DNA of 64,000 bases from the IMG/VR virus record IMGVR_UViG_3300013004_000026, positions 104,428 through 168,427 of that record; one strand, given 5' to 3'. Origin of the DNA: a virus. The notes beneath the pieces are model-generated. The model had not been told where the DNA came from and did no database searches. It was given only the letters and a program-made list of their open reading frames with translations. A program made the translations under genes and the position numbers. Shown here one piece after another: positions 1 through 64,000 of this stretch (positions are counted from its first letter, which is position 1; every line of letters starts with the position of its first letter).

Positions 1-7
1 TTATTTG

Positions 8-1270
8 TCAACTCAGTGTGCCAAAACGGCTCCACGCTCCATTGCCCAAACTGATCCAGCCAGCTGGTTGCCCGGGGCCCGGAGCACTGTTGAACAGTAC
101 AGATCCTTTGGTTGCACCATGTGCAGGAGTACCTGCACTGAACCCAATTTGTTGTTGCCCTATGTACAACTCATTGATGCTCACGGTACCATCTTTGTTT
201 AGAACCAAATTGTCTTTACGGTTAGCACTGAGTACCACAGTTTGGTCCCTTGGCGTTCCCACCCATGCCACATCGCGTTCACGCTTACCAAACCCAATTT
301 CTACTTCTTGATCCCAAACACTGAGTGCATGTCCAGGTTCTAGCGTGTTTATGCCCACTCGTTTGTCGCCAACATACAGTGTTTGGCTCAACAATGCTTC
401 GCCTGTGGTTTGTAAATCGCGTACTAATCCTAATCGTGTGATATTGGTGTCTGTCACACTATAACTAAGTTTTGATCCATCGATCACAGGATTGCCATTG
501 AGTGTTAATTTGTTGAGATCAATACCATGTTCTTGTATGCGTTCAAACAAGGTGCTGCTGAAACCGTCGAACAGTTCTGTGTTTAGACTCTGTTTTGTGG
601 CAGCCACGGTGTTTTCTATAATTCGTTGAGCAAATGTGCCAGTCATCGGAACATCGCCTTTGATATGCAGGTCACCTTCAATTACTGTTTGACCTTTGAC
701 TTCAAGTCCCAGACTGATAATCTTGTTTTCAATCACTACTCCTGCATCCAACAAGGTCATCTGAACCTGTGTGCTCTTGTCCTCAATACCGTTACTGTTA
801 AAGTTTTGTATTGTGCCACCGCGTATGTTGTTACCACTTACAATTAGGGTTCTGGAGTTGATTGCATCACCAGGGATGCTGGCGTTGGGAAAAGCAAAGG
901 TAGCTAACTTTTTACTAATTTCTGTGAGCACAATTTCACGCACAGTATGATTAACATCTATTTCATTGTACAGTTTGTGTTTGACATGCTCTGTGGCCAG
1001 GCGTTTGGTTTCTGCTTCAAAGCTGTTGACCACTTGATCTGCAACAGCATCCAATCTTTCTTGAACTCTGGTGTGATCCACTTCCATGCCGGCAATTAAA
1101 CCGTCCAGCTTGGTACTGGCCAGCCAGTTCAATTTCTTTTCGTAATCAATGTTATCTAACCGCTGCGTTAATGCTGCGGTTACTAAATTGTCCACACGAG
1201 CATTCAGCCGTGTTTCAATTTGTTTAACTAGATTTTCAACTATACTGTCTACTTGATTGGTTATGTCCAT
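8..1270 (-). CDS. Phage tail-fibre/baseplate-type structural protein
   Basis: 420-residue protein without recognisable enzyme motifs. The N-terminal ~130 residues are helical and heptad-like (many V/L/I with E/K/D). The middle consists of short beta-prone repeats, and the C-terminus (VGINTLEPGHALSV..., GAWSRFGTLS) looks like the exposed tip of phage fibre proteins, where 'VGI(N/G)T..P...L.V' repeats are common. I infer a trimeric fibre or baseplate-associated protein. Its start overlaps the end of the upstream minus-strand gene by 35 bp. A related-looking fibre protein lies at 18582-20045. Class fairly sure, exact role unknown. Confidence 0.6.
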   Translation of the reverse strand: MDITNQVDSIVENLVKQIETRLNARVDNLVTAALTQRLDNIDYEKKLNWLASTKLDGLIAGMEVDHTRVQERLDAVADQVVNSFEAETKRLATEHVKHKLYNEIDVNHTVREIVLTEISKKLATFAFPNASIPGDAINSRTLIVSGNNIRGGTIQNFNSNGIEDKSTQVQMTLLDAGVVIENKIISLGLEVKGQTVIEGDLHIKGDVPMTGTFAQRIIENTVAATKQSLNTELFDGFSSTLFERIQEHGIDLNKLTLNGNPVIDGSKLSYSVTDTNITRLGLVRDLQTTGEALLSQTLYVGDKRVGINTLEPGHALSVWDQEVEIGFGKRERDVAWVGTPRDQTVVLSANRKDNLVLNKDGTVSINELYIGQQQIGFSAGTPAHGATKGSVLFNSAPGPGQPAGWISLGNGAWSRFGTLS

Positions 1271-2000
1271 TTATAAATCTCATTGATATCACATGCTCAT
1301 AATTTTTCTTGATCAGGCTCTTGTACATGATGTTCTTGTGTATTAAGAATTCACTTGCACCTGCATCAATGCTGAATTTTGCGCATTGTTTGAAAAACAT
1401 TTGTCTACAATCAAATCCTGCAAAGGCTCGTAAATTTGTACCAGTGATTTCGTACACGCTGCGTTGCCAAGCGTTTCTATCTTGTACATCGTAGTCATGA
1501 TATTCCAAATACAAACTGTCTGTTTGTTCGCTCTTGACCACGCTGGGTATACTAAATTCACGATCCTTGAAACTTTGATTTTTGTAGTCTCTTAAAGTAG
1601 TTATCACCAATTGGGAACTGAGAGCGCAAATCTTGTTTAGATTTGCCAACTGTTCTTCGTCGGTTTTTGCAAAAGTTAAAAACTCATCCATGGCTATTAC
1701 TGCATCAAATCTGTCGTGATCAGCTGACATATGATGCCACTCCATGTATTTGATGTCGCTACGATGAGCTTGCAAATAGGTCATTATAGAAGGAGTTACT
1801 TGTGTCACAGTTATCTGCTGTTTGCTGTCCATGGCCAAAATTGCAGGATTAAACCCAATAAACAACAGTTTTTTTGGAGCAGCACGATAGTGAGAAATCA
1901 CATGATCAATGATTTCTTTCTTGCGTCTGATTGTTTCATCTTGCTTACTGCTGTTGCAAAAGGCATCAAAGCCAATTGCTGAATAGTTGATAAATTGCAT
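1236..2000 (-). CDS. Class I SAM-methyltransferase-like protein
   Basis: 254 residues from the ATG at 2000, chosen because AGGGAC lies about 11 nt upstream and a late-type promoter motif at 2032-2038; an in-frame ATG at 2048 lies beyond that motif. The pattern hydrophobic strand-GFNPAIL (KKLLFIGFNPA), followed by an acidic-ended strand and 'DRFDAVIAMDEFL', resembles the SAM-binding Rossmann core, but the usual GxGxG loop is replaced by GFNP. Could be a degenerate methyltransferase or a nicotianamine-synthase-like fold. Function not assigned. Overlaps the fibre gene downstream. Confidence 0.45.
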   Translation of the reverse strand: MQFINYSAIGFDAFCNSSKQDETIRRKKEIIDHVISHYRAAPKKLLFIGFNPAILAMDSKQQITVTQVTPSIMTYLQAHRSDIKYMEWHHMSADHDRFDAVIAMDEFLTFAKTDEEQLANLNKICALSSQLVITTLRDYKNQSFKDREFSIPSVVKSEQTDSLYLEYHDYDVQDRNAWQRSVYEITGTNLRAFAGFDCRQMFFKQCAKFSIDAGASEFLIHKNIMYKSLIKKNYEHVISMRFINGHNQSSRQYS

Positions 2001-2031
2001 TGTTTTTTTTGTCCCTGACAACTTTACAGTA

Positions 2032-2038
2032 TATTTAG
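2032..2038 (-). promoter_or_regulatory. Late-type promoter motif CTAAATA
   Basis: T4-late-like -10 element about 31 bp upstream of the ATG at 2000. It is divergent from a second copy at 2065-2073 on the plus strand, so the two transcription units are driven from one 70-bp intergenic region. Confidence 0.5.
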
Positions 2039-2064
2039 TGCCACCCAAAGTTTTTGGGCTAGCC

Positions 2065-2073
2065 CATAAATAC
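2065..2073 (+). promoter_or_regulatory. Late-type promoter motif CATAAATAC
   Basis: Close match to the T4 late promoter TATAAATA, 28 bp upstream of the ATG at 2102, which also has a strong AAGGAG ribosome-binding site. Confidence 0.55.
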
Positions 2074-2101
2074 CTTATAACAATATCAATAAGGAGCTGT
2101 A

Positions 2102-2383
2102 ATGGGCGACATCTTCAAAATCATTGGCGATCTAGGATTTCCTATAGCAGTAGCACTAGCCGGCGGTTACTTTGTGTATCTTACAATTAAACTTTTATTG
2201 CAGGGTGTGCTAGGCAGTATTAAAGGCATGGCAGGCATTATCACAGCCTTGGACAATCGTGTAAAAACCATGAATCACGATGTTATCCGTATCGACACTA
2301 TTGTATCAAATGCACTAGGGCTTAAACCTGACACTGATCGTATTGCCAGAGCAGATGGCAAGAATGACGCAAGGAGAGACTGA
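2102..2383 (+). CDS. Small membrane-anchored protein, paralogue of 2666-3067
   Basis: 93 residues. One N-terminal membrane span (about 12-35, GFPIAVALAGGYFVYLTI) follows a DIFKIIGDLGFPI start; then comes an amphipathic segment (ITALDNRVKTMNHDVIRID) and a charged tail. The same plan occurs in the protein at 2666-3067, so the two are probably paralogues. Topology resembles small phage holins or holin-associated proteins but no family is certain. RBS AAGGAG; the stop overlaps the next ATG (TGATG), implying coupled translation. Confidence 0.6.
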   Translation: MGDIFKIIGDLGFPIAVALAGGYFVYLTIKLLLQGVLGSIKGMAGIITALDNRVKTMNHDVIRIDTIVSNALGLKPDTDRIARADGKNDARRD

Positions 2384-2529
2384 TGGGTAAGTATCAAAAA
2401 TGGTGGGACAGTCTGAATCCACAAATGCAGGCCTATCTAAATGCACAACCAGTTTGGCATGATCGCGACTTATATAAAGCTGTGTTTTACGGTGCAGTGA
2501 TTGGATTTTTATTGGGATTGCTATTTTGA
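2383..2529 (+). CDS. Tiny membrane protein (48 aa)
   Basis: 48 residues beginning MGKYQKWWDSLNP, with a C-terminal hydrophobic span (AVFYGAVIGFLLGLLF). The ATG overlaps the preceding stop (TGATG) and 'AAGGAGAG' lies just upstream, so expression is well supported despite the length. Function unknown; part of the four-gene membrane-protein run at 2102-3067. Confidence 0.5.
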   Translation: MGKYQKWWDSLNPQMQAYLNAQPVWHDRDLYKAVFYGAVIGFLLGLLF

Positions 2530-2543
2530 TCTTTGAGGCATTC

Positions 2544-2666
2544 ATGGTATTTTATTTGTTAGAATGCATGGTATTGATCATGTGGTATCTATTGTACTGC
2601 AAAACTAAACCTGAAATTAAAAAGCGCATGTATGATCCCTGGGGATTCTGGAAAGGATATAATTGA
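2544..2666 (+). CDS. Tiny membrane protein (40 aa)
   Basis: 40 residues; hydrophobic N-terminal span (MVFYLLECMVLIMWYLLYC) then a basic/aromatic tail (DPWGFWKGYN). GAGG sits 5 nt before the ATG, and the stop overlaps the next ATG (TGATG). Function unknown; too short for homology by eye. Confidence 0.45.
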   Translation: MVFYLLECMVLIMWYLLYCKTKPEIKKRMYDPWGFWKGYN

Positions 2667-3067
2667 TGGATGTTGTTGAATTAATTAACAAGTATGGATT
2701 TCCCATTGTCATGGCTGTGGGCATGGGTTACATTATCAAATATGTGTGGGAGTGGAGCACCAAAGAAGTCAAGCCAGTGATTTCTGAAGCAAACACAGTG
2801 CTCATAGCCTTGATTGATCGCATACGCATGTTGGACAATGATTTGATACGGTTGAATCAAAAAGTAAATACAGTACTGCATCTGCGAGGCAAGATGATTG
2901 AAAGCGATCGCGTGATGGAAACTGTAAAGGTCGAGCGCGAGGCAGCCAAACAGTTTGACCAAGCTGTGAGATTAGACGACGGAATTCACAGCAAACCCAA
3001 GAGTAAATCTAAAACAGAAACGTCTGACTCGTCAGATGATAAAGAAGCCAGAACAGGAAATCCTTGA
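2666..3067 (+). CDS. Membrane-anchored protein, paralogue of 2102-2383
   Basis: 133 residues from the ATG overlapping the previous stop (a TTG just before it is in frame but AAAGGA fits the ATG better). N-terminal ELINKYGFPIVMAVGMGY membrane span, then ALIDRIRMLDNDLIRLNQKVNTVL, which aligns by eye with ALDNRVKTMNHDVIRID of the 93-aa protein, and a Ser/Lys-rich hydrophilic tail. Probable paralogue produced by duplication. Function unknown. Confidence 0.6.
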   Translation: MDVVELINKYGFPIVMAVGMGYIIKYVWEWSTKEVKPVISEANTVLIALIDRIRMLDNDLIRLNQKVNTVLHLRGKMIESDRVMETVKVEREAAKQFDQAVRLDDGIHSKPKSKSKTETSDSSDDKEARTGNP

Positions 3068-3071
3068 TTGC

Positions 3072-3659
3072 ATGACAATCGTGTACATACACGGTGCATC
3101 TGCCACCAGTGAAAGTTTTACTCGCATACGAGAACATCTACCCAAAAGAGACCTGTGCATAGATTATCACAGCAGCGATGGGTTTGACACCAATCTCAAA
3201 AAAATGATTGAATTGTTGGACAATGTTGAAAAAGTGTTTTTTGTTGCCCACAGCTTGGGCGGCATCTATGCTATACATCTTGCAGATAAATTCCCCAACA
3301 AAGTTTTAGGCGCAGTTACTCTTAGCACACCCTACGGAGGCAGTAGAGAAGCAGACTATGCTAGATACTTTTTGCCTTTTTCACAGCTGATGCGTGACAT
3401 AGGAACTATGAGCCGTCCAATGAGTGTTGTAAAAGATCTACGATATCCCAAGAATAAGTGGACCAATGTGGTTACCACTCAAGGTGCAAGTCCTTGGATC
3501 AAACAAGACAATGACGGTGTTGTTACCATTGAAAGCATGCGAGCAGTTACCGACATGGAACTGATAGAAGTTCCTCTAAATCATTATGAAGTGGTGATCA
3601 GCGATAAAACTATAAACATTATCAAGGATCGCCTGGCAAGAACACCCTTAGGACCGTAA
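3072..3659 (+). CDS. Alpha/beta-hydrolase (lipase/esterase-like)
   Basis: 195 residues from the ATG at 3072 (AGGA about 13 nt upstream; an in-frame ATG at 3036 would overlap the previous gene by 32 bp). Motifs: YIHGAS oxyanion-hole strand near the N-terminus, FFVAHSLGGIYA (GxSxG-type AHSLGG nucleophile elbow, about residues 61-71), a central Asp region (QDNDGVVT) and a late His (LNHYEVV). This is the triad order of lipases and esterases of the PGAP1/lipase-2 kind. Substrate unknown; next to small membrane proteins, an envelope-lipid or ester substrate is a reasonable guess. Confidence 0.8.
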   Translation: MTIVYIHGASATSESFTRIREHLPKRDLCIDYHSSDGFDTNLKKMIELLDNVEKVFFVAHSLGGIYAIHLADKFPNKVLGAVTLSTPYGGSREADYARYFLPFSQLMRDIGTMSRPMSVVKDLRYPKNKWTNVVTTQGASPWIKQDNDGVVTIESMRAVTDMELIEVPLNHYEVVISDKTINIIKDRLARTPLGP

Positions 3660-3728
3660 CTTAGTTACGAGGGTGGCCGGCTGCTGGCCTCAGAAAACGA
3701 TTCGCTACCGTGGACTGTAAAGTGAGCA

Positions 3729-4508
3729 TTACTGTTCTAGCTCTTTCAATTCACTTATAAACTCTGCTTCTGGAATGCGTGTGCGAGTATTTTTACTGCC
3801 CAGCACCACCACAATTCTATCGCCCAAATCAGTGTCCATGAGCATGACAATGCATCCGCCACTGGTAGTTATCCAACCAGTCTTGCTTACTATCACTCGC
3901 TGAGTTCTACCAACCAAGGGATTGGTTTGAGGAAATAAAAAATACTTTTTCTTTAGTTTGATTTGTACTTTGGTCTTTTGACTGGCTTCAATCACTGCAC
4001 CATAAGTTCTGGCCGCACGAACAAGCATGACAAGTTCTCTAGCAGTACTGACATTTCTAGCATCTAGGCCTGTGGGCTCATATACCACACTGTTGACCAT
4101 GCCCAGTGTTTTCATCTTGATGTTCATTTCATCAACACAGGCTCTAAGCCCGCCGGGGTAGTGTTCGCACAAGGTCTGTGCAGCACGGTTGTCACTCTTG
4201 ACCATGGCCAGTTCAATCAAGGTGCGACGACTCAGAGTTTTTATCTTTCTGGGAATATGACTTTTAGGGGCTCGAGCCAGGGTAAGCTGTTCCTCCATGC
4301 TTTGACCTGCGTCTAACACAGTCATTACTGTGAGTAGTTTTGTGATACTGGCTATGCTGCGAACTTGATCCGTGTTATCGCTGCGGATTATGTTTCCTTG
4401 TGGATCTGACACAAGCCAGCTTTGTGCGGTAAGGTGTCCTTTTGCGACAGTTGACCCATGACCACAAATGGCGAAAAGTACCAATCCAATAATAATTTTA
4501 TTGAACAA
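3729..4508 (-). CDS. D-alanyl-D-alanine endopeptidase/carboxypeptidase (peptidase S11, PBP7-like)
   Basis: 259 residues with all three penicillin-binding motifs: SITK at 54-57 (nucleophile S54), SDN at 105-107 and KTG at 209-211 (SKTGWITTSGG). An N-terminal hydrophobic signal (residues 1-22) directs it to the periplasm. The short length, lacking the C-terminal beta domain of PBP5, matches PBP7/PbpG, which cleaves or trims peptidoglycan cross-links. A functional-looking S11 enzyme is unusual in a phage. It lies downstream of the CHASE2 cyclase and has a late-type motif 23 bp upstream, so late expression for wall remodelling or lysis is inferred. Confidence 0.88.
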   Translation of the reverse strand: MFNKIIIGLVLFAICGHGSTVAKGHLTAQSWLVSDPQGNIIRSDNTDQVRSIASITKLLTVMTVLDAGQSMEEQLTLARAPKSHIPRKIKTLSRRTLIELAMVKSDNRAAQTLCEHYPGGLRACVDEMNIKMKTLGMVNSVVYEPTGLDARNVSTARELVMLVRAARTYGAVIEASQKTKVQIKLKKKYFLFPQTNPLVGRTQRVIVSKTGWITTSGGCIVMLMDTDLGDRIVVVLGSKNTRTRIPEAEFISELKELEQ

Positions 4509-4529
4509 TCAAAAATCCAATCCAAGTAA

Positions 4530-6593
4530 TTATTTAGAAGTGGCACGATATACGCCATCCCAATCCTTGGGCAGTTTGGCCCGTTTCATTTCTTCACAGC
4601 GCAGGATCCAAAGTTCATAGTAGTGATCCATTTGTCCGTCAAACTCGCCTGTGAGTTCTTGGCACAGTTTGATAGCTGCATCAAACTTTTGCTGTCTATA
4701 CAGCACAATCATTTCATCATGAGTTTCTTTGGCCATGATGTACTCGGGCATGCCACCTGCATTGGTAGTCAACGGAGTGTATATATTTAACCCAATTGCT
4801 TTGCCTTTCACCGCAATGCAATCTAGTTCCAGGCACAAGAAATCATCCTTGACCATTTGATAGGTGTCCGGGCCAATGATTATGAGCACCCCATAGCCTT
4901 TGGTTTGTCCTTCCAGTCGAGCAGCTACAGACACCGGATCGCCCAGCACATCGTATCCCATCTTACCTTCAGATCCAATATTGCCTACCAAGATCTTACC
5001 GGTGTTGACACCGGCGCCCATGCCCACTGGTGGTTTGCCGATGCTGGCCAGGTGGTTGTTAAACTGTTCTACCGCTTGGATCATTTCCATAGTAGTCTTG
5101 ACTGCACGATAGGCATGACGGTCGTCGTTAACTGGTGCACCGTGTATGTGCAAACTGGCGTCGCCGATGAACTTGATCAAACAGCCATCATTGGCAAACA
5201 CAGGTCGGCTGATCGCAGTCATGTATTCATTCATGATGGCAGTGAAGCCTTCGACATCTGCACCATACTTTTCTCCCAGTCCAGTAAAGTTGCGCATGTC
5301 TGTCATGATCACTGACAGCACTTTTTCTTCACCGCCCAACTTGATCAGCTCGGGATTCTTTTGCAGTCGTTCAACAATCACGGGACTCACATATGACCCA
5401 AATTGTTTCTTGATCTGTTGCTTCTGTAAGAACTCACTCACAAACTTAACGCCGTAAGTATGCAAAGCCACGAGCACAATACCAGCCGTGATTGCTGTCG
5501 CGTCTGCCAAGACGAGCCAGTTACTGAAAATATACTGAGTAACAGGAGCCACGGCAACGACCCCAAAAACAGTTGCACCCAAACCAACATAAGTCCACCT
5601 TGATAAAGAAATAATAATTAGTCCCAATAACAGCAATGTCAGAATCTCAGCGCCATCTGCATAGTCCGGACGCTGAATGGTAACATTGTTAAACATGGTT
5701 CCAATCACAGCAGCCTGCGCATCGTTGGGATACACCGCTCCTATGCTGGTGGGCACAGGATTTGAAATACCAGCTGCGGTAGGACCCACAAGGACTAGTG
5801 CGCCTTTAAGGTCTGCAGGCAGTTGTGTAATACTATAAGCGTGTGACTTTTGTGACCAGTCAATCCATATGCGACCAAGATTGTCCGTGGCAATTGGACC
5901 AAATTTGGGTATGCGCATTTTTTCAACGCCATACTCATTTAACTTTATTTGAAAGGTGGTGTCACCTGCTGCTACTCGCAACACTTCCATACCCAAACTT
6001 GGGTACAGAATGTCATTGACGCCAAATATCAAAGGCAGTCTTCGATTGACGCCATCTATTTCTGGCAGCGTGTGAGTACCACCTATGCCTGCCGCAGCAT
6101 TTTCTATAGCAGGAATGTTAGCAATAATACCTGGATAGTTTACAATGTTTTCGATCCACTCTGGCCCAAGCACTGCACTGCCAGGATTGCGAGGTTTGTT
6201 TTTTGTTTGATCACCTGGTACATTGGCAATGACCACAGGATATTTTTGCATTACCGCAGCTAGAGCAGCATCCCCGCCTAGCCTGTCTGTGTCCGGCATG
6301 AGCACATTCAGCACCACCAATCCTGCACCACGATTGTAAAGATCTTCTATCATGCGAGCATAGGTGTCTCGCTTGAATGGCCACTGTCCGTACTTGTCTA
6401 AAGCAGTTTCGTCAATGTTGGCCGTAACAATGTTGTTTTGTGTAGGAGCTTTGTCAGCTATTAGAGTATCAAAGTAGCGTAGTCTTATACTTTCTACAAA
6501 GACAGGATCAGCAATTCTTATACTTATAATAAGTGCCAATGTTAAAAGTGCGGTCCACGGATTTGACAGCACAGCTTTGATTTTGTTTTTCAT
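4530..6593 (-). CDS. CHASE2-domain membrane adenylate cyclase (class III)
   Basis: 687 residues. One N-terminal membrane span (12-30), an extracytoplasmic CHASE2 region (about 35-310, with the typical 'VTANIDE..L..YGQWPF.R..YA' start), three C-terminal membrane spans (about 315-380) and a cytoplasmic class III cyclase domain (about 420-600). Metal ligands D432 (TDMRNFT) and D478 (FIGDAS), adenine-specifying K474 and D548, and transition-state R559 are present. The transition-state Asn of GDxVNxAAR is Ser here (S555, GDPVSVAAR). Makes, or once made, cAMP in response to a periplasmic signal. CHASE2 cyclases often neighbour FecR proteins in bacteria; a FecR gene is 3 kb upstream. Confidence 0.9.
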   Translation of the reverse strand: MKNKIKAVLSNPWTALLTLALIISIRIADPVFVESIRLRYFDTLIADKAPTQNNIVTANIDETALDKYGQWPFKRDTYARMIEDLYNRGAGLVVLNVLMPDTDRLGGDAALAAVMQKYPVVIANVPGDQTKNKPRNPGSAVLGPEWIENIVNYPGIIANIPAIENAAAGIGGTHTLPEIDGVNRRLPLIFGVNDILYPSLGMEVLRVAAGDTTFQIKLNEYGVEKMRIPKFGPIATDNLGRIWIDWSQKSHAYSITQLPADLKGALVLVGPTAAGISNPVPTSIGAVYPNDAQAAVIGTMFNNVTIQRPDYADGAEILTLLLLGLIIISLSRWTYVGLGATVFGVVAVAPVTQYIFSNWLVLADATAITAGIVLVALHTYGVKFVSEFLQKQQIKKQFGSYVSPVIVERLQKNPELIKLGGEEKVLSVIMTDMRNFTGLGEKYGADVEGFTAIMNEYMTAISRPVFANDGCLIKFIGDASLHIHGAPVNDDRHAYRAVKTTMEMIQAVEQFNNHLASIGKPPVGMGAGVNTGKILVGNIGSEGKMGYDVLGDPVSVAARLEGQTKGYGVLIIIGPDTYQMVKDDFLCLELDCIAVKGKAIGLNIYTPLTTNAGGMPEYIMAKETHDEMIVLYRQQKFDAAIKLCQELTGEFDGQMDHYYELWILRCEEMKRAKLPKDWDGVYRATSK
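4531..4537 (-). promoter_or_regulatory. Late-type promoter motif CTAAATA
   Basis: Lies 22 bp upstream of the D,D-peptidase ATG (4508), overlapping the stop region of the cyclase gene. Confidence 0.4.
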
Positions 6594-6598
6594 TTAAT

Positions 6599-6605
6599 TA
6601 TTTAA
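6599..6605 (-). promoter_or_regulatory. Late-type motif TTAAATA abutting the cyclase start
   Basis: The motif ends 5 nt before the ATG at 6593 and no ribosome-binding site is visible, so a transcript from it would start at or next to the start codon. AT-rich context makes a chance match possible. Confidence 0.3.
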
Positions 6606-6646
6606 GGTTCTAGGTATTTGCCTATGGACCAGCATTGTATTTACAA

Positions 6647-6949
6647 TTACACAGATTCACCTAGTAACAAAGTAGAACCATCACCAACACCCACAATGCA
6701 AGCAATGCCTTCTGTGTTCATTTGCAGCATGGTCCAGGTGCCCAGTTTTTCATTTACAAACAAAGTATACCTGGTGTGGTCCACTGGATTTTTAGCTGAC
6801 CAAATTGGTTTTTCGTTATAGTTAGACAAGGAAAAAAGCAAACTTTCAATGCTGTCGCACAGTACCGGTTTACGAGCTTCAAATGGTTGGGCATTGACAT
6901 TGGATAGTATTGACGCAAATGCTACGCATGACATAATTAATTTTTTCAT
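6647..6949 (-). CDS. Small secreted protein of unknown function
   Basis: 100 residues from the ATG at 6949, fixed by GGAGG 6 nt upstream. Clear Sec signal peptide (MKKLIMSCVAFASILSNVNA, cleavage after about residue 20) and a small mature domain of about 80 residues with two Cys. No family recognised. It sits alone between the adhesin terminator and the cyclase, with its own late-type motif 22 bp upstream; probably periplasmic, perhaps working with the envelope genes around it. Confidence 0.7.
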   Translation of the reverse strand: MKKLIMSCVAFASILSNVNAQPFEARKPVLCDSIESLLFSLSNYNEKPIWSAKNPVDHTRYTLFVNEKLGTWTMLQMNTEGIACIVGVGDGSTLLLGESV

Positions 6950-6970
6950 TTGTTGCCTCCGGTGGTGCAA

Positions 6971-6978
6971 TATTTATG
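6971..6978 (-). promoter_or_regulatory. Late-type promoter motif CATAAATA
   Basis: One mismatch to T4 TATAAATA, 21 bp upstream of the ATG at 6949 and immediately after the terminator of the adhesin gene, so it restarts transcription. Confidence 0.55.
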
Positions 6979-6980
6979 TA

Positions 6981-7003
6981 AAAAAGCCCTCCGAAGAGGG
7001 CTT
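6981..7003 (-). terminator. Rho-independent terminator after the adhesin gene
   Basis: On the minus strand an 8-bp stem AAGCCCTC/GAGGGCTT closes a UUCG tetraloop and runs into a T-rich tail. Placed 28 bp after the stop at 7031. Confidence 0.85.
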
Positions 7004-7030
7004 GAAACACAGCACTTGAGTATAGTTGTT

Positions 7031-9382
7031 TTAGTTAAATACCCATCTGATGCTTGCCTGTGCTGTGGAGTGTGACACACCATTTTGATACTGCTGTCCC
7101 ACAGTAATACCTCCCACAATGTTTTGTCTTGGAGCAAAGTTGATTCCTGCTCTAACAGTGCTTAGGCTAGTATCTGTGTGACTGGCTTCTAGCATGAAAT
7201 TCACAGCGTCTTTGATCACAGTGTCATAGCGCAAGCCCAGTTCACTCACTGTGCGAGTACGATTAACACTGTCATATGACATGGCTGTGATAGCATCACC
7301 AGACTCTATCAGTGCATTGCGCTTGTTCTGTTCCACACGAATACCACCAAACGGCCTAAAGCCGCGCCAGTCTGGCGTATACAATCTGTTGCTGATCCAA
7401 GCATCTGCACCTGTGGTTTTACCAGAGTTTGAATAACCTAGGTCTGGCAACAGATGATAGTTGGTAAAACTGTTCTGAGCATAACCTACATCAGTTTTGA
7501 ACAACCAATTGTTATGGTTGTACAGGCTGTAGATACCCACATGGTCTTTGGTAAGTGATCCACCTGCATCTTGCCCTGACAGTGTGCCGCGCACATGATT
7601 GTATTGTAGACCCACTACCCAGTTGCCCTTGATCTGTTTTTCGTGCCCAACACCAAGGCGACGGTTGGTTAACGAGTAGGTGTCGTTGGTGTTGGTTGTG
7701 CCACCTTCTGTAACTAGATACCACCAGCCTTTTTCCTGACTACCAGCATTACGAGTTCTGCTGGTCAATCCTTCACCATTGCTGGTATGACGACTTAACA
7801 CATCGCTGTCCAAGTTCATGTTCATACGATTGTTAGCTGCCTCCAACTGACTGTATTGATCAATTCTAGTGTAATAGTTTTGATTGCTTGAAGTTGTTAC
7901 AACTTCGTTGGTAGTAGTTACATTGGTTGTGACATCGTTACGCACAGTCACAGTTGTCACTGGAGTTCCGTCGGCGGTAGTAGTAGTACCATCACTCCAG
8001 GTTGTTACTGTTCTAGGAGTGGTAACTGTGGTCACTGTTACAGGTGTTGTTTGAGTTGTAGTAGTGGTCACAGGTGTTGTGCTTACCACTGTGGTTGTAC
8101 GCACCACTGCCAACTGTTTGTTATCAGCTGTGGCGTCACCGCGGTTATTGGCATGAGTAACTACCTCTACAGTGTTGCCACGCACAATAGTAGCACTTGT
8201 TACTGTGGTGCCTGGGGTTTCTGTTGTCACAACCTGCGAAGTACCAGGTGCGGTGCTGACCACAGTGGGGGTAGTATTCAAGCTAGATGTCGCTCCGGAT
8301 GTGCCAGGATTGGCCACTGTACCATCGCCTGTGTCTGTGCTGGTTGTTGTGCTGGCGCTGTTGTAGTAATAGCTGACTTCAGATACTTGCACACTGTTAC
8401 AATTTTCAGTTCCCAACCAACCACCACCGTAGGCCGCCATACAGTTTGTCATGTTAGGATATAAATCCAGAGCCTTGGTGCTGTCAAAGGTGATAAAGTA
8501 ATACACATACGCATTGGTATTGGTAAAAGTGATATCGCTAGATGCAGTGAAGCGACTGTCACTGAGAGTTATGGCTTGATTGTCAACAATAGTAGTCCAA
8601 GTCTTGCCATCATTGGAGCCAAACAAACTGAATTTGCTAGGATCTCTTGGAGCATAGTCGTTGGCAGTGGTTATAGTTAACTTTTCCAGCACACGACCTT
8701 GATCCAGCTTGATTGTAAAACCAGCACTGGCACGATCAAAGTTCAGGTATTTTGTGCCTGAGTTGCCATCAATCACATTGGTAGCACCTTCTCCCGACGG
8801 ACTGTTATTGCTAGTTGGAGTCACTTGTACCACATTAGCACTGGTAATTGCTGTGTATGTTGGCGTGGTGCTGCCGCTACCGGCTGTTTGCCCTGCTGCC
8901 AATGGGGTGGTGCTGGCCCAGGTGTAACTGCTTATATCACCGGCACTAACACTGGTGTCCATATTGGTAAAACTGGCACTGGCACCGTAATTGTAGCCCT
9001 CTGCTGTGGAAATTACATTTCCAAGCCATCCACTACCAAGATAAAAGATAGCTCCACTTCCCAGTGCTGTTATCTGTCCTGTAGAGTGGATTATTCTATT
9101 CAGTGTGTTGTCACTGTTGTACAATCCCATACCATGAGTGCCATCACCATTGTCAATGAATTTGAAATATTGACCAGCGGTGGCTGTGACAGTTTGGAAA
9201 TTGGAATCATACGGTGCAATAAAATTTGAAGCGTTTAAGGTAGTTCCGCTCCAGTTGTATTGCACATCAAAGATTTGATTAATACTAAACGCACCATCTG
9301 TTACTGCGGCATTGGTGTTTGAAACCATGCCCATGGCCAAGGCCATAGCGGCCACGAAGGCCATTACTTTTTTTATTATCAT
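7031..9382 (-). CDS. Autotransporter-like outer-membrane adhesin with discoidin-like domain
   Basis: 783 residues from the ATG at 9382 (GGAG 7 nt upstream; an upstream TTG is rejected). Signal peptide 1-26 ending in NAA. About 175-310 resembles an F5/8 (discoidin) carbohydrate-binding domain (NVIDGNSGTKYLNF, FSLFGSNDGKTW). About 345-495 is a Thr/Val-rich low-complexity stalk. About 540-783 has the alternating pattern of an autotransporter beta-barrel (RLGVGHEKQI, GLQYNHVRG, FRPFGGIRVEQN) ending WVFN; the usual last residue is Phe, here followed by Asn. I infer a surface adhesin displayed on the infected cell or carried by the phage. Bordered by a late motif and a strong terminator. Confidence 0.75.
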   Translation of the reverse strand: MIIKKVMAFVAAMALAMGMVSNTNAAVTDGAFSINQIFDVQYNWSGTTLNASNFIAPYDSNFQTVTATAGQYFKFIDNGDGTHGMGLYNSDNTLNRIIHSTGQITALGSGAIFYLGSGWLGNVISTAEGYNYGASASFTNMDTSVSAGDISSYTWASTTPLAAGQTAGSGSTTPTYTAITSANVVQVTPTSNNSPSGEGATNVIDGNSGTKYLNFDRASAGFTIKLDQGRVLEKLTITTANDYAPRDPSKFSLFGSNDGKTWTTIVDNQAITLSDSRFTASSDITFTNTNAYVYYFITFDSTKALDLYPNMTNCMAAYGGGWLGTENCNSVQVSEVSYYYNSASTTTSTDTGDGTVANPGTSGATSSLNTTPTVVSTAPGTSQVVTTETPGTTVTSATIVRGNTVEVVTHANNRGDATADNKQLAVVRTTTVVSTTPVTTTTTQTTPVTVTTVTTPRTVTTWSDGTTTTADGTPVTTVTVRNDVTTNVTTTNEVVTTSSNQNYYTRIDQYSQLEAANNRMNMNLDSDVLSRHTSNGEGLTSRTRNAGSQEKGWWYLVTEGGTTNTNDTYSLTNRRLGVGHEKQIKGNWVVGLQYNHVRGTLSGQDAGGSLTKDHVGIYSLYNHNNWLFKTDVGYAQNSFTNYHLLPDLGYSNSGKTTGADAWISNRLYTPDWRGFRPFGGIRVEQNKRNALIESGDAITAMSYDSVNRTRTVSELGLRYDTVIKDAVNFMLEASHTDTSLSTVRAGINFAPRQNIVGGITVGQQYQNGVSHSTAQASIRWVFN

Positions 9383-9424
9383 TTTTTTCTCCAACTTTAT
9401 TATTGTTATTGGTGTTGGTGCTAG

Positions 9425-9431
9425 TATTTAG
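9425..9431 (-). promoter_or_regulatory. Late-type promoter motif CTAAATA(C)
   Basis: 42 bp upstream of the adhesin ATG (9382), in the 79-bp gap after the FecR-domain gene. Confidence 0.55.
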
Positions 9432-9461
9432 GCCAAAATGGACAAACCAAAAAATACTGAG

Positions 9462-10565
9462 TTATTGCTGTGTTATAGTGAGTGAGCTGGTACTGCCTTT
9501 GTTGACATTTTGTATAATGGTCTGACCGTCTTGGTTCAAAGTAAATGTAGCATTTTTATTGGTATCAAAAGTAGCAGTGGCCGTGTGTACACCTGCTTTG
9601 TACAGTGTGACCTTGCTGGAATCTTCATTGAAATAATACAACAGTCCCAGTGACTTGTTGGCGGCATAGCCAGGCAACACTGGTATATCTAGTTCGTTGC
9701 TCAACAACGAAGCATTTTGTCTGTCTAGTTCATTCAATTCATTGTAGGCCAATAAATCTGCGTCTAAGTCATTTCTATCCAAGGCTGTTTTTTCATCTAG
9801 CGCATTGACATCTAATTTTGAAAATTTCAGTAGGTCAATATCTAATTCATTGAAATCCAACAGTCCTTTTTCTTTTCTGGCTATGCCTGCTTGCTCTGCG
9901 TCTGTTATTTCTTTTGGCTTGCTGATGATCAACATGTTGCTGATATTGGCTTGATCCAATCTTACCACCGTGGGCTCGGTAGGCGGTTGATAGGCACTGT
10001 TGACCATGGTGGCCTGATAAGGAACATCCAATAACACAACTCCTGCTAGATTTCTGACTTCTATCACACCTGTAACACAACCGCCTTTGGGATCACAACT
10101 GGGCAGCAGCATCACAAGGCTGCGCCCTAGTTCATCCACTGTCATGGAAAAATCAGTACCTCGTACGGCAATGGTAGCAGTGGGTGTTTTGATAGCTACC
10201 TGCTGGGGATTGTTTTTGGCTATCTGTCCCGAGGCATATCGTGCCGTACCCAAGGCCATGTTGATGGCCAACTTGCCTGATCCTTTCTTTGGATCATATA
10301 CAAAATCATCTATGATCATTTTTGAATGTTCAGTGAGCTTGACTGTGGTTTTGTCTTCAAAGGTAAGTTCGGCCCGAGACTTGGCTGTGGAAATGGCGTC
10401 GTTCATTTCAACACCAGTATTCACAGCCGAGGGAATACTTTTCTTGTTCCTCAGAATCTCTGTAGGACCAGTTTGTTCTGTTACTTTGCCAACTGCGGCA
10501 GCAGCTTCAATCGGACTGAGTAACAGTAACGTTGTTATTAGAACCGTTGCTGGTAATAACTGCAT
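9462..10565 (-). CDS. FecR-domain periplasmic protein
   Basis: 367 residues from the ATG at 10565, which begins a clear signal peptide (MQLLPATVLITTLLLLSPIEA); a longer in-frame start would place charged residues before it. FecR domain at about 20-150 with the family signature TPTATIAVRGTDF. The second half holds Leu/Asp/Asn-rich repeats (NELDIDLLK, SKLDVNALD, NDLDADLLA, NELDRQNASLL), 9-10 residues each, unusual for FecR proteins. It lacks the N-terminal anti-sigma domain, so it is a free periplasmic FecR domain. Overlaps the curlin-like gene by 59 bp. FecR-CHASE2 gene neighbourhoods are frequent in bacteria, suggesting a functional link to the cyclase at 4530-6593. Confidence 0.85.
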   Translation of the reverse strand: MQLLPATVLITTLLLLSPIEAAAAVGKVTEQTGPTEILRNKKSIPSAVNTGVEMNDAISTAKSRAELTFEDKTTVKLTEHSKMIIDDFVYDPKKGSGKLAINMALGTARYASGQIAKNNPQQVAIKTPTATIAVRGTDFSMTVDELGRSLVMLLPSCDPKGGCVTGVIEVRNLAGVVLLDVPYQATMVNSAYQPPTEPTVVRLDQANISNMLIISKPKEITDAEQAGIARKEKGLLDFNELDIDLLKFSKLDVNALDEKTALDRNDLDADLLAYNELNELDRQNASLLSNELDIPVLPGYAANKSLGLLYYFNEDSSKVTLYKAGVHTATATFDTNKNATFTLNQDGQTIIQNVNKGSTSSLTITQQ

Positions 10566-11178
10566 TTTTATTTGACACTCCACTCTGTACCAGTGTAACC
10601 GCATTTGGTGCACCGTTTGCTCCACTGCCCGATACCGTAATTTCTCCTGAATGCAACCCCACACCAGATGCAGTGTGTGTTACATTGTTGTAGTTGCCGG
10701 TTATGGCTATGGTGCTTCTTGTTGTTCCTCCGCTGAGTGTTTGTACAGTGTTGTTATTATTACCAACTATTTCAGATCTAATGGTGTTTGCATTGCAGTT
10801 GGAAGCCAATGCTGTACCGCAGCCTACAGTTTGATTATTGCCACTACCATCAGCAGATATAACCACAGTGGCTCCAGTGCCATTGGTTTCATTGTTTACC
10901 ACTACAGAAACAGTGTTACTGGCGCCTATTTGCGTGATAGTCACGCTGTTAAGATCGCCTTTGATCAGTGCAGGATCATCTGTGTTGCCTGATCCGTCAA
11001 CATTTCCATTCACAAGATTACCAGCTCCTGTTTGCGTGATTGATACTGTGGAATTATCTCCTATTTGCTCAATGTAGACATCATTGGCCCAACTGTTGGA
11101 TAGCATCAGCCCTGACGCTGATAGCATGACCAACAAACTTTTCCACAATCTACTTTTATTTTTTATTTTAGTTTTCAT
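10507..11178 (-). CDS. Curlin-like (CsgA/CsgB-type) repeat protein
   Basis: 223 residues from the ATG at 11178 (GGAG 5 nt upstream). Signal peptide of about 30 residues ending SNSWA, then Asn/Thr/Val/Gly-rich curlin-style repeats: IEQIGDNSTVSITQTGAGN, NSVTITQIGASNTVSV, NAVTLVQSGVSN, NNVTVTQSD. The Q-x-G-x-x-N spacing matches curlin strand-turn units but the central repeats are divergent and longer than E. coli CsgA (151 aa). Directly downstream of csgG/csgF, so it is the likely secreted substrate, forming an amyloid-like fibre or a surface coat. Whether it truly polymerises is unknown. Confidence 0.75.
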   Translation of the reverse strand: MKTKIKNKSRLWKSLLVMLSASGLMLSNSWANDVYIEQIGDNSTVSITQTGAGNLVNGNVDGSGNTDDPALIKGDLNSVTITQIGASNTVSVVVNNETNGTGATVVISADGSGNNQTVGCGTALASNCNANTIRSEIVGNNNNTVQTLSGGTTRSTIAITGNYNNVTHTASGVGLHSGEITVSGSGANGAPNAVTLVQSGVSNKNAVITSNGSNNNVTVTQSD

Positions 11179-11208
11179 TTTAGCTCCAGATGCTTGTGCA
11201 TCCATGTG

Positions 11209-11361
11209 TTACTTTCCCTTACTGCTCTGCTCCTTTGAAGGCGGTGCTCTCATCATTTTTGCTTCTTGCATGACTTTATCTCTCGCTGGGCTGCTCCGTT
11301 GCGGGGGCTGCGCTGGCATCTGACTGGGATGGCGCGACGGTTTGTGATTGAACCAACTCAT
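11209..11361 (-). CDS. Small basic protein overlapping the csgG 3' end (50 aa)
   Basis: 50 residues beginning MSWFNHKPSRHPSQMP, rich in Pro, Ser, Lys and Arg. It overlaps the last 86 bp of csgG in another frame, yet has an ideal ribosome-binding site (AAGGAG, 7 nt before ATG) and stops 31 bp before the curlin-like gene. Function unknown; the site strength argues that it is translated. Confidence 0.45.
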   Translation of the reverse strand: MSWFNHKPSRHPSQMPAQPPQRSSPARDKVMQEAKMMRAPPSKEQSSKGK

Positions 11362-12175
11362 CTTTGTTCTCCTTAATTTGCGTTGTGCCACTGGCTGCAA
11401 GTTTTTTATATCTCCACAAGCCTTTCTTTTCGCCTGCTATGACCATGTCATGTACTGCTTGTTCTATGGCAACTCGCACAGCATAGGTAGTCGGTTCATT
11501 AAGAGCAGATCCATTTTCAAGCTCAAGGGCCTTGGTACCTGCGTCTACAAAACGCAACACACCCACATTGTGCTGAGTGCTATAGATAGTTTTGCTAACA
11601 GCATTGCTTATTAGAACTTCACCACTGTTAACACTGATCAATCTGAGACTGATAACGATTTCATCCACACGGTATTGTTGGCTTCCACCAATGCCTAAAA
11701 ATCTAGCACCGTTGCCGCCACTTCTTATGTTGCTGTCATACCCTATAATGCCACCTTCAATCAGCACTCCTGCCACAGTCATTGGTTTCAATGGCCTAGC
11801 ATCTTTTCCTTCATATACTTCTCGTTGATTGCGTATCAGCTGGCGCTCTTTGATCAGATTATCAAGCCCCACACGCTCTACCACTTTGAACCAGTTGTTG
11901 GCGTCTTGCAGTGATTTTATTAAAAACACTTCTGCGCCCTGAGTGACTGCTTTTGAAAACACAGCCAATCTGTCATTGGGTTTCATCTGCCCTGTTTTGT
12001 CCGCAAATCCATACACAGCTATGGTTATAGGTGGCCCATCCAAGTCAGGTAATTTTGTTACTAGATTTTCTTTTGGCAGTAGTGCAACAGGCTCTTCTTT
12101 GTTCAGGTCCATGTTTACATGAGCACATCCCGAGAGAGCTGTCGCAAGGATTGTGTATAGCAAGATGTGTTTCAT
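11276..12175 (-). CDS. csgG: CsgG: curli secretion channel lipoprotein
   Basis: 299 residues (E. coli CsgG 277). Lipoprotein signal with lipobox LSGC (Cys17), then the CsgG fold: ITIAVYGFADKTGQ, a DRL..FSKAVTQGAEVFLIKSL helix, WFKVVERVGLDNLIKERQLI, and the transmembrane hairpin region (GGIIGYDSNIRSGGNGARFLGIGGS), closely following E. coli CsgG order. Forms a nonameric outer-membrane pore for unfolded curlin subunits. Start overlaps the csgF stop (TAATG). CsgG homologues are known in some marine T4-like phages; here a curlin-like gene lies directly downstream. A 35-residue Ser/Ala/Glu C-terminal tail is extra. Confidence 0.93.
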   Translation of the reverse strand: MKHILLYTILATALSGCAHVNMDLNKEEPVALLPKENLVTKLPDLDGPPITIAVYGFADKTGQMKPNDRLAVFSKAVTQGAEVFLIKSLQDANNWFKVVERVGLDNLIKERQLIRNQREVYEGKDARPLKPMTVAGVLIEGGIIGYDSNIRSGGNGARFLGIGGSQQYRVDEIVISLRLISVNSGEVLISNAVSKTIYSTQHNVGVLRFVDAGTKALELENGSALNEPTTYAVRVAIEQAVHDMVIAGEKKGLWRYKKLAASGTTQIKENKDELVQSQTVAPSQSDASAAPATEQPSER

Positions 12176-12621
12176 TAAAATGCAAAGCTCGCTATTGGGA
12201 CAATTATTTCTGTTCTGCCACCTGTAGCTTCAATTATGGTCAAAGTTACATCGGTGCCAGTTTTAACCCAACTGATATTTGTACCTTGAAAGTCCATGCT
12301 ACCGCTGTTGCCGCCACCTTCAGCAAACATTTGATCAGCCAGCTGTTTGGATAATTGGGCGTAGATACGGGCTTCTACATTTACAAGAAATTTTGCAAGA
12401 TTTGTTTGTTTTGCGGCTGCTTCTGCTTTGGCCAATGCTGCGGCTGCTTCTGCTTTGATTTCTTTGGCTTTGTTTTCTTCCATCTGGAAGATGGAAAGTA
12501 CATGTTGGCTGTAGCCGTTGCCCGGTATAAACGCAGGGCTTTGAAATTGATGCACCAGCTCGGTTGGACGAGCAACCGCTGATACAGTGACTAGCGCCAC
12601 CACCAGCAGTAACCTTTTCAT
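12175..12621 (-). CDS. csgF: CsgF: curli assembly factor
   Basis: 148 residues (E. coli 138). Signal peptide, then the CsgF N-terminal motif ELVHQFQSPAFIPGNG, matching 'LVY.F.NP.FGGNP' of CsgF that plugs into the CsgG pore, an Ala/Glu helical linker (KEIKAEAAAALAKAEAAA) and a C-terminal beta region (ISWVKTGTDVTLTIIEATGG...I.VP). RBS AAGGAG. First gene of the curli-like run, translationally coupled to csgG. The helical linker is longer than in E. coli. CsgE is not found in the window. Confidence 0.88.
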   Translation of the reverse strand: MKRLLLVVALVTVSAVARPTELVHQFQSPAFIPGNGYSQHVLSIFQMEENKAKEIKAEAAAALAKAEAAAKQTNLAKFLVNVEARIYAQLSKQLADQMFAEGGGNSGSMDFQGTNISWVKTGTDVTLTIIEATGGRTEIIVPIASFAF

Positions 12622-12696
12622 CTTCCCAGCTCCTTTTGATAATTCCGCAGGGCTTGTTGATGATTTTAATTGATAGAAACGCCCTTGTTATGTAAG

Positions 12697-12703
12697 TATT
12701 TAC
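12697..12703 (-). promoter_or_regulatory. Late-type promoter motif GTAAATA(C)
   Basis: 75 bp upstream of csgF (ATG 12621), between csgF and the stop of the upstream gene; would drive the curli-like operon. Confidence 0.45.
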
Positions 12704-12730
12704 AACATCAAGAGCATCAATTCACTGGTG

Positions 12731-13072
12731 CTATTTTGGTAAATTGGGCAGTATAAGTTTGGTTGACCCAGTGCTGATTATACGGTGCAGGATTTCACTG
12801 TAAAAACTGTCTAATTCGCCACTAAATTTTCCAATCAAACTTTTACTTAATTCTGTGGCCCTTGCACAATCGTTATTTTTTACAGCCTGTATCAACTGCT
12901 CGTGTAGTGCTACATTAGATTCAAGTGATGCCATTTCCATTACAATTTGCTCCACTGGCAACACACAAAAGGCAGGAACAAGGCCGTCAGGATGCGGCAT
13001 ACTGTCTAGCTCTAGCAAGGTATATCTTTTGCGTAATTCGTCGGCAACTGCTTGTGTAAGAACAATATGCAT
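12731..13072 (-). CDS. Hypothetical phage protein (113 aa)
   Basis: Soluble mixed alpha/beta protein, MHIVLTQAVADELRKRY start, no transmembrane span or motif recognised. Ends 110 bp before csgF and lies 1 bp after the next minus-strand gene, so it belongs to the ClpX-to-DexA operon. Function unknown. Confidence 0.6.
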   Translation of the reverse strand: MHIVLTQAVADELRKRYTLLELDSMPHPDGLVPAFCVLPVEQIVMEMASLESNVALHEQLIQAVKNNDCARATELSKSLIGKFSGELDSFYSEILHRIISTGSTKLILPNLPK

Positions 13073-13073
13073 G

Positions 13074-13313
13074 TTACCACCGTTGACTTTGTTCTCTAAA
13101 CGCTTCTAGTCTAGCTGCTTTATTACTTTCTGTTGCGGAACTCTGATTGCCGGTGTTTGCTAGCATGGCTGTTTGTACCACAGTTTGTTCAATGCTGTGT
13201 ACTGTGTTCTTTAGTTCTTCTACATCGTCAAGTATAAACTTGATTCTGGTATCCATGGCTTTGACAATACTAATCAGTTCGTCAACTTTGCTATCAGTTT
13301 CTTTTTCGTACAT
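13074..13313 (-). CDS. Small coiled-coil protein (79 aa)
   Basis: Heptad pattern across residues 8-50 (VDELISIVKAMDTRIKFILDDVEELKNTV) predicts a coiled coil; polar Asn/Ser/Arg tail. The start overlaps the stop of the exonuclease gene. Function unknown. Confidence 0.6.
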   Translation of the reverse strand: MYEKETDSKVDELISIVKAMDTRIKFILDDVEELKNTVHSIEQTVVQTAMLANTGNQSSATESNKAARLEAFREQSQRW

Positions 13314-13864
13314 TAGGCATGGGCCCTTTCTTTAGGGTTAACAACTTTTGCTTTTTTATATATTTCTTGAACACCAATAGCTTGATAATAACAATCCATA
13401 AGAGCATTGTGTGCTGCTCTGCGCGATTTATCTCTTGGGTCGCCGTGTACACCAAACAATGTACGACTGTCACGAATTTGCCAGAATTGCCATGGTGTGG
13501 GCTTGCCCAGCTGGCGATACAAGTTTTCTAAAATAACAATATCAAACGCAGGCCCTTGACACCAAATACTGTCAACTCCTACTAGAAATCTGTTCAGACT
13601 GGAGGACAATGTTTCTAGACTCACTCTGTTTGATTCGCCCATGGCTTCTTCAAAAACTTCAGATTCTTGTTTTCCCCACCAGTCAACAGTTTCTTGTTGT
13701 ACATGACGGCCCAGGCTCAGTTGTTCGTCGACATCAATGCGCAGATATAAACCTGCTTCTGCATCAACATCCTCCTCCCAGGGATTGAATTTCACAGCGC
13801 CAATGGTTAAGATCACGCTTTCTGGGCGTGTGCTCAGAGTTTCTAAATCAAGCATCACATCCAT
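13313..13864 (-). CDS. dexA: DexA-like 3'-5' exonuclease (DEDD family)
   Basis: 183 residues with DEDDh-type catalytic residues: D6 and E8 (MLDLETLS), D108 (GPAFDIVIL), H152 and D157 (AAHNALMDC). Length and the WWGKQ and RDSRTLF segments fit T4 DexA / exonuclease VIII-like proteins, which degrade DNA or trim 3' ends during phage growth. In T4 DexA is non-essential and acts on host DNA or recombination intermediates. Overlaps its neighbours by 1 bp on both sides. Confidence 0.88.
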   Translation of the reverse strand: MDVMLDLETLSTRPESVILTIGAVKFNPWEEDVDAEAGLYLRIDVDEQLSLGRHVQQETVDWWGKQESEVFEEAMGESNRVSLETLSSSLNRFLVGVDSIWCQGPAFDIVILENLYRQLGKPTPWQFWQIRDSRTLFGVHGDPRDKSRRAAHNALMDCYYQAIGVQEIYKKAKVVNPKERAHA

Positions 13865-14193
13865 TAGCCGTCTACCTCAAGTTTGATTTGCAAGGGAAAT
13901 CCGTTGTTTCTTGCCAGCAGTGTGGTTTCTATACCTTTTTGCTCGGCCAATTCAAAAGGATACACTGCTACAACACCACTGCCTTCTTCATGGATTTGAA
14001 CAGTTTTGGCTTCGGCAGCTTCGGGTCCGTATTTGAATATATTTTTCAAGCATTCAACAATAAATTCCATGGTAGTAATTTCATCATTGACAAAAATTAC
14101 TTTGAATAGTTTTGGCTCTTGAACATTCAACTTTGGATCATGTTTCAAAGCATTTTCTTGTCTGGGCTTGATAGCAGTGTCGGTTGGCATCAT
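13864..14193 (-). CDS. clpS: ClpS adaptor protein
   Basis: 109 residues. The ClpS core begins KLFKVIFVNDEITTMEFIVECL, matching the conserved 'YKVxLLNDDxTPMEFVV' region with the Asn-Asp that binds N-terminal amino groups, followed by the A..K..QIHEEGSGVV helix-strand and the 'LLARNNGFPL' end. ClpS delivers N-degron substrates to ClpA of the host. A phage copy, in the same operon as phage ClpX, implies redirection of host proteolysis. Two ATGs in tandem; either could start it. Confidence 0.92.
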   Translation of the reverse strand: MMPTDTAIKPRQENALKHDPKLNVQEPKLFKVIFVNDEITTMEFIVECLKNIFKYGPEAAEAKTVQIHEEGSGVVAVYPFELAEQKGIETTLLARNNGFPLQIKLEVDG

Positions 14194-14205
14194 TTTCTTT
14201 CCAAA

Positions 14206-14235
14206 AGTAAAAGGCTACGAGTTGCCTCGTAGCCT
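14206..14235 (-). terminator. Rho-independent terminator after hsp20
   Basis: 9-bp perfect stem AGGCTACGA/TCGTAGCCT (loop about 6 nt) followed on the minus strand by TTTTAC. Begins 9 bp after the Hsp20 stop at 14244 and separates it from clpS. Confidence 0.75.
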
Positions 14236-14243
14236 ACATTATA

Positions 14244-14696
14244 TTACTTAGAGAAAGTAATTGCAACCTTCTTGGGTTTTTGTGTTTCCGGAACTTTGTG
14301 TTCCAGAGTCACAGTGAGAATGCCATTGGCCACACCAGCACCTATCACTTCCACACTTTCATTTAGTGGAAACACTCGTTCAAAGTTACGAGTGGCCAGG
14401 CCGCGATGTAGATATTGCCAGGTTTCTTCACTGTCGCGCTTGCGTTCACCCCGAATGGTCAGCACACTCTGTCCATAAGTATTTGTCACAGTTTCAATGT
14501 CTAATTCATTTTCCAAAAAGCCAGCCACTGCCATTTCGATAATGTATCTATTATCACCTGTGCGAATGATATTGTGCGGTGGGTAGTTTTCTTGTTTGCT
14601 CACTTGGAAAGAGCGTTGAATCTCTTCAAACAGTTGGTCAAAACCAACAAAACTGCGATGTAGGGTGGGTAGATCTAGAGTTACATAAGTGGTCAT
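14244..14696 (-). CDS. Small heat-shock protein Hsp20 (IbpA-like)
   Basis: 150 residues from the ATG at 14696 (AAGGAG upstream). N-terminal region LHRSFVGFDQLFEEI, alpha-crystallin domain with YPPHNIIRTGDNRYIIEMAVAGF, LTIRGERK and 'HRGLATRNFERVFPL', then 'VANGILTVTLEHKVPE' and a C-terminal PKKVAI in place of the I-x-I anchor. This is the IbpA/IbpB type. Holds unfolded proteins; Hsp20 is common in T4-like marine phages, probably aiding virion assembly. Has its own perfect late promoter. Confidence 0.95.
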   Translation of the reverse strand: MTTYVTLDLPTLHRSFVGFDQLFEEIQRSFQVSKQENYPPHNIIRTGDNRYIIEMAVAGFLENELDIETVTNTYGQSVLTIRGERKRDSEETWQYLHRGLATRNFERVFPLNESVEVIGAGVANGILTVTLEHKVPETQKPKKVAITFSK

Positions 14697-14754
14697 TTTA
14701 TTTTCTCCTTTAAGCAAAATATGACTTGTAAGACCCCGTAGGCATCTTACATTT

Positions 14755-14762
14755 TATTTATA
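14755..14762 (-). promoter_or_regulatory. Perfect T4-type late promoter TATAAATA
   Basis: Exact TATAAATA, 58 bp upstream of the hsp20 ATG at 14696. The best match in the window and the anchor for recognising the other copies. Confidence 0.7.
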
Positions 14763-14796
14763 CTACATAAAACTGCATAAGTCAAGTATTTTGATA

Positions 14797-15033
14797 CTAA
14801 TAACTTTTTGGAGGCAAAGCATCGCTGGCTAATTTTTTGAGCCAGCGTCTACGAGCTGCACTTTTGGCTTTTTTCCTGGCCGTAGTAGGTTTTTCATAAA
14901 ATTCACGCTCGCGCAGTTCTTGCAGTAACCCGCTTTCGGTAACTTTCTTTTTGAATTTGCGCAGTGCTTTTTCCACTTGGTCGTTGACCACTTCTACTCG
15001 TAAACCAGACAATTGGTTAGACTTAAATCTCAT
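14797..15033 (-). CDS. rpsU: Ribosomal protein bS21
   Basis: 78 residues from the ATG at 15033 (AGGAG 4 nt upstream). Contains the bS21 signature: VEVVNDQVEKALRKFKKKV, 'LREREFYEKPTTARKKAK', and a basic Arg/Lys C-terminus. bS21 helps select start sites on the 30S subunit. Phage bS21 copies occur in aquatic phages and could exchange into host ribosomes. This matters here because several phage genes seem to be leaderless or lack a clear Shine-Dalgarno site. Immediately downstream of clpX. Confidence 0.95.
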   Translation of the reverse strand: MRFKSNQLSGLRVEVVNDQVEKALRKFKKKVTESGLLQELREREFYEKPTTARKKAKSAARRRWLKKLASDALPPKSY

Positions 15034-15040
15034 AATTCTC

Positions 15041-16231
15041 CTATTGAGCAACAGTATTAATTATCATCGATTCATCAATGATTAAATCTTTAATGCCTTC
15101 TTTTTTCAGCTGAGTCATATTGAACAGCAAAGGCATCATGGTTGTTTCTAAAACAGCTTTGAGTCCTCGAGCACCTATACCCATGGCATGAGCCTGTTGA
15201 GCAATAGCAAGTACTGCACTGTCATCAAACTGTAATTCAATTCCGTCTGTTTGAAAAAAGAACTGCATCTGTGCCAGTAGACTATTTTTTGGTTCTAATA
15301 ACACTCGCATTAGATCTTCTAAATTCAAACTATGCAATGGTACCGTGACTGGAAACCTTCCAACAAATTCTGGAATCATGCCATAGCGCATGAAATCTTC
15401 AGCTGTGGCGCTGTCTGTGTGATTGGTTGTTTGCAAGTTAGTAAACCCAATGCTGCTGCCGCGTAATCGTTTGGCAATAATACCATCAAGCCCGTCAAAG
15501 GCTCCGCCGGCCACAAACAATATATTACTTGTATCAATTTCAACTGTTTCCAAAGCTGGATGCTTTTTATTTCCATTCATTGCAACACGACATTTTGTTC
15601 CTTCAACCATTTTAAGCAATGCCTGTTGTACACCTTCGCCCGACACATCTCTATGAAGACTAGCACTTTCACTCTTACGGCCAATTTTATCAATTTCATC
15701 AATAAACACAATGCCCTGCTCGCAGCGTTCTACATCATTGTCTGCTTCAGATAGCAAACGGCCAACCAAGGTTTCCACATCCTCGCCAACATAGCCGGCT
15801 TGTGTGAGGCTGGTAGCATCTGCAATTACAAATGGCACATTCAAATATCGTGCAATTGTTTTGGCCAACAGAGTTTTGCCAGACCCAGTAGGACCATAAA
15901 ATAACAGGTTACTTTTTTCAATTTCAATTTTAGGTTTGAAAAACACTCGTTTGTAGTGATTGACCACAGTAACGCACATGGCTATTTTGGCGGCGTCCTG
16001 CCCCACAATGTAGGTATCTAGAAATCGTTTGATTTTTACAGGATCAAGAGCTCGGCTGATTTTTTTATCAGACTTGATATTTTCAATGCGTTCTTTGTCA
16101 AGAATGTTGGCACACAGTTCAATGCATTCATTGCAAATTGCAGCTTCATTGGCCACAATCAGTTTGTCAACTTCACTGCGAGCCTTGCCGCAAAAATCGC
16201 AGCTCATGTGCTGCACTTGATTTTCAGCCAT
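15041..16231 (-). CDS. clpX: ClpX AAA+ unfoldase
   Basis: 396 residues, near full length (E. coli 424). Zinc-binding domain C11/C14/C33/C36, Walker A GPTGSGKT (113-120), pore loop GYVG (146-149), Walker B VFIDEID (175-181), the RDVSGEGVQQALLK segment, and a sensor-II GIGARG. The IGF loop that docks ClpP is kept (261-263), so it should pair with host ClpP; no phage ClpP is in the window. Likely reprograms host proteolysis together with ClpS. Overlaps the preceding gene by 8 bp. Confidence 0.96.
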   Translation of the reverse strand: MAENQVQHMSCDFCGKARSEVDKLIVANEAAICNECIELCANILDKERIENIKSDKKISRALDPVKIKRFLDTYIVGQDAAKIAMCVTVVNHYKRVFFKPKIEIEKSNLLFYGPTGSGKTLLAKTIARYLNVPFVIADATSLTQAGYVGEDVETLVGRLLSEADNDVERCEQGIVFIDEIDKIGRKSESASLHRDVSGEGVQQALLKMVEGTKCRVAMNGNKKHPALETVEIDTSNILFVAGGAFDGLDGIIAKRLRGSSIGFTNLQTTNHTDSATAEDFMRYGMIPEFVGRFPVTVPLHSLNLEDLMRVLLEPKNSLLAQMQFFFQTDGIELQFDDSAVLAIAQQAHAMGIGARGLKAVLETTMMPLLFNMTQLKKEGIKDLIIDESMIINTVAQ

Positions 16232-16586
16232 AATTTTTGATAAAGAAGTCCATGGGTGACTCTATCTTTTGCTTGTTTGCCAAGAAAGACTTGTTTCCGT
16301 AGTAGTACACATTTGGTGCTTTGAGCAACTGTTTCTTTATGTGATCCACTGCGCTGTTTGCTGTGTTTAGAATAATTGTGTCAACACTGTTAATGGCCTG
16401 TACTAGCCAGATTTCATCCAACATGATGTCACTGTAGATGTAAACATTGAGATTCAAGGGTGCAGTTTTGCACCACAGAGCAAGGGTATCAATGTCATTC
16501 CAGTCTGCATCAATGATAAGCACTGACGGAAAGTCATCATCAACAAAGTCTGGTGGAGTTACAAAATTACTATAATGTTGTGTCAT
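16224..16586 (-). CDS. Hypothetical protein (120 aa)
   Basis: Starts at ATG 16586 (17-bp overlap with the upstream gene; a start at 16613 would overlap by 44 bp). Alternating strands and helices (SVLIIDADWND, LNVYIYSDI, VDTIILNTANSAVDHIKKQL, NVYYYGNKSFL) suggest a Rossmann-like or response-regulator-like fold, but no catalytic motif is visible. Coupled to clpX. Function unknown. Confidence 0.6.
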   Translation of the reverse strand: MTQHYSNFVTPPDFVDDDFPSVLIIDADWNDIDTLALWCKTAPLNLNVYIYSDIMLDEIWLVQAINSVDTIILNTANSAVDHIKKQLLKAPNVYYYGNKSFLANKQKIESPMDFFIKNYG

Positions 16587-18510
16587 TGCGTTTGAGATGT
16601 TGTTCAATTTCATCTTTTTCAGTTTGACTTAGATCATCCACATCAGTTTCACCTTTGCGAATGCTGTCAATCAAATGTTCGATATACGCTTGGTTGTAGG
16701 CCAATCTGTCATTGCCAGTTTTATCAATTTCAATCCACTTGCTGTTGTTCCATTTGAACAGTCTGCTTGGCAAATAATCTACTCGTAGAAAAATGTCACC
16801 TTTTTGCGGACTGGCAGGAAATTCAATTCCAAAATCTGCGTTCTCGTTGTGATCTGTGACTGGTGCTGTGTACTTGCTAAAATAGCGTTGTTCGTAACCT
16901 AGTTTTGGATCATAGTTTGTTTCTTCGCCTGCTATGATTTGTTCTGGAGCAGGTGGCTCTGGGTCGGGCATTTGAACAACTATTTCTTCAGCCACTTCTT
17001 CCACCAGTACTGGAGGAGGCAGAGGAATCTGTGTCAATGCTGCATTTAATTTTTCGTTGCGTTCTTGTGCCAGTGCCACTGCTGCCTGCAAATCAGATTG
17101 CAAACTTTCAATGTATTGTTTTAACTGTGCCACTTCGGTGTCACTGTTGGTAAGCTGTATGCGCAGTTTGGCCGCTGTGTTATTGGCAGTGATTAGATCT
17201 TGTGCAAGTTGTGTTTTATCAGCAGTCAAGTCTTGATTGGTTGCTGTGGTAGCGTTTATGGCAATCTGCAGGTCGCTCTTGACCTGTTCGGCCTGTGCCA
17301 ATTGAGCTTCAAGTTCTGCTCGGCGCTGTTCAGTTTCAGTGACTCTGGCCTCTACTTGCAAAAACTCTTGAGCAAGATTATCTAAAAATTCCTGTTGCTC
17401 GCGCACTTTGACTGCCAACTGTTCTTCAGATTCTGACACTGTTTTGGCTTGTTCTACCATGGCATCGACATCTATTGCAGAATCAATCTCAGCCAGTTTT
17501 TCATTGGCTTCTTGAGTCAGGCGTTCAGCTTCTTCTGCGTCCAGGGCCTTGGCAATCATCCGGCCGCGCCAGAAAAAGCGTTCAACTTCTTCAAGTTCTT
17601 TCTTCTCGCGTTCTTCCTCTGAAAGAGGATGTTCTTGTTCGGTTATTTCTGCTGGCTCTGGTGCCTGTACAGGACTTTTTTCTTTTGGTTCAAACACCGT
17701 GCGTTCAATTGGGCCTGGCCGGTCTTCTTCATCATGTATCCAACCGCCGCGACCTTGCCTAGCCCATTCCAGTTGTTTGTTGCCTGCGAGAATGAGTGTG
17801 AGAGCCAACGGATCAAACACAATAACAATCAAGATGATCACCCAGCGCACTGCGGCTTCCAGCATGTTCTGGCTGGCAGCATCTCCGTAGATCAGGGCCG
17901 CAATGTATTTGATAGGCCCAACTTCTGCCTCCACTTTTCGGAATTCAGCTCGCAGTGGCGCGGCCTCTTGGCTAAGGGCAGTAATAGTTTTCTGTTCGGC
18001 CTGGATCTCAGACTGAAGTCTGACTCGTTCTTTCTGCTGTGAGCGACGGATTTGCACAGCCTTATCGGCACCTTTTTCATCACTGCTTCGGCCCATGACC
18101 TGGTCCACAGCTTCATCCATCTGTTTAAGAGCTTTACGATTGGCCTCAATATTGTCTTTGGAGATTTGAATTTTTTCATCATATATGGCAACCCGAGCCA
18201 TGGCGTCACCTGACACTAGACTTTGGTCACCGTGTGCTTTGGAGAGGAATCCAAAGATGCCCATGCTTGTGAGTAGCATGAGGAATATGATAGCAGGAAT
18301 GAGATACAGCTTGAATGCCATGCCGACCCGCTGCCAGTTGTTGTGCAACCAAACAGTTGCTACAATTTTACCTGCTTCTAGTGCACCGCCCATGATCATG
18401 ACGGGAACAACTGCGGCTGCAAAAATGGCTGTGAGACCTACCACTGAATAGTAGGCAGCAATGGCTGAGATTAGTACAGCCACTATGAGAATTAGGTATC
18501 CAAAGATCAT
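16570..18510 (-). CDS. Polytopic membrane protein with long coiled coil
   Basis: 646 residues. Membrane spans near 3-22, 28-48, 70-92 and 218-242 (WVIILIVIVFDPLALTLILAG). A helical segment of about 120 residues separates spans 3 and 4, and a long coiled coil (about 290-490, E/Q/A/L-rich) follows. The C-terminus has a globular motif (PQKGDIFLRVDYLPSRLFKWN) of the kind found in phage structural proteins. Probably a membrane-anchored phage assembly or inner-membrane protein; family not named. The start lies right after a late-type motif. Confidence 0.65.
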   Translation of the reverse strand: MIFGYLILIVAVLISAIAAYYSVVGLTAIFAAAVVPVMIMGGALEAGKIVATVWLHNNWQRVGMAFKLYLIPAIIFLMLLTSMGIFGFLSKAHGDQSLVSGDAMARVAIYDEKIQISKDNIEANRKALKQMDEAVDQVMGRSSDEKGADKAVQIRRSQQKERVRLQSEIQAEQKTITALSQEAAPLRAEFRKVEAEVGPIKYIAALIYGDAASQNMLEAAVRWVIILIVIVFDPLALTLILAGNKQLEWARQGRGGWIHDEEDRPGPIERTVFEPKEKSPVQAPEPAEITEQEHPLSEEEREKKELEEVERFFWRGRMIAKALDAEEAERLTQEANEKLAEIDSAIDVDAMVEQAKTVSESEEQLAVKVREQQEFLDNLAQEFLQVEARVTETEQRRAELEAQLAQAEQVKSDLQIAINATTATNQDLTADKTQLAQDLITANNTAAKLRIQLTNSDTEVAQLKQYIESLQSDLQAAVALAQERNEKLNAALTQIPLPPPVLVEEVAEEIVVQMPDPEPPAPEQIIAGEETNYDPKLGYEQRYFSKYTAPVTDHNENADFGIEFPASPQKGDIFLRVDYLPSRLFKWNNSKWIEIDKTGNDRLAYNQAYIEHLIDSIRKGETDVDDLSQTEKDEIEQHLKRNDTTL

Positions 18511-18514
18511 ATGA

Positions 18515-18521
18515 TATTTAC
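18515..18521 (-). promoter_or_regulatory. Late-type motif GTAAATA abutting a start codon
   Basis: Ends 4 nt before the ATG at 18510, and no ribosome-binding site is visible between them. Confidence 0.35.
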
Positions 18522-18581
18522 CAAGGGTTTGGCACTATATTACACGATTTATCAGGCTAGTGCAACTCAAACGGTAAATTA

Positions 18582-20045
18582 TCAAAACTCAATGGTGCGT
18601 ATTTTTGTTGTGATTTGCCAATCAATGGTACTGGTGACTGCTGCGCCCGTGGGTGCTTCTAGTCGTAGCACCAGATCCTGGCTGCCGGCTGTGACATTAG
18701 CTTGAAGAAAAACCTTGCTGGCATTCACGGCGCCGGCTGGCCAATTGGTCGCATCTGAATTGTACGCAGTTTCCTGCAACACCTGATCCAACACAGTCCA
18801 ATTGCCGGTGCTTGATGCATAGCTGATGGTGGCAATCCATCTCTTGCGTAGGCGTTTGACCACTGGTGGATTTACCGCAGGATCTGTTACATAGACTCCT
18901 TGCACATGAAATTCCACATCTGATTGCTGATTGTTGGTGTAGGCCAGTGGAAAACCTCCCAGGGCTGAGTGATACGCAGTGAGACTGATGTTGGCTCTGT
19001 CACCGCCTGCAAAGCCGGCGTAAGTTTGAGTAAATTTATGGGCCACAACCACTTCCCTGAAGGAGTCTAACTCTCCACCATATTCAGTCCACTGGGAAGT
19101 GATTGCTGGGCTGATTGTGTAGGTTCCGGTACTGCTGTCATTCATCACAGGGTCAAAAGATCGTCCAAGGCCTGTGGAAGAAATCCTTCCGGCCACGGAC
19201 TGGTTATACCCGACGGTGGCTCCAAATGTACCTTGCGAATTGCTTCTAAGATTCAAAACCAGGGTGGTACTGCCGGATCTTGCTGTGTAATGAGTCATTT
19301 CAGTCTGCCCCACAACACCTGATCCAATTACCGAAATTCTTGCACGAGTACCTGCTGATCCGCCGCTGGCATCTTCTCCTGCAAAGTCTATGTTGCCATA
19401 AATCTCGCCACTGGTCACTGTGGTGTCAGGCGAACGCACGAATTGTATGGTAGTTGTGTCCGTGCCAGTCATGATCAAATTGCCACTGGCATTGATGTTG
19501 CCTACAGAAATATTGCCTTCGCCTACAAAAACATTACTGGCTATCACACCTCCATTGGCCAAGATATTGCCAGTGATATAATCAATATTTGATTGTATGG
19601 CTTGCACATTGCTGTAGGTGGCACTGATGTTGGCATTGGCTGCACTGACATTGTTTTGTAAACTTATGATGTTGGCATTGGCCAAAGAGATGCTGATATT
19701 AGCGGCAGCTATGTTACTTTGTAAACTTGCAATGTTTAGGTTAGCTGCGGTTGTATTGGCATTGATGCTGGTGATAGTGGGATCAACAGGTAAGTAAGCA
19801 GCCACAACAACATTGCCATAACTGCCCGCCACAATAATAGCAGATGTTAAGCCTGCGTCTACATAGGTTTTCATGCTGCTGTTTGCTGAAACAATGGCTG
19901 CATTGGCTGCATTGACATTGCCGATCATGTCGGTGGCAAAAGTGGCCAGGTTAAGTGCAGAGTTTCCAATGGCCAGTTGTCCATACACCGTGGTACTACC
20001 TATTACTCTCAAATTGCCTGCTACGCTGTAATCTTGTTGTGCCAT
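18582..20045 (-). CDS. Tail-fibre-like structural protein
   Basis: 487 residues. Starts with MAQQDYSVAGNLRVIGSTTVYGQL, typical of phage fibres; residues 60-140 are Asn/Ala/Ile repeats (NANIISLQNNVSAANANIS, SNIAAANISIS) of about 16 residues, likely a trimeric helical or beta stalk. The C-terminal ~330 residues are a beta-rich domain (GSTTLVLNLRSNS, HKFTQTYAGFAGG). A receptor-binding or stalk role is inferred. Paired with the ILEI-domain protein upstream. Confidence 0.75.
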   Translation of the reverse strand: MAQQDYSVAGNLRVIGSTTVYGQLAIGNSALNLATFATDMIGNVNAANAAIVSANSSMKTYVDAGLTSAIIVAGSYGNVVVAAYLPVDPTITSINANTTAANLNIASLQSNIAAANISISLANANIISLQNNVSAANANISATYSNVQAIQSNIDYITGNILANGGVIASNVFVGEGNISVGNINASGNLIMTGTDTTTIQFVRSPDTTVTSGEIYGNIDFAGEDASGGSAGTRARISVIGSGVVGQTEMTHYTARSGSTTLVLNLRSNSQGTFGATVGYNQSVAGRISSTGLGRSFDPVMNDSSTGTYTISPAITSQWTEYGGELDSFREVVVAHKFTQTYAGFAGGDRANISLTAYHSALGGFPLAYTNNQQSDVEFHVQGVYVTDPAVNPPVVKRLRKRWIATISYASSTGNWTVLDQVLQETAYNSDATNWPAGAVNASKVFLQANVTAGSQDLVLRLEAPTGAAVTSTIDWQITTKIRTIEF

Positions 20046-20058
20046 TTTTGCAATCTGA

Positions 20059-20139
20059 TTAGTTCACTGTCACAGCAACATAACATCCTGCTGCCAAGGC
20101 TGTGAAACAAGTGTAGTCGAGGTGGAATGCAATATTCAT
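20059..20139 (-). CDS. Possible 26-residue leader peptide gene
   Basis: Encodes a 26-residue hydrophobic peptide (MNIAFHLDYTCFTALAAGCY...) with AGGAC 5 nt before the ATG and a late-type motif 18 bp upstream. It stops 13 bp before the fibre gene's ATG, which lacks a Shine-Dalgarno site of its own, so translational coupling is plausible. Could equally be an untranslated leader. Confidence 0.3.
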   Translation of the reverse strand: MNIAFHLDYTCFTALAAGCYVAVTVN

Positions 20140-20157
20140 AATGTTGTCCTGTTTGGG

Positions 20158-20164
20158 TATTTAC
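20158..20164 (-). promoter_or_regulatory. Late-type promoter motif GTAAATA(C)
   Basis: Overlaps the stop of the ILEI-domain gene and lies 18 bp upstream of the small ORF at 20139 and 112 bp upstream of the fibre gene. Confidence 0.45.
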
Positions 20165-20820
20165 TAAATTTTTTCGCCAATAAAAATGTGACTTTGTCTT
20201 TGTGATACCCAAGTATTGCTGTTAGTTGATCCGTAACCTGTGTTGATTGCTGAGCGTATACCCGCATCCAGTCCCGATGCATCATATACTACCAACACCG
20301 CAATGCGGTCACTGGCCACTGCACCCAACGCACTTGCTAGTGCGGCGCGGGCTCCTGGTGCTCCACCTGTATCCCATGTATCATACTGGGTAGGACCAGA
20401 AACGACATCACCGTATGAATCTAGCACTACCAAAGTATGTCCACGCAGGGCTGTATTTGCCACTGTAATATCGTTGACCACAATTCTGGCATTTTGATAA
20501 CTGGGAACATCGTAGGTTGATGACTCGGCATAGATCTTGTTACCACTCACATACTGTGTGGTTGATATTGCTACATTTGTGCCAAATGCTTCGTAGAATG
20601 TAAATGTGGATACTGTTTCAATCCACGGGCGTCCAACTACAAGTCCGCCTGCATTGGGATTGTTAATTATGGCATTGCTGTTAAACTGTGTGGGTAACAA
20701 TGTCAAATCATAAGTTGCTCTAGGGTCGCCTACAGCGGCTCTGTTGGCAGCGGCCAGATCCAATTTGGCCTTTTGCCTAAGCTCTTTTGTTGCCAGTGTC
20801 GATATGCCGTTTGCAGCCAT
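20164..20820 (-). CDS. Structural protein with ILEI/FAM3-like domain
   Basis: 218 residues. The C-terminal ~120 residues carry the ILEI/PANDER-type pattern: a strand-rich start (NARIVVNDITVANTALRGHTLVVLD), 'SYGDVVSGPTQYDTW', 'ALASALGAVASDRIAVLVVYDASGL' and a closing strand. This lectin-like fold occurs in eukaryotic cytokine-like proteins and in tips of some phage tail proteins. The N-terminal ~100 residues are probably for attachment. Likely a virion tail component; ligand unknown. Confidence 0.6.
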   Translation of the reverse strand: MAANGISTLATKELRQKAKLDLAAANRAAVGDPRATYDLTLLPTQFNSNAIINNPNAGGLVVGRPWIETVSTFTFYEAFGTNVAISTTQYVSGNKIYAESSTYDVPSYQNARIVVNDITVANTALRGHTLVVLDSYGDVVSGPTQYDTWDTGGAPGARAALASALGAVASDRIAVLVVYDASGLDAGIRSAINTGYGSTNSNTWVSQRQSHIFIGEKI

Positions 20821-20841
20821 TATTTTATTCCCTGATAAGAG

Positions 20842-20849
20842 TATTTATG
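20842..20849 (-). promoter_or_regulatory. Late-type promoter motif CATAAATA
   Basis: 21 bp upstream of the ATG at 20820, with AGGGA between. It overlaps the upstream flank of the divergent sigma-70 promoter at 20853-20881, so late leftward and early rightward transcription diverge here. Confidence 0.55.
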
Positions 20850-20852
20850 GTG

Positions 20853-20881
20853 TTGACTGTTTGAACTGTTTATGTTATATT
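20853..20881 (+). promoter_or_regulatory. Sigma-70 promoter, leaderless geometry
   Basis: TTGACT (20853-20858), 17-bp spacer, TATATT (20876-20881). Only 5 nt separate the -10 from the ATG at 20887, so the transcript should begin at the start codon. Confidence 0.65.
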
Positions 20882-20886
20882 CAGGC

Positions 20887-21456
20887 ATGAACATCCAAAC
20901 TTTGCCCACTCTGCTGGAATCAGCTGAAATCACCTGCCCAAGTTCGGGCAATCAACGAGCCTACGCTGATCTAATAGAAGAAAGTGCTTGTGCCATTGCG
21001 CAGAATCAATTTGCCGAACAGTATCGCAAGTCGCGTTCGGTCAAAAGCACCGAGGATTTTGCCTTGATTGAAAACGGGCGCACCATCTACATTGATGTAA
21101 AAACTCGTCAGCTGGGCACGGATCTAAACATGCCCAACATGATCAGTGTGGACAAGTTAAACAAACTGTTGGATGATGTTGACACAGAATTGTACTACTG
21201 GATGATTGACTATGAAGTGCGTGAGGATGGCTCTGCACAGGTCACGCATACCGAAATGCGAGCTGTATGGGACTTGCCCTGGTCGGCCCTGGCTATTCAA
21301 AACCTTGGGCTAGGGCAGTTGCAAATTGCCAATTGGTCTGCAATGAATCAACCCGGCTTGCCCAGGGCCGCATGGCATGCACAACTCAAACAGGAAATGC
21401 GGGCATTTTACACCCGTCAAGCTCAAAAGTTCCTGGATTTGGCCAGCAAAATCTAG
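20887..21456 (+). CDS. PD-(D/E)xK nuclease-like protein
   Basis: 189 residues from ATG 20887. Motif EDFALIENGRTIYIDVKT gives the D57...D70-x-K72 arrangement of PD-(D/E)xK nucleases on a beta-hairpin; the surrounding helices fit a small restriction-endonuclease-like fold. An ATG at 20872 is in frame but lies inside the promoter. Encoded opposite to the neighbouring late genes from a host-type promoter, so probably early; may attack host DNA or act as a homing or restriction-like enzyme. Specificity unknown. Confidence 0.6.
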   Translation: MNIQTLPTLLESAEITCPSSGNQRAYADLIEESACAIAQNQFAEQYRKSRSVKSTEDFALIENGRTIYIDVKTRQLGTDLNMPNMISVDKLNKLLDDVDTELYYWMIDYEVREDGSAQVTHTEMRAVWDLPWSALAIQNLGLGQLQIANWSAMNQPGLPRAAWHAQLKQEMRAFYTRQAQKFLDLASKI

Positions 21457-21561
21457 CACAAAAACTGTTGCAAAAAAGTAACACTTTTGTACTACTTTTA
21501 GCCCTGCAAAATCAACAGGTTAGTGGGCACTAACTTAGCATTTTTGCAACAATTCAAACGG

Positions 21562-21590
21562 TTGACCGTTTTGGCCCGTTTTGCTATAAT
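21562..21590 (+). promoter_or_regulatory. Consensus sigma-70 promoter, leaderless geometry
   Basis: TTGACC (21562-21567), 17-bp spacer, TATAAT (21585-21590). The ATG at 21597 is 6 nt after the -10, exactly where transcription normally starts. A TTTTGCAACAA element at 21542-21552 precedes it and recurs near two other early promoters. Confidence 0.8.
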
Positions 21591-21596
21591 AATGAC

Positions 21597-21923
21597 ATGA
21601 ACTTACAAAAGCCCACTCGCAAAAGACGCCAGGACACCAACCATGCTGTTTACTGTATTACCAATACAGTGACAGGTGCTCAGTACATTGGCATCACAGT
21701 ATGCGGTGGCAATGTACGCAAGGCACTCAAAGTGCGCATCCAAAAACATGTTCGCCGCGCTGTTACAGAAAACAAAGATTGGGAATTGTGCAAGAGCATC
21801 CGTGAATACGGTACACTTGCACACACCTATGGACTTGTTGAAATTGTGCGTGGCCGCAAGCCAGCTCATGCTCGTGAGCGCGAACTGATCCGTACTTACA
21901 ACCCTCAACTCAACTCACACTAA
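21597..21923 (+). CDS. GIY-YIG family nuclease-like protein
   Basis: 108 residues. HAVYCITNTVTGAQYIGIT supplies the two paired strands of the GIY-YIG fold (VYC at 18-20, YIG at 30-32), with Arg/Lys-rich helices and a C-terminal ARERELIRTYNPQLN, like the E...N end of GIY-YIG domains. The first Gly-Ile is replaced by Ala-Val. A minimal stand-alone nuclease, possibly for host DNA breakdown or homing. Predicted leaderless mRNA. Confidence 0.72.
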   Translation: MNLQKPTRKRRQDTNHAVYCITNTVTGAQYIGITVCGGNVRKALKVRIQKHVRRAVTENKDWELCKSIREYGTLAHTYGLVEIVRGRKPAHARERELIRTYNPQLNSH

Positions 21924-21932
21924 GGAGGCAAT

Positions 21933-22166
21933 ATGATCACAATTGATCCACGAGCCATAGCAGAAAAGTTTATCCGCCACGGTGGTGCGTTTGATCGTGG
22001 CAGTGCAGACAGCTACTACCATCGTCCGGCCCGTCCGCATTACTTTGCAGGTGATACCTATGCAAGTGATCCTATCACTGCCGAGCCCGGCTCGCCTGAA
22101 TACGAAGCCTACATGGCAGGCTATGAGTACAACGAAGCACACGGTGACAAAAAAGACTGGGGTTAA
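21933..22166 (+). CDS. Small early protein (77 aa)
   Basis: Soluble, Tyr/Ala/Gly/His-rich protein (SADSYYHRPARPHYFAGD) beginning 9 bp after the nuclease stop with AAGGAGG 5 nt upstream. No family recognised. Part of the plus-strand early operon. Confidence 0.6.
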   Translation: MITIDPRAIAEKFIRHGGAFDRGSADSYYHRPARPHYFAGDTYASDPITAEPGSPEYEAYMAGYEYNEAHGDKKDWG

Positions 22167-22167
22167 C

Positions 22168-22368
22168 ATGTCCTACACTGTTTTCAAACACAATCAAGAA
22201 TACGGCCCCCGCAAGGGGCTGGAAGGTCCGTTTCATTTTGCCAATGGACGAGTGTTGTACTACGATGTCCGAGCAGGCGAGTACTGGGATCCCCGCACCG
22301 ACTTTTATGTTGAGCGCGAGGAAGTGGACATGCTACACTGCATGACTGTTGAACTACTAAGGGCTTGA
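22168..22368 (+). CDS. Small early protein (66 aa)
   Basis: Begins MSYTVFKHNQEYGPRKGLEGPF 1 bp after the previous stop; acidic and aromatic, no motif. The in-frame extension upstream to 21982 overlaps the preceding gene and is rejected. Function unknown. Confidence 0.55.
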   Translation: MSYTVFKHNQEYGPRKGLEGPFHFANGRVLYYDVRAGEYWDPRTDFYVEREEVDMLHCMTVELLRA

Positions 22369-22369
22369 T

Positions 22370-22585
22370 ATGAACATTGAGATTCAAGGACTCACACCCA
22401 AACAAATGGCGCTGGCAGACATCATGTGGGCTATCAGTAGCCGCGAAGGCGTGGAGAGCTTTATTAGCACACTGCCCCGATCGGATCAGCGTGACTGCCG
22501 TACCATAATTGAACTCATGCAATTGGCGTTCGCAGATGAGATCACGGATACCACAGAAGCACAAGAACTGCTATCACAGTTTTAA
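22370..22585 (+). CDS. Small early helical protein (71 aa)
   Basis: Acidic helical protein (KQMALADIMWAISSREGVESFI, RTIIELMQLAFADEITD). Last gene of the plus-strand island; ends 19 bp before a strong terminator. Function unknown. Confidence 0.6.
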   Translation: MNIEIQGLTPKQMALADIMWAISSREGVESFISTLPRSDQRDCRTIIELMQLAFADEITDTTEAQELLSQF

Positions 22586-22604
22586 CTGCACAACACAAAA
22601 CAAC

Positions 22605-22628
22605 AAGCCCGCTTCGGCGGGCTTTTTT
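22605..22628 (+). terminator. Rho-independent terminator of the early island
   Basis: 8-bp stem AAGCCCGC/GCGGGCTT with a UUCG tetraloop followed by TTTTT. Closes the plus-strand early operon just before the convergent minus-strand gene ending at 22633; on the minus strand it is less clear. Confidence 0.88.
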
Positions 22629-22632
22629 GTGA

Positions 22633-22872
22633 CTAGTGTATGGTGCCGTCTGTATCAAAGTCCAGCATGTTGATGTCTTTGATTCCTAATACCTTGAGAA
22701 TCTTCTTTACCACTGGTGGGGGATTGAGATTGAATTCGTTGGGCGTGAACATGTGTTTGAGTTCGCCGTCGGGCCCAATAATAAACCCGTAGTCGTTTTC
22801 GTCAGCAAGGTCTTCCAGTGCCTCAAGTTCTTCTACTTCTACTTCTTGGTCTTTTTGAATTTTGTTGGTCAT
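22633..22872 (-). CDS. Small acidic phage protein (79 aa)
   Basis: Acidic N-terminus (EVEVEELEALEDLADENDYG) then a small domain (FIIGPDGELKHMF, VVKKILKVLGI). GGAGG lies 9 nt upstream of the ATG. Overlaps the end of the metalloprotease-like gene by 50 bp. Function unknown. Confidence 0.6.
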   Translation of the reverse strand: MTNKIQKDQEVEVEELEALEDLADENDYGFIIGPDGELKHMFTPNEFNLNPPPVVKKILKVLGIKDINMLDFDTDGTIH

Positions 22873-23494
22873 GGTAGTCAGCCTCCAGCCGACACAAGTA
22901 TTTACTAATCTGCTGCCTTAATTTTAACACAACAGATTGATCTGTGTCAAAAGCACTAGAGTACACACGCCACATCACTATGTTTTCAAGCTCAGGAGAA
23001 TCAATGCTAAAGGTGCCATGCATGGCACTTAGTTCAGCAGCAATACTAAATCCATATGCTTCTATTTCTTCCCTAGTGCCTAGATATTCTTGCTCTTCTT
23101 TTTTGTGCGAACAATGTTCATGACTCGCATATTCACGAATAGCACGATATTTTCTGCGCTTGGCCTGTTCTCGATGAACAAACTCATGACCCACACACTC
23201 AGCAACATCAAAACAAAGCCTACGCCACTGAGTCTGATCCAACACCAAGTGCTGTTGGTCTGGGTGATACAGTAGGTTCACCTCCACGCAAAGACCACGA
23301 GCTTGATCCTCATCTGGGTCGTAATTGCCACTCACGCACACTTGTCCTGTTTCCACAAAACCGTGTCGTTGTGTGGTAACTTTTACCAATGGATTTTTTA
23401 TCGACTGTCTAAAAACTGCTGTGAGTTGGCCAGGTGTGATTGACCCTTGATGTCTGGGTACTCTAGCTAGAGCATACATCAAGGGTACAAACAT
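22823..23494 (-). CDS. Zinc-metalloprotease-like protein (HExxH)
   Basis: 223 residues with VGHEFVHREQ (H103-E104-F-V-H107), the zinc-binding and catalytic HExxH of zincin peptidases; a downstream acidic helix (EEIEAYGFSIAAEL) could supply the third ligand. Strongly basic C-terminal tail. Located next to holin-like and SleB-like genes, and possibly a SprT-like or wall-associated protease. Start could be ATG 23494 or 23479; the former lies 2 nt after the upstream stop. Confidence 0.6.
   Translation of the reverse strand: MFVPLMYALARVPRHQGSITPGQLTAVFRQSIKNPLVKVTTQRHGFVETGQVCVSGNYDPDEDQARGLCVEVNLLYHPDQQHLVLDQTQWRRLCFDVAECVGHEFVHREQAKRRKYRAIREYASHEHCSHKKEEQEYLGTREEIEAYGFSIAAELSAMHGTFSIDSPELENIVMWRVYSSAFDTDQSVVLKLRQQISKYLCRLEADYHDQQNSKRPRSRSRRT
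22899..22905 (-). promoter_or_regulatory. Late-type promoter motif GTAAATA(C)
   Basis: 26 bp upstream of the ATG at 22872, inside the 3' part of the metalloprotease-like gene. Confidence 0.4.
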
Positions 23495-23495
23495 A

Positions 23496-23837
23496 TTATT
23501 TGAAGATCATTAACGCCATGAGCACTGCTTGAATTGCAAACCCTAAACCAATGGTAATAATGTTCAGGCCATCTTTGAGAATGGTGGCTCTAGCAAACAG
23601 CAACAGCAAACCACCCCACATGAACAACACCATGTCCACGGGTGGCATGCGATCGCTCAGGCCTGCGGCTGTGGCAATCAAGGTGGGAATAGTTGCTAGG
23701 TGGATCAGTATGGCTGCAAACCAACCCAGTGTGTCTGCGCTTAATCGAGCAAAGTTTTCGCTGAACCAGCGTTGGATCCAGCTACGGAATCCGTCGTAGT
23801 CAATGTGACCTTGTTCATCTTTGATTTTGAAGTTCAT
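23496..23837 (-). CDS. Three-span membrane protein, holin candidate
   Basis: 113 residues from ATG 23837 (GAGGAC upstream). A polar N-terminal 40 residues is followed by three hydrophobic spans (FAAILIHLATIPTLIATAAG, MVLFMWGGLLLLFARATI, IITIGLGFAIQAVLMALMIF). Size, topology and position beside a cell-wall hydrolase fit a holin, but no family signature was recognised. Confidence 0.6.
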   Translation of the reverse strand: MNFKIKDEQGHIDYDGFRSWIQRWFSENFARLSADTLGWFAAILIHLATIPTLIATAAGLSDRMPPVDMVLFMWGGLLLLFARATILKDGLNIITIGLGFAIQAVLMALMIFK

Positions 23838-23853
23838 TTTTGTCCTCGGTTGA

Positions 23854-24441
23854 TTATCTTGCTTTGTTATCTGAATAAAAGATGTGACGTCCAATGGTGG
23901 CTATCTTTTCTTTACCCCATCTTGGACTCACATAGTCTGCATGATAGTACACAGCATCCTTGAGTCCGTCCAAACGGAATCCTTCCAACAGTACCTTTTT
24001 GGCCACTGCCATGCTTTCCTGATACGCGGCAGGATTCACTGGTTTGCGAACTCCTGCGTTTTCACAGTACCAGCTGAACTGACAAATTACTTTGTCATAG
24101 ATCACACTTTTCTGGAAAATTACTCCGCAAACATCATCTGGCCATTTACCAGACTCCATGCGGTTGAGCGTGACCTGAGCCACTGCTACTTTACCTTCGA
24201 AGGGCTCATACCCTGCTTCGTAGTAAATGTTTTGTGCCAAGCATTTGAGTTCACGTTCGCGATCAGCAACTGTTACAAAAGTTGTTGGGTTGCTTGCAAT
24301 CTGAGCTCGCAGATAATCCATCTTGGCCACGGTGACTTTGGAAGCTACCATAAATGCAAGCACAAGGCCTGTCACTATAAATGCAAAACGGATCAATGCT
24401 CCTGTAAACACTCGAGGTGTTCCTTGGGCGAGATTTTTCAT
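23854..24441 (-). CDS. SleB/CwlJ-type cell-wall hydrolase (endolysin candidate)
   Basis: 195 residues. N-terminal hydrophobic segment (18-40) may be an uncleaved signal-anchor. The Hydrolase_2 (SleB) core follows: CLAQNIYYEAGYEPFEGKVAVAQVTLNRM, with the catalytic Glu in 'YYEAGYE', then the 'VCGVIFQK' and 'QFSWYC' segments. This family cleaves peptidoglycan glycan strands and serves as endolysin in many aquatic phages. Promoter is host-type sigma-70 with a hairpin in the leader, so timing may be controlled after transcription. Confidence 0.85.
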   Translation of the reverse strand: MKNLAQGTPRVFTGALIRFAFIVTGLVLAFMVASKVTVAKMDYLRAQIASNPTTFVTVADRERELKCLAQNIYYEAGYEPFEGKVAVAQVTLNRMESGKWPDDVCGVIFQKSVIYDKVICQFSWYCENAGVRKPVNPAAYQESMAVAKKVLLEGFRLDGLKDAVYYHADYVSPRWGKEKIATIGRHIFYSDNKAR

Positions 24442-24461
24442 ATATTTCTCCTTTCAATTCA

Positions 24462-24479
24462 CGGATTGATAAATCCGTA
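24462..24479 (-). promoter_or_regulatory. Leader hairpin upstream of the SleB-like gene
   Basis: Perfect 7-bp inverted repeat ACGGATT-GATA-AATCCGT in the predicted 5' untranslated leader, ending 8 nt before the AAAGGAG site. Could tune translation or mRNA stability; unproven. Confidence 0.35.
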
Positions 24480-24509
24480 GTTCTATTTACGGACTCAATT
24501 GTAGACTAA

Positions 24510-24538
24510 TAATACACTATAAATCGGAAAGTGTCAAG
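24510..24538 (-). promoter_or_regulatory. Sigma-70 promoter for the SleB-like gene
   Basis: Minus strand: TTGACA (24538-24533), 17-bp spacer, TATTAT (24515-24510). Predicted start near 24503 gives a leader of about 60 nt. Confidence 0.75.
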
Positions 24539-24609
24539 GCTAACTACAAAGATCGAAAATAAACTACGCTGTTAACACCGTTCTAATGGGTTTTTATACC
24601 ATTAACGGC

Positions 24610-26709
24610 TTATACAACTGTGCGTCTTGAGCGACTTGCTTCATAGTATCCGGCCTGCAATTCAAAAAAGTGGCGCTGATATCCATAGTATGCATTGATA
24701 AAAATTAGATCCCTCGTTTGTTCTTCCGTGAGTCTATTGTTTACTGCATAGTTAGTGATTATGGTTTGTTGCTCAGTAGTGAGCCCAAAACCAAATTTTG
24801 CGCGGCGTTTTGCCGCTTCGTCTTCAATGTCAACCTTGGGCATTTTAATTCCCAAAGTTTGAAGTGTTTGAGTGTTTCTTGCTTCTGCTTGCATGGCCAA
24901 AATAGCTTGCCCTCCTCGAGTGTTTGGATTGGCCATAGTAGCAATAAGATTGTTAAATCCTGTGGCATCTGCCACAGCTTCAATGATATTGGTCACTAGT
25001 GATATCACAGCCTTTACACCGTTAGTGAAACTCCAAAAGCCTTCTTTGTTATCCTTTAAGGCCGTGAGCAATCCTGTGTTCATTCCAGCAGCGGCCGAAG
25101 ATCCGCCGTCTGCTCCATTTGTTGCCGCAGTGCCAGCAATGGCTGTACCAATTGCCGTCGCAACTTGAGCAATGGTTTGAATAATAGAATAAACTGCGTA
25201 GCCCATGGCCACTGCGTTGGTAATTTCACTTACCAATTGCAGAGCACTTTCTAAAATGCCTTCTTCTGCATCTGCGCTGGCCTGTTGCACCACAGGGTCT
25301 GGTGAATTTTTCACTGCTTCCAGTGCAGCAATTAAATTTGCTTCCGCAATGGCGTTCAATGGGTCACCTGGATCATCATGCAGTTCGTAAAACTCCAATG
25401 CTACCAATAGAGCTTGCCCTTCAGCGGTGCTTTCGAGTCTGTCATTGGCTTCGCTAATTTTCTGATAAGCTTCGGTATGTGCAGCACCGCCGGCCGTGCC
25501 AATCAAATCAGTAAGAGTGGCTTCGCCAAACAATCCACTGCCAGAGCTTAGATATGGTTTAAGAGCTGCCATATCACTTTCAAAGCTGGGGTTGTTGATT
25601 AATCCAATATCAGGTAAATCCAGTTGATCTAGAGTTTCAGCAATCAACTCCCAGGTCACGCGATTGGTGATTCCAAGGCTGGCAATTTGTCGACCAAAGT
25701 TTTCTAAATCACCGTAGGGTATGTTATCTAGTGCGCTCTGTGTCATCAATACATCTGGCCTACACAGATCAGCTGCGGTTTGACAGTTGCCAGGCTGCGC
25801 CAGTATTACACCCGTGCGTTCAATAATTACTTTTAACTCGTTGCCGGTAATGAGCTTGAGTGCTTCTTTTATGGCCACTGGACTGCTGTTGAACACTTCC
25901 TCATCGTTGTCAATGAATATGAACTCTTTTAACAAAGCTTCTCGCAAGCCTACATCTTCTGCAATACCCTGTTCACGCAAACTGTATATCAGTCCGCTTG
26001 GAGTTCCAATCCATTCTGGCAAATTTGGATCCCAGAGTGTGCCAAGATTTCTCATGGCTGCGGTAACTGTGCGCAACCCTGCGCGAATTTGTGCACCGCT
26101 GATGGAAATGCCAGATGCTGTGAGTCGTCTGCCCGCAATAGTATTGCCAGCAGCTGGGCCAAGTTGTGCAGTTACTCCGCCTGTGATCAAATCTGTAAAT
26201 GTTTGGCAAGCTGTGAGCAATTGACTCACACTGCGCAGTGCACCAAACACCTCGGCTATGCCGCTACTGGTAAAACTGGCCTGTTCATAACTTCGTGCTC
26301 TCAGAGCTTGCTCAAGAAATCGTATGGGACTTTGCACCAAATCATTGGCTCTCTGTACTGCACTGCCCACAATGTCACTGGGATTTATGCCGGCTGCTTG
26401 AGCTGCTGACGAAATCACACCTAGCCCCACTGTGAGAGCAAACCCGCCTGCATTGTTTTTAATAGCGTTGGTTAGAACAACACTGGTGCTGGCTGCATTA
26501 ACTATAGCTGTGAGTTTGCCACACACTCTGGTTACACTTTGCAAACCACTGGCAACTGAACTGAAATCAGTTGGAGGGATAATTGCCAGTGGGTCAGTCA
26601 ACAAAGCCAATAAACCCGTTGGCATCATGGGTGTGATATCGGGTCTATCTTTTCCTTCGGGATAAGGGGCCTTGCCCCGCGGTTGTTTACCAAAAGCTAA
26701 AAAACTCAT
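24610..26709 (-). CDS. Large probable virion structural protein
   Basis: 699 residues, rich in Ala, Leu, Asn and Thr, mostly helical. Two long apolar stretches (GGFALTVGLGVISSAAQAAGI and VAMGYAVYSIIQTIAQVATA) could insert into a membrane. No enzymatic motif and no signal peptide. Such large Ala-rich proteins in T4-like phages are usually virion parts, for example tail-associated or ejected. AGGA ribosome-binding site. Role unproven. Confidence 0.55.
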   Translation of the reverse strand: MSFLAFGKQPRGKAPYPEGKDRPDITPMMPTGLLALLTDPLAIIPPTDFSSVASGLQSVTRVCGKLTAIVNAASTSVVLTNAIKNNAGGFALTVGLGVISSAAQAAGINPSDIVGSAVQRANDLVQSPIRFLEQALRARSYEQASFTSSGIAEVFGALRSVSQLLTACQTFTDLITGGVTAQLGPAAGNTIAGRRLTASGISISGAQIRAGLRTVTAAMRNLGTLWDPNLPEWIGTPSGLIYSLREQGIAEDVGLREALLKEFIFIDNDEEVFNSSPVAIKEALKLITGNELKVIIERTGVILAQPGNCQTAADLCRPDVLMTQSALDNIPYGDLENFGRQIASLGITNRVTWELIAETLDQLDLPDIGLINNPSFESDMAALKPYLSSGSGLFGEATLTDLIGTAGGAAHTEAYQKISEANDRLESTAEGQALLVALEFYELHDDPGDPLNAIAEANLIAALEAVKNSPDPVVQQASADAEEGILESALQLVSEITNAVAMGYAVYSIIQTIAQVATAIGTAIAGTAATNGADGGSSAAAGMNTGLLTALKDNKEGFWSFTNGVKAVISLVTNIIEAVADATGFNNLIATMANPNTRGGQAILAMQAEARNTQTLQTLGIKMPKVDIEDEAAKRRAKFGFGLTTEQQTIITNYAVNNRLTEEQTRDLIFINAYYGYQRHFFELQAGYYEASRSRRTVV

Positions 26710-26756
26710 TGCTGTGTCCTATGTAACTATACTTATCTGCCTGAACTCAGGTCAGA

Positions 26757-27077
26757 TTAAAGCCCGGTTACAATGCTGCCAGCAGTAACAGTTTTGATAC
26801 CTGTGGTAACCTCTATGTAATGGTCGCGTATTTCTTTGGCTGTGCTGGAGTGCAGTAGCACATGGCTTTTACTAACAGTTACTTTGAAATCCGGCTGTGA
26901 AGTAAACAGGCTTGAAATTAGCATGATACCTTTTTGACTAGGAACCACAGTGCATGGGCGTTCTAGTCTATATTCTGCGCTGCCATCTTCAATTACTTTG
27001 GCCACAATTTCGTCGCCATTGATTAATTTCAACGAAGCAATATCACCTTCACTGTACTTGTTGTTTTCGATTAACAT
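26757..27077 (-). CDS. Small beta-barrel (Sm-like) phage protein
   Basis: 106 residues from ATG 27077 (AAAGGAT upstream). The strand pattern YSEGDIASLKLINGDEIVAKVI...YRLERPCTVV resembles the N-terminal half of an Sm/LSm barrel ('V.L..G..i.G.v'), and conserved proteins like this occur in T4-like marine phages. Overlap or 2-bp spacing with the glutaredoxin gene places it in the nrd operon. Function unknown; RNA binding is only a guess. Confidence 0.5.
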   Translation of the reverse strand: MLIENNKYSEGDIASLKLINGDEIVAKVIEDGSAEYRLERPCTVVPSQKGIMLISSLFTSQPDFKVTVSKSHVLLHSSTAKEIRDHYIEVTTGIKTVTAGSIVTGL

Positions 27078-27079
27078 TT

Positions 27080-27325
27080 TTATCCTTTGAGAGCTGCAAA
27101 CCAAGAGTCGTCTTGACGACTCAATCCTTGATAACCACCTTCAATCAAGAGTTTACCGTCTTGATATATTTGTGGCACTGTTCTGTGTCCTTCGCCAACA
27201 ATAAACTGTTTGGCTGTGTCATCTTCGTCTATTTTTACTTCTTGATAATCAAGTCCTTTTAACTTTAGCAAGTTTTTGGCCTGCACACAAAAAGGACAAT
27301 TGTTTTTTGAATACACTGTGATCAT
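27080..27325 (-). CDS. nrdC: Glutaredoxin (NrdC/NrdH-type)
   Basis: 81 residues from ATG 27325 (AAAGGAT upstream). Thioredoxin-fold start MITVYSKNNCPFCVQAK with the CPFC redox site, TVPQIY cis-Pro region and 'GGYQGL' end. Supplies electrons to the ribonucleotide reductase encoded by the two genes just upstream, with which it is co-transcribed (stop of nrdB 2 bp away). Confidence 0.93.
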   Translation of the reverse strand: MITVYSKNNCPFCVQAKNLLKLKGLDYQEVKIDEDDTAKQFIVGEGHRTVPQIYQDGKLLIEGGYQGLSRQDDSWFAALKG

Positions 27326-27326
27326 T

Positions 27327-28451
27327 TTATAAGCTGAATCCTTTGAATGTATCGTTAGTGACATCTTGTTTTGTGCCACCAATCACATAAGTAGTTATCT
27401 CTGTTTCCTGGGGGGCAACTTGAACTTCTGCTCCAGCAATCCATTTTTGTGTCCACGGCAGTGGATTACTGCCAGTCTTGATATGGCACTTGAGACCCAC
27501 GCTGTTCATGCGCTTGCAGGTCAGCCAATCAATATAATCGCAGAGTAGTTGCTCATTGAGACCAATCATGCTGCCATCTTTGAACAAATACTTTGCCCAG
27601 TCTTTTTCTTGAGCAGCGGCTTGCAAAAACATGTCTTCGCATTCCTGCAAAGTTTCTTCCTTGATCTTGGCAAAGTCATGATCATCCTGCGGTAGTATTT
27701 TCAACAGAGTTTGTGTTGCACCCAGATGCACATTCTCATCGCGACAGATGAGTTTGATAATCTTGGCATTGCCTTCCATCTTCTTGAGTTCTGCAAATGC
27801 CCAGGAGCAGGCAAAACTCACATAAAATCTTATGCCTTCTAAGGCGTTTACAGAATTTATTGCCAACCATAACTTTTTCTTAAGATCATAAAGATCAATC
27901 TTGATTTCTTTACCGTTCACAGTATGAGTACCGGCTCCCAGTAGGTTGTAGTAGCTGCCGTACTCTATCACATCATCATAGTATTTGCTGATGTCTTTGG
28001 CACAATCCATGATAGGTTGTATTTCCATGAGCTCATCAAAAATAATACTTGGGTCGCTGTAGACATTTCGTATGATGTGAGTATAACTGCGACTATGTAC
28101 TGTTTCGTTAAAGGTCCAAGTGGCAATCCAAGTTTCTAATTCTGGTAAGCTGCACAACGGTCCAAATGCTGCACTGGGCGCACGACCTTGCACACTGTCT
28201 AGCAGAATCTGTCGTTTGAGATTGCTGGTAAAAATATGTTGTTCAAATGGAGTTAGTTCTTTGAAATCCTTGCTGTCATGTCCCACATCAATTTCTTCAG
28301 GGCGCCAAAAAAAGCCAAGTTGTTTATCTGTTAGTTTATCAAATTGTCTATACTTGAGAGTATCAAATCGTTGGATGGTAACACCACCGTTGGGATCTAA
28401 AAAAGCCAAACTGTCCACATGGGACTTCTTATTAATATTAAAAATTGACAC
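27327..28451 (-). CDS. nrdB: Ribonucleotide reductase class Ia, beta subunit
   Basis: 374 residues, GTG start with AAGGA upstream. All di-iron and radical residues are visible: LLDSVQGRAP (Asp ligand), NETVHSRSYTH (Glu, His and the radical Tyr, spaced as in E. coli E115-H118-Y122), an E in the ALEGIRFYVSF helix, and RDENVHL (Glu/His). Provides the tyrosyl radical for dNTP synthesis. Close to the E. coli type (ELETWIATWTF), so acquired from or shared with proteobacteria. Confidence 0.96.
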   Translation of the reverse strand: MSIFNINKKSHVDSLAFLDPNGGVTIQRFDTLKYRQFDKLTDKQLGFFWRPEEIDVGHDSKDFKELTPFEQHIFTSNLKRQILLDSVQGRAPSAAFGPLCSLPELETWIATWTFNETVHSRSYTHIIRNVYSDPSIIFDELMEIQPIMDCAKDISKYYDDVIEYGSYYNLLGAGTHTVNGKEIKIDLYDLKKKLWLAINSVNALEGIRFYVSFACSWAFAELKKMEGNAKIIKLICRDENVHLGATQTLLKILPQDDHDFAKIKEETLQECEDMFLQAAAQEKDWAKYLFKDGSMIGLNEQLLCDYIDWLTCKRMNSVGLKCHIKTGSNPLPWTQKWIAGAEVQVAPQETEITTYVIGGTKQDVTNDTFKGFSL

Positions 28452-28461
28452 GGTGTTTTCC

Positions 28462-30762
28462 TTAAATTACACAGCTTTCGCAGTCTTCTTGTTCAATGGG
28501 AGCTAGTTGTTCTTCTTTTGCTGAAAGTTTATCTACATCAATTTCGCCTTGGCCATCGTAGGTATTAAAATAGTATAGTTGTTTACCGCCGTACTTGTAA
28601 AACTGTACCACATGGCGCAGCATGTCGCTCATGGGAATTTTTTCATCATCGTAGAATTGTGGATTGTAACTGGTGTTGACACTGATGCCTTGATCAATGT
28701 ATTTTTGTAACACTGCGCAAATGTTCATGTAACCTTCGGGGCTACGCTGATTCCACAGCAGTTCGTACTTGTTTTTTAATCTACGGTACTCTGGCACCAC
28801 TTGTTTGAGAACGCCATCTTTGCTTTGTTTCACGCTAACATAACTGCGTGGCGGCTCAATGCCATTTGTGGCATTGCTGATTTGTGCGCTGGTTTCGGCT
28901 GGCATCAATGCCATTAGTGTGGCATTACGAATACCAGTGGCAAGAATCTGCTCTCGCAGACTCTGCCACGGCATGCGCTCTTGGTGTGCTACCAGTTCAT
29001 CTACTTCTTTCTTGCGTGTGTCAATTGGCAACACACCGTCAGCATATTTTAGATCTTGCCAACGAGTGCATGGACCTTGTTCGGCTGCTAGATCAGCTGA
29101 TGCCTTGATTAAATAATAACTCCATGCTTCTGCATATTCATCCACCAGAGGTAGTGCCTGGGGGTTTGAATAGCTGGAGTCATTCTTGGCCAGCCAATAG
29201 GCAAAGTTAATAATACCAATGCCTAGCGGACGAAATTCTTGGGTTGCCAGTTCTGCTGCTAGTACAGGATACTGCTGATAACTTAACAATGCATCTAAAC
29301 CACGAACTGCTAACCGACACATCTTTTCGAAGTCATGTGGGCTTTTTACATTGCCCCAATTGATCGCTGATAGAGTACATAAAGCGATCCTACCATCTTC
29401 ATCGTTGACATCGTTCAACGGTACAGTTGGCAAATCGATTTCACAACAAAGGTTACTCATCTTGATAGGAGCACGGTCTGGCTTGAATGGACTATGCGTG
29501 TTAGCATGATCCACATTTTGTAGATACACACGACCAGTGTCCTTGCGTTCCTGCATGAATTTACTAAACAACTCCGCTGCTTTGATTTTTTTCTTTCTAA
29601 TCTTAGTATTGCGTTCAGCGGTTTCGTACAGTTCTTTGAAATGATCAGCATCCGTAAAAAATGCATCGTACATCTCTGGAACATCTTTTGGCGAAAACAA
29701 TGTGATGTCTCCGCCTTGCAACAATCGCTCATACATCACACGATTGAACTGCACTCCGTAATCCATATGGCGCACACGATTGTCTTCGGTGCCTTTGTTG
29801 TTTTTCAGCACCAGCATGTCTTCAATTTCTAAATGCCATATGGGATAATACAAGGTGGCTGCGCCATTGCGCACGCCGCCCTGACTGCAACTGCGAGTGG
29901 CTGCCTGGAACAATTTGAAGAAAGGAATCACACCAGTGTGATATGCATCTCCATTACGAATAGGGCTTCCCAGCGCACGAATACGACCTGCACCAATTCC
30001 AATGCCGGCTTTTTGGCTCACATACTTTACCACGGCGCTGGTTGTGGCATTGATGCTGTCTAGGCTATCGCCTGACTCAATGAGCACACAACTGGAAAAC
30101 TGTTTCTGCGGGGTGCGTACACCTGCCATCACAGGCGTAGGCAAACTGATGTCATGATTGGAAATAGCATCGTAATAATCTCTAACCCAGCGCAGTCGTG
30201 TTTCTCGAGAATATGTTTGAAACAGTGTGGCAGCAATCAGCAGATATGCCACCTGCGGTGTTTCAAAAATTTCCTTGGTCACACGATTCTGTACTAGATA
30301 TTTGCCACGCCATTGTTCCATGGCAGCATAGGTAAAGTTTTCATCGCGCTTGTGATCCATGTAGCTGTTCAAAGTGTTCCACTCGTCTGCGGAATAAGCG
30401 GCGAGAAGACCTTTATCATAAAATCCCGCCTCCACATTTTTCTTCACCAAATCCAGCAGGGGCCATGGTTCATAGTCTCCGTAGACTTGTTTACGCAAAT
30501 GGTACACTATCAGCCTGCCAGCCACATATTGATAGTTTGGTGTGTCTTCAGTGATAAGATCAGCTGCTGCTTTGATAAGCGTTTCTTGAATCTCTGATGT
30601 TTTAATTCCGTTGAAAAACTGAATATGACTCTTAATTTCTACTTCACTGGCACTAACACCTGTTATGCCTTCTGTGGCCCAGAAAACCACCTGGTGTAGT
30701 TTTTCTAGATCCAATGGCATCTTGGCGCCGTTTCTTTTTGTAACTTGTATTTGTTGACTCAT
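28462..30762 (-). CDS. nrdA: Ribonucleotide reductase class Ia, alpha subunit
   Basis: 766 residues from ATG 30762 (AGAGGA upstream; the longer TTG start is rejected). N-terminal ATP-cone region (VTKRNGAKMPLDLEKL), active-site cysteines in FSSCVLIESGD, MSNLCCEIDLP and ALCTLSAINWG, and the C-terminal redox pair CESC ending the protein. Reduces NDPs to dNDPs for phage DNA synthesis. In one operon with nrdB and glutaredoxin. Confidence 0.97.
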   Translation of the reverse strand: MSQQIQVTKRNGAKMPLDLEKLHQVVFWATEGITGVSASEVEIKSHIQFFNGIKTSEIQETLIKAAADLITEDTPNYQYVAGRLIVYHLRKQVYGDYEPWPLLDLVKKNVEAGFYDKGLLAAYSADEWNTLNSYMDHKRDENFTYAAMEQWRGKYLVQNRVTKEIFETPQVAYLLIAATLFQTYSRETRLRWVRDYYDAISNHDISLPTPVMAGVRTPQKQFSSCVLIESGDSLDSINATTSAVVKYVSQKAGIGIGAGRIRALGSPIRNGDAYHTGVIPFFKLFQAATRSCSQGGVRNGAATLYYPIWHLEIEDMLVLKNNKGTEDNRVRHMDYGVQFNRVMYERLLQGGDITLFSPKDVPEMYDAFFTDADHFKELYETAERNTKIRKKKIKAAELFSKFMQERKDTGRVYLQNVDHANTHSPFKPDRAPIKMSNLCCEIDLPTVPLNDVNDEDGRIALCTLSAINWGNVKSPHDFEKMCRLAVRGLDALLSYQQYPVLAAELATQEFRPLGIGIINFAYWLAKNDSSYSNPQALPLVDEYAEAWSYYLIKASADLAAEQGPCTRWQDLKYADGVLPIDTRKKEVDELVAHQERMPWQSLREQILATGIRNATLMALMPAETSAQISNATNGIEPPRSYVSVKQSKDGVLKQVVPEYRRLKNKYELLWNQRSPEGYMNICAVLQKYIDQGISVNTSYNPQFYDDEKIPMSDMLRHVVQFYKYGGKQLYYFNTYDGQGEIDVDKLSAKEEQLAPIEQEDCESCVI

Positions 30763-30776
30763 TGATTCCTCTGACT

Positions 30777-31223
30777 TCAATAACGATCCAGCCCTAAATC
30801 AGCACTGGAATATTTGATAATTTGTACTAAGCTCTCTGGTATTGATTTTTTATTTACAACCTCGCTGGATTCTAAATTAAGAACATATTTCCCATTGTTA
30901 ATCCAAACTAAATTAAACTGGTGAAGTGTTCCGTGCTGACGATACACACGCACTTCTAAATCACAATTTTTATGATCACTTAGATGTAGAGTGTACACTA
31001 TTGCTAGAGCTTTTGCAAGATCGCAGTAGTAATTCTCGGCAATTAAAGTCCACGGATCTGGCCAAGTATCTGGCCTGTCGTACTCAAGGTAAAAAGGAGT
31101 AAAGGGTGCTCTACTCCAGAATCTGGCCACATGTTCCAGCGCAGATTCAATGGACATTGAATCTATTTCTTTACGAAATCTTTTCCAATAGTCCAACCGT
31201 TCAGCTGGAGATAGTTTCCACAT
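30777..31223 (-). CDS. Conserved-looking phage protein (148 aa)
   Basis: Soluble alpha/beta protein with an aromatic, acidic stretch (FTPFYLEYDRPDTWPDPW) and 'NYYCDLAKALAIVYTLHLS...VYRQHGTLHQFNLVW'. The order Cys (helix), later His, then Asp/Asn is reminiscent of papain/transglutaminase-like folds, but this is weak. Ends 14 bp before nrdA. Function unknown. Confidence 0.55.
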   Translation of the reverse strand: MWKLSPAERLDYWKRFRKEIDSMSIESALEHVARFWSRAPFTPFYLEYDRPDTWPDPWTLIAENYYCDLAKALAIVYTLHLSDHKNCDLEVRVYRQHGTLHQFNLVWINNGKYVLNLESSEVVNKKSIPESLVQIIKYSSADLGLDRY

Positions 31224-31237
31224 GAACTTACTTATGT

Positions 31238-32854
31238 TTAGACAAACTTGGTTATTGAATATGTCAAGGTGCCAGAGCCGCTGCCGTCACTGGTGTATGC
31301 CAAGTTTGCCTGCGTGGCACTGATACTCATGACCTTGAAAGTTACTCCAGTAGGGCCCGGATACGAAAAATTACCCGCATCAGGATACTCAACATATTCG
31401 TCCATGTATTGCACATTGGTTCCTGCATGCACAATGTCAATTTTGCCATGTCTATATGCACTGGCGCTGGGTCTCTGCAACCAATAGTGTACTGTGGCAG
31501 CACCATTGGTTCCGTCAAATACAATACCTGTGTTTGCATTAGTTTGACTTGCACTAATGGTCAGCACTCGTCCAGGTGCTTGATTGACCTTGCCGAGACT
31601 TATACCGGTGTTGGCATCAAAACTCATGCTCACACTAGCTGCTGGTGTGCTTACCCGTGGTTGTACTGCATGATCTTTTTCGTCGCGAACAAAAACATCG
31701 CCTATGCTGTGATTGCCACTGCCACCAAATGTCACCACTGGGTATGCGGCAGATCCTATGCCTGCATAGGCTGTGCCAACATCATCATAAAAGTTCATGC
31801 TGCTGATTACAGAAGTGTAAATGTTTGTATTAGCTGCTTGAACATTAATGGCTGATCTAGCAATGTCGTCAAAGGTACTGTTTATTACTTTGATATTTTT
31901 TGTTTCAACCACCGTGGCTGTGGTGTCAATTACCACTGCCTGACTTAACTGTTTGAAACCGCAGCCAATGAATCTAATGTCTGTTCCATTAAGCACTGCA
32001 CCTTGAGTGCAGTTGTTGAAATCACATTCAACAAAACTTACATTTCGTATAAAGCCAGAATTGCTCAATGGTCTTGCATAAACAGCATTCTGTAATGCAA
32101 CATTGGCACTGTTGGGGCTGCTTTGACTGCCTTTGAACACCACTCGTATAAATTCAACTCGCTCAGTGGTATCTAGTCTTACAATATCTTGATTGACAAG
32201 ATGTTCAAGAGTCATGTTTTCAATGTAAATATCTCGGGCCACTGTTGCACTACCAGTGCCGTAGTTTGCATCAATTTTGTTTTCGCTGTCTTTAAGTTGA
32301 ACCAATGGATAAAGATTTGAACTCTGTCTAATTATGGTTCTTCCTTTGCCCTCGCCTTGCAAGATAGCAAAGCTGGGCAATTTTAGGCTGGCGGTAATTA
32401 GATACACACCAGCCGGGAAATGAATAATTCTACGCAGTCTTGGTGTAGTCAGTGAGAAGTTACCAAAATACACTTCGTCAATGGCTCGTTGTATAGCTGC
32501 GGTATCATTGGTGTTACCGTCGCCCACAACACCGAAGTCGCGTACATTTACATAATCATCAACTTTTTGCTGTAGCGTACGAGTGATCGGTTGATCTGTG
32601 GTAGGACCAGTTCGACTGGTGTAACCAGACTGACTGCCTCTAAATGTATAGGCATCACTGATGTTCAACAGATCTGAATACTGTGTGAGAATTTCTGTCA
32701 CACCAGTCTCTGGTGCACCTTCAGCAATGGTTCCATTGCCAATGTACAGCTGGCGTGTGTCAACAGCCCATCCTAACTCTGCGCTGGCCAGCTGTGGTAA
32801 ATCCTGTTGCAGCCCTTTACGGTGCTGAATTCTTGATATCTGAATAACGGCCAT
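31238..32854 (-). CDS. Tail spike with pectate-lyase-type beta-helix
   Basis: 538 residues. N-terminal tail-attachment motif of phage fibres (SAELGWAVDTRQLYIGNGT), then the pectate-lyase-3 start VNVRDFGVVGDGNTNDTAAIQRAI, 'HFPAGVYLI' and 'LQGEGKGRTII', followed by about 250 residues of right-handed beta-helix repeats and a C-terminal beta domain. Most likely binds or degrades a host surface polysaccharide. Catalytic residues cannot be assigned by eye. Confidence 0.85.
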   Translation of the reverse strand: MAVIQISRIQHRKGLQQDLPQLASAELGWAVDTRQLYIGNGTIAEGAPETGVTEILTQYSDLLNISDAYTFRGSQSGYTSRTGPTTDQPITRTLQQKVDDYVNVRDFGVVGDGNTNDTAAIQRAIDEVYFGNFSLTTPRLRRIIHFPAGVYLITASLKLPSFAILQGEGKGRTIIRQSSNLYPLVQLKDSENKIDANYGTGSATVARDIYIENMTLEHLVNQDIVRLDTTERVEFIRVVFKGSQSSPNSANVALQNAVYARPLSNSGFIRNVSFVECDFNNCTQGAVLNGTDIRFIGCGFKQLSQAVVIDTTATVVETKNIKVINSTFDDIARSAINVQAANTNIYTSVISSMNFYDDVGTAYAGIGSAAYPVVTFGGSGNHSIGDVFVRDEKDHAVQPRVSTPAASVSMSFDANTGISLGKVNQAPGRVLTISASQTNANTGIVFDGTNGAATVHYWLQRPSASAYRHGKIDIVHAGTNVQYMDEYVEYPDAGNFSYPGPTGVTFKVMSISATQANLAYTSDGSGSGTLTYSITKFV

Positions 32855-32877
32855 TTGCTAAAAACCCCTGTATGGAG

Positions 32878-32884
32878 TATTTAG
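32878..32884 (-). promoter_or_regulatory. Late-type promoter motif CTAAATA(C)
   Basis: 23 bp upstream of the spike gene (ATG 32854), overlapping the stop of the upstream nuclease gene; marks the switch from an early/middle operon to a late one. Confidence 0.55.
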
Positions 32885-33591
32885 CTCATCAGGTAGTATA
32901 GCTCAACTCGCTTGAGCCACTCTTCCTTCCAGTGTGCAAATTCAGTGCTTTCGATGGTAAATTCCTGGTATTCTGGGGTACTGTAGGTGCCATCTTCTAG
33001 CAGTTTTGGCTGTGCGCACATCAATATCACGCCATCCTGTATGTTGGTACCGTGTGTTTCATTGTGTGCTTCTGCATAGGCTGCAAGCTGTAAAAAATAA
33101 TCTCCAACCCATTCGCGTTTTTTAGGCCGGTTGGTCTGCTTGAAATCCATAATTGCAGGACGACCCTTCCACACACCCACACAGTCTGTGGTACCCGCAT
33201 ATAACCCACTATAATAAACAGGCACTTCTGACCCCCAGAATTCATCCACATGACACAGGCCTTTGAGGATAACTTCTGCTGCCATGAACCAACTGGGGTG
33301 TGCATAAGGATTGGTAGGCAAGGGTTTCATGTCATCCTGCAGGATAAATGATTCCAAATAAGCATGCATACGAGTACCGCGATTGGCTGCTTCTGTGGTA
33401 ATGGCTTGAGCACGTTCCACCCCCACACGGTTACGCCATTCCTGAAGTTTCTGCTTGGCTTCCTCTGGCTTGGTGCGATCTAGAATAGTAGTAACACTGG
33501 GTACTTTGCTGCCATCAGGCAAGCAATAGTGTCTCTTGCCATCCACAGTTGTTCTGTTGATTGGCGTGTAGTCATATCGTTGAATTATCAT
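32881..33591 (-). CDS. PD-(D/E)xK exonuclease (RecB/Cas4-like)
   Basis: 236 residues. Opens with PSVTTILDRTKP, then 'EAANRGTRMHAYLESF' (His of the RecB family), 'YSGLYAGTTDCVGVWKGRPAIMDFKQTN' (D...D-x-K catalytic core) and QLAAYAEA (Q-x-x-x-Y motif IV). This set of motifs is typical of the Cas4/RecB exonucleases that T4-like marine phages carry. Probably 5' or 3' exonuclease in recombination or DNA processing. TAA of this gene's upstream neighbour overlaps its start. Confidence 0.85.
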   Translation of the reverse strand: MIIQRYDYTPINRTTVDGKRHYCLPDGSKVPSVTTILDRTKPEEAKQKLQEWRNRVGVERAQAITTEAANRGTRMHAYLESFILQDDMKPLPTNPYAHPSWFMAAEVILKGLCHVDEFWGSEVPVYYSGLYAGTTDCVGVWKGRPAIMDFKQTNRPKKREWVGDYFLQLAAYAEAHNETHGTNIQDGVILMCAQPKLLEDGTYSTPEYQEFTIESTEFAHWKEEWLKRVELYYLMS

Positions 33592-33918
33592 TTATATTCG
33601 AAAACTTTCCCCGCATCCGCATTCGCCTTTGGAATTTGGATTGCGAAACTCGAACCCTTCATTGAGTCCTTGTCTTACATAGTCTACTTCTAGTCCACTG
33701 ATGTACACATGGTCTTGACCATTTACCCATACCGTGGCACCATTGCTTTCATACTGGAACCAGTCACGAGTAACAGGCGCAGTGTCCATGTATTCTAACA
33801 CATAAGCCAGGCCCGAGCAACCAGTGGTTTTTACACCAATGCGTATGCCCACTCCATGTCCTCGGCGTTCAATATGTGCAATAACTTTTTTAGCAGCTTG
33901 TTCAGTCAGTGTTATCAT
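33592..33918 (-). CDS. iscA: IscA/HesB-type iron-sulphur carrier
   Basis: 108 residues with the A-type carrier cysteines C34 (TTGCSGLAY) and C100/C102 (GECGCGESF). Start overlaps the upstream stop (ATGA). Transfers Fe-S clusters to apo-proteins. Same operon as IscU, so the phage has both a scaffold and a carrier; possible clients in the window are the radical-SAM enzyme and other Fe-S proteins. Confidence 0.94.
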   Translation of the reverse strand: MITLTEQAAKKVIAHIERRGHGVGIRIGVKTTGCSGLAYVLEYMDTAPVTRDWFQYESNGATVWVNGQDHVYISGLEVDYVRQGLNEGFEFRNPNSKGECGCGESFRI

Positions 33919-34376
33919 GTGTGCCAGATCTCATCAAAACCTTCTTGTTCAGTGGGTTCTTCCCAGTCGCCCAGCATTTTTTCCAGCACTGAGTCAGGAA
34001 TCTCTTTACCTGGTCTGCTGTCAAGGCGGCGTCGTAATTCCATTGGCTCCGGGGTAGGAAAAACTACAGCCACCATCTTGTAGTCAGGCAGCATGCGAAA
34101 CTTTCTAGCACGGCTGGCTGTGGTAGTAGAAGTTTGATCCCAGATGATATCTTTTTCTTGTTCTCTAGCATCAATCACCTGAGCAGCCATGATGTTCACA
34201 GCCTTGGGCATGTACTCGTCAAATATTTCAGTATAAGTTTTTCCCTGGCGGTCAGCTTCAATTTGCACCCAAACATCTGTTGACGCATAGGTACAATCTT
34301 TTGCCCAGTCTTGATTAGACACCCAGGTGCTTTTGCCCGAGCCAGGTACGCCTACTAGGATATATGCTGTTGGCAT
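33915..34376 (-). CDS. P-loop kinase, polynucleotide-kinase-like
   Basis: 153 residues from the ATG overlapping the IscU stop (TGATG). AYILVGVPGSGKSTW Walker A, 'YASTDVWVQ' after the first helix, 'DIIWDQTSTTTASRARK' and 'VVFPTPEPMELRRR', which match the kinase half of T4 polynucleotide kinase and related zeta-toxin-like kinases. No phosphatase domain, so it is a kinase-only form. May phosphorylate 5' ends in nucleic-acid repair. Confidence 0.8.
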   Translation of the reverse strand: MPTAYILVGVPGSGKSTWVSNQDWAKDCTYASTDVWVQIEADRQGKTYTEIFDEYMPKAVNIMAAQVIDAREQEKDIIWDQTSTTTASRARKFRMLPDYKMVAVVFPTPEPMELRRRLDSRPGKEIPDSVLEKMLGDWEEPTEQEGFDEIWHT

Positions 34377-34747
34377 CAATGTTTGCTCTTGTAGTCAATT
34401 ATGGCTGCTTGAATCGCGTCTTCAGCAAGAATTGAGCAATGTATTTTAACTGGGGGGAGTGCAAGATGTTCGGCGATCTCAGAATTCTTAATAGATCCTG
34501 CTTCTGCCAGCGTCTTACCTTTGACCCACTCCGTAACGAGTGATGAACTTGCAATGGCTGAGCCGCAGCCATAAGTCTTGAATTTTGCGTCCGTGATAAT
34601 GCCATCTTGCACCTTGATTTGTAGTTTCATTACATCACCACATGCAGGTGCTCCCACCATGCCTGTGCCTACTGTGTCGTCAATTTCTAATTTTCCTACG
34701 TTACGGGGGTTTTCGTAGTGATCTATAACTTTGTCTGAATATGCCAT
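34376..34747 (-). CDS. iscU: IscU iron-sulphur cluster scaffold
   Basis: 123 residues from ATG 34747, whose first residues MAYSDKVIDHYENPRNVG are almost those of E. coli IscU. Ligands C36 (APACGD), D38, C61 (YGCGSAIASSS) and C104 (KIHCS) are all present, and the LPPVK motif (97-101) recognised by the HscA chaperone is intact. Complete IscU in a phage is uncommon; with IscA it suggests that cluster supply limits infection, or that host Isc is being replaced. Confidence 0.96.
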   Translation of the reverse strand: MAYSDKVIDHYENPRNVGKLEIDDTVGTGMVGAPACGDVMKLQIKVQDGIITDAKFKTYGCGSAIASSSLVTEWVKGKTLAEAGSIKNSEIAEHLALPPVKIHCSILAEDAIQAAIIDYKSKH

Positions 34748-34748
34748 T

Positions 34749-35210
34749 TTATTGTGTGTTAGATGTATCGTAGGTCTTGGCAAAGATATCTGCTTTGACA
34801 GCACCATAATCACCAGGTCCATGTTTGACAATGTAGTCATTGCCTGTGGTGTAGTTTAGATTGCCCCAGCTGGTATGTAGTACACCGTCATGGTCAGCAA
34901 GTTTTGCTACCTTGAGTATTTTCTTAGGTGTGCATTCACCGTCACCGAGATCGTCTTTGTATTCACGGAACTTTTCTGGTGTGATAGGATACTGTTCGCC
35001 TTTGGGGCCTGTCATGATATAATGACCCGTATCGTAGCTAACAGGACCTTCTAGTGTTTCCACTGTGCCAGGGGCTTGTGCTATTTGGTATTTTTCAACA
35101 GCAGGCTTTTTGAATGTTTCAAATGATCCTTTTTCAAACCAAGCATCATTGATTGCTGTTTCGGCTTCAACTATCATATTACTGTACTTTCGAAAAAATA
35201 TTGAGTCCAT
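34749..35210 (-). CDS. PGDYG-family protein
   Basis: 153 residues. C-terminal half contains YIVKHGPGDYGAVKADIFAKTY, the defining motif of the PGDYG family, and the N-terminal half repeats a related pattern (ETLEGPVSYDTGHYIMTGPKGEQYPI), so it may be two copies of one beta domain. The family's function is unknown. Precedes iscU, 1 bp apart; late-type motif upstream. Confidence 0.7.
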   Translation of the reverse strand: MDSIFFRKYSNMIVEAETAINDAWFEKGSFETFKKPAVEKYQIAQAPGTVETLEGPVSYDTGHYIMTGPKGEQYPITPEKFREYKDDLGDGECTPKKILKVAKLADHDGVLHTSWGNLNYTTGNDYIVKHGPGDYGAVKADIFAKTYDTSNTQ

Positions 35211-35237
35211 GTAAAAAACCCTACTGTTATTGTAAGG

Positions 35238-35244
35238 TATTTAT
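35238..35244 (-). promoter_or_regulatory. Late-type promoter motif ATAAATA(CC)
   Basis: 27 bp upstream of the ATG at 35210, in the 52-bp gap between units. Confidence 0.55.
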
Positions 35245-35262
35245 TTGGCTATGTCAAGGATT

Positions 35263-35643
35263 TTAACTTCTATTAGAAGCAGCTCGTTTGGCCATTGCGT
35301 CAACAACTTTGGTAGGATCTTTGGCGTTGCCACTGTTCCCGGTGTCTTGCTCGCTCTCTGGGCTGGTACCGGGCTCATCTCCAAAGGGCTTGAAGCTGAT
35401 GTTTTTTTCGTCTAGATTGGTAATGAGATTTTTGAATGCTGGCTTGCTCATCATGTTTTGCAGCAATTGGTAATTTAACACACGGCTGCCTGCCATGTTG
35501 TTTACCATGTTAATAAACCCCGCGGTGCTGTGCGGGGTTGTTAACTTTTTGTTATGGTCTCGGTTACGCAAAAACTCCAGCGTGGTCAATATCTGCGCAG
35601 TGAGTTGATCCGAGTCCTCACTCAAGAACTCGTGTATGCGCAT
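35263..35643 (-). CDS. Hypothetical protein with MRIHEFL N-terminus (126 aa)
   Basis: Helical N-terminal 85 residues, then a Ser/Glu/Asn-rich disordered segment (PGTSPESEQDTGNSGNA). Its first residues (MRIHEFLSED) resemble the N-termini of nearby genes (MKLQELA, MKITEIF) and the T4 capsid-targeting peptide MKTYQEFIAE. Probable prohead or internal head protein; inferred only. Contains a GC-rich palindrome (around 35517-35540) inside the coding region. Confidence 0.5.
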   Translation of the reverse strand: MRIHEFLSEDSDQLTAQILTTLEFLRNRDHNKKLTTPHSTAGFINMVNNMAGSRVLNYQLLQNMMSKPAFKNLITNLDEKNISFKPFGDEPGTSPESEQDTGNSGNAKDPTKVVDAMAKRAASNRS

Positions 35644-35645
35644 GA

Positions 35646-36338
35646 TTATCTCTTGCCGCGACCAAGTGTTTCGCCGCCGCCGGCAGCAGCATCGGTTGCA
35701 GCAAATTCATCTGGTGCTTCAATATCGCTGGCCATGTCTGGTGCAGGAGGAGCTTCCATGCCAGGCATACCTGGAGTTCCCATGTCACCACCTGGCATGC
35801 CCATTGGGGCAGCTACCTGTTCACCAGCCAGTGTTCTAGCAGCACCGTCAGATGCTTCGCGAGCACCTTGCAGTGCTGTTACCAACTCTTGCAGGATAGG
35901 AGTCACTGTGCCTTTGAAAGCATCAGCTTGTGGTTGACCAATTTGGTCACGAATGGTGTCCAGCAGTGCAGGTAACTGTTCGTTTTGCATTTTGCTGATG
36001 TCTTCTAGCATGTCCTGGAAGCTGTCTACGATGTCCTTGGCAGCCAGAATTGCACCGCTTTTGGCAATTTCGCTTTCTGTGAGTGGACGATTTTCGTCAA
36101 TCCAACGATTGAGTCCTTCGCGCACCATGAGCATTTCCATGTACTTTGGATTCTTTTCTGCTGTGTGAACGCCAAAATTATACTTTAGACGGTTTAGGTT
36201 TTCTGTCAAACTGACGCTGAGCTCTCGAGCTTTGCGTAAATTCAGCTTGCTGTAATCAATGCGAAAACCAAAGCGATTTTCGTTGATTCTGTTAATCTTA
36301 AGAGATGAAGGTTTAGTTGCGAGTTCTTGCAGTTTCAT
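35646..36338 (-). CDS. Probable prohead/scaffold-like protein (MKLQELA N-terminus)
   Basis: 230 residues from ATG 36338. Helical, charged middle (about 40-150, 'LSVSLTENLNRLKYNFGVHTAE', 'AKDIVDSFQDMLEDISKMQN') and a low-complexity Met/Gly/Pro/Ala tail (GMPGGDMGTPGMPGMEAPP). Such a helical core with a flexible tail suits scaffold or core proteins. The N-terminus is similar to other genes of this block. Late-type motif 27 bp upstream. Confidence 0.5.
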   Translation of the reverse strand: MKLQELATKPSSLKINRINENRFGFRIDYSKLNLRKARELSVSLTENLNRLKYNFGVHTAEKNPKYMEMLMVREGLNRWIDENRPLTESEIAKSGAILAAKDIVDSFQDMLEDISKMQNEQLPALLDTIRDQIGQPQADAFKGTVTPILQELVTALQGAREASDGAARTLAGEQVAAPMGMPGGDMGTPGMPGMEAPPAPDMASDIEAPDEFAATDAAAGGGETLGRGKR

Positions 36339-36834
36339 GGTTTTTAGTTTCCCATACTTTAGAGTATTTAGCACTGTAGATTGTTTTTTGCATATTAGTT
36401 TTTAGATTTTCCAACCTTGGACGACTAATACTTAGCCTAGCTAAAAATAGGTCTTGTTTGAAAGCGTCATGACTACGCACTGCCTGTGCTAGTCCGTGTG
36501 TGTAATCTGTTACTTCTTGCAACATTTTTGTGAGAGCTACATCCATATGCACAAATTCTTGCGCTTTATGATACATGTTGCGGCTTTCGTACAAGCAAAA
36601 CAACACAGCAGCAGGGGCTACAGAAAATGTGTGCAGCGTGATACCGTACTGATTTTTTACAATCCAGACACCGTGCTGTTTCTTGAGTACAAATTTACCA
36701 ACACGATACAGATGTTTACCAACATCTACACATACGAATTCACGGCTGTCTACTAGAGCTTGTAGTTCTTTTTGGGTCCAACGGTCCAACATTCTTGCGG
36801 CTACTTCTGTTATTACTTCAGCAGTTGCAGTCAT
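36313..36834 (-). CDS. Hypothetical phage protein (173 aa)
   Basis: Starts at ATG 36834, just past the previous gene's stop (a longer start would overlap). Beta-rich first half (HLYRVGKFVLKKQHGVWIVKNQYG) and a basic helical second half (RLSISRPRLENLKTNMQKTIYSAKYSKVWE). Overlaps the next gene by 26 bp. No family recognised; the same layout is typical of phage virion-block genes. Confidence 0.55.
   Translation of the reverse strand: MTATAEVITEVAARMLDRWTQKELQALVDSREFVCVDVGKHLYRVGKFVLKKQHGVWIVKNQYGITLHTFSVAPAAVLFCLYESRNMYHKAQEFVHMDVALTKMLQEVTDYTHGLAQAVRSHDAFKQDLFLARLSISRPRLENLKTNMQKTIYSAKYSKVWETKNHETARTRN
36365..36371 (-). promoter_or_regulatory. Late-type promoter motif CTAAATA(C)
   Basis: 26 bp upstream of ATG 36338, located inside the 3' end of the preceding gene. 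Confidence 0.5.
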
Positions 36835-36844
36835 AGTGACTTGT

Positions 36845-37072
36845 TTAGACAAACGTTGATTGTTCTGGGATTTTTTTGTAATAGGTAACTTGCCCATTTT
36901 GATTTTTCCTGTACAGCACATCCTTGACCACTAGGTTATTGGCCAGCACAATCTCGCGTTCGTTGAGATCCTGCCTGGACACGCTGCTGTTATCGTAGAA
37001 TTTAGAAAGGAGGTCAGCTTCCTCATTTGTTACGGGCATGGACACGCCCTGTACGACCTCAATAATTTTCAT
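36845..37072 (-). CDS. Small phage protein (75 aa)
   Basis: Starts MKIIEVVQGVSMPVTNEEADLL, then a helix and a C-terminal two-strand end (VLYRKNQNGQVTYYKK). The LVVKDVLY..N...Y pattern recalls small winged-helix-like proteins. Function unknown. ATGA overlap with the gene before it. Confidence 0.55.
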   Translation of the reverse strand: MKIIEVVQGVSMPVTNEEADLLSKFYDNSSVSRQDLNEREIVLANNLVVKDVLYRKNQNGQVTYYKKIPEQSTFV

Positions 37073-37326
37073 TTGTTTATAAAATGCACTAGCACGGTTA
37101 TAAGCCCAGTTATTAAAACACTGATCACAGCGGTGCCAATGGCTATCAATTGTTTGCTCTGGCGATCACCTGCGCCAGCCAAGGTTTGCTTGATATCAAT
37201 GATATGAGTTTCAAGCTGTTCGACCTTTCTTTCCACGGTCTCTAGTTTGGTTTCCAACTTTTCATACCTTTCCGCACACAGCTCGACGTGGGCTTCAAGG
37301 TTGGTTTTTTCAATATTTGTCGACAC
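37069..37326 (-). CDS. Coiled-coil plus C-terminal membrane span protein (XhlA-like)
   Basis: 85 residues: a heptad coiled coil (12-45, CAERYEKLETKLETVERKVEQ) followed by a charged loop and one C-terminal membrane span (LIAIGTAVISVLITGLITVLV). The same layout is seen in XhlA/haemolysin-type phage proteins associated with holins. Function not proven. Confidence 0.6.
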   Translation of the reverse strand: MSTNIEKTNLEAHVELCAERYEKLETKLETVERKVEQLETHIIDIKQTLAGAGDRQSKQLIAIGTAVISVLITGLITVLVHFINK

Positions 37327-37411
37327 CGACTTGCTCCGTATGGTTAACGATGCTGTTGTTGAGCCTTGATATGAGCCTTAATAAATTGCCTGTAATTGCC
37401 AAAACATCAGG

Positions 37412-37849
37412 TTATGTATTTACACCAAATGACGCAGTCTTAAAATATATGTTTTTAATGGCGCCGTGAGTGTAAAACACAGGCAACATGAAACGAGCAG
37501 TTTCGCTGAGATAGGTAATCACTGGAACTTGATCAAAATCTAAGTGCAGTAGATGTGCAGGATCAACAGCATCACCGAACACACCTGCGTGATCCACGGT
37601 GAAAGCAAAGCTCCATACACGGTGTGTGCCAGAGTAAAACTCTCCAAATTCATATGCGTTTAATTCTACTTCGTCAACTCGCCAACTGGTTTCCAGAGGC
37701 TGAGTGCGGATACCTATGCACTGTAACACTGTTTCCCAGTTGCGCTGTTGATTGCGCGGCAGATCATGTTCAACTTCCGTGTGTACCACTCCTGTTGGAG
37801 TGATATCAACAAGAGTATAACCAATGAATGTTTTGTCGGGCGAGTACAT
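37412..37849 (-). CDS. Hypothetical beta-rich phage protein (145 aa)
   Basis: Alternating strands with aromatic residues (FIGYTLVDITPTGVVHTEV, HRVWSFAFTVDHAGVF). No enzyme motif. Flanked by the terminator of the next unit and a late-type motif that abuts its start. Possible neck or baseplate protein, weak inference. Confidence 0.55.
   Translation of the reverse strand: MYSPDKTFIGYTLVDITPTGVVHTEVEHDLPRNQQRNWETVLQCIGIRTQPLETSWRVDEVELNAYEFGEFYSGTHRVWSFAFTVDHAGVFGDAVDPAHLLHLDFDQVPVITYLSETARFMLPVFYTHGAIKNIYFKTASFGVNT
37417..37423 (-). promoter_or_regulatory. Possible late-type promoter motif GTAAATA(C)
   Basis: Overlaps the 3' end of the 37412-37849 gene, 90 bp upstream of the ATG at 37326; would drive the genes from 37326 downward. 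Less certain because of the distance. Confidence 0.3.
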
Positions 37850-37857
37850 GATGCAAA

Positions 37858-37864
37858 TATTTAG
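37858..37864 (-). promoter_or_regulatory. Late-type motif CTAAATA close to a start codon
   Basis: Ends 8 nt before the ATG at 37849, with no ribosome-binding site visible between; immediately after the terminator at 37867-37890. Confidence 0.4.
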
Positions 37865-37866
37865 TC

Positions 37867-37890
37867 ACAAAAAAAGCACCTTGCGGTGCT
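37867..37890 (-). terminator. Rho-independent terminator after the 37913-38356 gene
   Basis: Minus strand: 8-bp stem AAAGCACC/GGTGCTTT around a 4-nt loop, running into TTTTTTTG. Begins about 20 bp after the stop at 37913. Confidence 0.85.
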
Positions 37891-37912
37891 TTTCTTGTCA
37901 CGGTGAATGTGA

Positions 37913-38356
37913 TTATGGACGACGATAAGCAAAGTGTGTGTCAACAACTTCTGCGTTGGTTGCTGTAACTGCGCCTACGCTACCAATGTTACCAAGGGTA
38001 CGAATAACAGTTTGCAATGCCGCATTGCTGGTCCAACCTGAACGCTCTACTAGAACTGTCATGCTAGCACCTAAAGCGCCGGCTGCTGTGCCAGTATTAG
38101 CTGGGTTCACTTGATATGCAAGAACAGAAGCATTGCTTGAAATTGTTTTCAACAATGTATCAACTGCGCCTGGTACGCCTGAACCGTTTGGTCCACCTAG
38201 CTCTGCTGCCAAGTTACCTACGATTTCAATATTGTAAACATTCAAAGGACCAGCAACACCTGTGCTGATAATTTTACTGTTTGCATTTCTTGTGGTGTCT
38301 CCACCAACGTTTTGCACGTTTTGTGCATCACCATTTACTCTATTAAATACAGCCAT
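37913..38356 (-). CDS. Probable small virion structural protein (147 aa)
   Basis: Gly/Asn/Ala/Val-rich beta protein starting MAVFNRVNGDAQNVQNVGG. No charge clusters, no motif. Own promoter motif and strong terminator show it is made alone and perhaps in quantity, as expected of a capsid-decoration or tail protein. Assignment is inference. Confidence 0.55.
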   Translation of the reverse strand: MAVFNRVNGDAQNVQNVGGDTTRNANSKIISTGVAGPLNVYNIEIVGNLAAELGGPNGSGVPGAVDTLLKTISSNASVLAYQVNPANTGTAAGALGASMTVLVERSGWTSNAALQTVIRTLGNIGSVGAVTATNAEVVDTHFAYRRP

Positions 38357-38400
38357 TTTATTTCTCCTAATTTTAATGAGCGCAGTGCGCTACATGCAAA

Positions 38401-38408
38401 TATTTATG
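38401..38408 (-). promoter_or_regulatory. Late-type promoter motif CATAAATA
   Basis: 44 bp upstream of the ATG at 38356, which also has AGGAG. Confidence 0.55.
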
Positions 38409-38414
38409 ATCTTG

Positions 38415-38981
38415 TTATAAATCTAGTTCGTTTGGTAACAGATCCACAATGTCCAATAACAGCGCATGACGCTGTAATTCTCTGCGTAGATTACTCGCTG
38501 CCATACGCTTTTCAAAACGATTGCTACGAGTCCAGTCCATTACCACTCTTCGTATGCCGGTAAGTGTGGAATCACTTATGCTCAAAGCATATTCTAGATT
38601 TAGAAAAAACTGCCGATCCAGGCTGGGTGCAGAAATGCCCATGCGCAGTCTTTGCATATAACTATGTATCTGTAGCGACGGGGCATGCACATCAAAGTTT
38701 ACCTCTATACGCTCTGCATAGTCATTTTGATTGCTCAACACAGTTACCAAATTTGCCACATCTGTGGCTCCATTGCGCATCTTGTCAAAGTCATTGAACT
38801 GTAAGGTTCTGTAAGCATACATTTGACTGCGTTGGTCATTAAACTGCCTTATGAACTCCAAGGACAACATGGCCACATACAGCACTCGGCCCAGTTCGTG
38901 GGCTTTTTGTCCACGCAAGCCTGCTAGTCCGCGAAACATGCGGCTTTCTTTTAGTTCGTCTAAGAATTCAAAACTAGACAT
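38415..38981 (-). CDS. Probable virion-block protein (188 aa)
   Basis: Starts at ATG 38981 with MSSFEFLDELKESRMFRG, again similar to a capsid-targeting peptide. Mixed helical protein with basic and acidic helices (LGRVLYVAMLSLEFIRQFN, RRVVMDWTRSNRFEKRM). Overlaps the preceding stop by 8 bp. No family recognised. Confidence 0.55.
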   Translation of the reverse strand: MSSFEFLDELKESRMFRGLAGLRGQKAHELGRVLYVAMLSLEFIRQFNDQRSQMYAYRTLQFNDFDKMRNGATDVANLVTVLSNQNDYAERIEVNFDVHAPSLQIHSYMQRLRMGISAPSLDRQFFLNLEYALSISDSTLTGIRRVVMDWTRSNRFEKRMAASNLRRELQRHALLLDIVDLLPNELDL

Positions 38982-40119
38982 TTTTTGCAAAGTTAGCTCT
39001 ACTGAAACCCAGTCGATCAATCAACTTGAACTTGTCAGCACCACCGCCTACCACATAGCCCTCGTGCCCTATATCGTCGCCAGTGTATGCTTGTACATCG
39101 CCACTGGCTTGTTGTGCATCAATTTGTTTTTTAACTGACAACTTGAGGTTGTACAAGGCTACCCATATGGCAAACATGCCTGCTAGGCCTTGTGCTCCTT
39201 CTTTGTAGAGATATCCAGGTTGCTCTTCTGTGCCAAGCAATTTGGTACTGGCTGCTCCGCTGAGATTTTGGCCAAGGTATGCGTAGAATCCTTCCAGCAT
39301 GTTATCAAAGTTGCCTGCGGAGATCTTGCTGGTAATATACTTGCTGGCCAGTCCAATGATACCTTTGGCTTTGAGTCCTGCAAGACTGCTCATGAAGTTG
39401 GTCACAGCATCTGAGTATTGATCAATGATTTTTTGCACAGGTGCTGTGTCAGCTGCGGCTATTTTGACCTTGGGCACAGGCATTTCACCTGTGACAAACC
39501 AAATTGGATTACCGTCAGCTGGTAATCCGCCTAGCCCTTGCAACGGCTGGTCAGCTTCACCCACGCCAGGTATAAAACTGTGTACAGCAATACCTGCGAT
39601 GCTGCTTTTGATTTTCTGTCCCACTGGACTATCTGCTTTCACACGATATGTGACTGTGTTGGGACGAAAAACATACATACCCTGTTGTGGTTGTAGCCGA
39701 CCTGCATACAGCAAATCTCCAAAGTAAAAGCCACGGAAATTGCCTGGTATGATAGATTCCAGTGCTGGCCACAGGGTGTCAATCTTGGCATGCAGGTCTC
39801 CGCGGTCAGCACCGCGATTCATGTCATATTGTTTGAATGCTTCTGGACTGGTAACACGGCCGCTGCCGTCCTTTTTTTCAAACATGTGCTTGTCTGTGAC
39901 CATGAGCTCGCCGTCCACATTGCGTCCAAACACCAGGGCTGGAAATCCGTCCCACTTGATAGTGGTAAGTTCTTTGCCTGTGCTCATACTAGACAGAGCA
40001 TTCATACTGCGGCTGGCACCTTCTATGCCATCAGTCCACACAGCATCTTCAGGATGTACAATGCCTTCCTTGATAAACACCGGTTCTGACGGTTTGTTAA
40101 ATATTTCTGTAATCTTCAT
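38974..40119 (-). CDS. Nucleotidyltransferase of the ligase/capping type (KxDG)
   Basis: 381 residues. K55-W-D57-G58 (TTIKWDGFPALVFGR) matches motif I of covalent nucleotidyltransferases (KxDG), FRGFYFGDLLY (129-138) resembles motif III/IIIa, EGYVV (353-357) motif IV and KFK (363-365) motif V. The motif I-IV spacing (about 300 residues) is longer than in usual DNA or RNA ligases because of an inserted Gly/Ala-rich domain. Probably a divergent DNA/RNA ligase or related AMP-transferase. It begins MKITEIFNKP, like neighbours, so it may be packaged in the head. Confidence 0.6.
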   Translation of the reverse strand: MKITEIFNKPSEPVFIKEGIVHPEDAVWTDGIEGASRSMNALSSMSTGKELTTIKWDGFPALVFGRNVDGELMVTDKHMFEKKDGSGRVTSPEAFKQYDMNRGADRGDLHAKIDTLWPALESIIPGNFRGFYFGDLLYAGRLQPQQGMYVFRPNTVTYRVKADSPVGQKIKSSIAGIAVHSFIPGVGEADQPLQGLGGLPADGNPIWFVTGEMPVPKVKIAAADTAPVQKIIDQYSDAVTNFMSSLAGLKAKGIIGLASKYITSKISAGNFDNMLEGFYAYLGQNLSGAASTKLLGTEEQPGYLYKEGAQGLAGMFAIWVALYNLKLSVKKQIDAQQASGDVQAYTGDDIGHEGYVVGGGADKFKLIDRLGFSRANFAKNV

Positions 40120-41243
40120 TTGAAGTAGCCTTGAACTGTTTCCAGTCCTTGTAAAATTTTTTGTTTGTCGCTTTCAGCACGAGCAATAGCAGCAGGTGTT
40201 TGAGCTTTGTCACGCTTTTTGCCCTGCACATCAACCATGGCTTTGTCTTGATAACGCTGCCAAAACTTATTTAAGAAATCATCAGCACCGGAAAAGTTCT
40301 TTAGATCTCCTTGCCCAAACATGTTGTTGGCCTCGGCACTGGCTGCAAATGCCTTGACACCGCGCACGAGAGTTTCTATGTTGACTTTTTCAATATTGAC
40401 ACCGCCATAGGTTTTCAATGCTGGCACAATTTTTGGTTTATCAATGCCCTGTTGCTTTGCTAGATAGCGAAAAGTATCTAGTATAAATGATGTAGGTTCA
40501 GTGGTTACTGTGACTGTTTCAGTGTCTTTTTGCTTGCTAAACGGCACACGCTCGCCGTCAATTACTTTTAGTTGCACGCCTGCATGTTGAATACTCATGT
40601 CCAACAGCTCGCCCAACACACTCCACATGTTGCCAGTAAGCAGTCCTTTCACACCGTGTTGTGGTGTTACTCTAGTGGCGCCCCAGGTGCTTAACTTTGG
40701 TTCGTGCCACATGAAATCAACTTGTACAAAAGCATCCTTGCCAATGGCTATAATAGGGTGTCCTGGTTTACTTTCTGTGGACAACACATACGCAGGATTG
40801 GTTTCTTTTACAAACTCGTCGGCCAAGCGATTCCAAAAGCTAGTAAACTGTCCATAAGTTAATCCTTCCACCGGAGGCGCAATCATCTGTAGATCCACAT
40901 CACCGTAGACTTTTTCTGGATCATTTTTGGCATCTTGAGCATGGTAAGCACTGCTACCAGTGGGGCGACCCATCTGCACAGGTCCTTGACCTTGTGGTTG
41001 CAACCAGGTGTTGAAATCTGTTACAAACTGTTGAACCACTGCCAACGAGGATTTTACCACATTGGGTGTTATCACAGTGCCTTGAGTAGCTGTGGTATCC
41101 CACCCACCTTCTTGCACACTTTCTCCACCGTCGCCACCATCGCTGCTGTCGCCGTATGAGCCAAAGCCAGGAAACCAATAACCACTGTAGGCAAATTTAG
41201 ATTTCTTGTGGCGTTTTTCGCTTACAAAGTCTTTAGATTTCAT
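40116..41243 (-). CDS. Pol-beta-type nucleotidyltransferase 1
   Basis: 375 residues from ATG 41243, which overlaps the upstream stop (TAATG). GRPTGSSAY (GS at 96-97) and YGDVDLQM (D115, D117) with VQVDFM (D176) form the G-S...D-x-D...D signature of the Pol-beta nucleotidyltransferase fold. The N-terminal 50 residues (MKSKDFVSEK, then Gly/Asp/Ser-rich) are disordered. ATP (or other NTP) transfer to an unknown target, RNA or protein. ATGA-coupled to the KxDG gene. Confidence 0.65.
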   Translation of the reverse strand: MKSKDFVSEKRHKKSKFAYSGYWFPGFGSYGDSSDGGDGGESVQEGGWDTTATQGTVITPNVVKSSLAVVQQFVTDFNTWLQPQGQGPVQMGRPTGSSAYHAQDAKNDPEKVYGDVDLQMIAPPVEGLTYGQFTSFWNRLADEFVKETNPAYVLSTESKPGHPIIAIGKDAFVQVDFMWHEPKLSTWGATRVTPQHGVKGLLTGNMWSVLGELLDMSIQHAGVQLKVIDGERVPFSKQKDTETVTVTTEPTSFILDTFRYLAKQQGIDKPKIVPALKTYGGVNIEKVNIETLVRGVKAFAASAEANNMFGQGDLKNFSGADDFLNKFWQRYQDKAMVDVQGKKRDKAQTPAAIARAESDKQKILQGLETVQGYFK

Positions 41244-42013
41244 TATCTCACCAGCAGAGTTTGCATGGCGCGAAACCAACTGGGAGATCCTTCTTCTAGT
41301 TTTTTAGGCAGCATGATGAGACCTTTAACCTCGTCTTCACGAGCTTGTGCCAATTTCTCATCTTGCATGGGATCATTTTCCAGTGCTCGCAGAATACTTT
41401 TCACACTGTTGAGATCATCGCCAGTGGCTCGAGGATTGAGTAGAATCTTGGCCACGCTGTCTCTGTCTCTTGCTACCACAGTGTTATCGTCACGACGAAG
41501 TAGTTTAGCACCAAAGGCATCAAATTTCAAACCCAGTGCTTTGCCAATGCTGTTCATTAGAATAAAGATACTTTGTCCTTTGAATTCAGGATCATTGTAA
41601 CTGCCTCGAGGCCCATGCTGGTGATAAGGTGCAACTAAGGCAGCATCATTGATAACCATCACATCAACTTGAGCCATAGCGTCCTTGTAGGGCACGCCTA
41701 TGTGTACATTGTTGCCCTTGGTCACACTGTCAAAACCTTTGGCACGGAAAAAGTTTTCCAGTGCTTTTTTACCTGCTTTCACAGGTTCTTTTTCGTCTTG
41801 AGTTTGAAACAGTGCAACAACATCTTCTGCTTCAATCATGACATCAATGTCGCCTGATTCTACTTTGTAGCCTGCACTGCCAATGTCTATTTGCATGCGT
41901 TTCACTAACGCAGGCGGCAATGCTGATCGTACTTCGTCAACCACTTTTGCAACATCTCTTTTGGCTACAGGAATGCTGTTGGGAATGGCGTTTCCGCCTT
42001 CGTGTAATTTCAT
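41243..42013 (-). CDS. Pol-beta-type nucleotidyltransferase 2
   Basis: 256 residues. IGSAGYKVESGDIDVMI (GS at 45-46, D55, D57) and AQVDVMV (D117) form a Pol-beta nucleotidyltransferase core. Different from, but of the same fold as, the next gene, suggesting a working pair. The C-terminal helical region may contact the partner. Target unknown. ATGA overlap with the LysM protein gene upstream. Confidence 0.65.
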   Translation of the reverse strand: MKLHEGGNAIPNSIPVAKRDVAKVVDEVRSALPPALVKRMQIDIGSAGYKVESGDIDVMIEAEDVVALFQTQDEKEPVKAGKKALENFFRAKGFDSVTKGNNVHIGVPYKDAMAQVDVMVINDAALVAPYHQHGPRGSYNDPEFKGQSIFILMNSIGKALGLKFDAFGAKLLRRDDNTVVARDRDSVAKILLNPRATGDDLNSVKSILRALENDPMQDEKLAQAREDEVKGLIMLPKKLEEGSPSWFRAMQTLLVR

Positions 42014-44832
42014 AGCTTTACTGCATCCAAAACAAAGTTTTCAAACTCTCGGGCCAACTTGGTGTCAGCTGATTCACGAATGTATTTGCCTCCATACGCC
42101 CGAGTTTGCTCGTTGGCCTGTGCCACACGCTGATCAGCCTGTGTAGAGGCTCCAGGATTGTTGGATACCAATTCGCTTGGCCCTAGCTGTTTTTTTGGTA
42201 CAGTATCTTGTGCGCCGCCTTTGCCTTTTGATCTTTTGCCTTTGGTGCGCTTGATGATTTCAGCTGGCTTTTCAGTGGTCTGGCCGGCAGAGGTGCCTCT
42301 AAATTGCTTTAGTTTTTCACGATAGACCGGTGGCGCAGCGCGAGACAACACACTCATTGCTGTGTCAATAATGGTTATAAGGTCATCGGCATACGCCATG
42401 CTAGTCATACGAGCCAACTGTGGTAGGATCATATTGGTTGCACTAGCAATTTGACCATCACCTTGTGAACCACCTGTTGTAGTGCCACCCGGTGTACTGC
42501 CTTGCATTCCGCCTGAGGTTGTAGTGGTTGTTGTGCTACCACCTGCGCCTGCACCACCTGCTCCAGTGTCAGTACTACTCACGCCTGCAGACATGTCTGG
42601 TGCACCATTGGCAAAGAATCTCACATTGCCCCGATCATCGCGATTGTATGGATCAATGGCGTCTGCTCCACCAGCTGCTCCACCAGCTGCTGCACCTGCT
42701 GCACCAGCTGCTGTTGCAGGAGCATCTAACTTAGGTGCTGGAAAATTAAGTTGTGTAAACAGTTGCTTGATAATCTCTGGTGGTACTTTTCTACCAACCA
42801 AGAACTTTGCCACTTCGTCGCTGTCTGTTGGTGAGTCTGCATCCTGCCAATGGCGTAATAAGCCATTTAGAGTTACCTTGGTAGTAGCTTCGCGCCATGA
42901 GTCTCCGGCCCAGTTGCCAAAACGCTTTAGGCCGCTTTCGATACCACGCATGAGCTTGCCGCCAAGTGGACCTTTGCCCTTGGTCTTGAACTTGCCTTCG
43001 GGATCAGCTGCCAAGTAAGGCATGGTGTTGCCTGCTGGAGCAGTTCCGGTGGCCAGCCCGCCTACATTGCCGCCTGTGAGTCCTGCCAATGGTCCAGCTG
43101 TGTTTGAAACATTGGTTGCGGATGTTCTGGCATTCTTTGCCATGGCTGCAGGATCATTGGCATTAGCAGGACGGCTGCGCACTGTACCGCCTTGTTGATC
43201 CTTTTGTAGATCAGCTGATGTTCTTTCTCCTCTACCAGCCGCAAAAGAATCTACAGTACCTGGATCAGGTATGCCAGGTTCTGGCGTAGAGGCAGCGATG
43301 TCTGCTGCCGCGGCTGGGTTTGATTGTGCAAACTGTTGTGCTGTCATTTTTCCTTTAACAGGCGCAGGAGCAGCTCTACCAGCTTTTTCAGCAGCAGCTT
43401 TGGCGGCAGCATTTTGTGTAGCAGCCTGCGCGGCGCCAGCACGACCTGCGGCTTGCCCCATGGCATGACTGCGCTCACGGCCAATGTTGTAACGGCGTGC
43501 TTCGTCCATGGCAAATTCATGCAATCGTTCTAGATTTGCAAACACTGTGCGAATGCCTGCTTCGTTCAATTGAACACTGCGTTTGTTGTCACGACCTAAA
43601 CTTTCATTTAGTGCCCATTTACGAACTGTAGCCTGACGATCAACCAACATGCCAACAGGTGCAGTGATAATATCAAAGCCTTCTAGTATGTTACGACCTT
43701 TTTTGATCTTGACAGATTCTGTACGCACCATTCTGTTAGCAAAAGGGTCCTGTGCAGACGGCGTTGGAGTTTGAGCAGACGGAGCTGATGAGGCTGCTGT
43801 CTTGGCCTTGGCTGCGGCTGCATCAGCTGCTATTCTTTTAGCGGCCATGCCTTGGTCTGACCCCAACTGTCCTGCATCCATTTTGTTCTGGATGTTTTGA
43901 GCTGTCATGGCATTGTCGCCACTGTAAGGCCCTTTGTAGGCCGCAGCATCAATGTTCTTTGGCAATACAATTTGATCGCCGGGACTGAGAATATTAGGAT
44001 TACCGCTAGGCCCAAACTTGCCAGGATTGAGCTTGGCCATAACATCTGGATCAACTTTGTACTTGGCACTAATGTCGCTGAGTGTGTCACCCTGTTTCAC
44101 TGTGATAGTTTGTGTTTCGCCGCCAGGTGGTACCACATTGTCTGGACCAGGTGGTACAACATTGTCAGGACCAGGTGGATTGGGCTTGAATGGGTTGTTA
44201 ATATCGGGAATGTCAGTGTTGGCAATAACGTCGCCTGCTGCTGTTGCGGCCTTGACACCAAGAGCTGCGCCCACTGGCCGTGTGGCACGACCTGCTGCTG
44301 TGCTGAACTGTTCACCTTGCATCAAGCCATCAATCATTTTGATTGCACCCAGGGCCAGCACAGGTGCTGCGCCGCTGGTAAGTAGACCAGTCAGCACCCC
44401 AGCTACACCCCAGAAAAACTTGCTGGTGGTAGGATAACGCTGAGCAGTTTGTTTGTATGTGTCAAGAGCTCGCAGTACCCTGGAGCCTTCTGGGCTCTTG
44501 CCCATGCCCATGCTGGCTGCTTTTTTGAGTTCATCAAACTTGGCATCAACACCTTGAACAACTGTGGTATCTTGCAGGGCTTTTCCCAGGCCTTTGATCT
44601 TGGCTCCTAGAGCTCCTGCTAGGTCGCCGGCCTTGCCCAGTATGTTACGATTTTTGTTACCGGCTGTCATTGCCTCTTCTGCACCCTTGAATAAATCGTG
44701 GATTTCGCTGCGATTGAGGGCCTTGCCTTCTGTGAGTTTATTAAGCTCACGCACCAATGCTACTGCTTCTTGGTATAGTGGGTGAGTCTGTATATCTAAA
44801 TCGTTATTGTTTGTTAGGTGTTGAAGTTTCAC
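42010..44832 (-). CDS. Large LysM-domain, Gly/Ala-rich internal virion-type protein
   Basis: 940 residues, GTG start with GGAG 9 nt upstream. About 245-292 is a LysM domain (ITVKQGDTLSDISAKYKV ... NILSPGDQIVLP), which binds glycan chains such as peptidoglycan. Before it are a hydrophobic segment (about 137-165) and a duplicated PPGPDNVV spacer. The rest is Ala/Gly/Thr-rich low complexity with short globular blocks and a C-terminal KYIRESADTKLAREF segment. Long, flexible and ending with a basic patch, it could be ejected with DNA or act in tail-wall contact. Inferred role. Confidence 0.6.
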   Translation of the reverse strand: MKLQHLTNNNDLDIQTHPLYQEAVALVRELNKLTEGKALNRSEIHDLFKGAEEAMTAGNKNRNILGKAGDLAGALGAKIKGLGKALQDTTVVQGVDAKFDELKKAASMGMGKSPEGSRVLRALDTYKQTAQRYPTTSKFFWGVAGVLTGLLTSGAAPVLALGAIKMIDGLMQGEQFSTAAGRATRPVGAALGVKAATAAGDVIANTDIPDINNPFKPNPPGPDNVVPPGPDNVVPPGGETQTITVKQGDTLSDISAKYKVDPDVMAKLNPGKFGPSGNPNILSPGDQIVLPKNIDAAAYKGPYSGDNAMTAQNIQNKMDAGQLGSDQGMAAKRIAADAAAAKAKTAASSAPSAQTPTPSAQDPFANRMVRTESVKIKKGRNILEGFDIITAPVGMLVDRQATVRKWALNESLGRDNKRSVQLNEAGIRTVFANLERLHEFAMDEARRYNIGRERSHAMGQAAGRAGAAQAATQNAAAKAAAEKAGRAAPAPVKGKMTAQQFAQSNPAAAADIAASTPEPGIPDPGTVDSFAAGRGERTSADLQKDQQGGTVRSRPANANDPAAMAKNARTSATNVSNTAGPLAGLTGGNVGGLATGTAPAGNTMPYLAADPEGKFKTKGKGPLGGKLMRGIESGLKRFGNWAGDSWREATTKVTLNGLLRHWQDADSPTDSDEVAKFLVGRKVPPEIIKQLFTQLNFPAPKLDAPATAAGAAGAAAGGAAGGADAIDPYNRDDRGNVRFFANGAPDMSAGVSSTDTGAGGAGAGGSTTTTTTSGGMQGSTPGGTTTGGSQGDGQIASATNMILPQLARMTSMAYADDLITIIDTAMSVLSRAAPPVYREKLKQFRGTSAGQTTEKPAEIIKRTKGKRSKGKGGAQDTVPKKQLGPSELVSNNPGASTQADQRVAQANEQTRAYGGKYIRESADTKLAREFENFVLDAVKL

Positions 44833-45070
44833 TGCGCATTCTCCGTATTCCCCTAATGAACTTGTTAGGGTCCTGCGCTCGAATGCTGTTCAACAGCCTG
44901 CGTTCTAGCTCAGAAGCCACTTCCTCATTATAGGATTCTCTAATGGTATTAATAAGGTTAATGGCGCCTTGTATAACATGGTCAGCACGACTTTCCAGCA
45001 CATTTTCTTTGTCCTTTTCGACAAAGTAGCTGTCTAGTTCTTCCAGTATACTACGGGTTTTTTTAAGCAC
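44804..45070 (-). CDS. Small helical protein (88 aa)
   Basis: Highly charged helices (SILEELDSYFVEKDKENVLESRADHVIQ). Overlaps the large LysM gene by 29 bp. A late-type motif lies 22 bp upstream, making it the first gene of the late block 38.4-45.1 kb. Function unknown. Confidence 0.55.
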   Translation of the reverse strand: MLKKTRSILEELDSYFVEKDKENVLESRADHVIQGAINLINTIRESYNEEVASELERRLLNSIRAQDPNKFIRGIRRMRSETSTPNKQ

Positions 45071-45091
45071 CCCAAGACTCCATTTCTCTAT

Positions 45092-45098
45092 TATTTAT
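45092..45098 (-). promoter_or_regulatory. Late-type promoter motif ATAAATA
   Basis: 21 bp upstream of the ATG at 45070; heads the run of probable virion-block genes. Confidence 0.5.
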
Positions 45099-45121
45099 TG
45101 CAAGTGCGTTTAGAGTTTGGC

Positions 45122-46519
45122 TTATCTTGCCTGGGCTTTGATGCCAGCCAGCATGCTTTTTAACTTGTTTGAACCCAGTTCCGCTTGTGCTGAAGCAGTC
45201 GATTCAGCAGTGTCAGGCTCCACAGTGCTTTTGGTTTTGATTTGATTCATGATATTCAGTGCCTGTGGACGATGTGAATCCCCTTGTTGATCTTCGGGCA
45301 AGTCTGTGATACGCAAACTTTCCATATTGTATTCTAGATCAACCTTTTGGCCAACCCCACTGCTGCTACGAGTTTTCATTAACTGTATTTGATAGCGTCC
45401 GCGCTCTTTCATGGCTCTTGAAGTAAAGATACCAAACACATTATCTGCTGTGTTAATCTTACTGATACCACCAGAGATATGACTGTGGTCAAATTCAATT
45501 TCTTCCACAGCACTGCGATTCAACTGACTTGCAGTGATCAACAGTATGTTGAACTCTTTGGCCAAATTGCGTAGTTCTTCACTCACATACTTGTCTTTTA
45601 CAAACAGATCGTTTGGTGATACCTTGGCACTCACTGGCATGAGCAAGTCCAGATAGTCTACCATTATGTAGTCTGTTTTCATTCCGGTTTGCACTTGCAA
45701 TTCTTTTAGATATGCACGAATGTCATTGATGTTGCTTTGTGCTGGCATGTATTTGATGCGCATTGCTCCGGCCTTTTTACCTACCAGCTTGATCTTCATT
45801 TCTACTGTGTCAATATCTTTGAAGATTTCACGAGTGCTCACATTGGCCAACATGCTATCTATGCGCATGGCACACAGGCCTTCACTGAGTTCTAGTGTTA
45901 GATACACACCATTGAGTCCTGCTAGTGACCAGTTACACGCAATGTTTTGCATGAACAAGGATTTACCTGATCCAGACCCGCCTGCAAAGATGTTGAGTTC
46001 GCCTCGGTTCATGCCGCCAAACAGTTTCTTGTCCATGGCAGGCCAGCCAGTACTGATTTGTCCGTTGCCTTCTCTGATGGCCATTAGTCGTCCACGAGGA
46101 TCAGCAAAATAGTCAGTGCCCATGTCTTTGGTCAAACTAATCTGCACAGCATCTTTGATCAGTTTTTCCACAGGATTGAACTCGCCTTTTTCAATCAAAT
46201 CTGCTGCTTTGAGGATGGCTCGTTCAAGTTCTTTTTGTTTGGTAAAACTTTCAAACTCTTCCATAAACCAATCAAAATGCCCGTCGCCTAGATCTGGAAT
46301 GCTTCGTAGTTCAACCCCAGTGACTGCTCGCACCTGTTCTAATGTGGGTAGAGTTTTGTGTTTGTCTGAGTGTTCTTTGACAAACTTGGCCACACTTCTG
46401 AGACTGCGGTCAAAGTTTTCATCATTGTAGATGTTTTGCACACGCACAAAACTCTGTGCGTCATGCAGCATCATTTCAAGAAAGAGTTTTTGTATTTCTG
46501 TATTATATTCTTTAATCAT
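45122..46519 (-). CDS. Replicative DNA helicase (T4 gp41/DnaB-like)
   Basis: 465 residues. RecA-type core: TGWPAMDKKLFGGMNRGELNI, Walker A GGSGSGKS, YLTLELSE (H1a region), 'YIMVDYLDLL' Walker B, and 'LLITASQLNRSAVEE' with the H3 Gln motif. The N-terminal ~160 residues form the helicase's collar. Like T4 gp41 it unwinds the fork while bound to primase. Overlaps the radical-SAM gene by 4 bp in a translationally coupled run. Confidence 0.93.
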   Translation of the reverse strand: MIKEYNTEIQKLFLEMMLHDAQSFVRVQNIYNDENFDRSLRSVAKFVKEHSDKHKTLPTLEQVRAVTGVELRSIPDLGDGHFDWFMEEFESFTKQKELERAILKAADLIEKGEFNPVEKLIKDAVQISLTKDMGTDYFADPRGRLMAIREGNGQISTGWPAMDKKLFGGMNRGELNIFAGGSGSGKSLFMQNIACNWSLAGLNGVYLTLELSEGLCAMRIDSMLANVSTREIFKDIDTVEMKIKLVGKKAGAMRIKYMPAQSNINDIRAYLKELQVQTGMKTDYIMVDYLDLLMPVSAKVSPNDLFVKDKYVSEELRNLAKEFNILLITASQLNRSAVEEIEFDHSHISGGISKINTADNVFGIFTSRAMKERGRYQIQLMKTRSSSGVGQKVDLEYNMESLRITDLPEDQQGDSHRPQALNIMNQIKTKSTVEPDTAESTASAQAELGSNKLKSMLAGIKAQAR

Positions 46520-47382
46520 AATTGCCTACAAGTATAACTGCAAACTGGCTGCGGATCAAATTGCATTTGCTCATCATACTGTCCCAACTGAGTCAACACT
46601 TGACTCAGCGTAGTGTTACTTATATTGTATGCTGCTGAGTCAGTGTGGAACTTGCTGCGATAATAGAATCTATGATCAGCTGCATAACAACATGGTGCGT
46701 ATTGTCCACTTGCACTGATATAGTGTTGATTGCCCACAGAACACTTTGGTTGTATCAATCCTGCACCTCTATGCCATATTAAAGTTTGTGACTGCGGACG
46801 CAGAGGATCTGTTTCTGCAAAACGATTGCTGGGATCTAGTTTTACATCGTGCATGCCTAGATCTTTGGCCATTTGTTGTATGGCAGGAATTTCGTGTTCA
46901 TTGAAACTAAAAGGCACCACTTTCCACACAGCTCTAGCGTCAGAATTTGCAACTGACTGTATGCCTTGTGCAATGGTGCTCCAATCACTGTTCACACGAT
47001 ATTTTACACTACTGTCTGGCAAACCGTCGATACTAAATTCCACAATGTCAGCTGGTGTCAGCATGCCCACCCAGGACTCCCACCAGGCACGATCTCTGTA
47101 GCTGCCATTGGTAGTGAGTACAATACGGCCTTGATTACTTTTTATAAACATTATCAAGTCACGCAGGTGTTCGTAGTAGATAGGATCTCCTGTGTTGCCG
47201 CAGATGCCCCAGGTAAGATTGGCAATGTCCACATCCAAGAAACTTTTCAGTGCTGATAGATCAAGATCTTGATTGTGCCAGTTCTTTCTACCAAACTGCT
47301 GAATAAATTGAGTGCGTTCACAGGCAGAGCATGCTAACACACATCTGTTGGTGGGTTCTAAATGAAAGCCGGAGATTTTCAT
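46516..47382 (-). CDS. Radical-SAM enzyme
   Basis: 288 residues. C14-x3-C18-x2-C21 (NRCVLACSAC) binds the SAM [4Fe-4S] cluster; WGICGNTGDPIYYEHL is the glycine-rich motif. A C-terminal cysteine set (CSVGNQHY, APCCYAADH, VCSYTC) suggests a SPASM-like auxiliary cluster, typical of peptide- or nucleotide-modifying members. It sits between primase and helicase with 4-bp overlaps on both sides, so it is made with the replisome. Substrate unknown; could act on DNA bases or a peptide. Confidence 0.85.
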   Translation of the reverse strand: MKISGFHLEPTNRCVLACSACERTQFIQQFGRKNWHNQDLDLSALKSFLDVDIANLTWGICGNTGDPIYYEHLRDLIMFIKSNQGRIVLTTNGSYRDRAWWESWVGMLTPADIVEFSIDGLPDSSVKYRVNSDWSTIAQGIQSVANSDARAVWKVVPFSFNEHEIPAIQQMAKDLGMHDVKLDPSNRFAETDPLRPQSQTLIWHRGAGLIQPKCSVGNQHYISASGQYAPCCYAADHRFYYRSKFHTDSAAYNISNTTLSQVLTQLGQYDEQMQFDPQPVCSYTCRQL

Positions 47383-48470
47383 TGCTTGCTCTTTAGTTTA
47401 ATTTTCACAGGATTTTTTTCTACTGCGTCAATGATACTTTTGAGCACAAACAATTTGCCATACTTTTTAACTGCATCAGCCACATCCTTGCACTCGGGGT
47501 CTTCCCGCCAGATAGGAAAACTCACTGCCCAGCCATATTCTATTGCACGGTTTACCAAAGCTTCTCCTGGCCACACTTCTTTACCACGCTTGTCCACATG
47601 ACGATCAAAGTCAGGAACCACAATGATATCTCTGCCAAGATCTTCAATGATTTCTGCCTGTGTTTCGCTGATGTCATTGCTCAATGTAGCCACGCCGTCC
47701 ACTGCCATGGCATCAAAGGGACCTTCAACCACCAACACAAACTTGGCATTGGGTTGTTGCATGTTGGTATTGAAAACATAATTAGATTCGTAATTGCTGT
47801 GGTATTTTGGTTTCACATCAGGTGTCACTGCTCTAGCTGTGTAACCAATCAGTTGATCACGCCAGAAGAATGGTACAATCACACGCCGGTGTAGATTATA
47901 GCTGGTGTCCGCAGTGAGATAAAAGTCATACTTGTTTTGAATTCTTCGTTCATGCAAATACTCAGCTGCTTCTATCAACTGTTCGCCAGCAAGATTCAGT
48001 ATCTGCGATTCTTGAACAAGTCCGTTTTTATCATAGTCAACCTTGAGTCTAATCATAGTACATAGCTGTGCTATGCTTACACTTTCTTCAGGCAACGCAC
48101 GAGGTTTGAAAGTGATGTCCACTGGTGGTGGCGCTGCATGGTCATCTGCAGGCATACTTTCTTTGAGTCGCAGAGCTTCCATGACCAGTCGTTGCACAGT
48201 GTTATCATCTGCGCCTAGCCATTTGAGTAGTTTACGGAATTTGAATCCCAGTGGACGCCCTGGATAGAACCCTGTTTTGAATCCGCAGTTGAAGCAATGG
48301 TAACTCACACTTCCGTCGGCGTTGGGCAGCATTCCACCTCGTCCTCTGGTGTCAGCTGATTCGCCGTTGTGTGAGCAACACACAGCATTAAAACTAATCC
48401 AGCGAGAACTGTTCTTGCGCTTGGGCGGCAACAAGGACAATATTTCCTGCTGAACTAGATTATTATTCAT
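47379..48470 (-). CDS. DNA primase (T4 gp61-like)
   Basis: 363 residues from the second of two tandem ATGs (48470). Zinc-finger cysteines (VCCSHN, CFNCGF), TOPRIM domain with VVEGPFDAMAV and the VVPDFDRH Asp motif, and 'IGYTARAV' between. Makes RNA primers for lagging-strand synthesis with the helicase encoded downstream. The promoter geometry places transcription start at this ATG; the ATG at 48473 has too short a leader to be preferred. Confidence 0.93.
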   Translation of the reverse strand: MNNNLVQQEILSLLPPKRKNSSRWISFNAVCCSHNGESADTRGRGGMLPNADGSVSYHCFNCGFKTGFYPGRPLGFKFRKLLKWLGADDNTVQRLVMEALRLKESMPADDHAAPPPVDITFKPRALPEESVSIAQLCTMIRLKVDYDKNGLVQESQILNLAGEQLIEAAEYLHERRIQNKYDFYLTADTSYNLHRRVIVPFFWRDQLIGYTARAVTPDVKPKYHSNYESNYVFNTNMQQPNAKFVLVVEGPFDAMAVDGVATLSNDISETQAEIIEDLGRDIIVVPDFDRHVDKRGKEVWPGEALVNRAIEYGWAVSFPIWREDPECKDVADAVKKYGKLFVLKSIIDAVEKNPVKIKLKSKQ

Positions 48471-48476
48471 CATGCA

Positions 48477-48505
48477 ATTGTAACATCAGTGTAAAGAAAA
48501 ATCAA
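48477..48505 (-). promoter_or_regulatory. Sigma-70 promoter of the primase run, leaderless geometry
   Basis: Minus strand: TTGATT (48505-48500), 17-bp spacer, TACAAT (48482-48477). Six nt separate the -10 from the second ATG of the primase gene. Confidence 0.6.
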
Positions 48506-48521
48506 ACTCGTTTTTTTGGCG

Positions 48522-48528
48522 CTAAATA
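48522..48528 (+). promoter_or_regulatory. Late-type promoter motif CTAAATA
   Basis: 26 bp upstream of the GTG at 48555, on the plus strand; diverges from the primase promoter. Confidence 0.5.
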
Positions 48529-48554
48529 ACTTGAGCCAAAAATTGGATTAAACA

Positions 48555-48929
48555 GTGGACGACCAGTTAAAAGAATTTATCAAAAAATATCCTTTTATAA
48601 GCTATGTGGTGTATGGTGGCAATGAATACATTGGCATTATACAAAATGTGGATGATATTCTAACCACCGTGTATGATTTTGGTAGCCTGCGCACAGAACA
48701 AGAAAAAGCATTGTTTCTTAATCTAGGCGACCAATGGTGGTGGGAAAGCAATCGTACCATTCCTATCAATGTGTTTCTGAGGCAGGACTGGGTACCTTTT
48801 AGATACTCACTGAAAACCATGAACAGCCGTGATGTGGTAATCAAATTTGGCCCTTATATAAGTCTCAAAGAGATAGCCGCCAAGAAAACCAAACGCCGTT
48901 CAATTGTGTTGGTTCGCAAAACTGATTAG
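48555..48929 (+). CDS. Hypothetical protein (124 aa), GTG start
   Basis: Single plus-strand gene converging on the miniature DnaE-like gene (30-bp 3' overlap). GTG start with GGATT about 12 nt upstream. Beta-rich N-terminus (FISYVVYGGNEYIGIIQNVDDILTTVYDF) reminiscent of a PilZ/Sm-like small barrel, then a WWWES aromatic patch. Function unknown; proteins of this shape occur in T4-like phages. Confidence 0.6.
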   Translation: MDDQLKEFIKKYPFISYVVYGGNEYIGIIQNVDDILTTVYDFGSLRTEQEKALFLNLGDQWWWESNRTIPINVFLRQDWVPFRYSLKTMNSRDVVIKFGPYISLKEIAAKKTKRRSIVLVRKTD

Positions 48930-49490
48930 ATTCATATTCACCACAACCAAGTGCGCATAGGCAACTGCGTGACTTTTCTTGAAATAGTATGCACCGTCGT
49001 CGGGTCGTGTCCAAACATGTTTGGCAACTTCGCTCCAGGCCATGCCGGTTAGATTTCTTTTGGCAGGTCTAATCACACTCAAAAACATAGCCAACCTAGG
49101 AATAGTATCCACAGGTTCTGGCATACGCTTCAACAAGTCCCAGTGATTGTTCACATGAATAAGTTGTTCAAAAAACGCCTTATCAGTGTTAAAACGCTGC
49201 CAGTTGGGGGTAGAATTCATTAATTCTACCAGGTGTGCTTCGTCTTGCACCTGACGGTACAAGTTTACATTGATAAAATCAAGTTTGAGATATCCACGAT
49301 CTTCAGCCTGTTCATAATCTAGACTGGCCAGTCCTGTGAACGGATCTGCAGGAATCATGGTAGGATGCACACCTGTGTTGTGTGCAGACAGTGCATCGTT
49401 GCGACGCAAGCTGGCAGGTGTGTGTTTGATCAATTGCAGTATTTGTTCGCGGTCTGCAAAGTCAATGTCAATATCTGATTGGAACTTCAT
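48900..49490 (-). CDS. Miniature DnaE-like protein (DNA polymerase III alpha core remnant)
   Basis: 196 residues. SDIDIDFADRE (5-14) matches the DnaE palm motif with its two catalytic aspartates (DIDIDF), LKLDFINVNL (68-77) matches 'VKFDFLGL' with the third Asp (D71), AMFLSVIRPA resembles 'LALYRPGP', and FKKSHAVAYAH (170-180) matches the fingers motif 'NKSHAAAYA'. All are in DnaE order but in one sixth of its length. PHP domain, thumb and clamp-binding tail are missing. A polymerase-derived accessory or regulator is possible; catalysis alone seems unlikely. Confidence 0.6.
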   Translation of the reverse strand: MKFQSDIDIDFADREQILQLIKHTPASLRRNDALSAHNTGVHPTMIPADPFTGLASLDYEQAEDRGYLKLDFINVNLYRQVQDEAHLVELMNSTPNWQRFNTDKAFFEQLIHVNNHWDLLKRMPEPVDTIPRLAMFLSVIRPAKRNLTGMAWSEVAKHVWTRPDDGAYYFKKSHAVAYAHLVVVNMNLISFANQHN

Positions 49491-50188
49491 AGCCCTGCCT
49501 CCCCAAGTACATGTTTACACCACTCTGCGTCTGCCATGTAGTCTTGTAGCTTGCGATTCCAATAATCAGGATCAATCCAAGGCAGAACAACAGCCAAAAG
49601 ACTTTGGTCAAGACTGCCAAGAAAATCAACGCCACTAGCGCAATTAAACAATAGCCAAGGACTAATCCTACCGGTAGTAACATGGTGACAAACACGACTA
49701 GCATTAGCATAGCGAAAGTAATCACAAAACCCGTTTTTAAGATCTGGATGAGTGTCTGCATAGTTTTGCATTTCTTTTAGGCCGCGCTCAAGTGCGTCTT
49801 GCACATTCTCTTTGCGCAGATACTGCATGAGCCATTCTTCATAGAAACTGTCCTTGCACCAATGATCCAATTTCTTGTTTTGCTTCAACAACCATTCCAG
49901 ATAGTCTATGGAATTTATTGCACGAACACCAACCAGATGCCGGCCAAATTTAACAAATGCACCATAGTATGGACTGGTTACAAAATCCTCATAACTTTTT
50001 AGTCGAGCACTGCCCTGTGTGACTTCATAAAAGCGCAGATAAGAACGAAGTCCCAGTTGCACTCCTGCTTCTTTTTCCTGCTGCCAGCGTCTTTTTTGCT
50101 CGCAGAGATGTGCTGCAAGTGTAGACTCCTTGCGGAATTCTGTGTTGCAATACCGACATTTATAACTCTGCTTTGATTCGTTTGTCAT
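49487..50188 (-). CDS. Zinc-finger phage protein (233 aa)
   Basis: Starts at ATG 50188. N-terminal C2H2-type finger (YKCRYCNTEFRKESTLAAHLCEQ) followed by an aromatic helical domain (YEDFVTSPYYGAFVKFGRHL, WIDPDYWNRKLQDYM). Likely nucleic-acid binding. Lies between the DnaE-like gene (ATGA overlap) and a possible clamp-loader-like gene, in the replication region. Exact role unknown. Confidence 0.6.
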   Translation of the reverse strand: MTNESKQSYKCRYCNTEFRKESTLAAHLCEQKRRWQQEKEAGVQLGLRSYLRFYEVTQGSARLKSYEDFVTSPYYGAFVKFGRHLVGVRAINSIDYLEWLLKQNKKLDHWCKDSFYEEWLMQYLRKENVQDALERGLKEMQNYADTHPDLKNGFCDYFRYANASRVCHHVTTGRISPWLLFNCASGVDFLGSLDQSLLAVVLPWIDPDYWNRKLQDYMADAEWCKHVLGEAGL

Positions 50189-50627
50189 CCCAACCCAACT
50201 CCCGGGCTTTTTTGATAAGGTCTTGTTTGTTGTTGAGCTTGGCCATGAGTTCAATTTCATCTCTCTTGAGGTGTGGATACAATGCAGCAAGAAACTTCAG
50301 ATGTTTGTTTTCATAACCTGAATTCTTTTTCTTGTTTGCAATCCACTGATGTTTGAATGTACCAATGCCTGGGCTCACTGCTGTGGCGCACAGCCATTGT
50401 AACTTAGGGTGTTTGGCTATGTCAAAAAAATTCTTGTTGAGATTTTGATTACAGCTCATCACATAGTAGGCTTGAATATTGCCAGCGGCCTGCACCTGAC
50501 TGCTCCAACGCAGCATGAGATATGTGCTGAATTTTTTGCGTTCTTCGTCAGTGAGCTCGTCATAGAACAGAGTGTTCTTACGATCCAACTGTGCCATTTC
50601 GTTATTGATATTCAGTTTGTCGCTCAT
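50160..50627 (-). CDS. Replication-region protein (clamp-loader small-subunit-like?)
   Basis: 155 residues. Helical throughout (DRKNTLFYDELTDEERKKFSTYLMLRWSSQV, 'NLNKNFFDIAKHPKLQWLC', 'YPHLKRDEIELMAKLNNKQDL'). Size, charge and location fit the gp62-type small clamp-loader subunit of T4-like phages, but no diagnostic motif is visible. It could also be an unrelated helical adaptor. Overlaps neighbours by 4 and 29 bp. Confidence 0.35.
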   Translation of the reverse strand: MSDKLNINNEMAQLDRKNTLFYDELTDEERKKFSTYLMLRWSSQVQAAGNIQAYYVMSCNQNLNKNFFDIAKHPKLQWLCATAVSPGIGTFKHQWIANKKKNSGYENKHLKFLAALYPHLKRDEIELMAKLNNKQDLIKKARELGWDDKRIKAEL

Positions 50628-50839
50628 GTTTTACTCAACCTATACACTATTTTAACACGATCAAGTGCATCTTGCAAGGCAGGATTATACGGTGCACGAA
50701 ACATTGCGTCAATTATCTCTGGGAGATCATATAAACTTTCGGCATGTACCATTTCTCTAAGATCTGGATTCTTGATCCATACTTCGTGTTCATCCTCACC
50801 GTGATGAATATTGATTGTGGTAAAATCTTTGATGATCAT
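50624..50839 (-). CDS. Small phage protein (71 aa)
   Basis: Acidic/His-rich start (FTTINIHHGEDEHEVWIKNPDLREM) and an amphipathic helical end. ATGA overlap with the previous gene and 1-bp overlap with the cupin gene. Function unknown. Confidence 0.55.
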   Translation of the reverse strand: MIIKDFTTINIHHGEDEHEVWIKNPDLREMVHAESLYDLPEIIDAMFRAPYNPALQDALDRVKIVYRLSKT

Positions 50840-51183
50840 CAGTGATTCCGTTTGCCATCAAACACACAATTAAATATCAAATGCATTTCCCCGTCATTGA
50901 TTACTCGATGAAATGCACCGTCTGGGATAAGAACAATATCACCTGACTTTACATCAAAAGGTTCGTCTGTTTCGTTGCCCACAATCATTTTACCATAGCC
51001 CTGCACAAACAAGTATACTTCCTCTTGACCCGCATGTCTATGACCTCTGGTGCTTTGTCCCCGGTAAAGTTTTGTCGAACTTAGCACCAGATTGTTCAAT
51101 GTTTTGTTGTCTTTGAGCAAGTAGGTTTCGTTGTCTTTGACAACTTCGCCGCCCACATCATGAATGTTATATCTCAAGTTCAT
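50839..51183 (-). CDS. Cupin-domain protein
   Basis: 114 residues. Cupin motif 1 RGHRHAGQEEVYLFVQGYG (His-x-His...Glu metal ligands) and motif 2 SGDIVLIPDGAFHRVIN (Pro-Gly-like turn, His). Single small cupin, as in sugar-nucleotide isomerases and epimerases, or metal-binding sensor proteins. ATGA-coupled to the PIG-L gene, so it may act in the same sugar pathway. Confidence 0.85.
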   Translation of the reverse strand: MNLRYNIHDVGGEVVKDNETYLLKDNKTLNNLVLSSTKLYRGQSTRGHRHAGQEEVYLFVQGYGKMIVGNETDEPFDVKSGDIVLIPDGAFHRVINDGEMHLIFNCVFDGKRNH

Positions 51184-51719
51184 AGCAGTTCCTTGGCTTT
51201 GTCATCTATGTAGTATTGGCATCTTTGTTCAAGATCAAAATTTGTAATGACAGCATGGTGCAAAGGTAATCTTGGCATTTGATCTCTAGGTCTGGCACTA
51301 GAGTGATTATGGAAAAATCCATGTCCAAAATAAACCTTGGGCTGCGGCAGGCGTTGGGCCACTGAGTGTAATAACACATGATGCACATGTTTGTATTCGC
51401 CAATGGCATTATGAGTCAGTACTAGATCAAATTGCACTCCTGTGTCGATCAATTTACTCAACACTGCAACTTCATCATTTTGATTGCTCAACGGCACCTT
51501 GTCCTGAAAGCCCAAAAAACATGTGGTGATATTTTGCTGACGCCAGTAACTGGCAATCTCTTGTGCCCTGTCACTGTTTTCGTCGTAGGTAAGATACACA
51601 ATGGTCCAATCCAGTTGTTTTTGTTCTAGCAAAAATGCCTGAGCAAATATCACACAATCGTCAGGATGCGCCACAAGGCACAATCCTTTTTTACTTTTAC
51701 CTTTGATCCAATTAAACAT
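51180..51719 (-). CDS. PIG-L/LmbE-type N-acetylglucosaminyl deacetylase
   Basis: 179 residues from ATG 51719 (TAATG overlap with the previous stop; an upstream TTG is rejected). AHPDDCVIF supplies the zinc-binding AHPDD, and THNAIGEYKHVHHVLLH the second histidine motif (HxxH). Removes acetyl groups from GlcNAc-type sugars or similar compounds. Beside the cupin and glycosyltransferase genes, it likely modifies host surface or phage DNA glycans. Confidence 0.88.
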   Translation of the reverse strand: MFNWIKGKSKKGLCLVAHPDDCVIFAQAFLLEQKQLDWTIVYLTYDENSDRAQEIASYWRQQNITTCFLGFQDKVPLSNQNDEVAVLSKLIDTGVQFDLVLTHNAIGEYKHVHHVLLHSVAQRLPQPKVYFGHGFFHNHSSARPRDQMPRLPLHHAVITNFDLEQRCQYYIDDKAKELL

Positions 51720-52219
51720 TACCAAACCTTTCCGTAATCAACTACCTCACACTGTCTGCTGATATCTTTAACAAAGTATGCGCACACAGGATTGTCTCCT
51801 GCTGTGAGTGGTACTGCAAGCAACTGCCCGGGCCTGAGCTTGGGGAAATACCACTTGGTGTCATGATATATATCTACAATTTCAATTGGAAAAAACTCTG
51901 GCTTAAAACTTTTTAGTGGATTGAATGTAAACACGCTGAAGCCACGATCATTAATACTGGTCAATGGCACAACTTCTAGGTCACCGAAGTCATGTTCACC
52001 AATAAGCACTTGCCAATCCACTGGCATTTTGATTGTGTGTGGCCCAATACGCAGCACCAGAGCAGGGCTGTTGAAACTTTCTAAAAATATCAATGGTATG
52101 TAAAAGTAATCAGGGTCCTTAGGATTGCTGTTATCAAATACACAAAATCTCAAATCCTCTACTTCGTCTGGAATTTCGTCCATCTCAAACGCTTGATTAT
52201 CCAGCGTTAAAATTCTCAT
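51719..52219 (-). CDS. Hypothetical beta-rich phage protein (166 aa)
   Basis: Starts MRILTLDNQAFEMDEIPDEVEDLRF, then strands with Pro/Tyr/Phe (YFYIPLIFLESFNSPALVLRIG, FFPIEIVDIYHDTKWYFPKLRPGQLLAVPLTAG). No active-site pattern. Its coupling to the PIG-L and glycosyltransferase genes places it in the same operon. Function unknown. Confidence 0.55.
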   Translation of the reverse strand: MRILTLDNQAFEMDEIPDEVEDLRFCVFDNSNPKDPDYFYIPLIFLESFNSPALVLRIGPHTIKMPVDWQVLIGEHDFGDLEVVPLTSINDRGFSVFTFNPLKSFKPEFFPIEIVDIYHDTKWYFPKLRPGQLLAVPLTAGDNPVCAYFVKDISRQCEVVDYGKVW

Positions 52220-52221
52220 AA

Positions 52222-52995
52222 TTATTTTCCTCTTCTTAAATCTTTATTGCAGGATACCTTGATCAAGAATCCTTCTCTAGGACTGTGCAACCTATACTGC
52301 TTCAATAACAAATTGTTTTTTTCAAGCCAAGCGCTCATCAATGCATATTCTGTAAACATGGCCTTGTGATTGATTTGCAACATCAGGAGCTGTGGAAACA
52401 GAGCGCCGCATTGTTGCTTTAGATATGTTATCATGTTTTGCACTGAGTGTGTATGACAAGGACACACACTGGCTTCTCTAGTTCTTAGAGCAACTGTGTG
52501 TTCTGTAAAACGCAGTCCCATGAAATCATATGCATGTTCATATTGACTACGATGATGCGAATTTGGGCCAAACCAAGCGTCTTGTGGATCATGTATAGGC
52601 AATGCTTGTAGCATACTCTGTCCTTGAGTATCAACAAAATCATTGTATGCAAGATTACCAAAATAAAAATCCTTGCTGTCATTGATCACATACCATTCTG
52701 TTCTGATCAATTCAGCAGCAATAATCTTGAGTTGTTGTTGGCTTTGCCAATCATATGCACTCTGTTCTGGCCATATGCTGTTGCTCCACAGGTGTCGTAT
52801 GGGTAGCATTGAAAATTGTTGCACTACAGATTCAAACTCAGGCAGATATCTGTAATGATCGTTGAATATCAACAGCACTTCTTCTAAATCATCTCTATTG
52901 CAGTGAGTCACCAGACTGCGAAGATAACGAGATAACAACAACAGGTCTTTGCTGCAAGTAACCACCACAAAGGTTAACTTGTTGGCTATTGCCAT
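52222..52995 (-). CDS. Glycosyltransferase-like protein (DUF6492 type)
   Basis: 257 residues. Starts with a GT-A-like strand FVVVTCSKDLLLLSRYLRSL and has YVINDSKDFYFGN in place of the DxD motif, plus a His/Asn-rich middle (IHDPQDAWFGPNSHHRSQYEHAYDFMGLRF), as in the DUF6492 group of predicted glycosyltransferases. Likely transfers sugars in a surface glycan. Start overlaps UvsW's stop by 10 bp. Confidence 0.65.
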   Translation of the reverse strand: MAIANKLTFVVVTCSKDLLLLSRYLRSLVTHCNRDDLEEVLLIFNDHYRYLPEFESVVQQFSMLPIRHLWSNSIWPEQSAYDWQSQQQLKIIAAELIRTEWYVINDSKDFYFGNLAYNDFVDTQGQSMLQALPIHDPQDAWFGPNSHHRSQYEHAYDFMGLRFTEHTVALRTREASVCPCHTHSVQNMITYLKQQCGALFPQLLMLQINHKAMFTEYALMSAWLEKNNLLLKQYRLHSPREGFLIKVSCNKDLRRGK

Positions 52996-54440
52996 TCGGA
53001 CTTCTCCACAGCAAATGGATAGTTGGCTTCTCTATAGAACGCCTTGCGTTTGGTAAGGTGCCGTTTGGCAAATTTACAGGTACTGGTCAAATCCCAGATT
53101 TGTACAAAGTCTTTGTCTTCTGCTTTCCTAATACCTCTTCCAATAGATTGTATAACCCTAACAAAGCTCTTTCCGGGTTCCACAAGAACCAAATTAAATA
53201 TCCTAGGAATATTAATGCCCACAGCGGCCACACCATAAGTCGCCACAATAACCTTGCCGTGTGCGGTAGCCACCTCATTGTACTCATCTTGACGATCTGT
53301 AGCTTTCGTTGCCCCCGATATGAATACTGCATCTTTGATCCTCTCAGTTAATGCTTGACCAGCTGCCACACGATCAACCAGGATGAGAGTGTTGCCGCTT
53401 TCGCGAATACCTTGTACCAGTTGAGCCATGTAGTCTAATCTACCAGCTGTCTCCAATAGGTATTTAAGTTCGCTTTGATAATTGTTGTACTCAACATGAT
53501 CTGCAAGCTGAACAATGTTCACATGACATTGTGCTAGATGACCAGCTTCTTGCAGTGTTGCTGCTTTCAAACTGCCTACTACCTCACCAATGGCACACTT
53601 GATTGACATGAACTCATATTCTTCTTTGGGTATAGTTCCTGTAAGTCCCCAACGAATTGGAATGTGACTCATTACACCTGTCAGCAGAGTTTTCAGTGCA
53701 TCTGCTTTGGCCATGTGTACTTCATCCACAATAACACACACCACATCTTCCAGGAACTCGCCGATGGTAATGTCAGCTTCTTGGTTCTTGGTATTCTTGA
53801 GCAACACATTTAGGCTCTGCCAGGTACAAATAGTGTGCTGACGACCAAACTCTTTTCTATCTCCGTAGAACACACCTACATCTAACTGCATGTTGATATA
53901 ATCAAGCTCTGTTTGTGTGACCAGACTCTTGTTGGGCACTATGACTATGGAGCGACCGTACTGACTCACTGCGTCACTGAGCGCGGCTGTGATCACTGTT
54001 TTGCCTGCACCAGTGGCCACTTCTTGTACACTTTGTGGATTCTCAAAAAAGCGATTGATAATTTCAGCCTGATAGTCTCTGAGACGCATGGGTTGGCCTA
54101 CCATGGGGTGTCCCTTGGGCCAGGCAATATGACTGTAGCTGTCTTCAGTTATCTGCTTGAATTCAAAGTTGGTTTTATACTCTCTAGTATCATTGACTTC
54201 GATGTTGTAGCCTTGCTGACCCAGATAAGACAATATCTCTGGCAATAGATTGATGTAGGTGCTGCCGCCCAATTGGAAAAAACCCACCTTGCCATCCCAC
54301 CGCCCTAGTCGCACTGCCGGCAGATATCTAGCCCCAGGAATTTCGTACTTGTACTTGTTGGCAAGCTCTCGCCTGTCTGAAAGTTCTAGTCCTTCGATCT
54401 TGACATTGACTTCGTCACGGATAATTAGTTTAGCAAACAT
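52986..54440 (-). CDS. uvsW: UvsW-type SF2 DNA/RNA helicase
   Basis: 484 residues. MRLRDYQAEIINRFFE Q-motif, EVATGAGKTVI Walker A, VVCVIVDEVHMAKAD (DEVH box), 'RWGLTGTIPKE' motif III, and GTGRGIRK-like C-terminal motif VI (QSIGRGIRKAED). An N-terminal ~110-residue domain precedes them as in T4 UvsW, which unwinds branched DNA and R-loops and shifts replication initiation. Predicted leaderless transcript from a terminator-nested promoter. Confidence 0.95.
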   Translation of the reverse strand: MFAKLIIRDEVNVKIEGLELSDRRELANKYKYEIPGARYLPAVRLGRWDGKVGFFQLGGSTYINLLPEILSYLGQQGYNIEVNDTREYKTNFEFKQITEDSYSHIAWPKGHPMVGQPMRLRDYQAEIINRFFENPQSVQEVATGAGKTVITAALSDAVSQYGRSIVIVPNKSLVTQTELDYINMQLDVGVFYGDRKEFGRQHTICTWQSLNVLLKNTKNQEADITIGEFLEDVVCVIVDEVHMAKADALKTLLTGVMSHIPIRWGLTGTIPKEEYEFMSIKCAIGEVVGSLKAATLQEAGHLAQCHVNIVQLADHVEYNNYQSELKYLLETAGRLDYMAQLVQGIRESGNTLILVDRVAAGQALTERIKDAVFISGATKATDRQDEYNEVATAHGKVIVATYGVAAVGINIPRIFNLVLVEPGKSFVRVIQSIGRGIRKAEDKDFVQIWDLTSTCKFAKRHLTKRKAFYREANYPFAVEKSEWQ

Positions 54441-54446
54441 GTTGTA

Positions 54447-54476
54447 ATTTTAACACAAAAGCAACAGGCAAATCAA
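54447..54476 (-). promoter_or_regulatory. Sigma-70-like promoter of uvsW, leaderless geometry
   Basis: Minus strand: TTGATT (54476-54471), 18-bp spacer, TAAAAT (54452-54447), then 6 nt to the ATG at 54440. The -35 lies in the loop of a terminator-like hairpin. Confidence 0.5.
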
Positions 54477-54484
54477 CCTGTTGC
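54461..54484 (-). terminator. Terminator-like hairpin of the 2OG-oxygenase gene
   Basis: Perfect 8-bp stem GCAACAGG/CCTGTTGC around an 8-nt loop, then TTTTG. It starts in the last codons of the gene ending at 54473 and overlaps the uvsW promoter. T tract is short, so efficiency is doubtful. Confidence 0.5.
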
Positions 54485-55180
54485 GCAGAGTTTTTCATAA
54501 CTTTTCTCAATCAAATCTTTCATTTGTTTGTCATGACTTTGATATATTGTGATGTGCAGTCTAGTGTAAGGAGTAGGGTTAACCACAGCATGCCTGCAGC
54601 CAACATTGATCATAAACGCTTTACCGTTTTCAAATGGCACGATTCCTGCACCTTCAACTGCAAACTCACAGCCCTGTGGATGATCAATGGCAATGTTAAT
54701 ATTGTCTAGTCCATGACAATCATCTTTGTGCAACCCTATCACTCCATTGGGCTCTAACCCCAACAGTCTAATCTTGTGAAACTGAGCATGCGGCCATTGT
54801 TCCTGTAGATATTTTACTGTGTTGGGCATGAGAGTCAGGGCCTGCGCTGTCCAATCATTGACACCCTGCACAGGACCATGATAGTCGCCTGGATCTTCTG
54901 CTCCACGACTGTAGATGCCAAGGTTGGTCCAGCCATGACTGTCATGGCTGGTAATAGGCTGTGCCAGCATGTGAGGCATGGCAGCACGAGCTTCTTGCTG
55001 AATCATGTGCCAGGGTATTTCAATATCCAGTGGCAAGTAAGGCAACCCACTCTGCCAACATATCCAATCACTGTTGGCTTGATCCACGCGGGGCACCTGT
55101 AGAGAATCTGTTCTTACACTGCGCAGGAACGCCTGTGTTATTCCCGGCTGATGAGCAAACTCACTTACTTCTTTTCGCAT
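54473..55180 (-). CDS. Aspartyl/asparaginyl beta-hydroxylase-like 2OG-Fe(II) oxygenase
   Basis: 235 residues. The double-stranded beta-helix core shows IRLLGLEPNGVIGLHKDDCH (His-x-Asp iron pair: H and D of GLHKDD), 'NINIAIDHPQGCEFAVEG' and VGCRHAVVNPTPYTRLHITIY (distal His, Arg for 2-oxoglutarate). These follow the Asp/Arg hydroxylase family. Hydroxylates Asp/Asn in proteins or a small molecule; target unknown. TAATG overlap with the gene upstream. Confidence 0.8.
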   Translation of the reverse strand: MRKEVSEFAHQPGITQAFLRSVRTDSLQVPRVDQANSDWICWQSGLPYLPLDIEIPWHMIQQEARAAMPHMLAQPITSHDSHGWTNLGIYSRGAEDPGDYHGPVQGVNDWTAQALTLMPNTVKYLQEQWPHAQFHKIRLLGLEPNGVIGLHKDDCHGLDNINIAIDHPQGCEFAVEGAGIVPFENGKAFMINVGCRHAVVNPTPYTRLHITIYQSHDKQMKDLIEKSYEKLCATG

Positions 55181-56313
55181 TATTTGCCTAACTTGTGATT
55201 TAGGTACACAATTTTTTCGCTGTTCTGTTGCATCATTTGTTTTTCAATTCCCGGCAACATGCCCGAGTAACTGATCAATAAAGGTATGGTGTCATTGGTG
55301 TTGATAGGCTTATGGGTAAACAGCACCGGTGTGGTTATTTCTTTGATACTGTCTAGTTTTTTATTCAACAACAAAGTCACTTGATCCTGTCCCAGCTCTT
55401 GTGTTACCAACGCATGTTCGTTAGACAAACTAGGTGCATAGATTATCATGGGCAATCTATTTACCAGCTGAGCATAGCGTAGCAGGCGACTCAACTGATT
55501 TTGTGCGCCAGCTAATTCGTATTCTCTACGCAACATGAACACCACTAGATCAGGCCCTAGAGCACTGTCAAGTTCTGTAACCAAATCTTCATGCACAGTA
55601 TAGCCTAGCACACTTGAAAGATCAACCAGCTGATGCAGGTGTTCATCATCCAAACTCCATCCTTGTGCGTGAATGTAGTCTAACATACCAGGTGAAGCAT
55701 TTGTTAGTTCCAGCCCCGACTCAGTCCTGCACAGTTGTATCTTGTACGGCTGTTGTTCTACTGCAATAATCTCTTCCAGGTACTGTTCAATTGGTTGGTC
55801 AATTTCAAAATTGTGCCCTTTGGCCCAGCTTACTGTGAAATTAATATTGTACTCGCTTACTGCAATGACCCAGACCTTGTTTTCTTTGTCAAAGTGTGCT
55901 GACCCTTGTCGTGCTTTCAACAGCTCGCGCAGTTGAGTGATCATATTGCTGTCGTATGGAAAACGAAGATAGATCTTGGAACCGTCGGACCAAATGCGTT
56001 TGCTACGATCAAGATAGCGCAAGGGCCTGCGATATTTTGGATCAGTACAAGGCGTCACATCAATGCCCTTGCTGGCCAGTTGACGCTGATACTTGAGAAT
56101 GATTTTCACAGCCAATTGGGCTTGCTTGTCCGTCATAGCAGTGCCAGCGAGTGTGCTGGATGTCAAGTCATCCAAGAAGCTGGTATCGTATCTGGCAAGA
56201 CTCACAATAGGACTGAATGCACCAAACAAGTAACCAGAACTTATTTTGCCTGCCAAGTCTCGCTTGCCGGCCAGTACCTCAAGATAGTCTTCAACAAAAT
56301 CATAGGTCTTCAT
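55180..56313 (-). CDS. Hypothetical DNA-region protein (377 aa)
   Basis: ATG 56313 lies 6 nt after a predicted -10, so its mRNA should be leaderless. Two-part protein: an N-terminal region with 'RYDTSFLDDLTSSTLAGTAMTDKQAQLAVKIILKYQRQL' and a segment IYLRFPYDSNMITQLRELLKARQGSAHFDKENKVWVIAV that looks like a HARP-type DNA-binding repeat, and a C-terminal half without motif. Early gene; probably works on DNA with UvsW, by position. Not assigned to a family. Confidence 0.5.
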   Translation of the reverse strand: MKTYDFVEDYLEVLAGKRDLAGKISSGYLFGAFSPIVSLARYDTSFLDDLTSSTLAGTAMTDKQAQLAVKIILKYQRQLASKGIDVTPCTDPKYRRPLRYLDRSKRIWSDGSKIYLRFPYDSNMITQLRELLKARQGSAHFDKENKVWVIAVSEYNINFTVSWAKGHNFEIDQPIEQYLEEIIAVEQQPYKIQLCRTESGLELTNASPGMLDYIHAQGWSLDDEHLHQLVDLSSVLGYTVHEDLVTELDSALGPDLVVFMLRREYELAGAQNQLSRLLRYAQLVNRLPMIIYAPSLSNEHALVTQELGQDQVTLLLNKKLDSIKEITTPVLFTHKPINTNDTIPLLISYSGMLPGIEKQMMQQNSEKIVYLNHKLGK

Positions 56314-56319
56314 GGTTGC

Positions 56320-56348
56320 AGTTTAACAGAGGCAGCATCAGAAGTCAA
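56320..56348 (-). promoter_or_regulatory. Sigma-70 promoter nested in a terminator U-tract, leaderless geometry
   Basis: Minus strand: TTGACT (56348-56343), 17-bp spacer, TAAACT (56325-56320), then 6 nt to ATG 56313. The -35 starts within the T tract of the upstream terminator. Confidence 0.65.
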
Positions 56349-56376
56349 AAAAAAGCCCTACCATTTCTGGTAGGGC
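56347..56376 (-). terminator. Rho-independent terminator after the AAA+ gene
   Basis: Minus strand: 9-bp stem GCCCTACCA/TGGTAGGGC with a GAAA tetraloop, then eight T residues. About 68 bp after the AAA+ stop. Confidence 0.9.
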
Positions 56377-56443
56377 ATAAGGTAGATTGCGGAAAGGAGC
56401 TAACAAACCACAACCATCAAGCGAGACATTGCCCGCCTAATTC

Positions 56444-57490
56444 TTAAGCCATCTTCATGCAAGTGGTTTGAGCCATTGCCTTCCAACGCATGGGGAAGCT
56501 CTTGTACAATTGAGCAACCTTGATTGCCATGCGCAAGCTCAACTCACGCAAGGACTTCTTGTTAGAATCCATAAACTCAATGATCTCATCTGAGCCAGCT
56601 TCGCTGATGTCCATGTCAGCAAACAACTCGCCAGTCTTGGCAATTTGCTTGATGCGCAGGATCTTGTCGCGTTCGGTGTCCAGAGTCAAGTCCAAGTAGT
56701 GGCAGCGTGATTGCAGTGCATCCAAGTGATCGCGCAGTTTTTGCGACTTCATCTTGTCAAACTTGAGGTTGGTAATAAAGATAACCGTACCGTTGAAGTT
56801 GAAACTGTCTGGAATGCCTTCTTCCTTGAGAATACGGCTCTCACTCAACCATGAAATCTTGCGCTTCTTGCCAGAGTCCAAAGCACCTTTCAGCAAGTTC
56901 AAGCTCACATCATCCAACAGGATTGAGTCGCAGTCGTCAAACACAACCACGCAATTTTCGTCCGAGTACTTGTACAGAGTTTGGTACAAGCCAATGGGCG
57001 AAGCAGAACCTTTTACAATCTCGGCACGGAGTCGATTGGAGCCCAACATCTGCATCATCTGCACTTTTTCAATCTCACGCTCAACACCATATGACTTACC
57101 AACACCAGGAGGGCCGCTGACAATCATGGCACGGATTTCGCCGCCCACGCAAGCCTTGGTCATGTCTGTAAGAATCTCAAAACGCTCAGCGATCTCACCC
57201 ATGCGCTCTTCGTCGGTTTTGCTGTCATTGATAGCGTCTTGCACATCTGCATCCACAGCCATCACAGCACCGTCAAACTCGTCGGCACCAACAAACTCGT
57301 AGTCGCTCATGCCTTCAACTTTGACACGGATTTCTTCTGGGAAGCCAGGAAACTTGCCACCGTTTTTTACAGTAACATAACCACCTTTGGCAGTTTGTTT
57401 GAATTGTTCTACCAGCTGGAACACTTTACCCGACACATCGTGAGCACGATAAGCGCCAGACTTAACACGAACGAAAGCAGATTTAGACAT
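56444..57490 (-). CDS. AAA+ ATPase (phage early)
   Basis: 348 residues. Walker A VSGPPGVGKSYG, Walker B VVVFDDCDSIL, 'GTVIFITNLKFDKM' sensor 1 and an Arg-finger-like 'LDALQSRCHYLDL'. The N-terminal ~120 residues form a small beta domain plus linker. Resembles single-domain AAA+ proteins of T4-like phages; could remodel protein or nucleic-acid complexes. Strong early promoter, RBS AAGGAG and a strong terminator show it is made alone in quantity. Confidence 0.85.
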   Translation of the reverse strand: MSKSAFVRVKSGAYRAHDVSGKVFQLVEQFKQTAKGGYVTVKNGGKFPGFPEEIRVKVEGMSDYEFVGADEFDGAVMAVDADVQDAINDSKTDEERMGEIAERFEILTDMTKACVGGEIRAMIVSGPPGVGKSYGVEREIEKVQMMQMLGSNRLRAEIVKGSASPIGLYQTLYKYSDENCVVVFDDCDSILLDDVSLNLLKGALDSGKKRKISWLSESRILKEEGIPDSFNFNGTVIFITNLKFDKMKSQKLRDHLDALQSRCHYLDLTLDTERDKILRIKQIAKTGELFADMDISEAGSDEIIEFMDSNKKSLRELSLRMAIKVAQLYKSFPMRWKAMAQTTCMKMA

Positions 57491-57521
57491 ACAAGCTCCT
57501 TTTTTGTTTAACTATGACTCT

Positions 57522-57550
57522 AGTATAGCAAAATGGGTATTATTGGTCAA
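57522..57550 (-). promoter_or_regulatory. Sigma-70 early promoter of the AAA+ gene
   Basis: Minus strand: TTGACC (57550-57545), 17-bp spacer, TATACT (57527-57522). Overlaps the 3' end of the upstream small gene. Shares GGTTGAC, TTTTGCTATACT and a GTTAAACAAAA..AGGAGC leader with the promoter at 57753-57781. Confidence 0.85.
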
Positions 57551-57722
57551 CCGGCGCAAACATGCGGGCACCTTCTGCCATAAACACACTATAGGCTTCC
57601 ATTGTTTTTTCACAGTAAAGCATCTTGCCGTGCTTTTGAATGTCTTGCAAAACTTCTAACAGTCCGATACCCATGAACTCTTGTTCTTTGTTGAGTTGGG
57701 CAATAGCTGTGCTAATTTGCAT
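57540..57722 (-). CDS. Small early protein (60 aa)
   Basis: Acidic helical protein (QLNKEQEFMGIGLLEVLQDIQKHGK). AAAAGGAG ribosome-binding site and its own sigma-70 promoter. Function unknown; as a tiny early gene it could be a host-takeover protein. Confidence 0.65.
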   Translation of the reverse strand: MQISTAIAQLNKEQEFMGIGLLEVLQDIQKHGKMLYCEKTMEAYSVFMAEGARMFAPVDQ

Positions 57723-57752
57723 TTGGGGCTCCTTTTGTTTAACTTAGCCTAT

Positions 57753-57781
57753 AGTATAGCAAATGGGCCCATTTGAGTCAA
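57753..57781 (-). promoter_or_regulatory. Sigma-70 early promoter of the 60-aa gene
   Basis: Minus strand: TTGACT (57781-57776), 17-bp spacer, TATACT (57758-57753), preceded by a TTTTGCAACAA element at 57814-57824. Confidence 0.85.
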
Positions 57782-57834
57782 CCGGGCTAAAACCCGCACA
57801 AACACTAGGGTTTTTGTTGCAAAAAATGTAATAC

Positions 57835-58317
57835 TTAGGGCTTACTCTGCTGTTCTGTAGCACTAAGTTTACACAATAGCAAGAAGTGCTCGTATGCTTG
57901 TTTCACGCTTTCGTTGGTCAAGAGCTTTTGTGCTTCTTTGACCAAGGCCTGGCTACCTGCTTCTGCAGCCTCACGACAGCTGCCGCAGGTCATCATGTTG
58001 CGGTTGGGATCATCGGGATCCATAGTAGCTAGAAACTGATCAAAGGCTGCTCGTTGTTCCAGCGTGATGCTTCTGGTAGCTGGCCGCAGTTCTGATGCCC
58101 TATGGATAGATTGTGAAATTTCATCCTCGCAATAGAGTGATGCTGCCAGTAATGGCACGATGTCTGGATCTACAGCATACCGGCGGCTGGTCATGCCGGG
58201 CCGTTTCACCGTCATGGTTGTGCCGTTGGGAATGTAATCAATCATTTCTTGATCGTACTCGCCAATTTCCACATATCGGCGGCCAACTTTTTTGTAAATT
58301 CCGGTAGGTTTTTTCAT
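57835..58317 (-). CDS. Hypothetical phage protein (160 aa)
   Basis: N-terminal beta region (TGIYKKVGRRYVEIGEYDQEMIDYIPNGTTMTV) and helical C-terminal half with two Cys (TCGSCREAAEAG). No family recognised. ATGA overlap with the PLP-like gene. Confidence 0.6.
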   Translation of the reverse strand: MKKPTGIYKKVGRRYVEIGEYDQEMIDYIPNGTTMTVKRPGMTSRRYAVDPDIVPLLAASLYCEDEISQSIHRASELRPATRSITLEQRAAFDQFLATMDPDDPNRNMMTCGSCREAAEAGSQALVKEAQKLLTNESVKQAYEHFLLLCKLSATEQQSKP

Positions 58318-59174
58318 CTAAACTGCTCCAACAAATTTTTTAATCCAAACAACTTTGTGCGATCCATGCTCTGTGCCACATGCACAAATCGAGTGGGTCG
58401 CAGATACAAGGTTTTACAAATTTCATTATAACGCTGATTGTACAAATTCCACAAGTGATCCGGAGGCACACGATGTATGTGATGAAGTCCAATGTGCATG
58501 AGACTGGCCGGAATCATTTTGAACTGATTGAATATGGTTATGCTGTCCTGCGGATTTTGTTGTCGGCTCCATCGTATGCCAATTCTATTCCACCACAGGT
58601 CCATGCCTTTGCTTAGACTCATGGCCACAGATTGTATGGCAGGATGATTGTAGTCAAACACAATGTCTCTTGCGGCTGTTAACCAAGCAGAATCCACATG
58701 CACTGGTATGTTTTTTTGCACACATTCGTCTAGAATCTCCTGCATGCGTGGGTGTATGTCATAGTGTCCTGCAAAAGGCATGCTGATCAACAAGGGCCGG
58801 TCAGGCTCAAGATTGCCAGGTTGACTGGGCACCAGCCCTGGGTCAAGCCGCCAGTAGTAGGTGTAGTCATGTGCCAACACTTGTATGCCACGGGTCGTGT
58901 GCTGTTGCAAAAGATTGTCAATAAAATGGTTTACCCCCATGCAGGCTTCAAATACAGGAAACGCATCCAGTCCAGTGATTTGGTTCAATGAGCTGGATCT
59001 AAACCAAGCAGGTGCATCACGCAACCAGGTGCGATGTACTTCAATTGGATCAAGGTCTTGAATGCTGTACTGCCTGCGCACTTCGCAGAGCCAGGCCGAG
59101 CTGGCATTTACCGGAGAGCTCTGTGTGCGTTCAGCAAACAGATCTATCAGCTGGTTAGATGTGATACTGCCCAT
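58314..59174 (-). CDS. PLP-dependent aminotransferase-like protein
   Basis: 286 residues, shorter than typical fold-type I enzymes (about 400). VHVDSAWLTAARDIVFDY (D161 near the PLP ring position) and SLSKGMDLWWNR (K189 in the S-x-S-K Schiff-base motif) are in the right order for fold-type I. The N-terminal substrate region is reduced. Could be a sugar-nucleotide aminotransferase-like or degenerate protein. Adjacent glycan genes support a sugar role; unproven. Confidence 0.55.
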   Translation of the reverse strand: MGSITSNQLIDLFAERTQSSPVNASSAWLCEVRRQYSIQDLDPIEVHRTWLRDAPAWFRSSSLNQITGLDAFPVFEACMGVNHFIDNLLQQHTTRGIQVLAHDYTYYWRLDPGLVPSQPGNLEPDRPLLISMPFAGHYDIHPRMQEILDECVQKNIPVHVDSAWLTAARDIVFDYNHPAIQSVAMSLSKGMDLWWNRIGIRWSRQQNPQDSITIFNQFKMIPASLMHIGLHHIHRVPPDHLWNLYNQRYNEICKTLYLRPTRFVHVAQSMDRTKLFGLKNLLEQFR

Positions 59175-59533
59175 AGTGTGATAGCTAGATAGGTAAGACT
59201 ATGGGCCAGTTGATCTGCACCCAACCAGACCCAGAACTCATGATCTTGTATGGTCAGCCCGCGCCAGCGATTGATGTTCATTTTGAGCCAGTCAATATGA
59301 TAGTGGAACAGTCCGTCTGCCAGTGCAGCAAACACTGCAATAAAAGGATTGGTCATCCAACAGAGCACTGCCCAGGTCCCCACAATGTGCATGAGTGTGT
59401 GATGTACGCCACCCTCGGCACCGTAGATACCTTTTTGTTGTACCATGTAATCAAATTGTAGTACAAAATCTGCTATGAAATGCTTGGCAAACAGTAGTGC
59501 AAGTATGGCAATAGTTAATTGAGCTTCTGTCAT
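59147..59533 (-). CDS. DUF3307-like membrane protein
   Basis: 128 residues, four hydrophobic spans with conserved polar residues inside them: FAKHFIADFVLQFDYM, GGVHHTLMH and FHYHIDWLK (His/Asp in membrane), as in DUF3307 proteins. Function of the family is unknown. Overlaps the PLP-like gene by 28 bp. Confidence 0.75.
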   Translation of the reverse strand: MTEAQLTIAILALLFAKHFIADFVLQFDYMVQQKGIYGAEGGVHHTLMHIVGTWAVLCWMTNPFIAVFAALADGLFHYHIDWLKMNINRWRGLTIQDHEFWVWLGADQLAHSLTYLAITLWAVSHLTS

Positions 59534-59538
59534 GTTGA

Positions 59539-59545
59539 TATTTAA
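59539..59545 (-). promoter_or_regulatory. Late-type motif TTAAATA abutting a start codon
   Basis: Ends 5 nt before the DUF3307-like ATG (59533). May be a late promoter giving a leaderless mRNA, or chance. Confidence 0.3.
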
Positions 59546-59546
59546 C

Positions 59547-59750
59547 CTACCTAATCTGAAGCAGATTCATTTTACGCACAAGTTGAGCTTCAACTTGTCG
59601 CCAGAATCTATAGGCCCAGGTGTTGGGGTACACTTTGTCTATCACATGGCGCACACTGTCAAGTTTACGCCCAATGGTCTCAATTTCATCACCCACAATC
59701 ACTGCTCCCCTAGTGAATTGAAATCTTGAAATGTTGCGAGGTCGGTACAT
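59547..59750 (-). CDS. Small basic protein (67 aa)
   Basis: MYRPRNISRFQFTRGAVIVGDEIETIGRKLDSVRHVIDK, then a basic C-terminus. Start at ATG 59750, 2 nt after the upstream stop (a TTG at 59756 is rejected). Function unknown. Confidence 0.55.
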   Translation of the reverse strand: MYRPRNISRFQFTRGAVIVGDEIETIGRKLDSVRHVIDKVYPNTWAYRFWRQVEAQLVRKMNLLQIR

Positions 59751-59752
59751 GG

Positions 59753-59926
59753 TCAACTGTTAATGGTAGCATAGGGATCATAATTTTCTGGCTGTGGAAA
59801 GGCAGCATCCCATTCAGCTGGGTCAATGTTTTCTATGTCTTGCCAATCGTAATCCTTGTCTACTAGCACGCCATCGTCATCGTAAAAAGGATCTTCTATC
59901 AAACGACCATATCCGGGTTCGCTCAT
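59753..59926 (-). CDS. Small acidic protein (57 aa)
   Basis: 57 residues, very acidic with many Asp/Tyr/Trp (EDPFYDDDGVLVDKDYDW), starting with AGGAG 6 nt before the second of two tandem ATGs. The stop is 2 nt before the next ATG. A DNA-mimic-like composition, but no proof. Function unknown. Confidence 0.5.
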   Translation of the reverse strand: MSEPGYGRLIEDPFYDDDGVLVDKDYDWQDIENIDPAEWDAAFPQPENYDPYATINS

Positions 59927-59935
59927 CATGCTCTC

Positions 59936-60262
59936 CTATAGTTTGGGAATATTGTAGTTCACACCCTGTGGGCTTGGACGCTTGCGAATGCCCAGCTTGC
60001 TCCAATCTTGTTCTAGCATGGCTAGATTCTTTTTGTCCTTTACCGTTGCACCTTCAATTTTGAGCGTGATAAAAGTTTTGTTGTATTTGGGTTCAAAAAA
60101 TCTACCTGCATACACCAATTCCAACACCTGGCGCATGCGTTCAGCTTGCACCTGTTGTGCAGAGCTGTAGTGTGTTTTGTTTGCACTAGAGCGCATGCGG
60201 GCATCACGGGCTGCCCACCATTTGTTAGACGCTTCTTCTGTGTTGATGAATTTTTCCTGCAT
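59936..60262 (-). CDS. Early protein (108 aa)
   Basis: Basic, helical N-terminal half (NTEEASNKWWAARDARMRS) then a beta region (FITLKIEGATVKDKKNLAMLEQDWSKLG). AGGAG ribosome-binding site and sigma-70 promoter with the early cassette. Function unknown. Confidence 0.65.
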   Translation of the reverse strand: MQEKFINTEEASNKWWAARDARMRSSANKTHYSSAQQVQAERMRQVLELVYAGRFFEPKYNKTFITLKIEGATVKDKKNLAMLEQDWSKLGIRKRPSPQGVNYNIPKL

Positions 60263-60293
60263 AGCAAGCTCCTATTTTTTGTAGAGTTTATGC

Positions 60294-60322
60294 AGTATAA
60301 GAAAAAGCCCAATTGTTGTCAA
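60294..60322 (-). promoter_or_regulatory. Sigma-70 early promoter of the 108-aa gene
   Basis: Minus strand: TTGACA (60322-60317), 17-bp spacer, TATACT (60299-60294), with ATTGCAACAA at 60331-60340 upstream. Confidence 0.85.
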
Positions 60323-60347
60323 CCAAGCATTTGTTGCAATTTTGCTA

Positions 60348-61190
60348 TTACACTGTTTCTAGCATTTCTAGCAACTTGTGCCCATTTTTCAAATAGGGCA
60401 AATGATTATGAATCATCACACCCACTTGATTTTTGTGCTCTGGCTGATTGGCTTTGAGTTTTTGGATAGCCATCTGCAACAGATCTATGTGCTGTCTTTG
60501 CCATAGTGCATTGATAACATGATTCCATTTGTGTTCGTTCCAGTTGTTCCAGTCTAATCTTTCGCAATAGAATTCTGCTGTTTCTCTGCGTCCAAAGCCA
60601 AATATGTTCCAGATACCATGAATACCCATACTATCATGATATTGACCTAGTTCATAGCTGAATCGCTGAGCCAATGGCGTTGGGGCAAATTTCATGCCAT
60701 AACGACTTTCCAACAAGGGCCTGTGATCTTGCCCTAGACACTTGTCTTCGTTGATAAAACTGTATTTGGCCAACAGTTTGATTTCTGGATCCTGGCAGGC
60801 CTGTAGGAACGCAGCACTGCGCAAACTGAGTCCGCCGTTGCCAATGTTTTGACCTTCTGGTTCGTTGGGCCACGGAGCTCCAATATAGTCGTACTCTAAG
60901 AACTCTGGTAGCCAGCGATTGCTTTGATGTACCATGCTGTCATATTGGATATACAAAGCATGTCCTTGTGTAACATGCTGAGCTACTCCTTTGAGCATGA
61001 GTTCATTGTATTGTCTAAAATTTCGCACTGGCTCATGCGCAATAAATTTACTGCCAGGATAGAAATCCTGATCACTGATAACTATAACTTCTTTTACCGA
61101 GGGCAATAGTCTAAGTGTTGTGTCAAGAGCTCGCTTGGTAAGTTCATAATTAATGAACTCAATGGCCACTACGCTGATATCTAAAGTCAT
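60348..61190 (-). CDS. Glycosyltransferase-like protein, DUF5672 type (1)
   Basis: 280 residues. Starts with SVVAIEFINYELTKRALDTTL, has YIQYDSMVHQ (D-x-D-like) and the family signature YDYIGAPWPNEP...IGNGGLSLRS, plus 'ESRYGMKFAPTPLAQRFSYE'. DUF5672 proteins are GT-A-like sugar transferases. About as similar in plan to the next gene as two paralogues. ATGA overlap with it. Likely adds sugars to a host or phage glycan. Confidence 0.8.
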   Translation of the reverse strand: MTLDISVVAIEFINYELTKRALDTTLRLLPSVKEVIVISDQDFYPGSKFIAHEPVRNFRQYNELMLKGVAQHVTQGHALYIQYDSMVHQSNRWLPEFLEYDYIGAPWPNEPEGQNIGNGGLSLRSAAFLQACQDPEIKLLAKYSFINEDKCLGQDHRPLLESRYGMKFAPTPLAQRFSYELGQYHDSMGIHGIWNIFGFGRRETAEFYCERLDWNNWNEHKWNHVINALWQRQHIDLLQMAIQKLKANQPEHKNQVGVMIHNHLPYLKNGHKLLEMLETV

Positions 61191-62050
61191 TTGAAAATTT
61201 GTAACACTTTATCTTTGTTAGGAAATTCTTCTTGAGACATCCATTCAATCATTTCTTCGCACACACTGCTTTGTTTGATCTTGTCTGCTTGAGTTTCCAA
61301 TAGATCTAGATACCCAACTCCTGCCATACAAACCACAGTGTGATGTGCTCTGTGAACTTCGTTCCAGGTATTTTCTGGTGCTCGTTGGATAAAATATTCA
61401 ACGGTGTCTCTGGGCATGAACTGAACTATATTCCAAAATCCATGATGTGCCATGGCATCAAATCCATCTGGAGCAAGTTCAATAGAAAATTTATTAGCCA
61501 CTGGTGCAGGTGCAAAAACCATGCCCTGACTTTCTAACCAAGGCCTATGCACAATAGCAATATAGTTGTCTTCTTGAACACCATGCTCACTGGTTGGATC
61601 TAATTGTATATGTGGTGCTTGCAGTGCTTGTAGTAGTCTACGACTGCGCAAACTAAATCCGCCGTTGCCAACATTCTCACCGTGAGGACGCCACGGCCAA
61701 ACTGCACCAATGTAGTCATTTAACAAAAACCAATCATGCCATCCATCACTTTTGTGAACCATGGCGTCCCATTGCTGAAATATCACATACTCAGTTTCAA
61801 CATGTTCTAACATGCCTTTGAGCAGGAGATTGCAATAGTTCAGCATATTGCCATGCGGAATTTTTACATGCTTGGAACCTGGTAGAAAATCTTTGTCACT
61901 GAATACCAGTGCATGCTTAAAAGGCACTCGACTCAGCGTTTCTTCCATGGCTCTTTTGGCCAAGTCATGATACATAGTTTCTATGGTCACAAGGGTAACA
62001 TCATTCAAGGTACCACCTGATGGCCCAGATTTTGCATTGCTGATTGTCAT
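61187..62050 (-). CDS. Glycosyltransferase-like protein, DUF5672 type (2)
   Basis: 287 residues; VTLVTIETMYHDLAKRAMEETL, 'VIFQQWDAMVHK', 'NDYIGAVWPWRPHGENVGNGGFSLRSRR' mark the same family as the neighbour at 60348-61190, probably by tandem duplication. In the glycan operon, ATGA-coupled on both sides. Confidence 0.8.
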   Translation of the reverse strand: MTISNAKSGPSGGTLNDVTLVTIETMYHDLAKRAMEETLSRVPFKHALVFSDKDFLPGSKHVKIPHGNMLNYCNLLLKGMLEHVETEYVIFQQWDAMVHKSDGWHDWFLLNDYIGAVWPWRPHGENVGNGGFSLRSRRLLQALQAPHIQLDPTSEHGVQEDNYIAIVHRPWLESQGMVFAPAPVANKFSIELAPDGFDAMAHHGFWNIVQFMPRDTVEYFIQRAPENTWNEVHRAHHTVVCMAGVGYLDLLETQADKIKQSSVCEEMIEWMSQEEFPNKDKVLQIFK

Positions 62051-63282
62051 TGTATTTCTACTTTAGGAAAGTATTTGAGAAACTTGTCATTTGGATTCAT
62101 TCGACGGCCAAGAATCTTCTTTTGAATGTCGTCAAAGTAATTCCAGGCCAGCGGAATAAACAGTATCTTGTCGCCGGGCTGATATTGATCCAAATGATCA
62201 ATACTGACCACAGGTATGCTCATACCAGGCGAGTACTTGCCCTGCTTGAGCTCATTGTCGTCAATGATAAAATCCAGTTTGATCTTGCTAAAATTTAGCA
62301 GAGTGTTGCCTTTGGCAGCAGCACCATACCCGCCGAGGATATAGCCCTTGCGTCTGTACAACTCAACAAATGTCTTTAGTTCATCAACCAAGCGTAGTGT
62401 ATTAGCAGCCCAATGAGCGTAGGTATCGTCTGTGTACAACCCAATGGTATTTTCCATTGCAATAATGTTTTTCACACGCTCAGGACGAGGACGCTTGCTC
62501 AACACAAACACATAGCTGATGCCGTGGATGGGAGTTTTGATAGCGTCCACAAGATACAAACCGGATCGTTCGGCCAGAGCCTTCATGCTCTTGACATTGA
62601 AGAAACTGATGTGTTCGTGATAGATTGTGTCAAATTCGTCATTTGGAACCATGTCAGCTTGACTGGTACTAACAAACATCAGGCTATTGCTATGCATAAC
62701 ATCTCGAACATTTTCCAGATAATTTACTAGATCAGGAATGTGTGCAAATGCATTTTGACTGGTTATGATATCTATTTTACCATTGGCAGCATGTACAACT
62801 TCTGTGGCAGTATCTTTGTTCCAGAAATCACACACCACACGATGCCCGCTGCGTTGACTGACAGGAAACAAATTTTTAGCAGGGTCAACTCCGTAGGTTC
62901 TAAGGCCTTCGTCGATGAAAAAATTCAATTGACTGCCATCGTTACAGCCAATATCCAACACAGTTTCTGGATTATGACCGGCGTGTGAGCGATACAATTC
63001 CATGGCAAATTTAGCATACCAGTGCATGTAATGTAGATATGTTTTGCTGGTTCCACTCACATACAAATAATGCTCGTAGATCAGTTTAGGGTTCACTGCA
63101 TGTGTGAGCTGTAGGTGATGGCAGTCTCGACACATGTTCACAGCCAGCGGAAAATACGGCTCACTGTCGCCGGGCTCTTCCTTGAACGCATTGGCCAATG
63201 GCTGATCGTTTAAGTCCAGCATGAGCACTAGATTGTGTCCACCGCAGGCCAAACAAGAGTTTAATTGAGTAATATCATTCAT
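62047..63282 (-). CDS. Sugar C-methyltransferase (SAM-dependent)
   Basis: 411 residues with three parts: an N-terminal zinc-binding segment (NSCLACGGHNLVLMLDLNDQPLANAF, CRDCHHLQ), a SAM-binding Rossmann core (VLDIGCNDGSQLNFF), and a C-terminal Rossmann-like domain (GYGAAAKGNTLLNF). This three-domain layout matches TylC3/NovU-like C-methyltransferases of deoxysugar pathways. Implies the phage makes or alters a methyl-branched sugar. In the glycan operon. Confidence 0.88.
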   Translation of the reverse strand: MNDITQLNSCLACGGHNLVLMLDLNDQPLANAFKEEPGDSEPYFPLAVNMCRDCHHLQLTHAVNPKLIYEHYLYVSGTSKTYLHYMHWYAKFAMELYRSHAGHNPETVLDIGCNDGSQLNFFIDEGLRTYGVDPAKNLFPVSQRSGHRVVCDFWNKDTATEVVHAANGKIDIITSQNAFAHIPDLVNYLENVRDVMHSNSLMFVSTSQADMVPNDEFDTIYHEHISFFNVKSMKALAERSGLYLVDAIKTPIHGISYVFVLSKRPRPERVKNIIAMENTIGLYTDDTYAHWAANTLRLVDELKTFVELYRRKGYILGGYGAAAKGNTLLNFSKIKLDFIIDDNELKQGKYSPGMSIPVVSIDHLDQYQPGDKILFIPLAWNYFDDIQKKILGRRMNPNDKFLKYFPKVEIQ

Positions 63283-64000
63283 TGTCTAAGATCTTTTCTA
63301 GTGCGTTAAAGATTTTTTGATTGTCAAAACTTTTACTACAGGCCCACTTAACTGCATTTTCGCAAACAAGTTCTCGCACCGGAGGTGTCTGTCTTGCATA
63401 ACAACCTAAACATTCCACATCGCTGGTCACAACAGTAATATCTTTACCAAACTCACCGCTGCGTGTGGGCAGTATTTGCTCTGGCAACAGATGGCTGATC
63501 AATGCCACCATTGGTGTGCTAGTGGTGCCAGCAATATGAAAAGGTCCACTGTCTGGTCCGACAAACGCACGAGCTTTGGAAATTAAATATTGAATTTCTC
63601 CAATACTTAATTGTTCAACCAGATCAATATAACGATCTGGTTGTGGTGGCACACGAAAATCGTATTTGGCCCCAACTGCCACAACTTTCATGGTAGGATA
63701 TTTTTCATGCAAGCGAGTGAACATTGAGCTCCAGATTTCCAAATCAATGTTTTTGTTTTCCCAAGCCCAACGACGCATGTGTACCACAATGTAATCACTG
63801 TTGATTTCTTCAATCACTTGATCCACATTGGATTTTTCTTCATCTGTGGGAAATATCTCCGGAGAATGGTCAACTGCCAGGCCTTCTTGGCCAAATGCTC
63901 TGTACAAGTAACTGTCCACATAGTGACTGGTCACTTGTTCTTCATAGGCATCATTGAGATTGACATACAAGTCCCAAGGATCTGCTTTTTGCATGTCGTC
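63275..64000 (-). CDS. GT9-type (heptosyltransferase-like) glycosyltransferase, partial
   Basis: Open to the window edge, so the N-terminus is missing (an internal ATG at 63994 is probably not the start). The visible C-terminal half has VVHMRRWAWENKNIDLEIW, 'VVAVGAKYDF', 'YLISKARAFVGPDSGPFHIAG' (the nucleotide-sugar-binding GPDSGP-H motif of GT9 and related ADP-heptose transferases), and 'CLGCYARQTPP'. Completes the glycan operon. Substrate unknown. Confidence 0.8.
   Translation of the reverse strand, partial: DDMQKADPWDLYVNLNDAYEEQVTSHYVDSYLYRAFGQEGLAVDHSPEIFPTDEEKSNVDQVIEEINSDYIVVHMRRWAWENKNIDLEIWSSMFTRLHEKYPTMKVVAVGAKYDFRVPPQPDRYIDLVEQLSIGEIQYLISKARAFVGPDSGPFHIAGTTSTPMVALISHLLPEQILPTRSGEFGKDITVVTSDVECLGCYARQTPPVRELVCENAVKWACSKSFDNQKIFNALEKILDNE

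Follow-up and report, generated by a model that had tools for sequence, protein, structure and literature searches.

A phage curli cassette and its extent

The window analysed here, a stretch of 64,000 bases corresponding to bases 104428-168427 of a 168,427-base IMG/VR virus record, carries on its minus strand, in this order, csgF, csgG, a curlin-repeat gene and a gene for a protein with a FecR domain. A preliminary description of the DNA had named these four genes correctly and had taken the interval 9462-12621 as the whole locus, which is too short; beyond the FecR gene come three more genes of the operon, for an autotransporter, a secreted protein of small size and an adenylate cyclase with a CHASE2 domain. 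The autotransporter and the cyclase had been missed, and the conserved module reaches position 4530. The features of the region, in the direction of transcription, are as follows.

12697..12704, minus strand: TGTAAATA, a T4-type late-promoter-like core upstream of csgF (motif)
12175..12621, minus strand: csgF, 148 aa (PF10614, 2.4e-16)
11276..12175, minus strand: csgG, 299 aa, lipoprotein-type outer-membrane pore (PF03783, 8.5e-54)
11209..11361, minus strand: 50-aa open reading frame with a perfect Shine-Dalgarno AAGGAG, in another frame and overlapping the 3' end of csgG
10507..11178, minus strand: curlin-repeat protein, 223 aa, signal peptide (PF07012, 2e-8, four stretches)
9462..10565, minus strand: FecR-domain protein, 367 aa, signal peptide (PF04773, 1e-11)
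7031..9382, minus strand: display-slot protein, 783 aa, with signal peptide, head domain of ~160 aa, F5/8C domain (CBM32-like), stalk, helix and 12-strand barrel
6647..6949, minus strand: small secreted protein, 100 aa, of a family that recurs near these modules
4530..6593, minus strand: CHASE2 and class III adenylate cyclase, 687 aa (Pfam and PDB matches)
3729..4508, minus strand: Peptidase_S11, D-Ala-D-Ala carboxypeptidase family (Pfam), found 3' of the cyclase in some relatives and possibly part of the module

The relatives of the window phage include T4-like jumbo phages with contigs of 245-383 kb. When the T4 protein gp23 was sought in 12 related records, it was found in seven, these being all seven of 245-383 kb, and in none of the five of 149-229 kb. 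As it was likewise not found in the window's own record of 168 kb, and is present in every one of the larger relatives searched, that record is probably an incomplete fragment.

The secretion pore and its probable curlin substrate

The csgF and csgG genes are coupled, as originally noted, through a TAATG overlap at 12175. The csgG product has a profile match of 2e-63 to the solved CsgG, and an invariant F..P.F..G.G segment in CsgF gives a weak profile match (E 0.006) to the N-terminus of the solved E. coli CsgF. The C-terminal tail of the window CsgG is of low complexity; at that place several relatives have a fused SH3_3 domain, through which the pore might be held to peptidoglycan. The preliminary description had also placed a small protein after csgG, and its ribosome-binding site is indeed perfect, but the 50-aa frame is probably not a gene, as it overlaps csgG and none of the inspected relatives has an equivalent. 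The reported lack of CsgE was borne out by the absence of any PF10627 match in the window's record and 12 related long records. This lack is not decisive, because CsgE also lies outside the curli modules of alphaproteobacteria (PMC9599517), although it does mean that export may be inefficient or ungated.

A curlin-like subunit with a signal peptide had been proposed, with a match to the curlin family named beforehand as the test on which the proposal could fail, and that match was obtained. The start codon, ATG at 11178, is common to close relatives and gives the length of 223 aa. Profiles of viral and bacterial curlins align with an hhalign probability of 98.5. Of 169 complete phage curlins, 160 contain exactly two cysteines beyond the signal peptide; bacterial curlins mostly have none. 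By its repeats, the window protein is a candidate amyloid fibre former.

Conservation and a late-type promoter motif

A relative of CsgG is encoded in 314 viral stretches, and 180 viral csgG loci were examined for neighbouring genes, a partner being counted only where the contig was long enough. Near viral csgG we found csgF in 169/171 loci, curlin in 136/138, FecR in 96/98 and the cyclase in 62/62, which per cluster of similar CsgG sequences becomes 39/41, 37/39, 34/36 and 30/30, respectively; the expectation that a curlin neighbour would accompany csgGF in related phages thus held. The sole exceptions to co-occurrence are the CsgG-like loci L004 and L005 of Caulobacter/Brevundimonas phages. 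For csgF, csgG, curlin, FecR and cyclase alike, dN/dS is mostly ~0.05-0.3, using only pairs with unsaturated dS. The order csgF-csgG-curlin-FecR-cyclase, that of the pelagiphage cassette, is also the order in the window. By these comparisons the cassette is real, conserved, under purifying selection and of an already known kind.

The assignment of a late-type promoter to the operon gained support from the same set of loci. Within 150 bases upstream of each gene, and with the expectation obtained by shuffling, TAAATA precedes csgF in 96 of the 126 distinct loci (against 28.8 expected), the cyclase in 34 of 68 (against 11.4) and csgG in just 1 of 141 (against 15.9). This pattern fits a T4-type late promoter before csgF. 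Only this locus-based test is significant: across the whole window, T4 late motifs with one mismatch number 53 against 49 expected, and a window-wide enrichment was rejected.

The FecR-domain protein and the cyclase

The FecR domain is preceded by the signal peptide, and in fold it resembles periplasmic domains of the PupR type, so that the earlier view of a periplasmic signalling-type protein is plausible. A part in iron or anti-sigma control is unsupported. A FecR anti-sigma regulator with a cytoplasmic segment, a membrane segment and a cognate sigma factor was considered and rejected, given the signal peptide and the lack of any Sigma70_r4_2 (PF08281) match in the window's record; without such a sigma factor the label 'ferric citrate regulator' has no support. 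The C-terminal region is predicted to form six strands, ending LTITQQ, and a curlin-like ending motif is present in 124 of 130 FecR proteins against 25 of 3084 background open reading frames. This conservation lies inside one family, and homology of the C-terminus to the curlin repeat was not established: a curlin-tail HMM gave nothing above reversed-sequence noise, and the hhalign probability reached only 16-18%, yet above controls.

In the cyclase, both metal-binding Asp residues, the adenine-specifying Lys and the Arg are invariant in 83/83 sequences. The transition-state Asn is replaced by Ser in the window protein, as it is in 44 of the 83, a change that may reduce activity. The phage records searched were also scanned for a CRP-like or other cNMP-binding effector of cAMP and yielded none, so that the target of any cAMP signal would be a protein of the host.

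A display slot with exchangeable heads and anchors

The gene that separates FecR from the cyclase varies among loci; we term its position the display slot, and its products carry head domains on either curlin repeats or a barrel. A second curlin gene is frequent at this position in pelagiphage-type cassettes, though not universal; the window lacks it and has instead the F5/8C domain with an autotransporter. An AlphaFold2 model of the window protein, built from 26 sequences, has an F5/8C sandwich at ~176-341, a beta stalk, a helix at 509-523 and twelve strands at 553-781, with pLDDT in the barrel mostly 85-97 and the first 170 residues poorly predicted. The top Foldseek matches of the barrel are NalP (1uyn, E 4e-12, TM 0.75 by target), EstA, AaaA, Hbp and BrkA. 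Homologues in L020, L124 and L127 match PF03797 at 5e-13 to 2e-12, the window protein itself being below reach of that profile. On this model, the protein is predicted to be a type Va autotransporter with its passenger at the cell surface. It shares with NalP and EstA the 12-strand C-terminal barrel, the preceding helix, the signal peptide and an N-terminal passenger, and differs in being phage-encoded within a curli cassette, in its F5/8C-type passenger and in the last residue, an Asn after Phe. By sequence, the F5/8C region matches the domain of a GH92 enzyme at 5e-15 and CBM32 structures at 2e-5, which suggests that this head may bind sugar.

Slot architectures across the loci, assigned with Pfam and iterated HMMs, are listed below.

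Head domain, F5/8C and barrel: window, L007, L106
Head domain, F5/8C and curlin: L111-L119, L121, L123, L131
F5/8C and curlin: L024, L026
Head domain and curlin: L033, L052
PA14 and curlin: HTVC008M (isolate; gp018), L058
Other heads of ~240 aa and curlin: L144, L146, L159, L163, L175
Barrel and other heads: L010, L013, L015, L020, L022
Curlin, no recognised head: Melnitz
Empty: L027, L046-L051

Comparison of these proteins reveals exchange of both heads and anchors. The window F5/8C domain, borne on a barrel, is 48-49% identical (E 1e-47 to 1e-52) to curlin-fused F5/8C domains in L024, L111, L112 and L123, and the same kind of curlin tail is found under three unrelated non-curlin head families. 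Identity between HTVC008M and L144 is 82-95% for the cassettes but falls to ~20-45% per 60-column block in the slot proteins; L007 and L013 have the barrel in common (~60%) but not the heads. The slot of L039 holds a PBP_like_2 (phosphate-binding-like) protein, and in L023, L028 and L037 csgF and csgG are separated by the gene for a barrel protein. The empty slots listed above indicate that the head is not obligatory. Slot proteins without csg genes close by occur in eight records, all of them fragments, and no CsgG was found there. Neither lectin-type heads on phage curlins nor an autotransporter in the cassette is described in PMC9599517 or the other literature searched, which was covered incompletely, and within that literature the exchange pattern in the slot is apparently new.

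Relation to known systems

It had been supposed that only CsgG and CsgF were known in such phages, a claim of novelty that proved wrong, because the isolates HTVC008M and Melnitz and the study of Wittmers et al. 2022 (PMC9599517) already show curlin, FecR and cyclase. PMC7029224 reported csgF/csgG with unidentified neighbours, and Buchholz et al. 2022 (PMC9004378) called csgA and csgB missing and observed that cultured cells infected with Melnitz did not clump. Wittmers et al. recognised curlin, FecR and cyclase in both myoviruses and podoviruses and pointed out that CsgE is lacking. Both HTVC008M and Melnitz carry csgF-csgG-curlin-FecR-second curlin-cyclase.

The pelagiphage HTVC008M type VIII secretion cassette resembles that of the window in gene order, with its slot between FecR and cyclase, and in lacking CsgE, with identities of ~48% for CsgG, 37% for FecR and 35% for the cyclase. 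It differs in the slot, which holds PA14 and curlin rather than an autotransporter with an F5/8C head; the window also lacks a recognised histidine kinase directly upstream of csgF and has a GC content of 44%. Methylophilales phage Melnitz has the same cassette (CsgG 48% and cyclase 43% identical; its curlin was found by tblastn) but no barrel, and its second curlin bears no recognised head. The curli operons of alphaproteobacteria (Rhizobium, sphingomonads) likewise combine csgF-csgG with curlin-repeat genes, and their CsgG is 41-49% identical to that of the window; their curlins, unlike the phage ones, mostly lack the cysteine pair. In fourteen bacterial loci (L090-L103, from these groups and related ones) curlin accompanies csgF-csgG, and neither FecR nor CHASE2-cyclase was found in flanks of up to 10 kb. 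The window barrel has a further relative in an isolate cyanophage, Synechococcus phage DSL-LC03 (25% identity over 281 residues, E 3e-14). It is annotated as an autotransporter, but no curli cassette adjoins it and its gene lies directly behind two endolysin genes.

Possible roles of the cassette

To the reading that the phage encodes a type VIII (curli) secretion cassette together with a surface-display protein, for late adhesion, we lend slightly better than even credence. Late in infection, the CsgG/CsgF pore would export curlin-repeat subunits and, in parallel, the autotransporter would expose at the outer membrane its F5/8C head, CBM32-like and presumed to bind carbohydrate. The FecR protein and the CHASE2-cyclase would probably sense the state of the envelope or periplasm, with an increase in cAMP as the signal to an effector of the host. 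The infected cell, plus envelope debris after lysis, would then likely be sticky to glycans of neighbouring cells and particles, and such adhesive cells and debris may help released virions to meet new hosts. Against this reading stand the absence of CsgE, the cassettes with an empty slot, the Ser for Asn in the cyclase and the failure to find a phage cNMP-binding protein in the records searched.

A different use of the pore, as an aid to lysis, was proposed in PMC9004378: a late CsgG/CsgF pore would depolarise or permeabilise the envelope and so time lysis, with curlin and slot protein as accessories. The late-type motif upstream of csgF, the missing gate CsgE and the endolysin genes that adjoin the autotransporter-domain gene of DSL-LC03 would all suit this role, but a pore needs neither a curlin conserved in nearly every cluster at low dN/dS nor exchangeable ligand-binding heads, and we consider it quite unlikely. 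The exchangeable heads, the two anchors for one head family and the late-type promoter motif, taken together, speak for surface adhesion late in infection rather than for a role as pore or lysis aid alone. The lack of clumping in Melnitz cultures is less telling here, because the second curlin of Melnitz has no recognised head. Superinfection exclusion, in which receptors would be hidden, or rival phages captured, by the surface head or by a coat of fibres, was proposed in PMC9599517, which also discusses aggregation. Exchangeable heads are what phage-phage competition would be expected to produce. The classical exclusion genes of T4, imm and sp, act early, and a motif of late type does not fit exclusion that acts early, which leaves this role unlikely.

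We find it highly improbable that the open CsgG channel serves to import macromolecules, cofactors or iron carriers during infection, as PMC7029224 and PMC9599517 have suggested. The FecR domain and the PBP_like_2 protein of one slot could be read in this way, but no Sigma70_r4_2 sigma factor was found in the record, FecR starts with a signal peptide, the heads are of F5/8C and PA14 type and the motif is late. It is equally doubtful that fibres and autotransporter decorate or trap the virions themselves, clustering the progeny rather than acting on cells, an idea that continues the progeny retention first envisaged for the locus and that agrees with a late motif and surface display; curlin, FecR and slot protein have signal peptides and would therefore be exported before lysis.

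Late adhesion may extend beyond the window phage. More tentatively, and with somewhat less than even confidence, we suggest that aquatic phages have in common a means of displaying exchangeable ligand-binding heads, F5/8C and PA14 among them, on the host surface, with either a curlin fibre or an autotransporter barrel of phage origin as the mount, that its late expression makes the dying cell and its debris adhesive, and that FecR and CHASE2-cyclase are obligatory components. The reason why phages carry curli genes is debated, with pores, lysis and sibling capture among the published proposals. Ligand-binding heads that differ between near-identical cassettes, together with alternative anchors, turn adhesion into a testable hypothesis, and the isolates HTVC008M, with a PA14 head, and Melnitz, with no recognised head, make a laboratory comparison possible.

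C-termini of FecR and CsgG

The phage FecR-domain proteins terminate, as curlins do, in a conserved [VIL]x[VIT]xQ motif (124 of 130), which in the window occupies the following position.

9462-9500, FecR C-terminus with the curlin-like end motif

This curlin-like end is possibly a curlin-docking strand; homology between the FecR C-terminus and curlin is not significant. CsgG ends in an SH3_3 domain in the related phages L010, L014, L017, L020 and L031 (best 4e-10), possibly a peptidoglycan tether, whereas the window CsgG carries only a low-complexity tail.

Variable genes and cassette distribution

The gene between FecR and the cyclase, the slot, varies among relatives, and a family of small secreted proteins of about 100 aa, with at least two cysteines, recurs beside it or elsewhere in these phages. 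In an isolated cyanophage, Synechococcus phage DSL-LC03 (L256), two endolysin genes are immediately followed by an autotransporter-barrel gene; the stretch examined contains no curli cassette.

L039 12465-13475, slot, PBP_like_2 phosphate-binding-like protein (6.6e-36)
L011 12898-17235, slot protein of ~1445 aa, no Pfam match
L187 12914-17254, slot protein of ~1445 aa, no Pfam match
Window 6647-6949, small secreted protein of the ~100-aa family
L256 4146-5795, DSL-LC03 autotransporter-barrel gene

Short contigs bearing a whole or partial phage-type cassette (L086-L089) lie in Rhodobacteraceae, Flavobacteriaceae, Pirellulales and Pelagibacter bins, and are probably phage contigs placed in bacterial bins.

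Other phage-encoded functions

The window also encodes an iron-sulphur assembly pair (33592-34840) and three proteins, a ClpX-like ATPase, ClpS and HSP20 (13864-16231), through which host proteolysis may be taken over.

33592-33918, IscA-like iron-sulphur assembly protein
34376-34840, IscU/NifU_N-like iron-sulphur assembly protein
13864-14193, ClpS
14244-14717, HSP20
15041-16231, ClpX-like ATPase with zinc finger

What the first reader, a model, noticed from the sequence alone, without database searches (positions are those of the whole stretch)
48900..49490. A 196-residue miniature of the DnaE polymerase core
DIDIDF, LKLDF (third catalytic Asp), a VIRPA segment and FKKSHAVAYA occur in the same order as in bacterial DNA polymerase III alpha, where these motifs span hundreds of residues. 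The palm and fingers cores seem fused with nearly everything else removed. Such a protein might inhibit or decoy host Pol III, bind its partners, or be an unusual catalytic remnant.
Basis: partly seen in the sequence, partly recalled or inferred. Interest (0 to 1): 0.78.

Follow-up and report, generated by a model that had tools for sequence, protein, structure and literature searches.

The report
Half of a split phage polymerase
The small gene is one of two separately encoded pieces of a stripped-down bacterial-type DNA polymerase carried by giant T4-like phages; its missing half lies about 125,000 bases away in the same phage, and a 2021 survey had already described such split polymerases, although I found no laboratory test of one.

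Summary
ORF 48900-49490 (-), 196 aa, carries the DnaE motifs in DnaE order. Its predicted fold (pLDDT 90) aligns over about 190 residues with E. coli DnaE 397-784 and with PolC; only C-family polymerases score clearly. It is not a complete miniature: it lacks the first part of the palm, with the GRGS triphosphate-binding motif. That part is a second, 170-aa protein in the same phage record (G000:27627-28130), about 125 kb away, whose modelled fold maps to E. coli DnaE 278-393. The pieces tile the catalytic core with a 3-4 residue gap, minus thumb, most of the fingers, PHP and clamp/tau domains. The cut is at the same place in all 96 distinct N-halves; the catalytic positions are invariant in 78 distinct C-halves. 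Both halves occur in 11 of 12 records over 280 kb, all with a family B polymerase, always at least 30 kb apart. Best reading: a two-subunit, probably active, minimal Pol III alpha, auxiliary to the family B replicase. Iyer et al. 2021 (PMC7824862) already described this split enzyme, so this is a new member of a known kind. The decoy/inhibitor idea is not supported. Assembly and activity are untested.

The parts
48900..49490 (-). C-terminal subunit of the split minimal Pol III alpha (PHROG 11778), 196 aa. The partner N-terminal subunit lies outside the window at G000:C1:27627-28130 (-).
   Evidence: PHROG 11778 E=4.7e-54; AF2 pLDDT 89.9; structural alignment to E. coli DnaE 397-784; partner found.
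49458..49478 (-). Codons 5-11, SDIDIDF: D6 and D8 correspond to E. coli DnaE D401 and D403.
   Evidence: D6, D8, D10 invariant in 78 of 78 distinct C-halves; hhalign 6-22 to 401-419.
49275..49289 (-). Codons 68-72, LKLDF: K69 and D71 correspond to E. coli K553 and D555 (third metal-binding Asp).
   Evidence: K69 and D71 invariant in 78 of 78; aligned to VKFDF.
49062..49076 (-). Codons 139-143, VIRPA: corresponds to FRPGP of DnaE (638-642).
   Evidence: I140, R141, P142 invariant in 78 of 78; hhalign segment 32-154 to 506-652.
48954..48983 (-). Codons 170-179, FKKSHAVAYA: fingers motif FNKSHSAAYA of DnaE (756-765).
   Evidence: F170, K171, H174, Y178 invariant in 78 of 78; hhalign 152-186 to 738-774.
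48555..48929 (+). Convergent neighbour, PHROG 11637, unknown function; overlaps the C-half tail to tail by 30 bases. Conserved companion, not shown to be part of the enzyme.
   Evidence: PHROG 11637 E=8.8e-32; 96 of 97 loci, always opposite strand.
49487..50083 (-). Upstream gene (PHROG 11058, unknown function; the ORF as listed extends to 50290 and its true start is uncertain); its stop overlaps the ATG of the C-half as ATGA.
   Evidence: PHROG 11058 E=2.3e-40; 85 of 96 loci, same strand.
47379..48473 (-). DNA primase (T4 gp61 type), replication-cluster context.
   Evidence: PHROG 47 E=1.6e-31; 50 of 56 loci.
45122..46519 (-). DnaB-like replicative helicase (T4 gp41 type), replication-cluster context.
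   Evidence: PHROG 19 E=1.6e-72, Pfam DnaB_C; 37 of 40 loci.
52986..54440 (-). UvsW-like DNA helicase, replication-cluster context.
   Evidence: PHROG 16 E=8.9e-74; 40 of 42 loci.

Best explanation
The ORF encodes the C-terminal subunit of a two-piece, minimal family C DNA polymerase (Pol III alpha type) of a T4-like jumbo phage. The N-terminal subunit (PHROG 11127, 170 aa, G000:C1:27627-28130 minus strand, outside the window) supplies the start of the palm with the GRGS triphosphate-binding motif; the ORF supplies the catalytic Asp residues and the remaining fingers motif. Shown by computation: homology, tiling of the DnaE core, a constant cut site, invariant catalytic residues, co-occurrence of the halves. 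Inferred: the halves associate non-covalently into one active site; the pair is active; with no thumb or clamp-binding domain it is weakly processive and does short-patch synthesis (gap filling, primer replacement or repair) beside the family B replicase.
For: Fold of the C-half: 190 residues on PolC 968-1296 (Z 9.4), E. coli DnaE 397-784, all 14 top entries C-family. Fold of the N-half: residues 71-170 on E. coli 278-393, Z up to 11.9, 13 C-family entries versus 2.2 for the next. Profile scores far above shuffles for both. N-half passes Pfam PF07733 cut-off. Stop codon 29-31 residues after GRGS in all 96 distinct N-halves with the motif; D6, D8, D71, K69, H37, R141, K144, F170, K171, H174, Y178 invariant in 78 C-halves. 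Both halves in 11 of 12 records over 280 kb and in the own record. C-half in the uvsW-primase-helicase cluster, N-half near a clamp loader. Family B polymerase in the same phage. Independent proposal by Iyer et al. 2021.
Against: No experiment shows assembly or activity. No two-chain prediction could be run. The loss of the thumb and most of the fingers may leave too little for templated synthesis. Z of 8-9 for the C-half is moderate. One 288-kb record has the N-half without a detected C-half (G004), though it may be incomplete. The halves are never neighbours in the genome.
Confidence: 0.72

Rival explanations
1. The two halves form an active nucleotidyltransferase that is not a templated DNA polymerase (for example end-tailing, or nucleotidylation of RNA or protein).
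For: Catalytic residues are invariant but the thumb and most of the fingers are gone. Family C palms belong to the Pol beta-like nucleotidyltransferase superfamily (established knowledge), which has many small non-polymerase members.
Against: The RPxK and FKxxH fingers positions are kept without exception, and the gene sits in a replication cluster.
Confidence: 0.15
2. The protein is a decoy or inhibitor of host Pol III.
For: Sequence resemblance to host DnaE.
Against: Invariant catalytic residues, none of the clamp, tau or PHP/epsilon-binding domains, an accompanying conserved N-half, a constant place in the phage's replication cluster.
Confidence: 0.04
3. A structural, non-catalytic subunit of the phage replisome (for example an adaptor for PolB or primase).
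For: Cluster with primase and helicase; a family B polymerase is already present.
Against: A scaffold would not need the metal-binding Asp residues and the GRGS motif, which never vary.
Confidence: 0.07
4. The 196-residue protein is a complete enzyme by itself, and the N-half gene has another role.
For: It keeps the three catalytic Asp residues and models confidently as a single chain.
Against: It lacks the GRGS part of the palm, which is conserved as a partner gene in nearly all complete records.
Confidence: 0.02

Closest known systems
Split minimal DNA polymerase III alpha of group 2.2 jumbo phages (Iyer et al. 2021, PMC7824862); PHROG 11778 + PHROG 11127
   Same: Two standalone proteins encoded far apart, one with the NTP-binding and one with the Mg/template-binding part, in phages that also carry a family B polymerase.
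   Different: No difference in kind found. This phage is an uncultivated IMG/VR member; its C-half is at most 47% identical to the sequenced isolates. That the paper's C-terminal piece is PHROG 11778 is inferred from its text; the figure could not be read.
Bacterial DnaE / PolC (DNA polymerase III alpha)
   Same: Palm and fingers motifs in the same order; fold aligned over about 190 (C-half) and 96 (N-half) residues.
   Different: Cut in two between E. coli 393 and 397; no PHP, thumb, most of the fingers, little finger, OB or tau-binding parts; 366 aa in total against 1160.
Cyanobacterial split DnaE (dnaE-n/dnaE-c, from general knowledge)
   Same: Pol III alpha encoded by two distant genes.
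   Different: There the halves are full-size and are joined by protein trans-splicing through a split intein. Here the N-half ends 0-2 residues after the EFLK end and the C-half starts 5 residues before DIDIDF, leaving no room for an intein.
Microbacterium phage Aesir DnaE (gp55/gp56)
   Same: Phage DnaE in two genes.
   Different: Adjacent genes, and the cut lies before the palm rather than inside it (position inferred from the match).

Membership tests
Split minimal Pol III alpha of jumbo phages (Iyer et al. 2021) | C-terminal piece with the Mg-binding Asp residues as a standalone protein | tested here: met
   196 aa, D6/D8/D71 present and invariant in 78; PHROG 11778.
Split minimal Pol III alpha of jumbo phages (Iyer et al. 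2021) | N-terminal NTP-binding piece as a separate, distant gene in the same phage | tested here: met
   G000:27627-28130, 125 kb away; PHROG 11127; PF07733 over cut-off.
Split minimal Pol III alpha of jumbo phages (Iyer et al. 2021) | Accompanied by a family B DNA polymerase | tested here: met
   Not in the own 168-kb record, but an overlapping contig 99.99% identical over 40 kb has an 885-aa PolB with DTDS and SLYP just past the record end.
Split minimal Pol III alpha of jumbo phages (Iyer et al. 2021) | The two pieces assemble into one catalytic enzyme | not testable with these tools
   Proposed, not shown, in the paper; needs purified proteins or a two-chain prediction.
Family C DNA polymerase (DnaE/PolC) | Pol III alpha palm/fingers fold | tested here: met
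   only C-family entries stand out for both halves.
Family C DNA polymerase (DnaE/PolC) | Single chain with PHP, thumb, fingers, clamp- and tau-binding regions | tested here: not met
   Two chains, 170 and 196 aa; no counterpart of E. coli 420-505 or 653-737, nor of anything after 784. So it is a derived relative, not an ordinary DnaE.
Family C DNA polymerase (DnaE/PolC) | Templated DNA synthesis | not testable with these tools
   Needs an enzyme assay of the pair.
Host Pol III inhibitor/decoy | Binds a host replisome part | not testable with these tools
   Regions known to make those contacts in DnaE are absent from the protein.

The most novel reading that the evidence does not exclude
Two separately encoded proteins totalling about 366 residues assemble non-covalently into an active, thumbless family C DNA polymerase working beside a family B replicase in one phage: an extremely reduced member of the bacterial replicase family and a natural split enzyme cut inside its palm domain.
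Probability: 0.6. Interest if true: 0.7.

Novelty: new member of a known kind. Interest (0 to 1): 0.42.

Why it matters
If the pair is active, it marks how little is needed for the chemistry of the bacterial replicase and shows a polymerase palm assembled from two chains. It would test the proposal by Iyer et al. that such forms resemble ancestral Pol III. The exact subunit boundaries and invariant residues given here make a simple co-expression test possible.

Tried and rejected
phmmer with the single protein and hmmsearch with the C-half profile found nothing among PDB sequences, and Pfam gave nothing for the C-half; the large deletions probably explain this, since profile-profile and fold comparison worked. 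A single E. coli DnaE sequence matched only the FKKSH segment. PolB was sought in the own record with PF00136 and with Atu_ph07 proteins and not found, because the record ends about 2 kb before it. A fusion of the two halves in one ORF was looked for and not found. An intein was rejected because there is no extra sequence at the junction. The scan of bacterial genomes found seven loci, all in MAG contigs, some long and possibly mis-binned phage (not followed).

Full report
Observation. They correspond to E. coli DnaE 400-406, 552-556, 638-642 and 756-765 in the same order. The protein is PHROG 11778, 'DNA polymerase' (E=4.7e-54). It has relatives in 63 phage records, mostly jumbo phages such as Atu_ph07, Phosso, PA5oct, RaK2, 121Q and CBB, and in 77 IMG/VR loci.

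Homology to DnaE. The family profile against a DnaE profile built from E. coli and ten phage DnaE proteins gives three colinear segments: residues 6-22 to 401-419, 32-154 to 506-652, and 152-186 to 738-774. The best score is 52.2, against at most 25.5 in 200 column shuffles. AlphaFold2 gives mean pLDDT 89.9 and pTM 0.70. The structural second look aligns 190 residues with PolC (Z 9.4, rmsd 3.6), 192 with Taq DnaE (Z 9.3) and 188 with E. coli DnaE 397-784 (Z 8.4). Fourteen C-family entries at Z 5.8-9.4 stand above unrelated ones at Z 3.4 or less. Z of 8-9 is moderate in itself; coverage of the whole chain, colinear motifs and the exclusive set of matches carry the claim.

It is only half. The matched part begins just before the catalytic PDIDxDF; the preceding palm part with GRGS is missing. 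Iyer et al. 2021 reported that group 2.2 jumbo phages carry a minimal Pol III alpha split into two proteins encoded far apart (PMC7824862). That their C-terminal piece is PHROG 11778 is my inference from the text, as the figure could not be read. The N-half of Atu_ph07 is gp316. A homologue is in this phage's own record at 27627-28130 (-), 170 aa, about 125 kb from the ORF. It is PHROG 11127, passes the Pfam PF07733 cut-off and scores 81.6 against the DnaE profile versus 25.2 at most in shuffles. Its model (pLDDT 88) aligns residues 71-170 with E. coli 278-393, Mtb 305-413 and PolC 823-964. The pieces tile the core with a gap of three to four residues in every reference structure: E. coli 393/397, Mtb 413/417, Taq 455/458, PolC 964/968.

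Conserved cut and catalytic residues. In all 96 distinct N-halves that hold the motif, the stop codon falls 29-31 residues after GRGS, and no ORF runs on into DIDIDF. In 78 distinct C-halves D6, D8, D10, H37, G40, P47, K69, D71, Y78, W97, I140, R141, P142, K144, F170, K171, H174 and Y178 never vary. D6, D8 and D71 correspond to the metal-binding D401, D403 and D555 of E. coli (residue roles from established knowledge). The N-half keeps G136, G138, R139, G140 and S141. Continued catalysis predicts this; a decoy or scaffold does not need it.

What has been lost. About a dozen residues replace E. coli 420-505 (the thumb region), E. coli 653-737 in the fingers has no counterpart, and the PHP, little finger, OB and tau parts are absent. 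The joint size is 366 aa.

Co-occurrence. Of twelve records over 280 kb, eleven have both halves and one 288-kb record has only the N-half; all twelve have a family B polymerase. The records were chosen because they held one half, so the informative figure is how often the other turns up. The halves lie from 30 kb (Vibrio phage 2.275.O) to over 200 kb apart in record coordinates and are never adjacent. The own record lacks PolB, but an overlapping contig, 99.99% identical over 40 kb, carries an intact 885-aa PolB with DTDS and SLYP motifs about 2 kb beyond the record end, and a clamp loader-like gene 1.5 kb from the N-half.

Gene context. The C-half sits between a uvsW-like helicase and primase-helicase: uvsW 40/42 loci, primase 50/56, helicase 37/40, upstream PHROG 11058 in 85/96, convergent PHROG 11637 in 96/97 on the opposite strand (annotated phages). 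In the window the upstream stop and the start codon overlap as ATGA, suggesting translational coupling (inference). The N-half lies by MazG, a GroES-like gene and the clamp loader.

Mechanism. Best reading (0.72): the two chains assemble into one Pol III-type active site. Shown: homology, tiling, conservation, co-occurrence. Inferred: physical association, activity and role. Without thumb or clamp contact it is probably distributive, suiting gap filling or repair beside PolB. Iyer et al. suggested synthesis of one strand or repair.

Prior knowledge and novelty. The split enzyme was described by Iyer et al. 2021. The CBB genome paper noted a truncated 172-aa alpha subunit (CBB_328) and the Atu_ph07 paper a Pol III alpha (gp316); both are the N-half. 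I found no experimental study in the library searched. This locus is a new member of that kind. What is added is the partner gene in this phage, the constant cut site, the invariant residues, the counted co-occurrence and two fold models.

Noticed in passing
48555-48929 (+): Convergent unknown gene (PHROG 11637) found tail to tail with the C-half in 96 of 97 loci, always on the opposite strand. Such a fixed antisense neighbour is unexplained.
   Followed up: partly
49487-50627 (-): Two unknown genes (PHROG 11058 and 11758) precede the C-half in most relatives (85/96 and 66/70 loci); possible further subunits.
   Followed up: partly
46516-47382 (-): Radical SAM/SPASM-like gene between primase and helicase, not seen at that place in the annotated relatives.
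   Followed up: no
50839-51725 (-): Cupin and PIG-L deacetylase-like genes inserted in the replication cluster; the cupin gene is in only 12 of 68 loci.
   Followed up: no
54473-55180 (-): Aspartyl/asparaginyl beta-hydroxylase-like gene (PF05118, E=9e-13) close to the uvsW-like helicase.
   Followed up: no
L252:1-2598: Microbacterium phage Aesir has its DnaE in two adjacent genes, cut before the palm, a different split from the one studied here.
   Followed up: no
L242, L244, L245: C-half relatives in contigs binned as Neomarinimicrobiota and Thiotrichales MAGs; the long ones may be jumbo phage contigs mis-binned.
   Followed up: no
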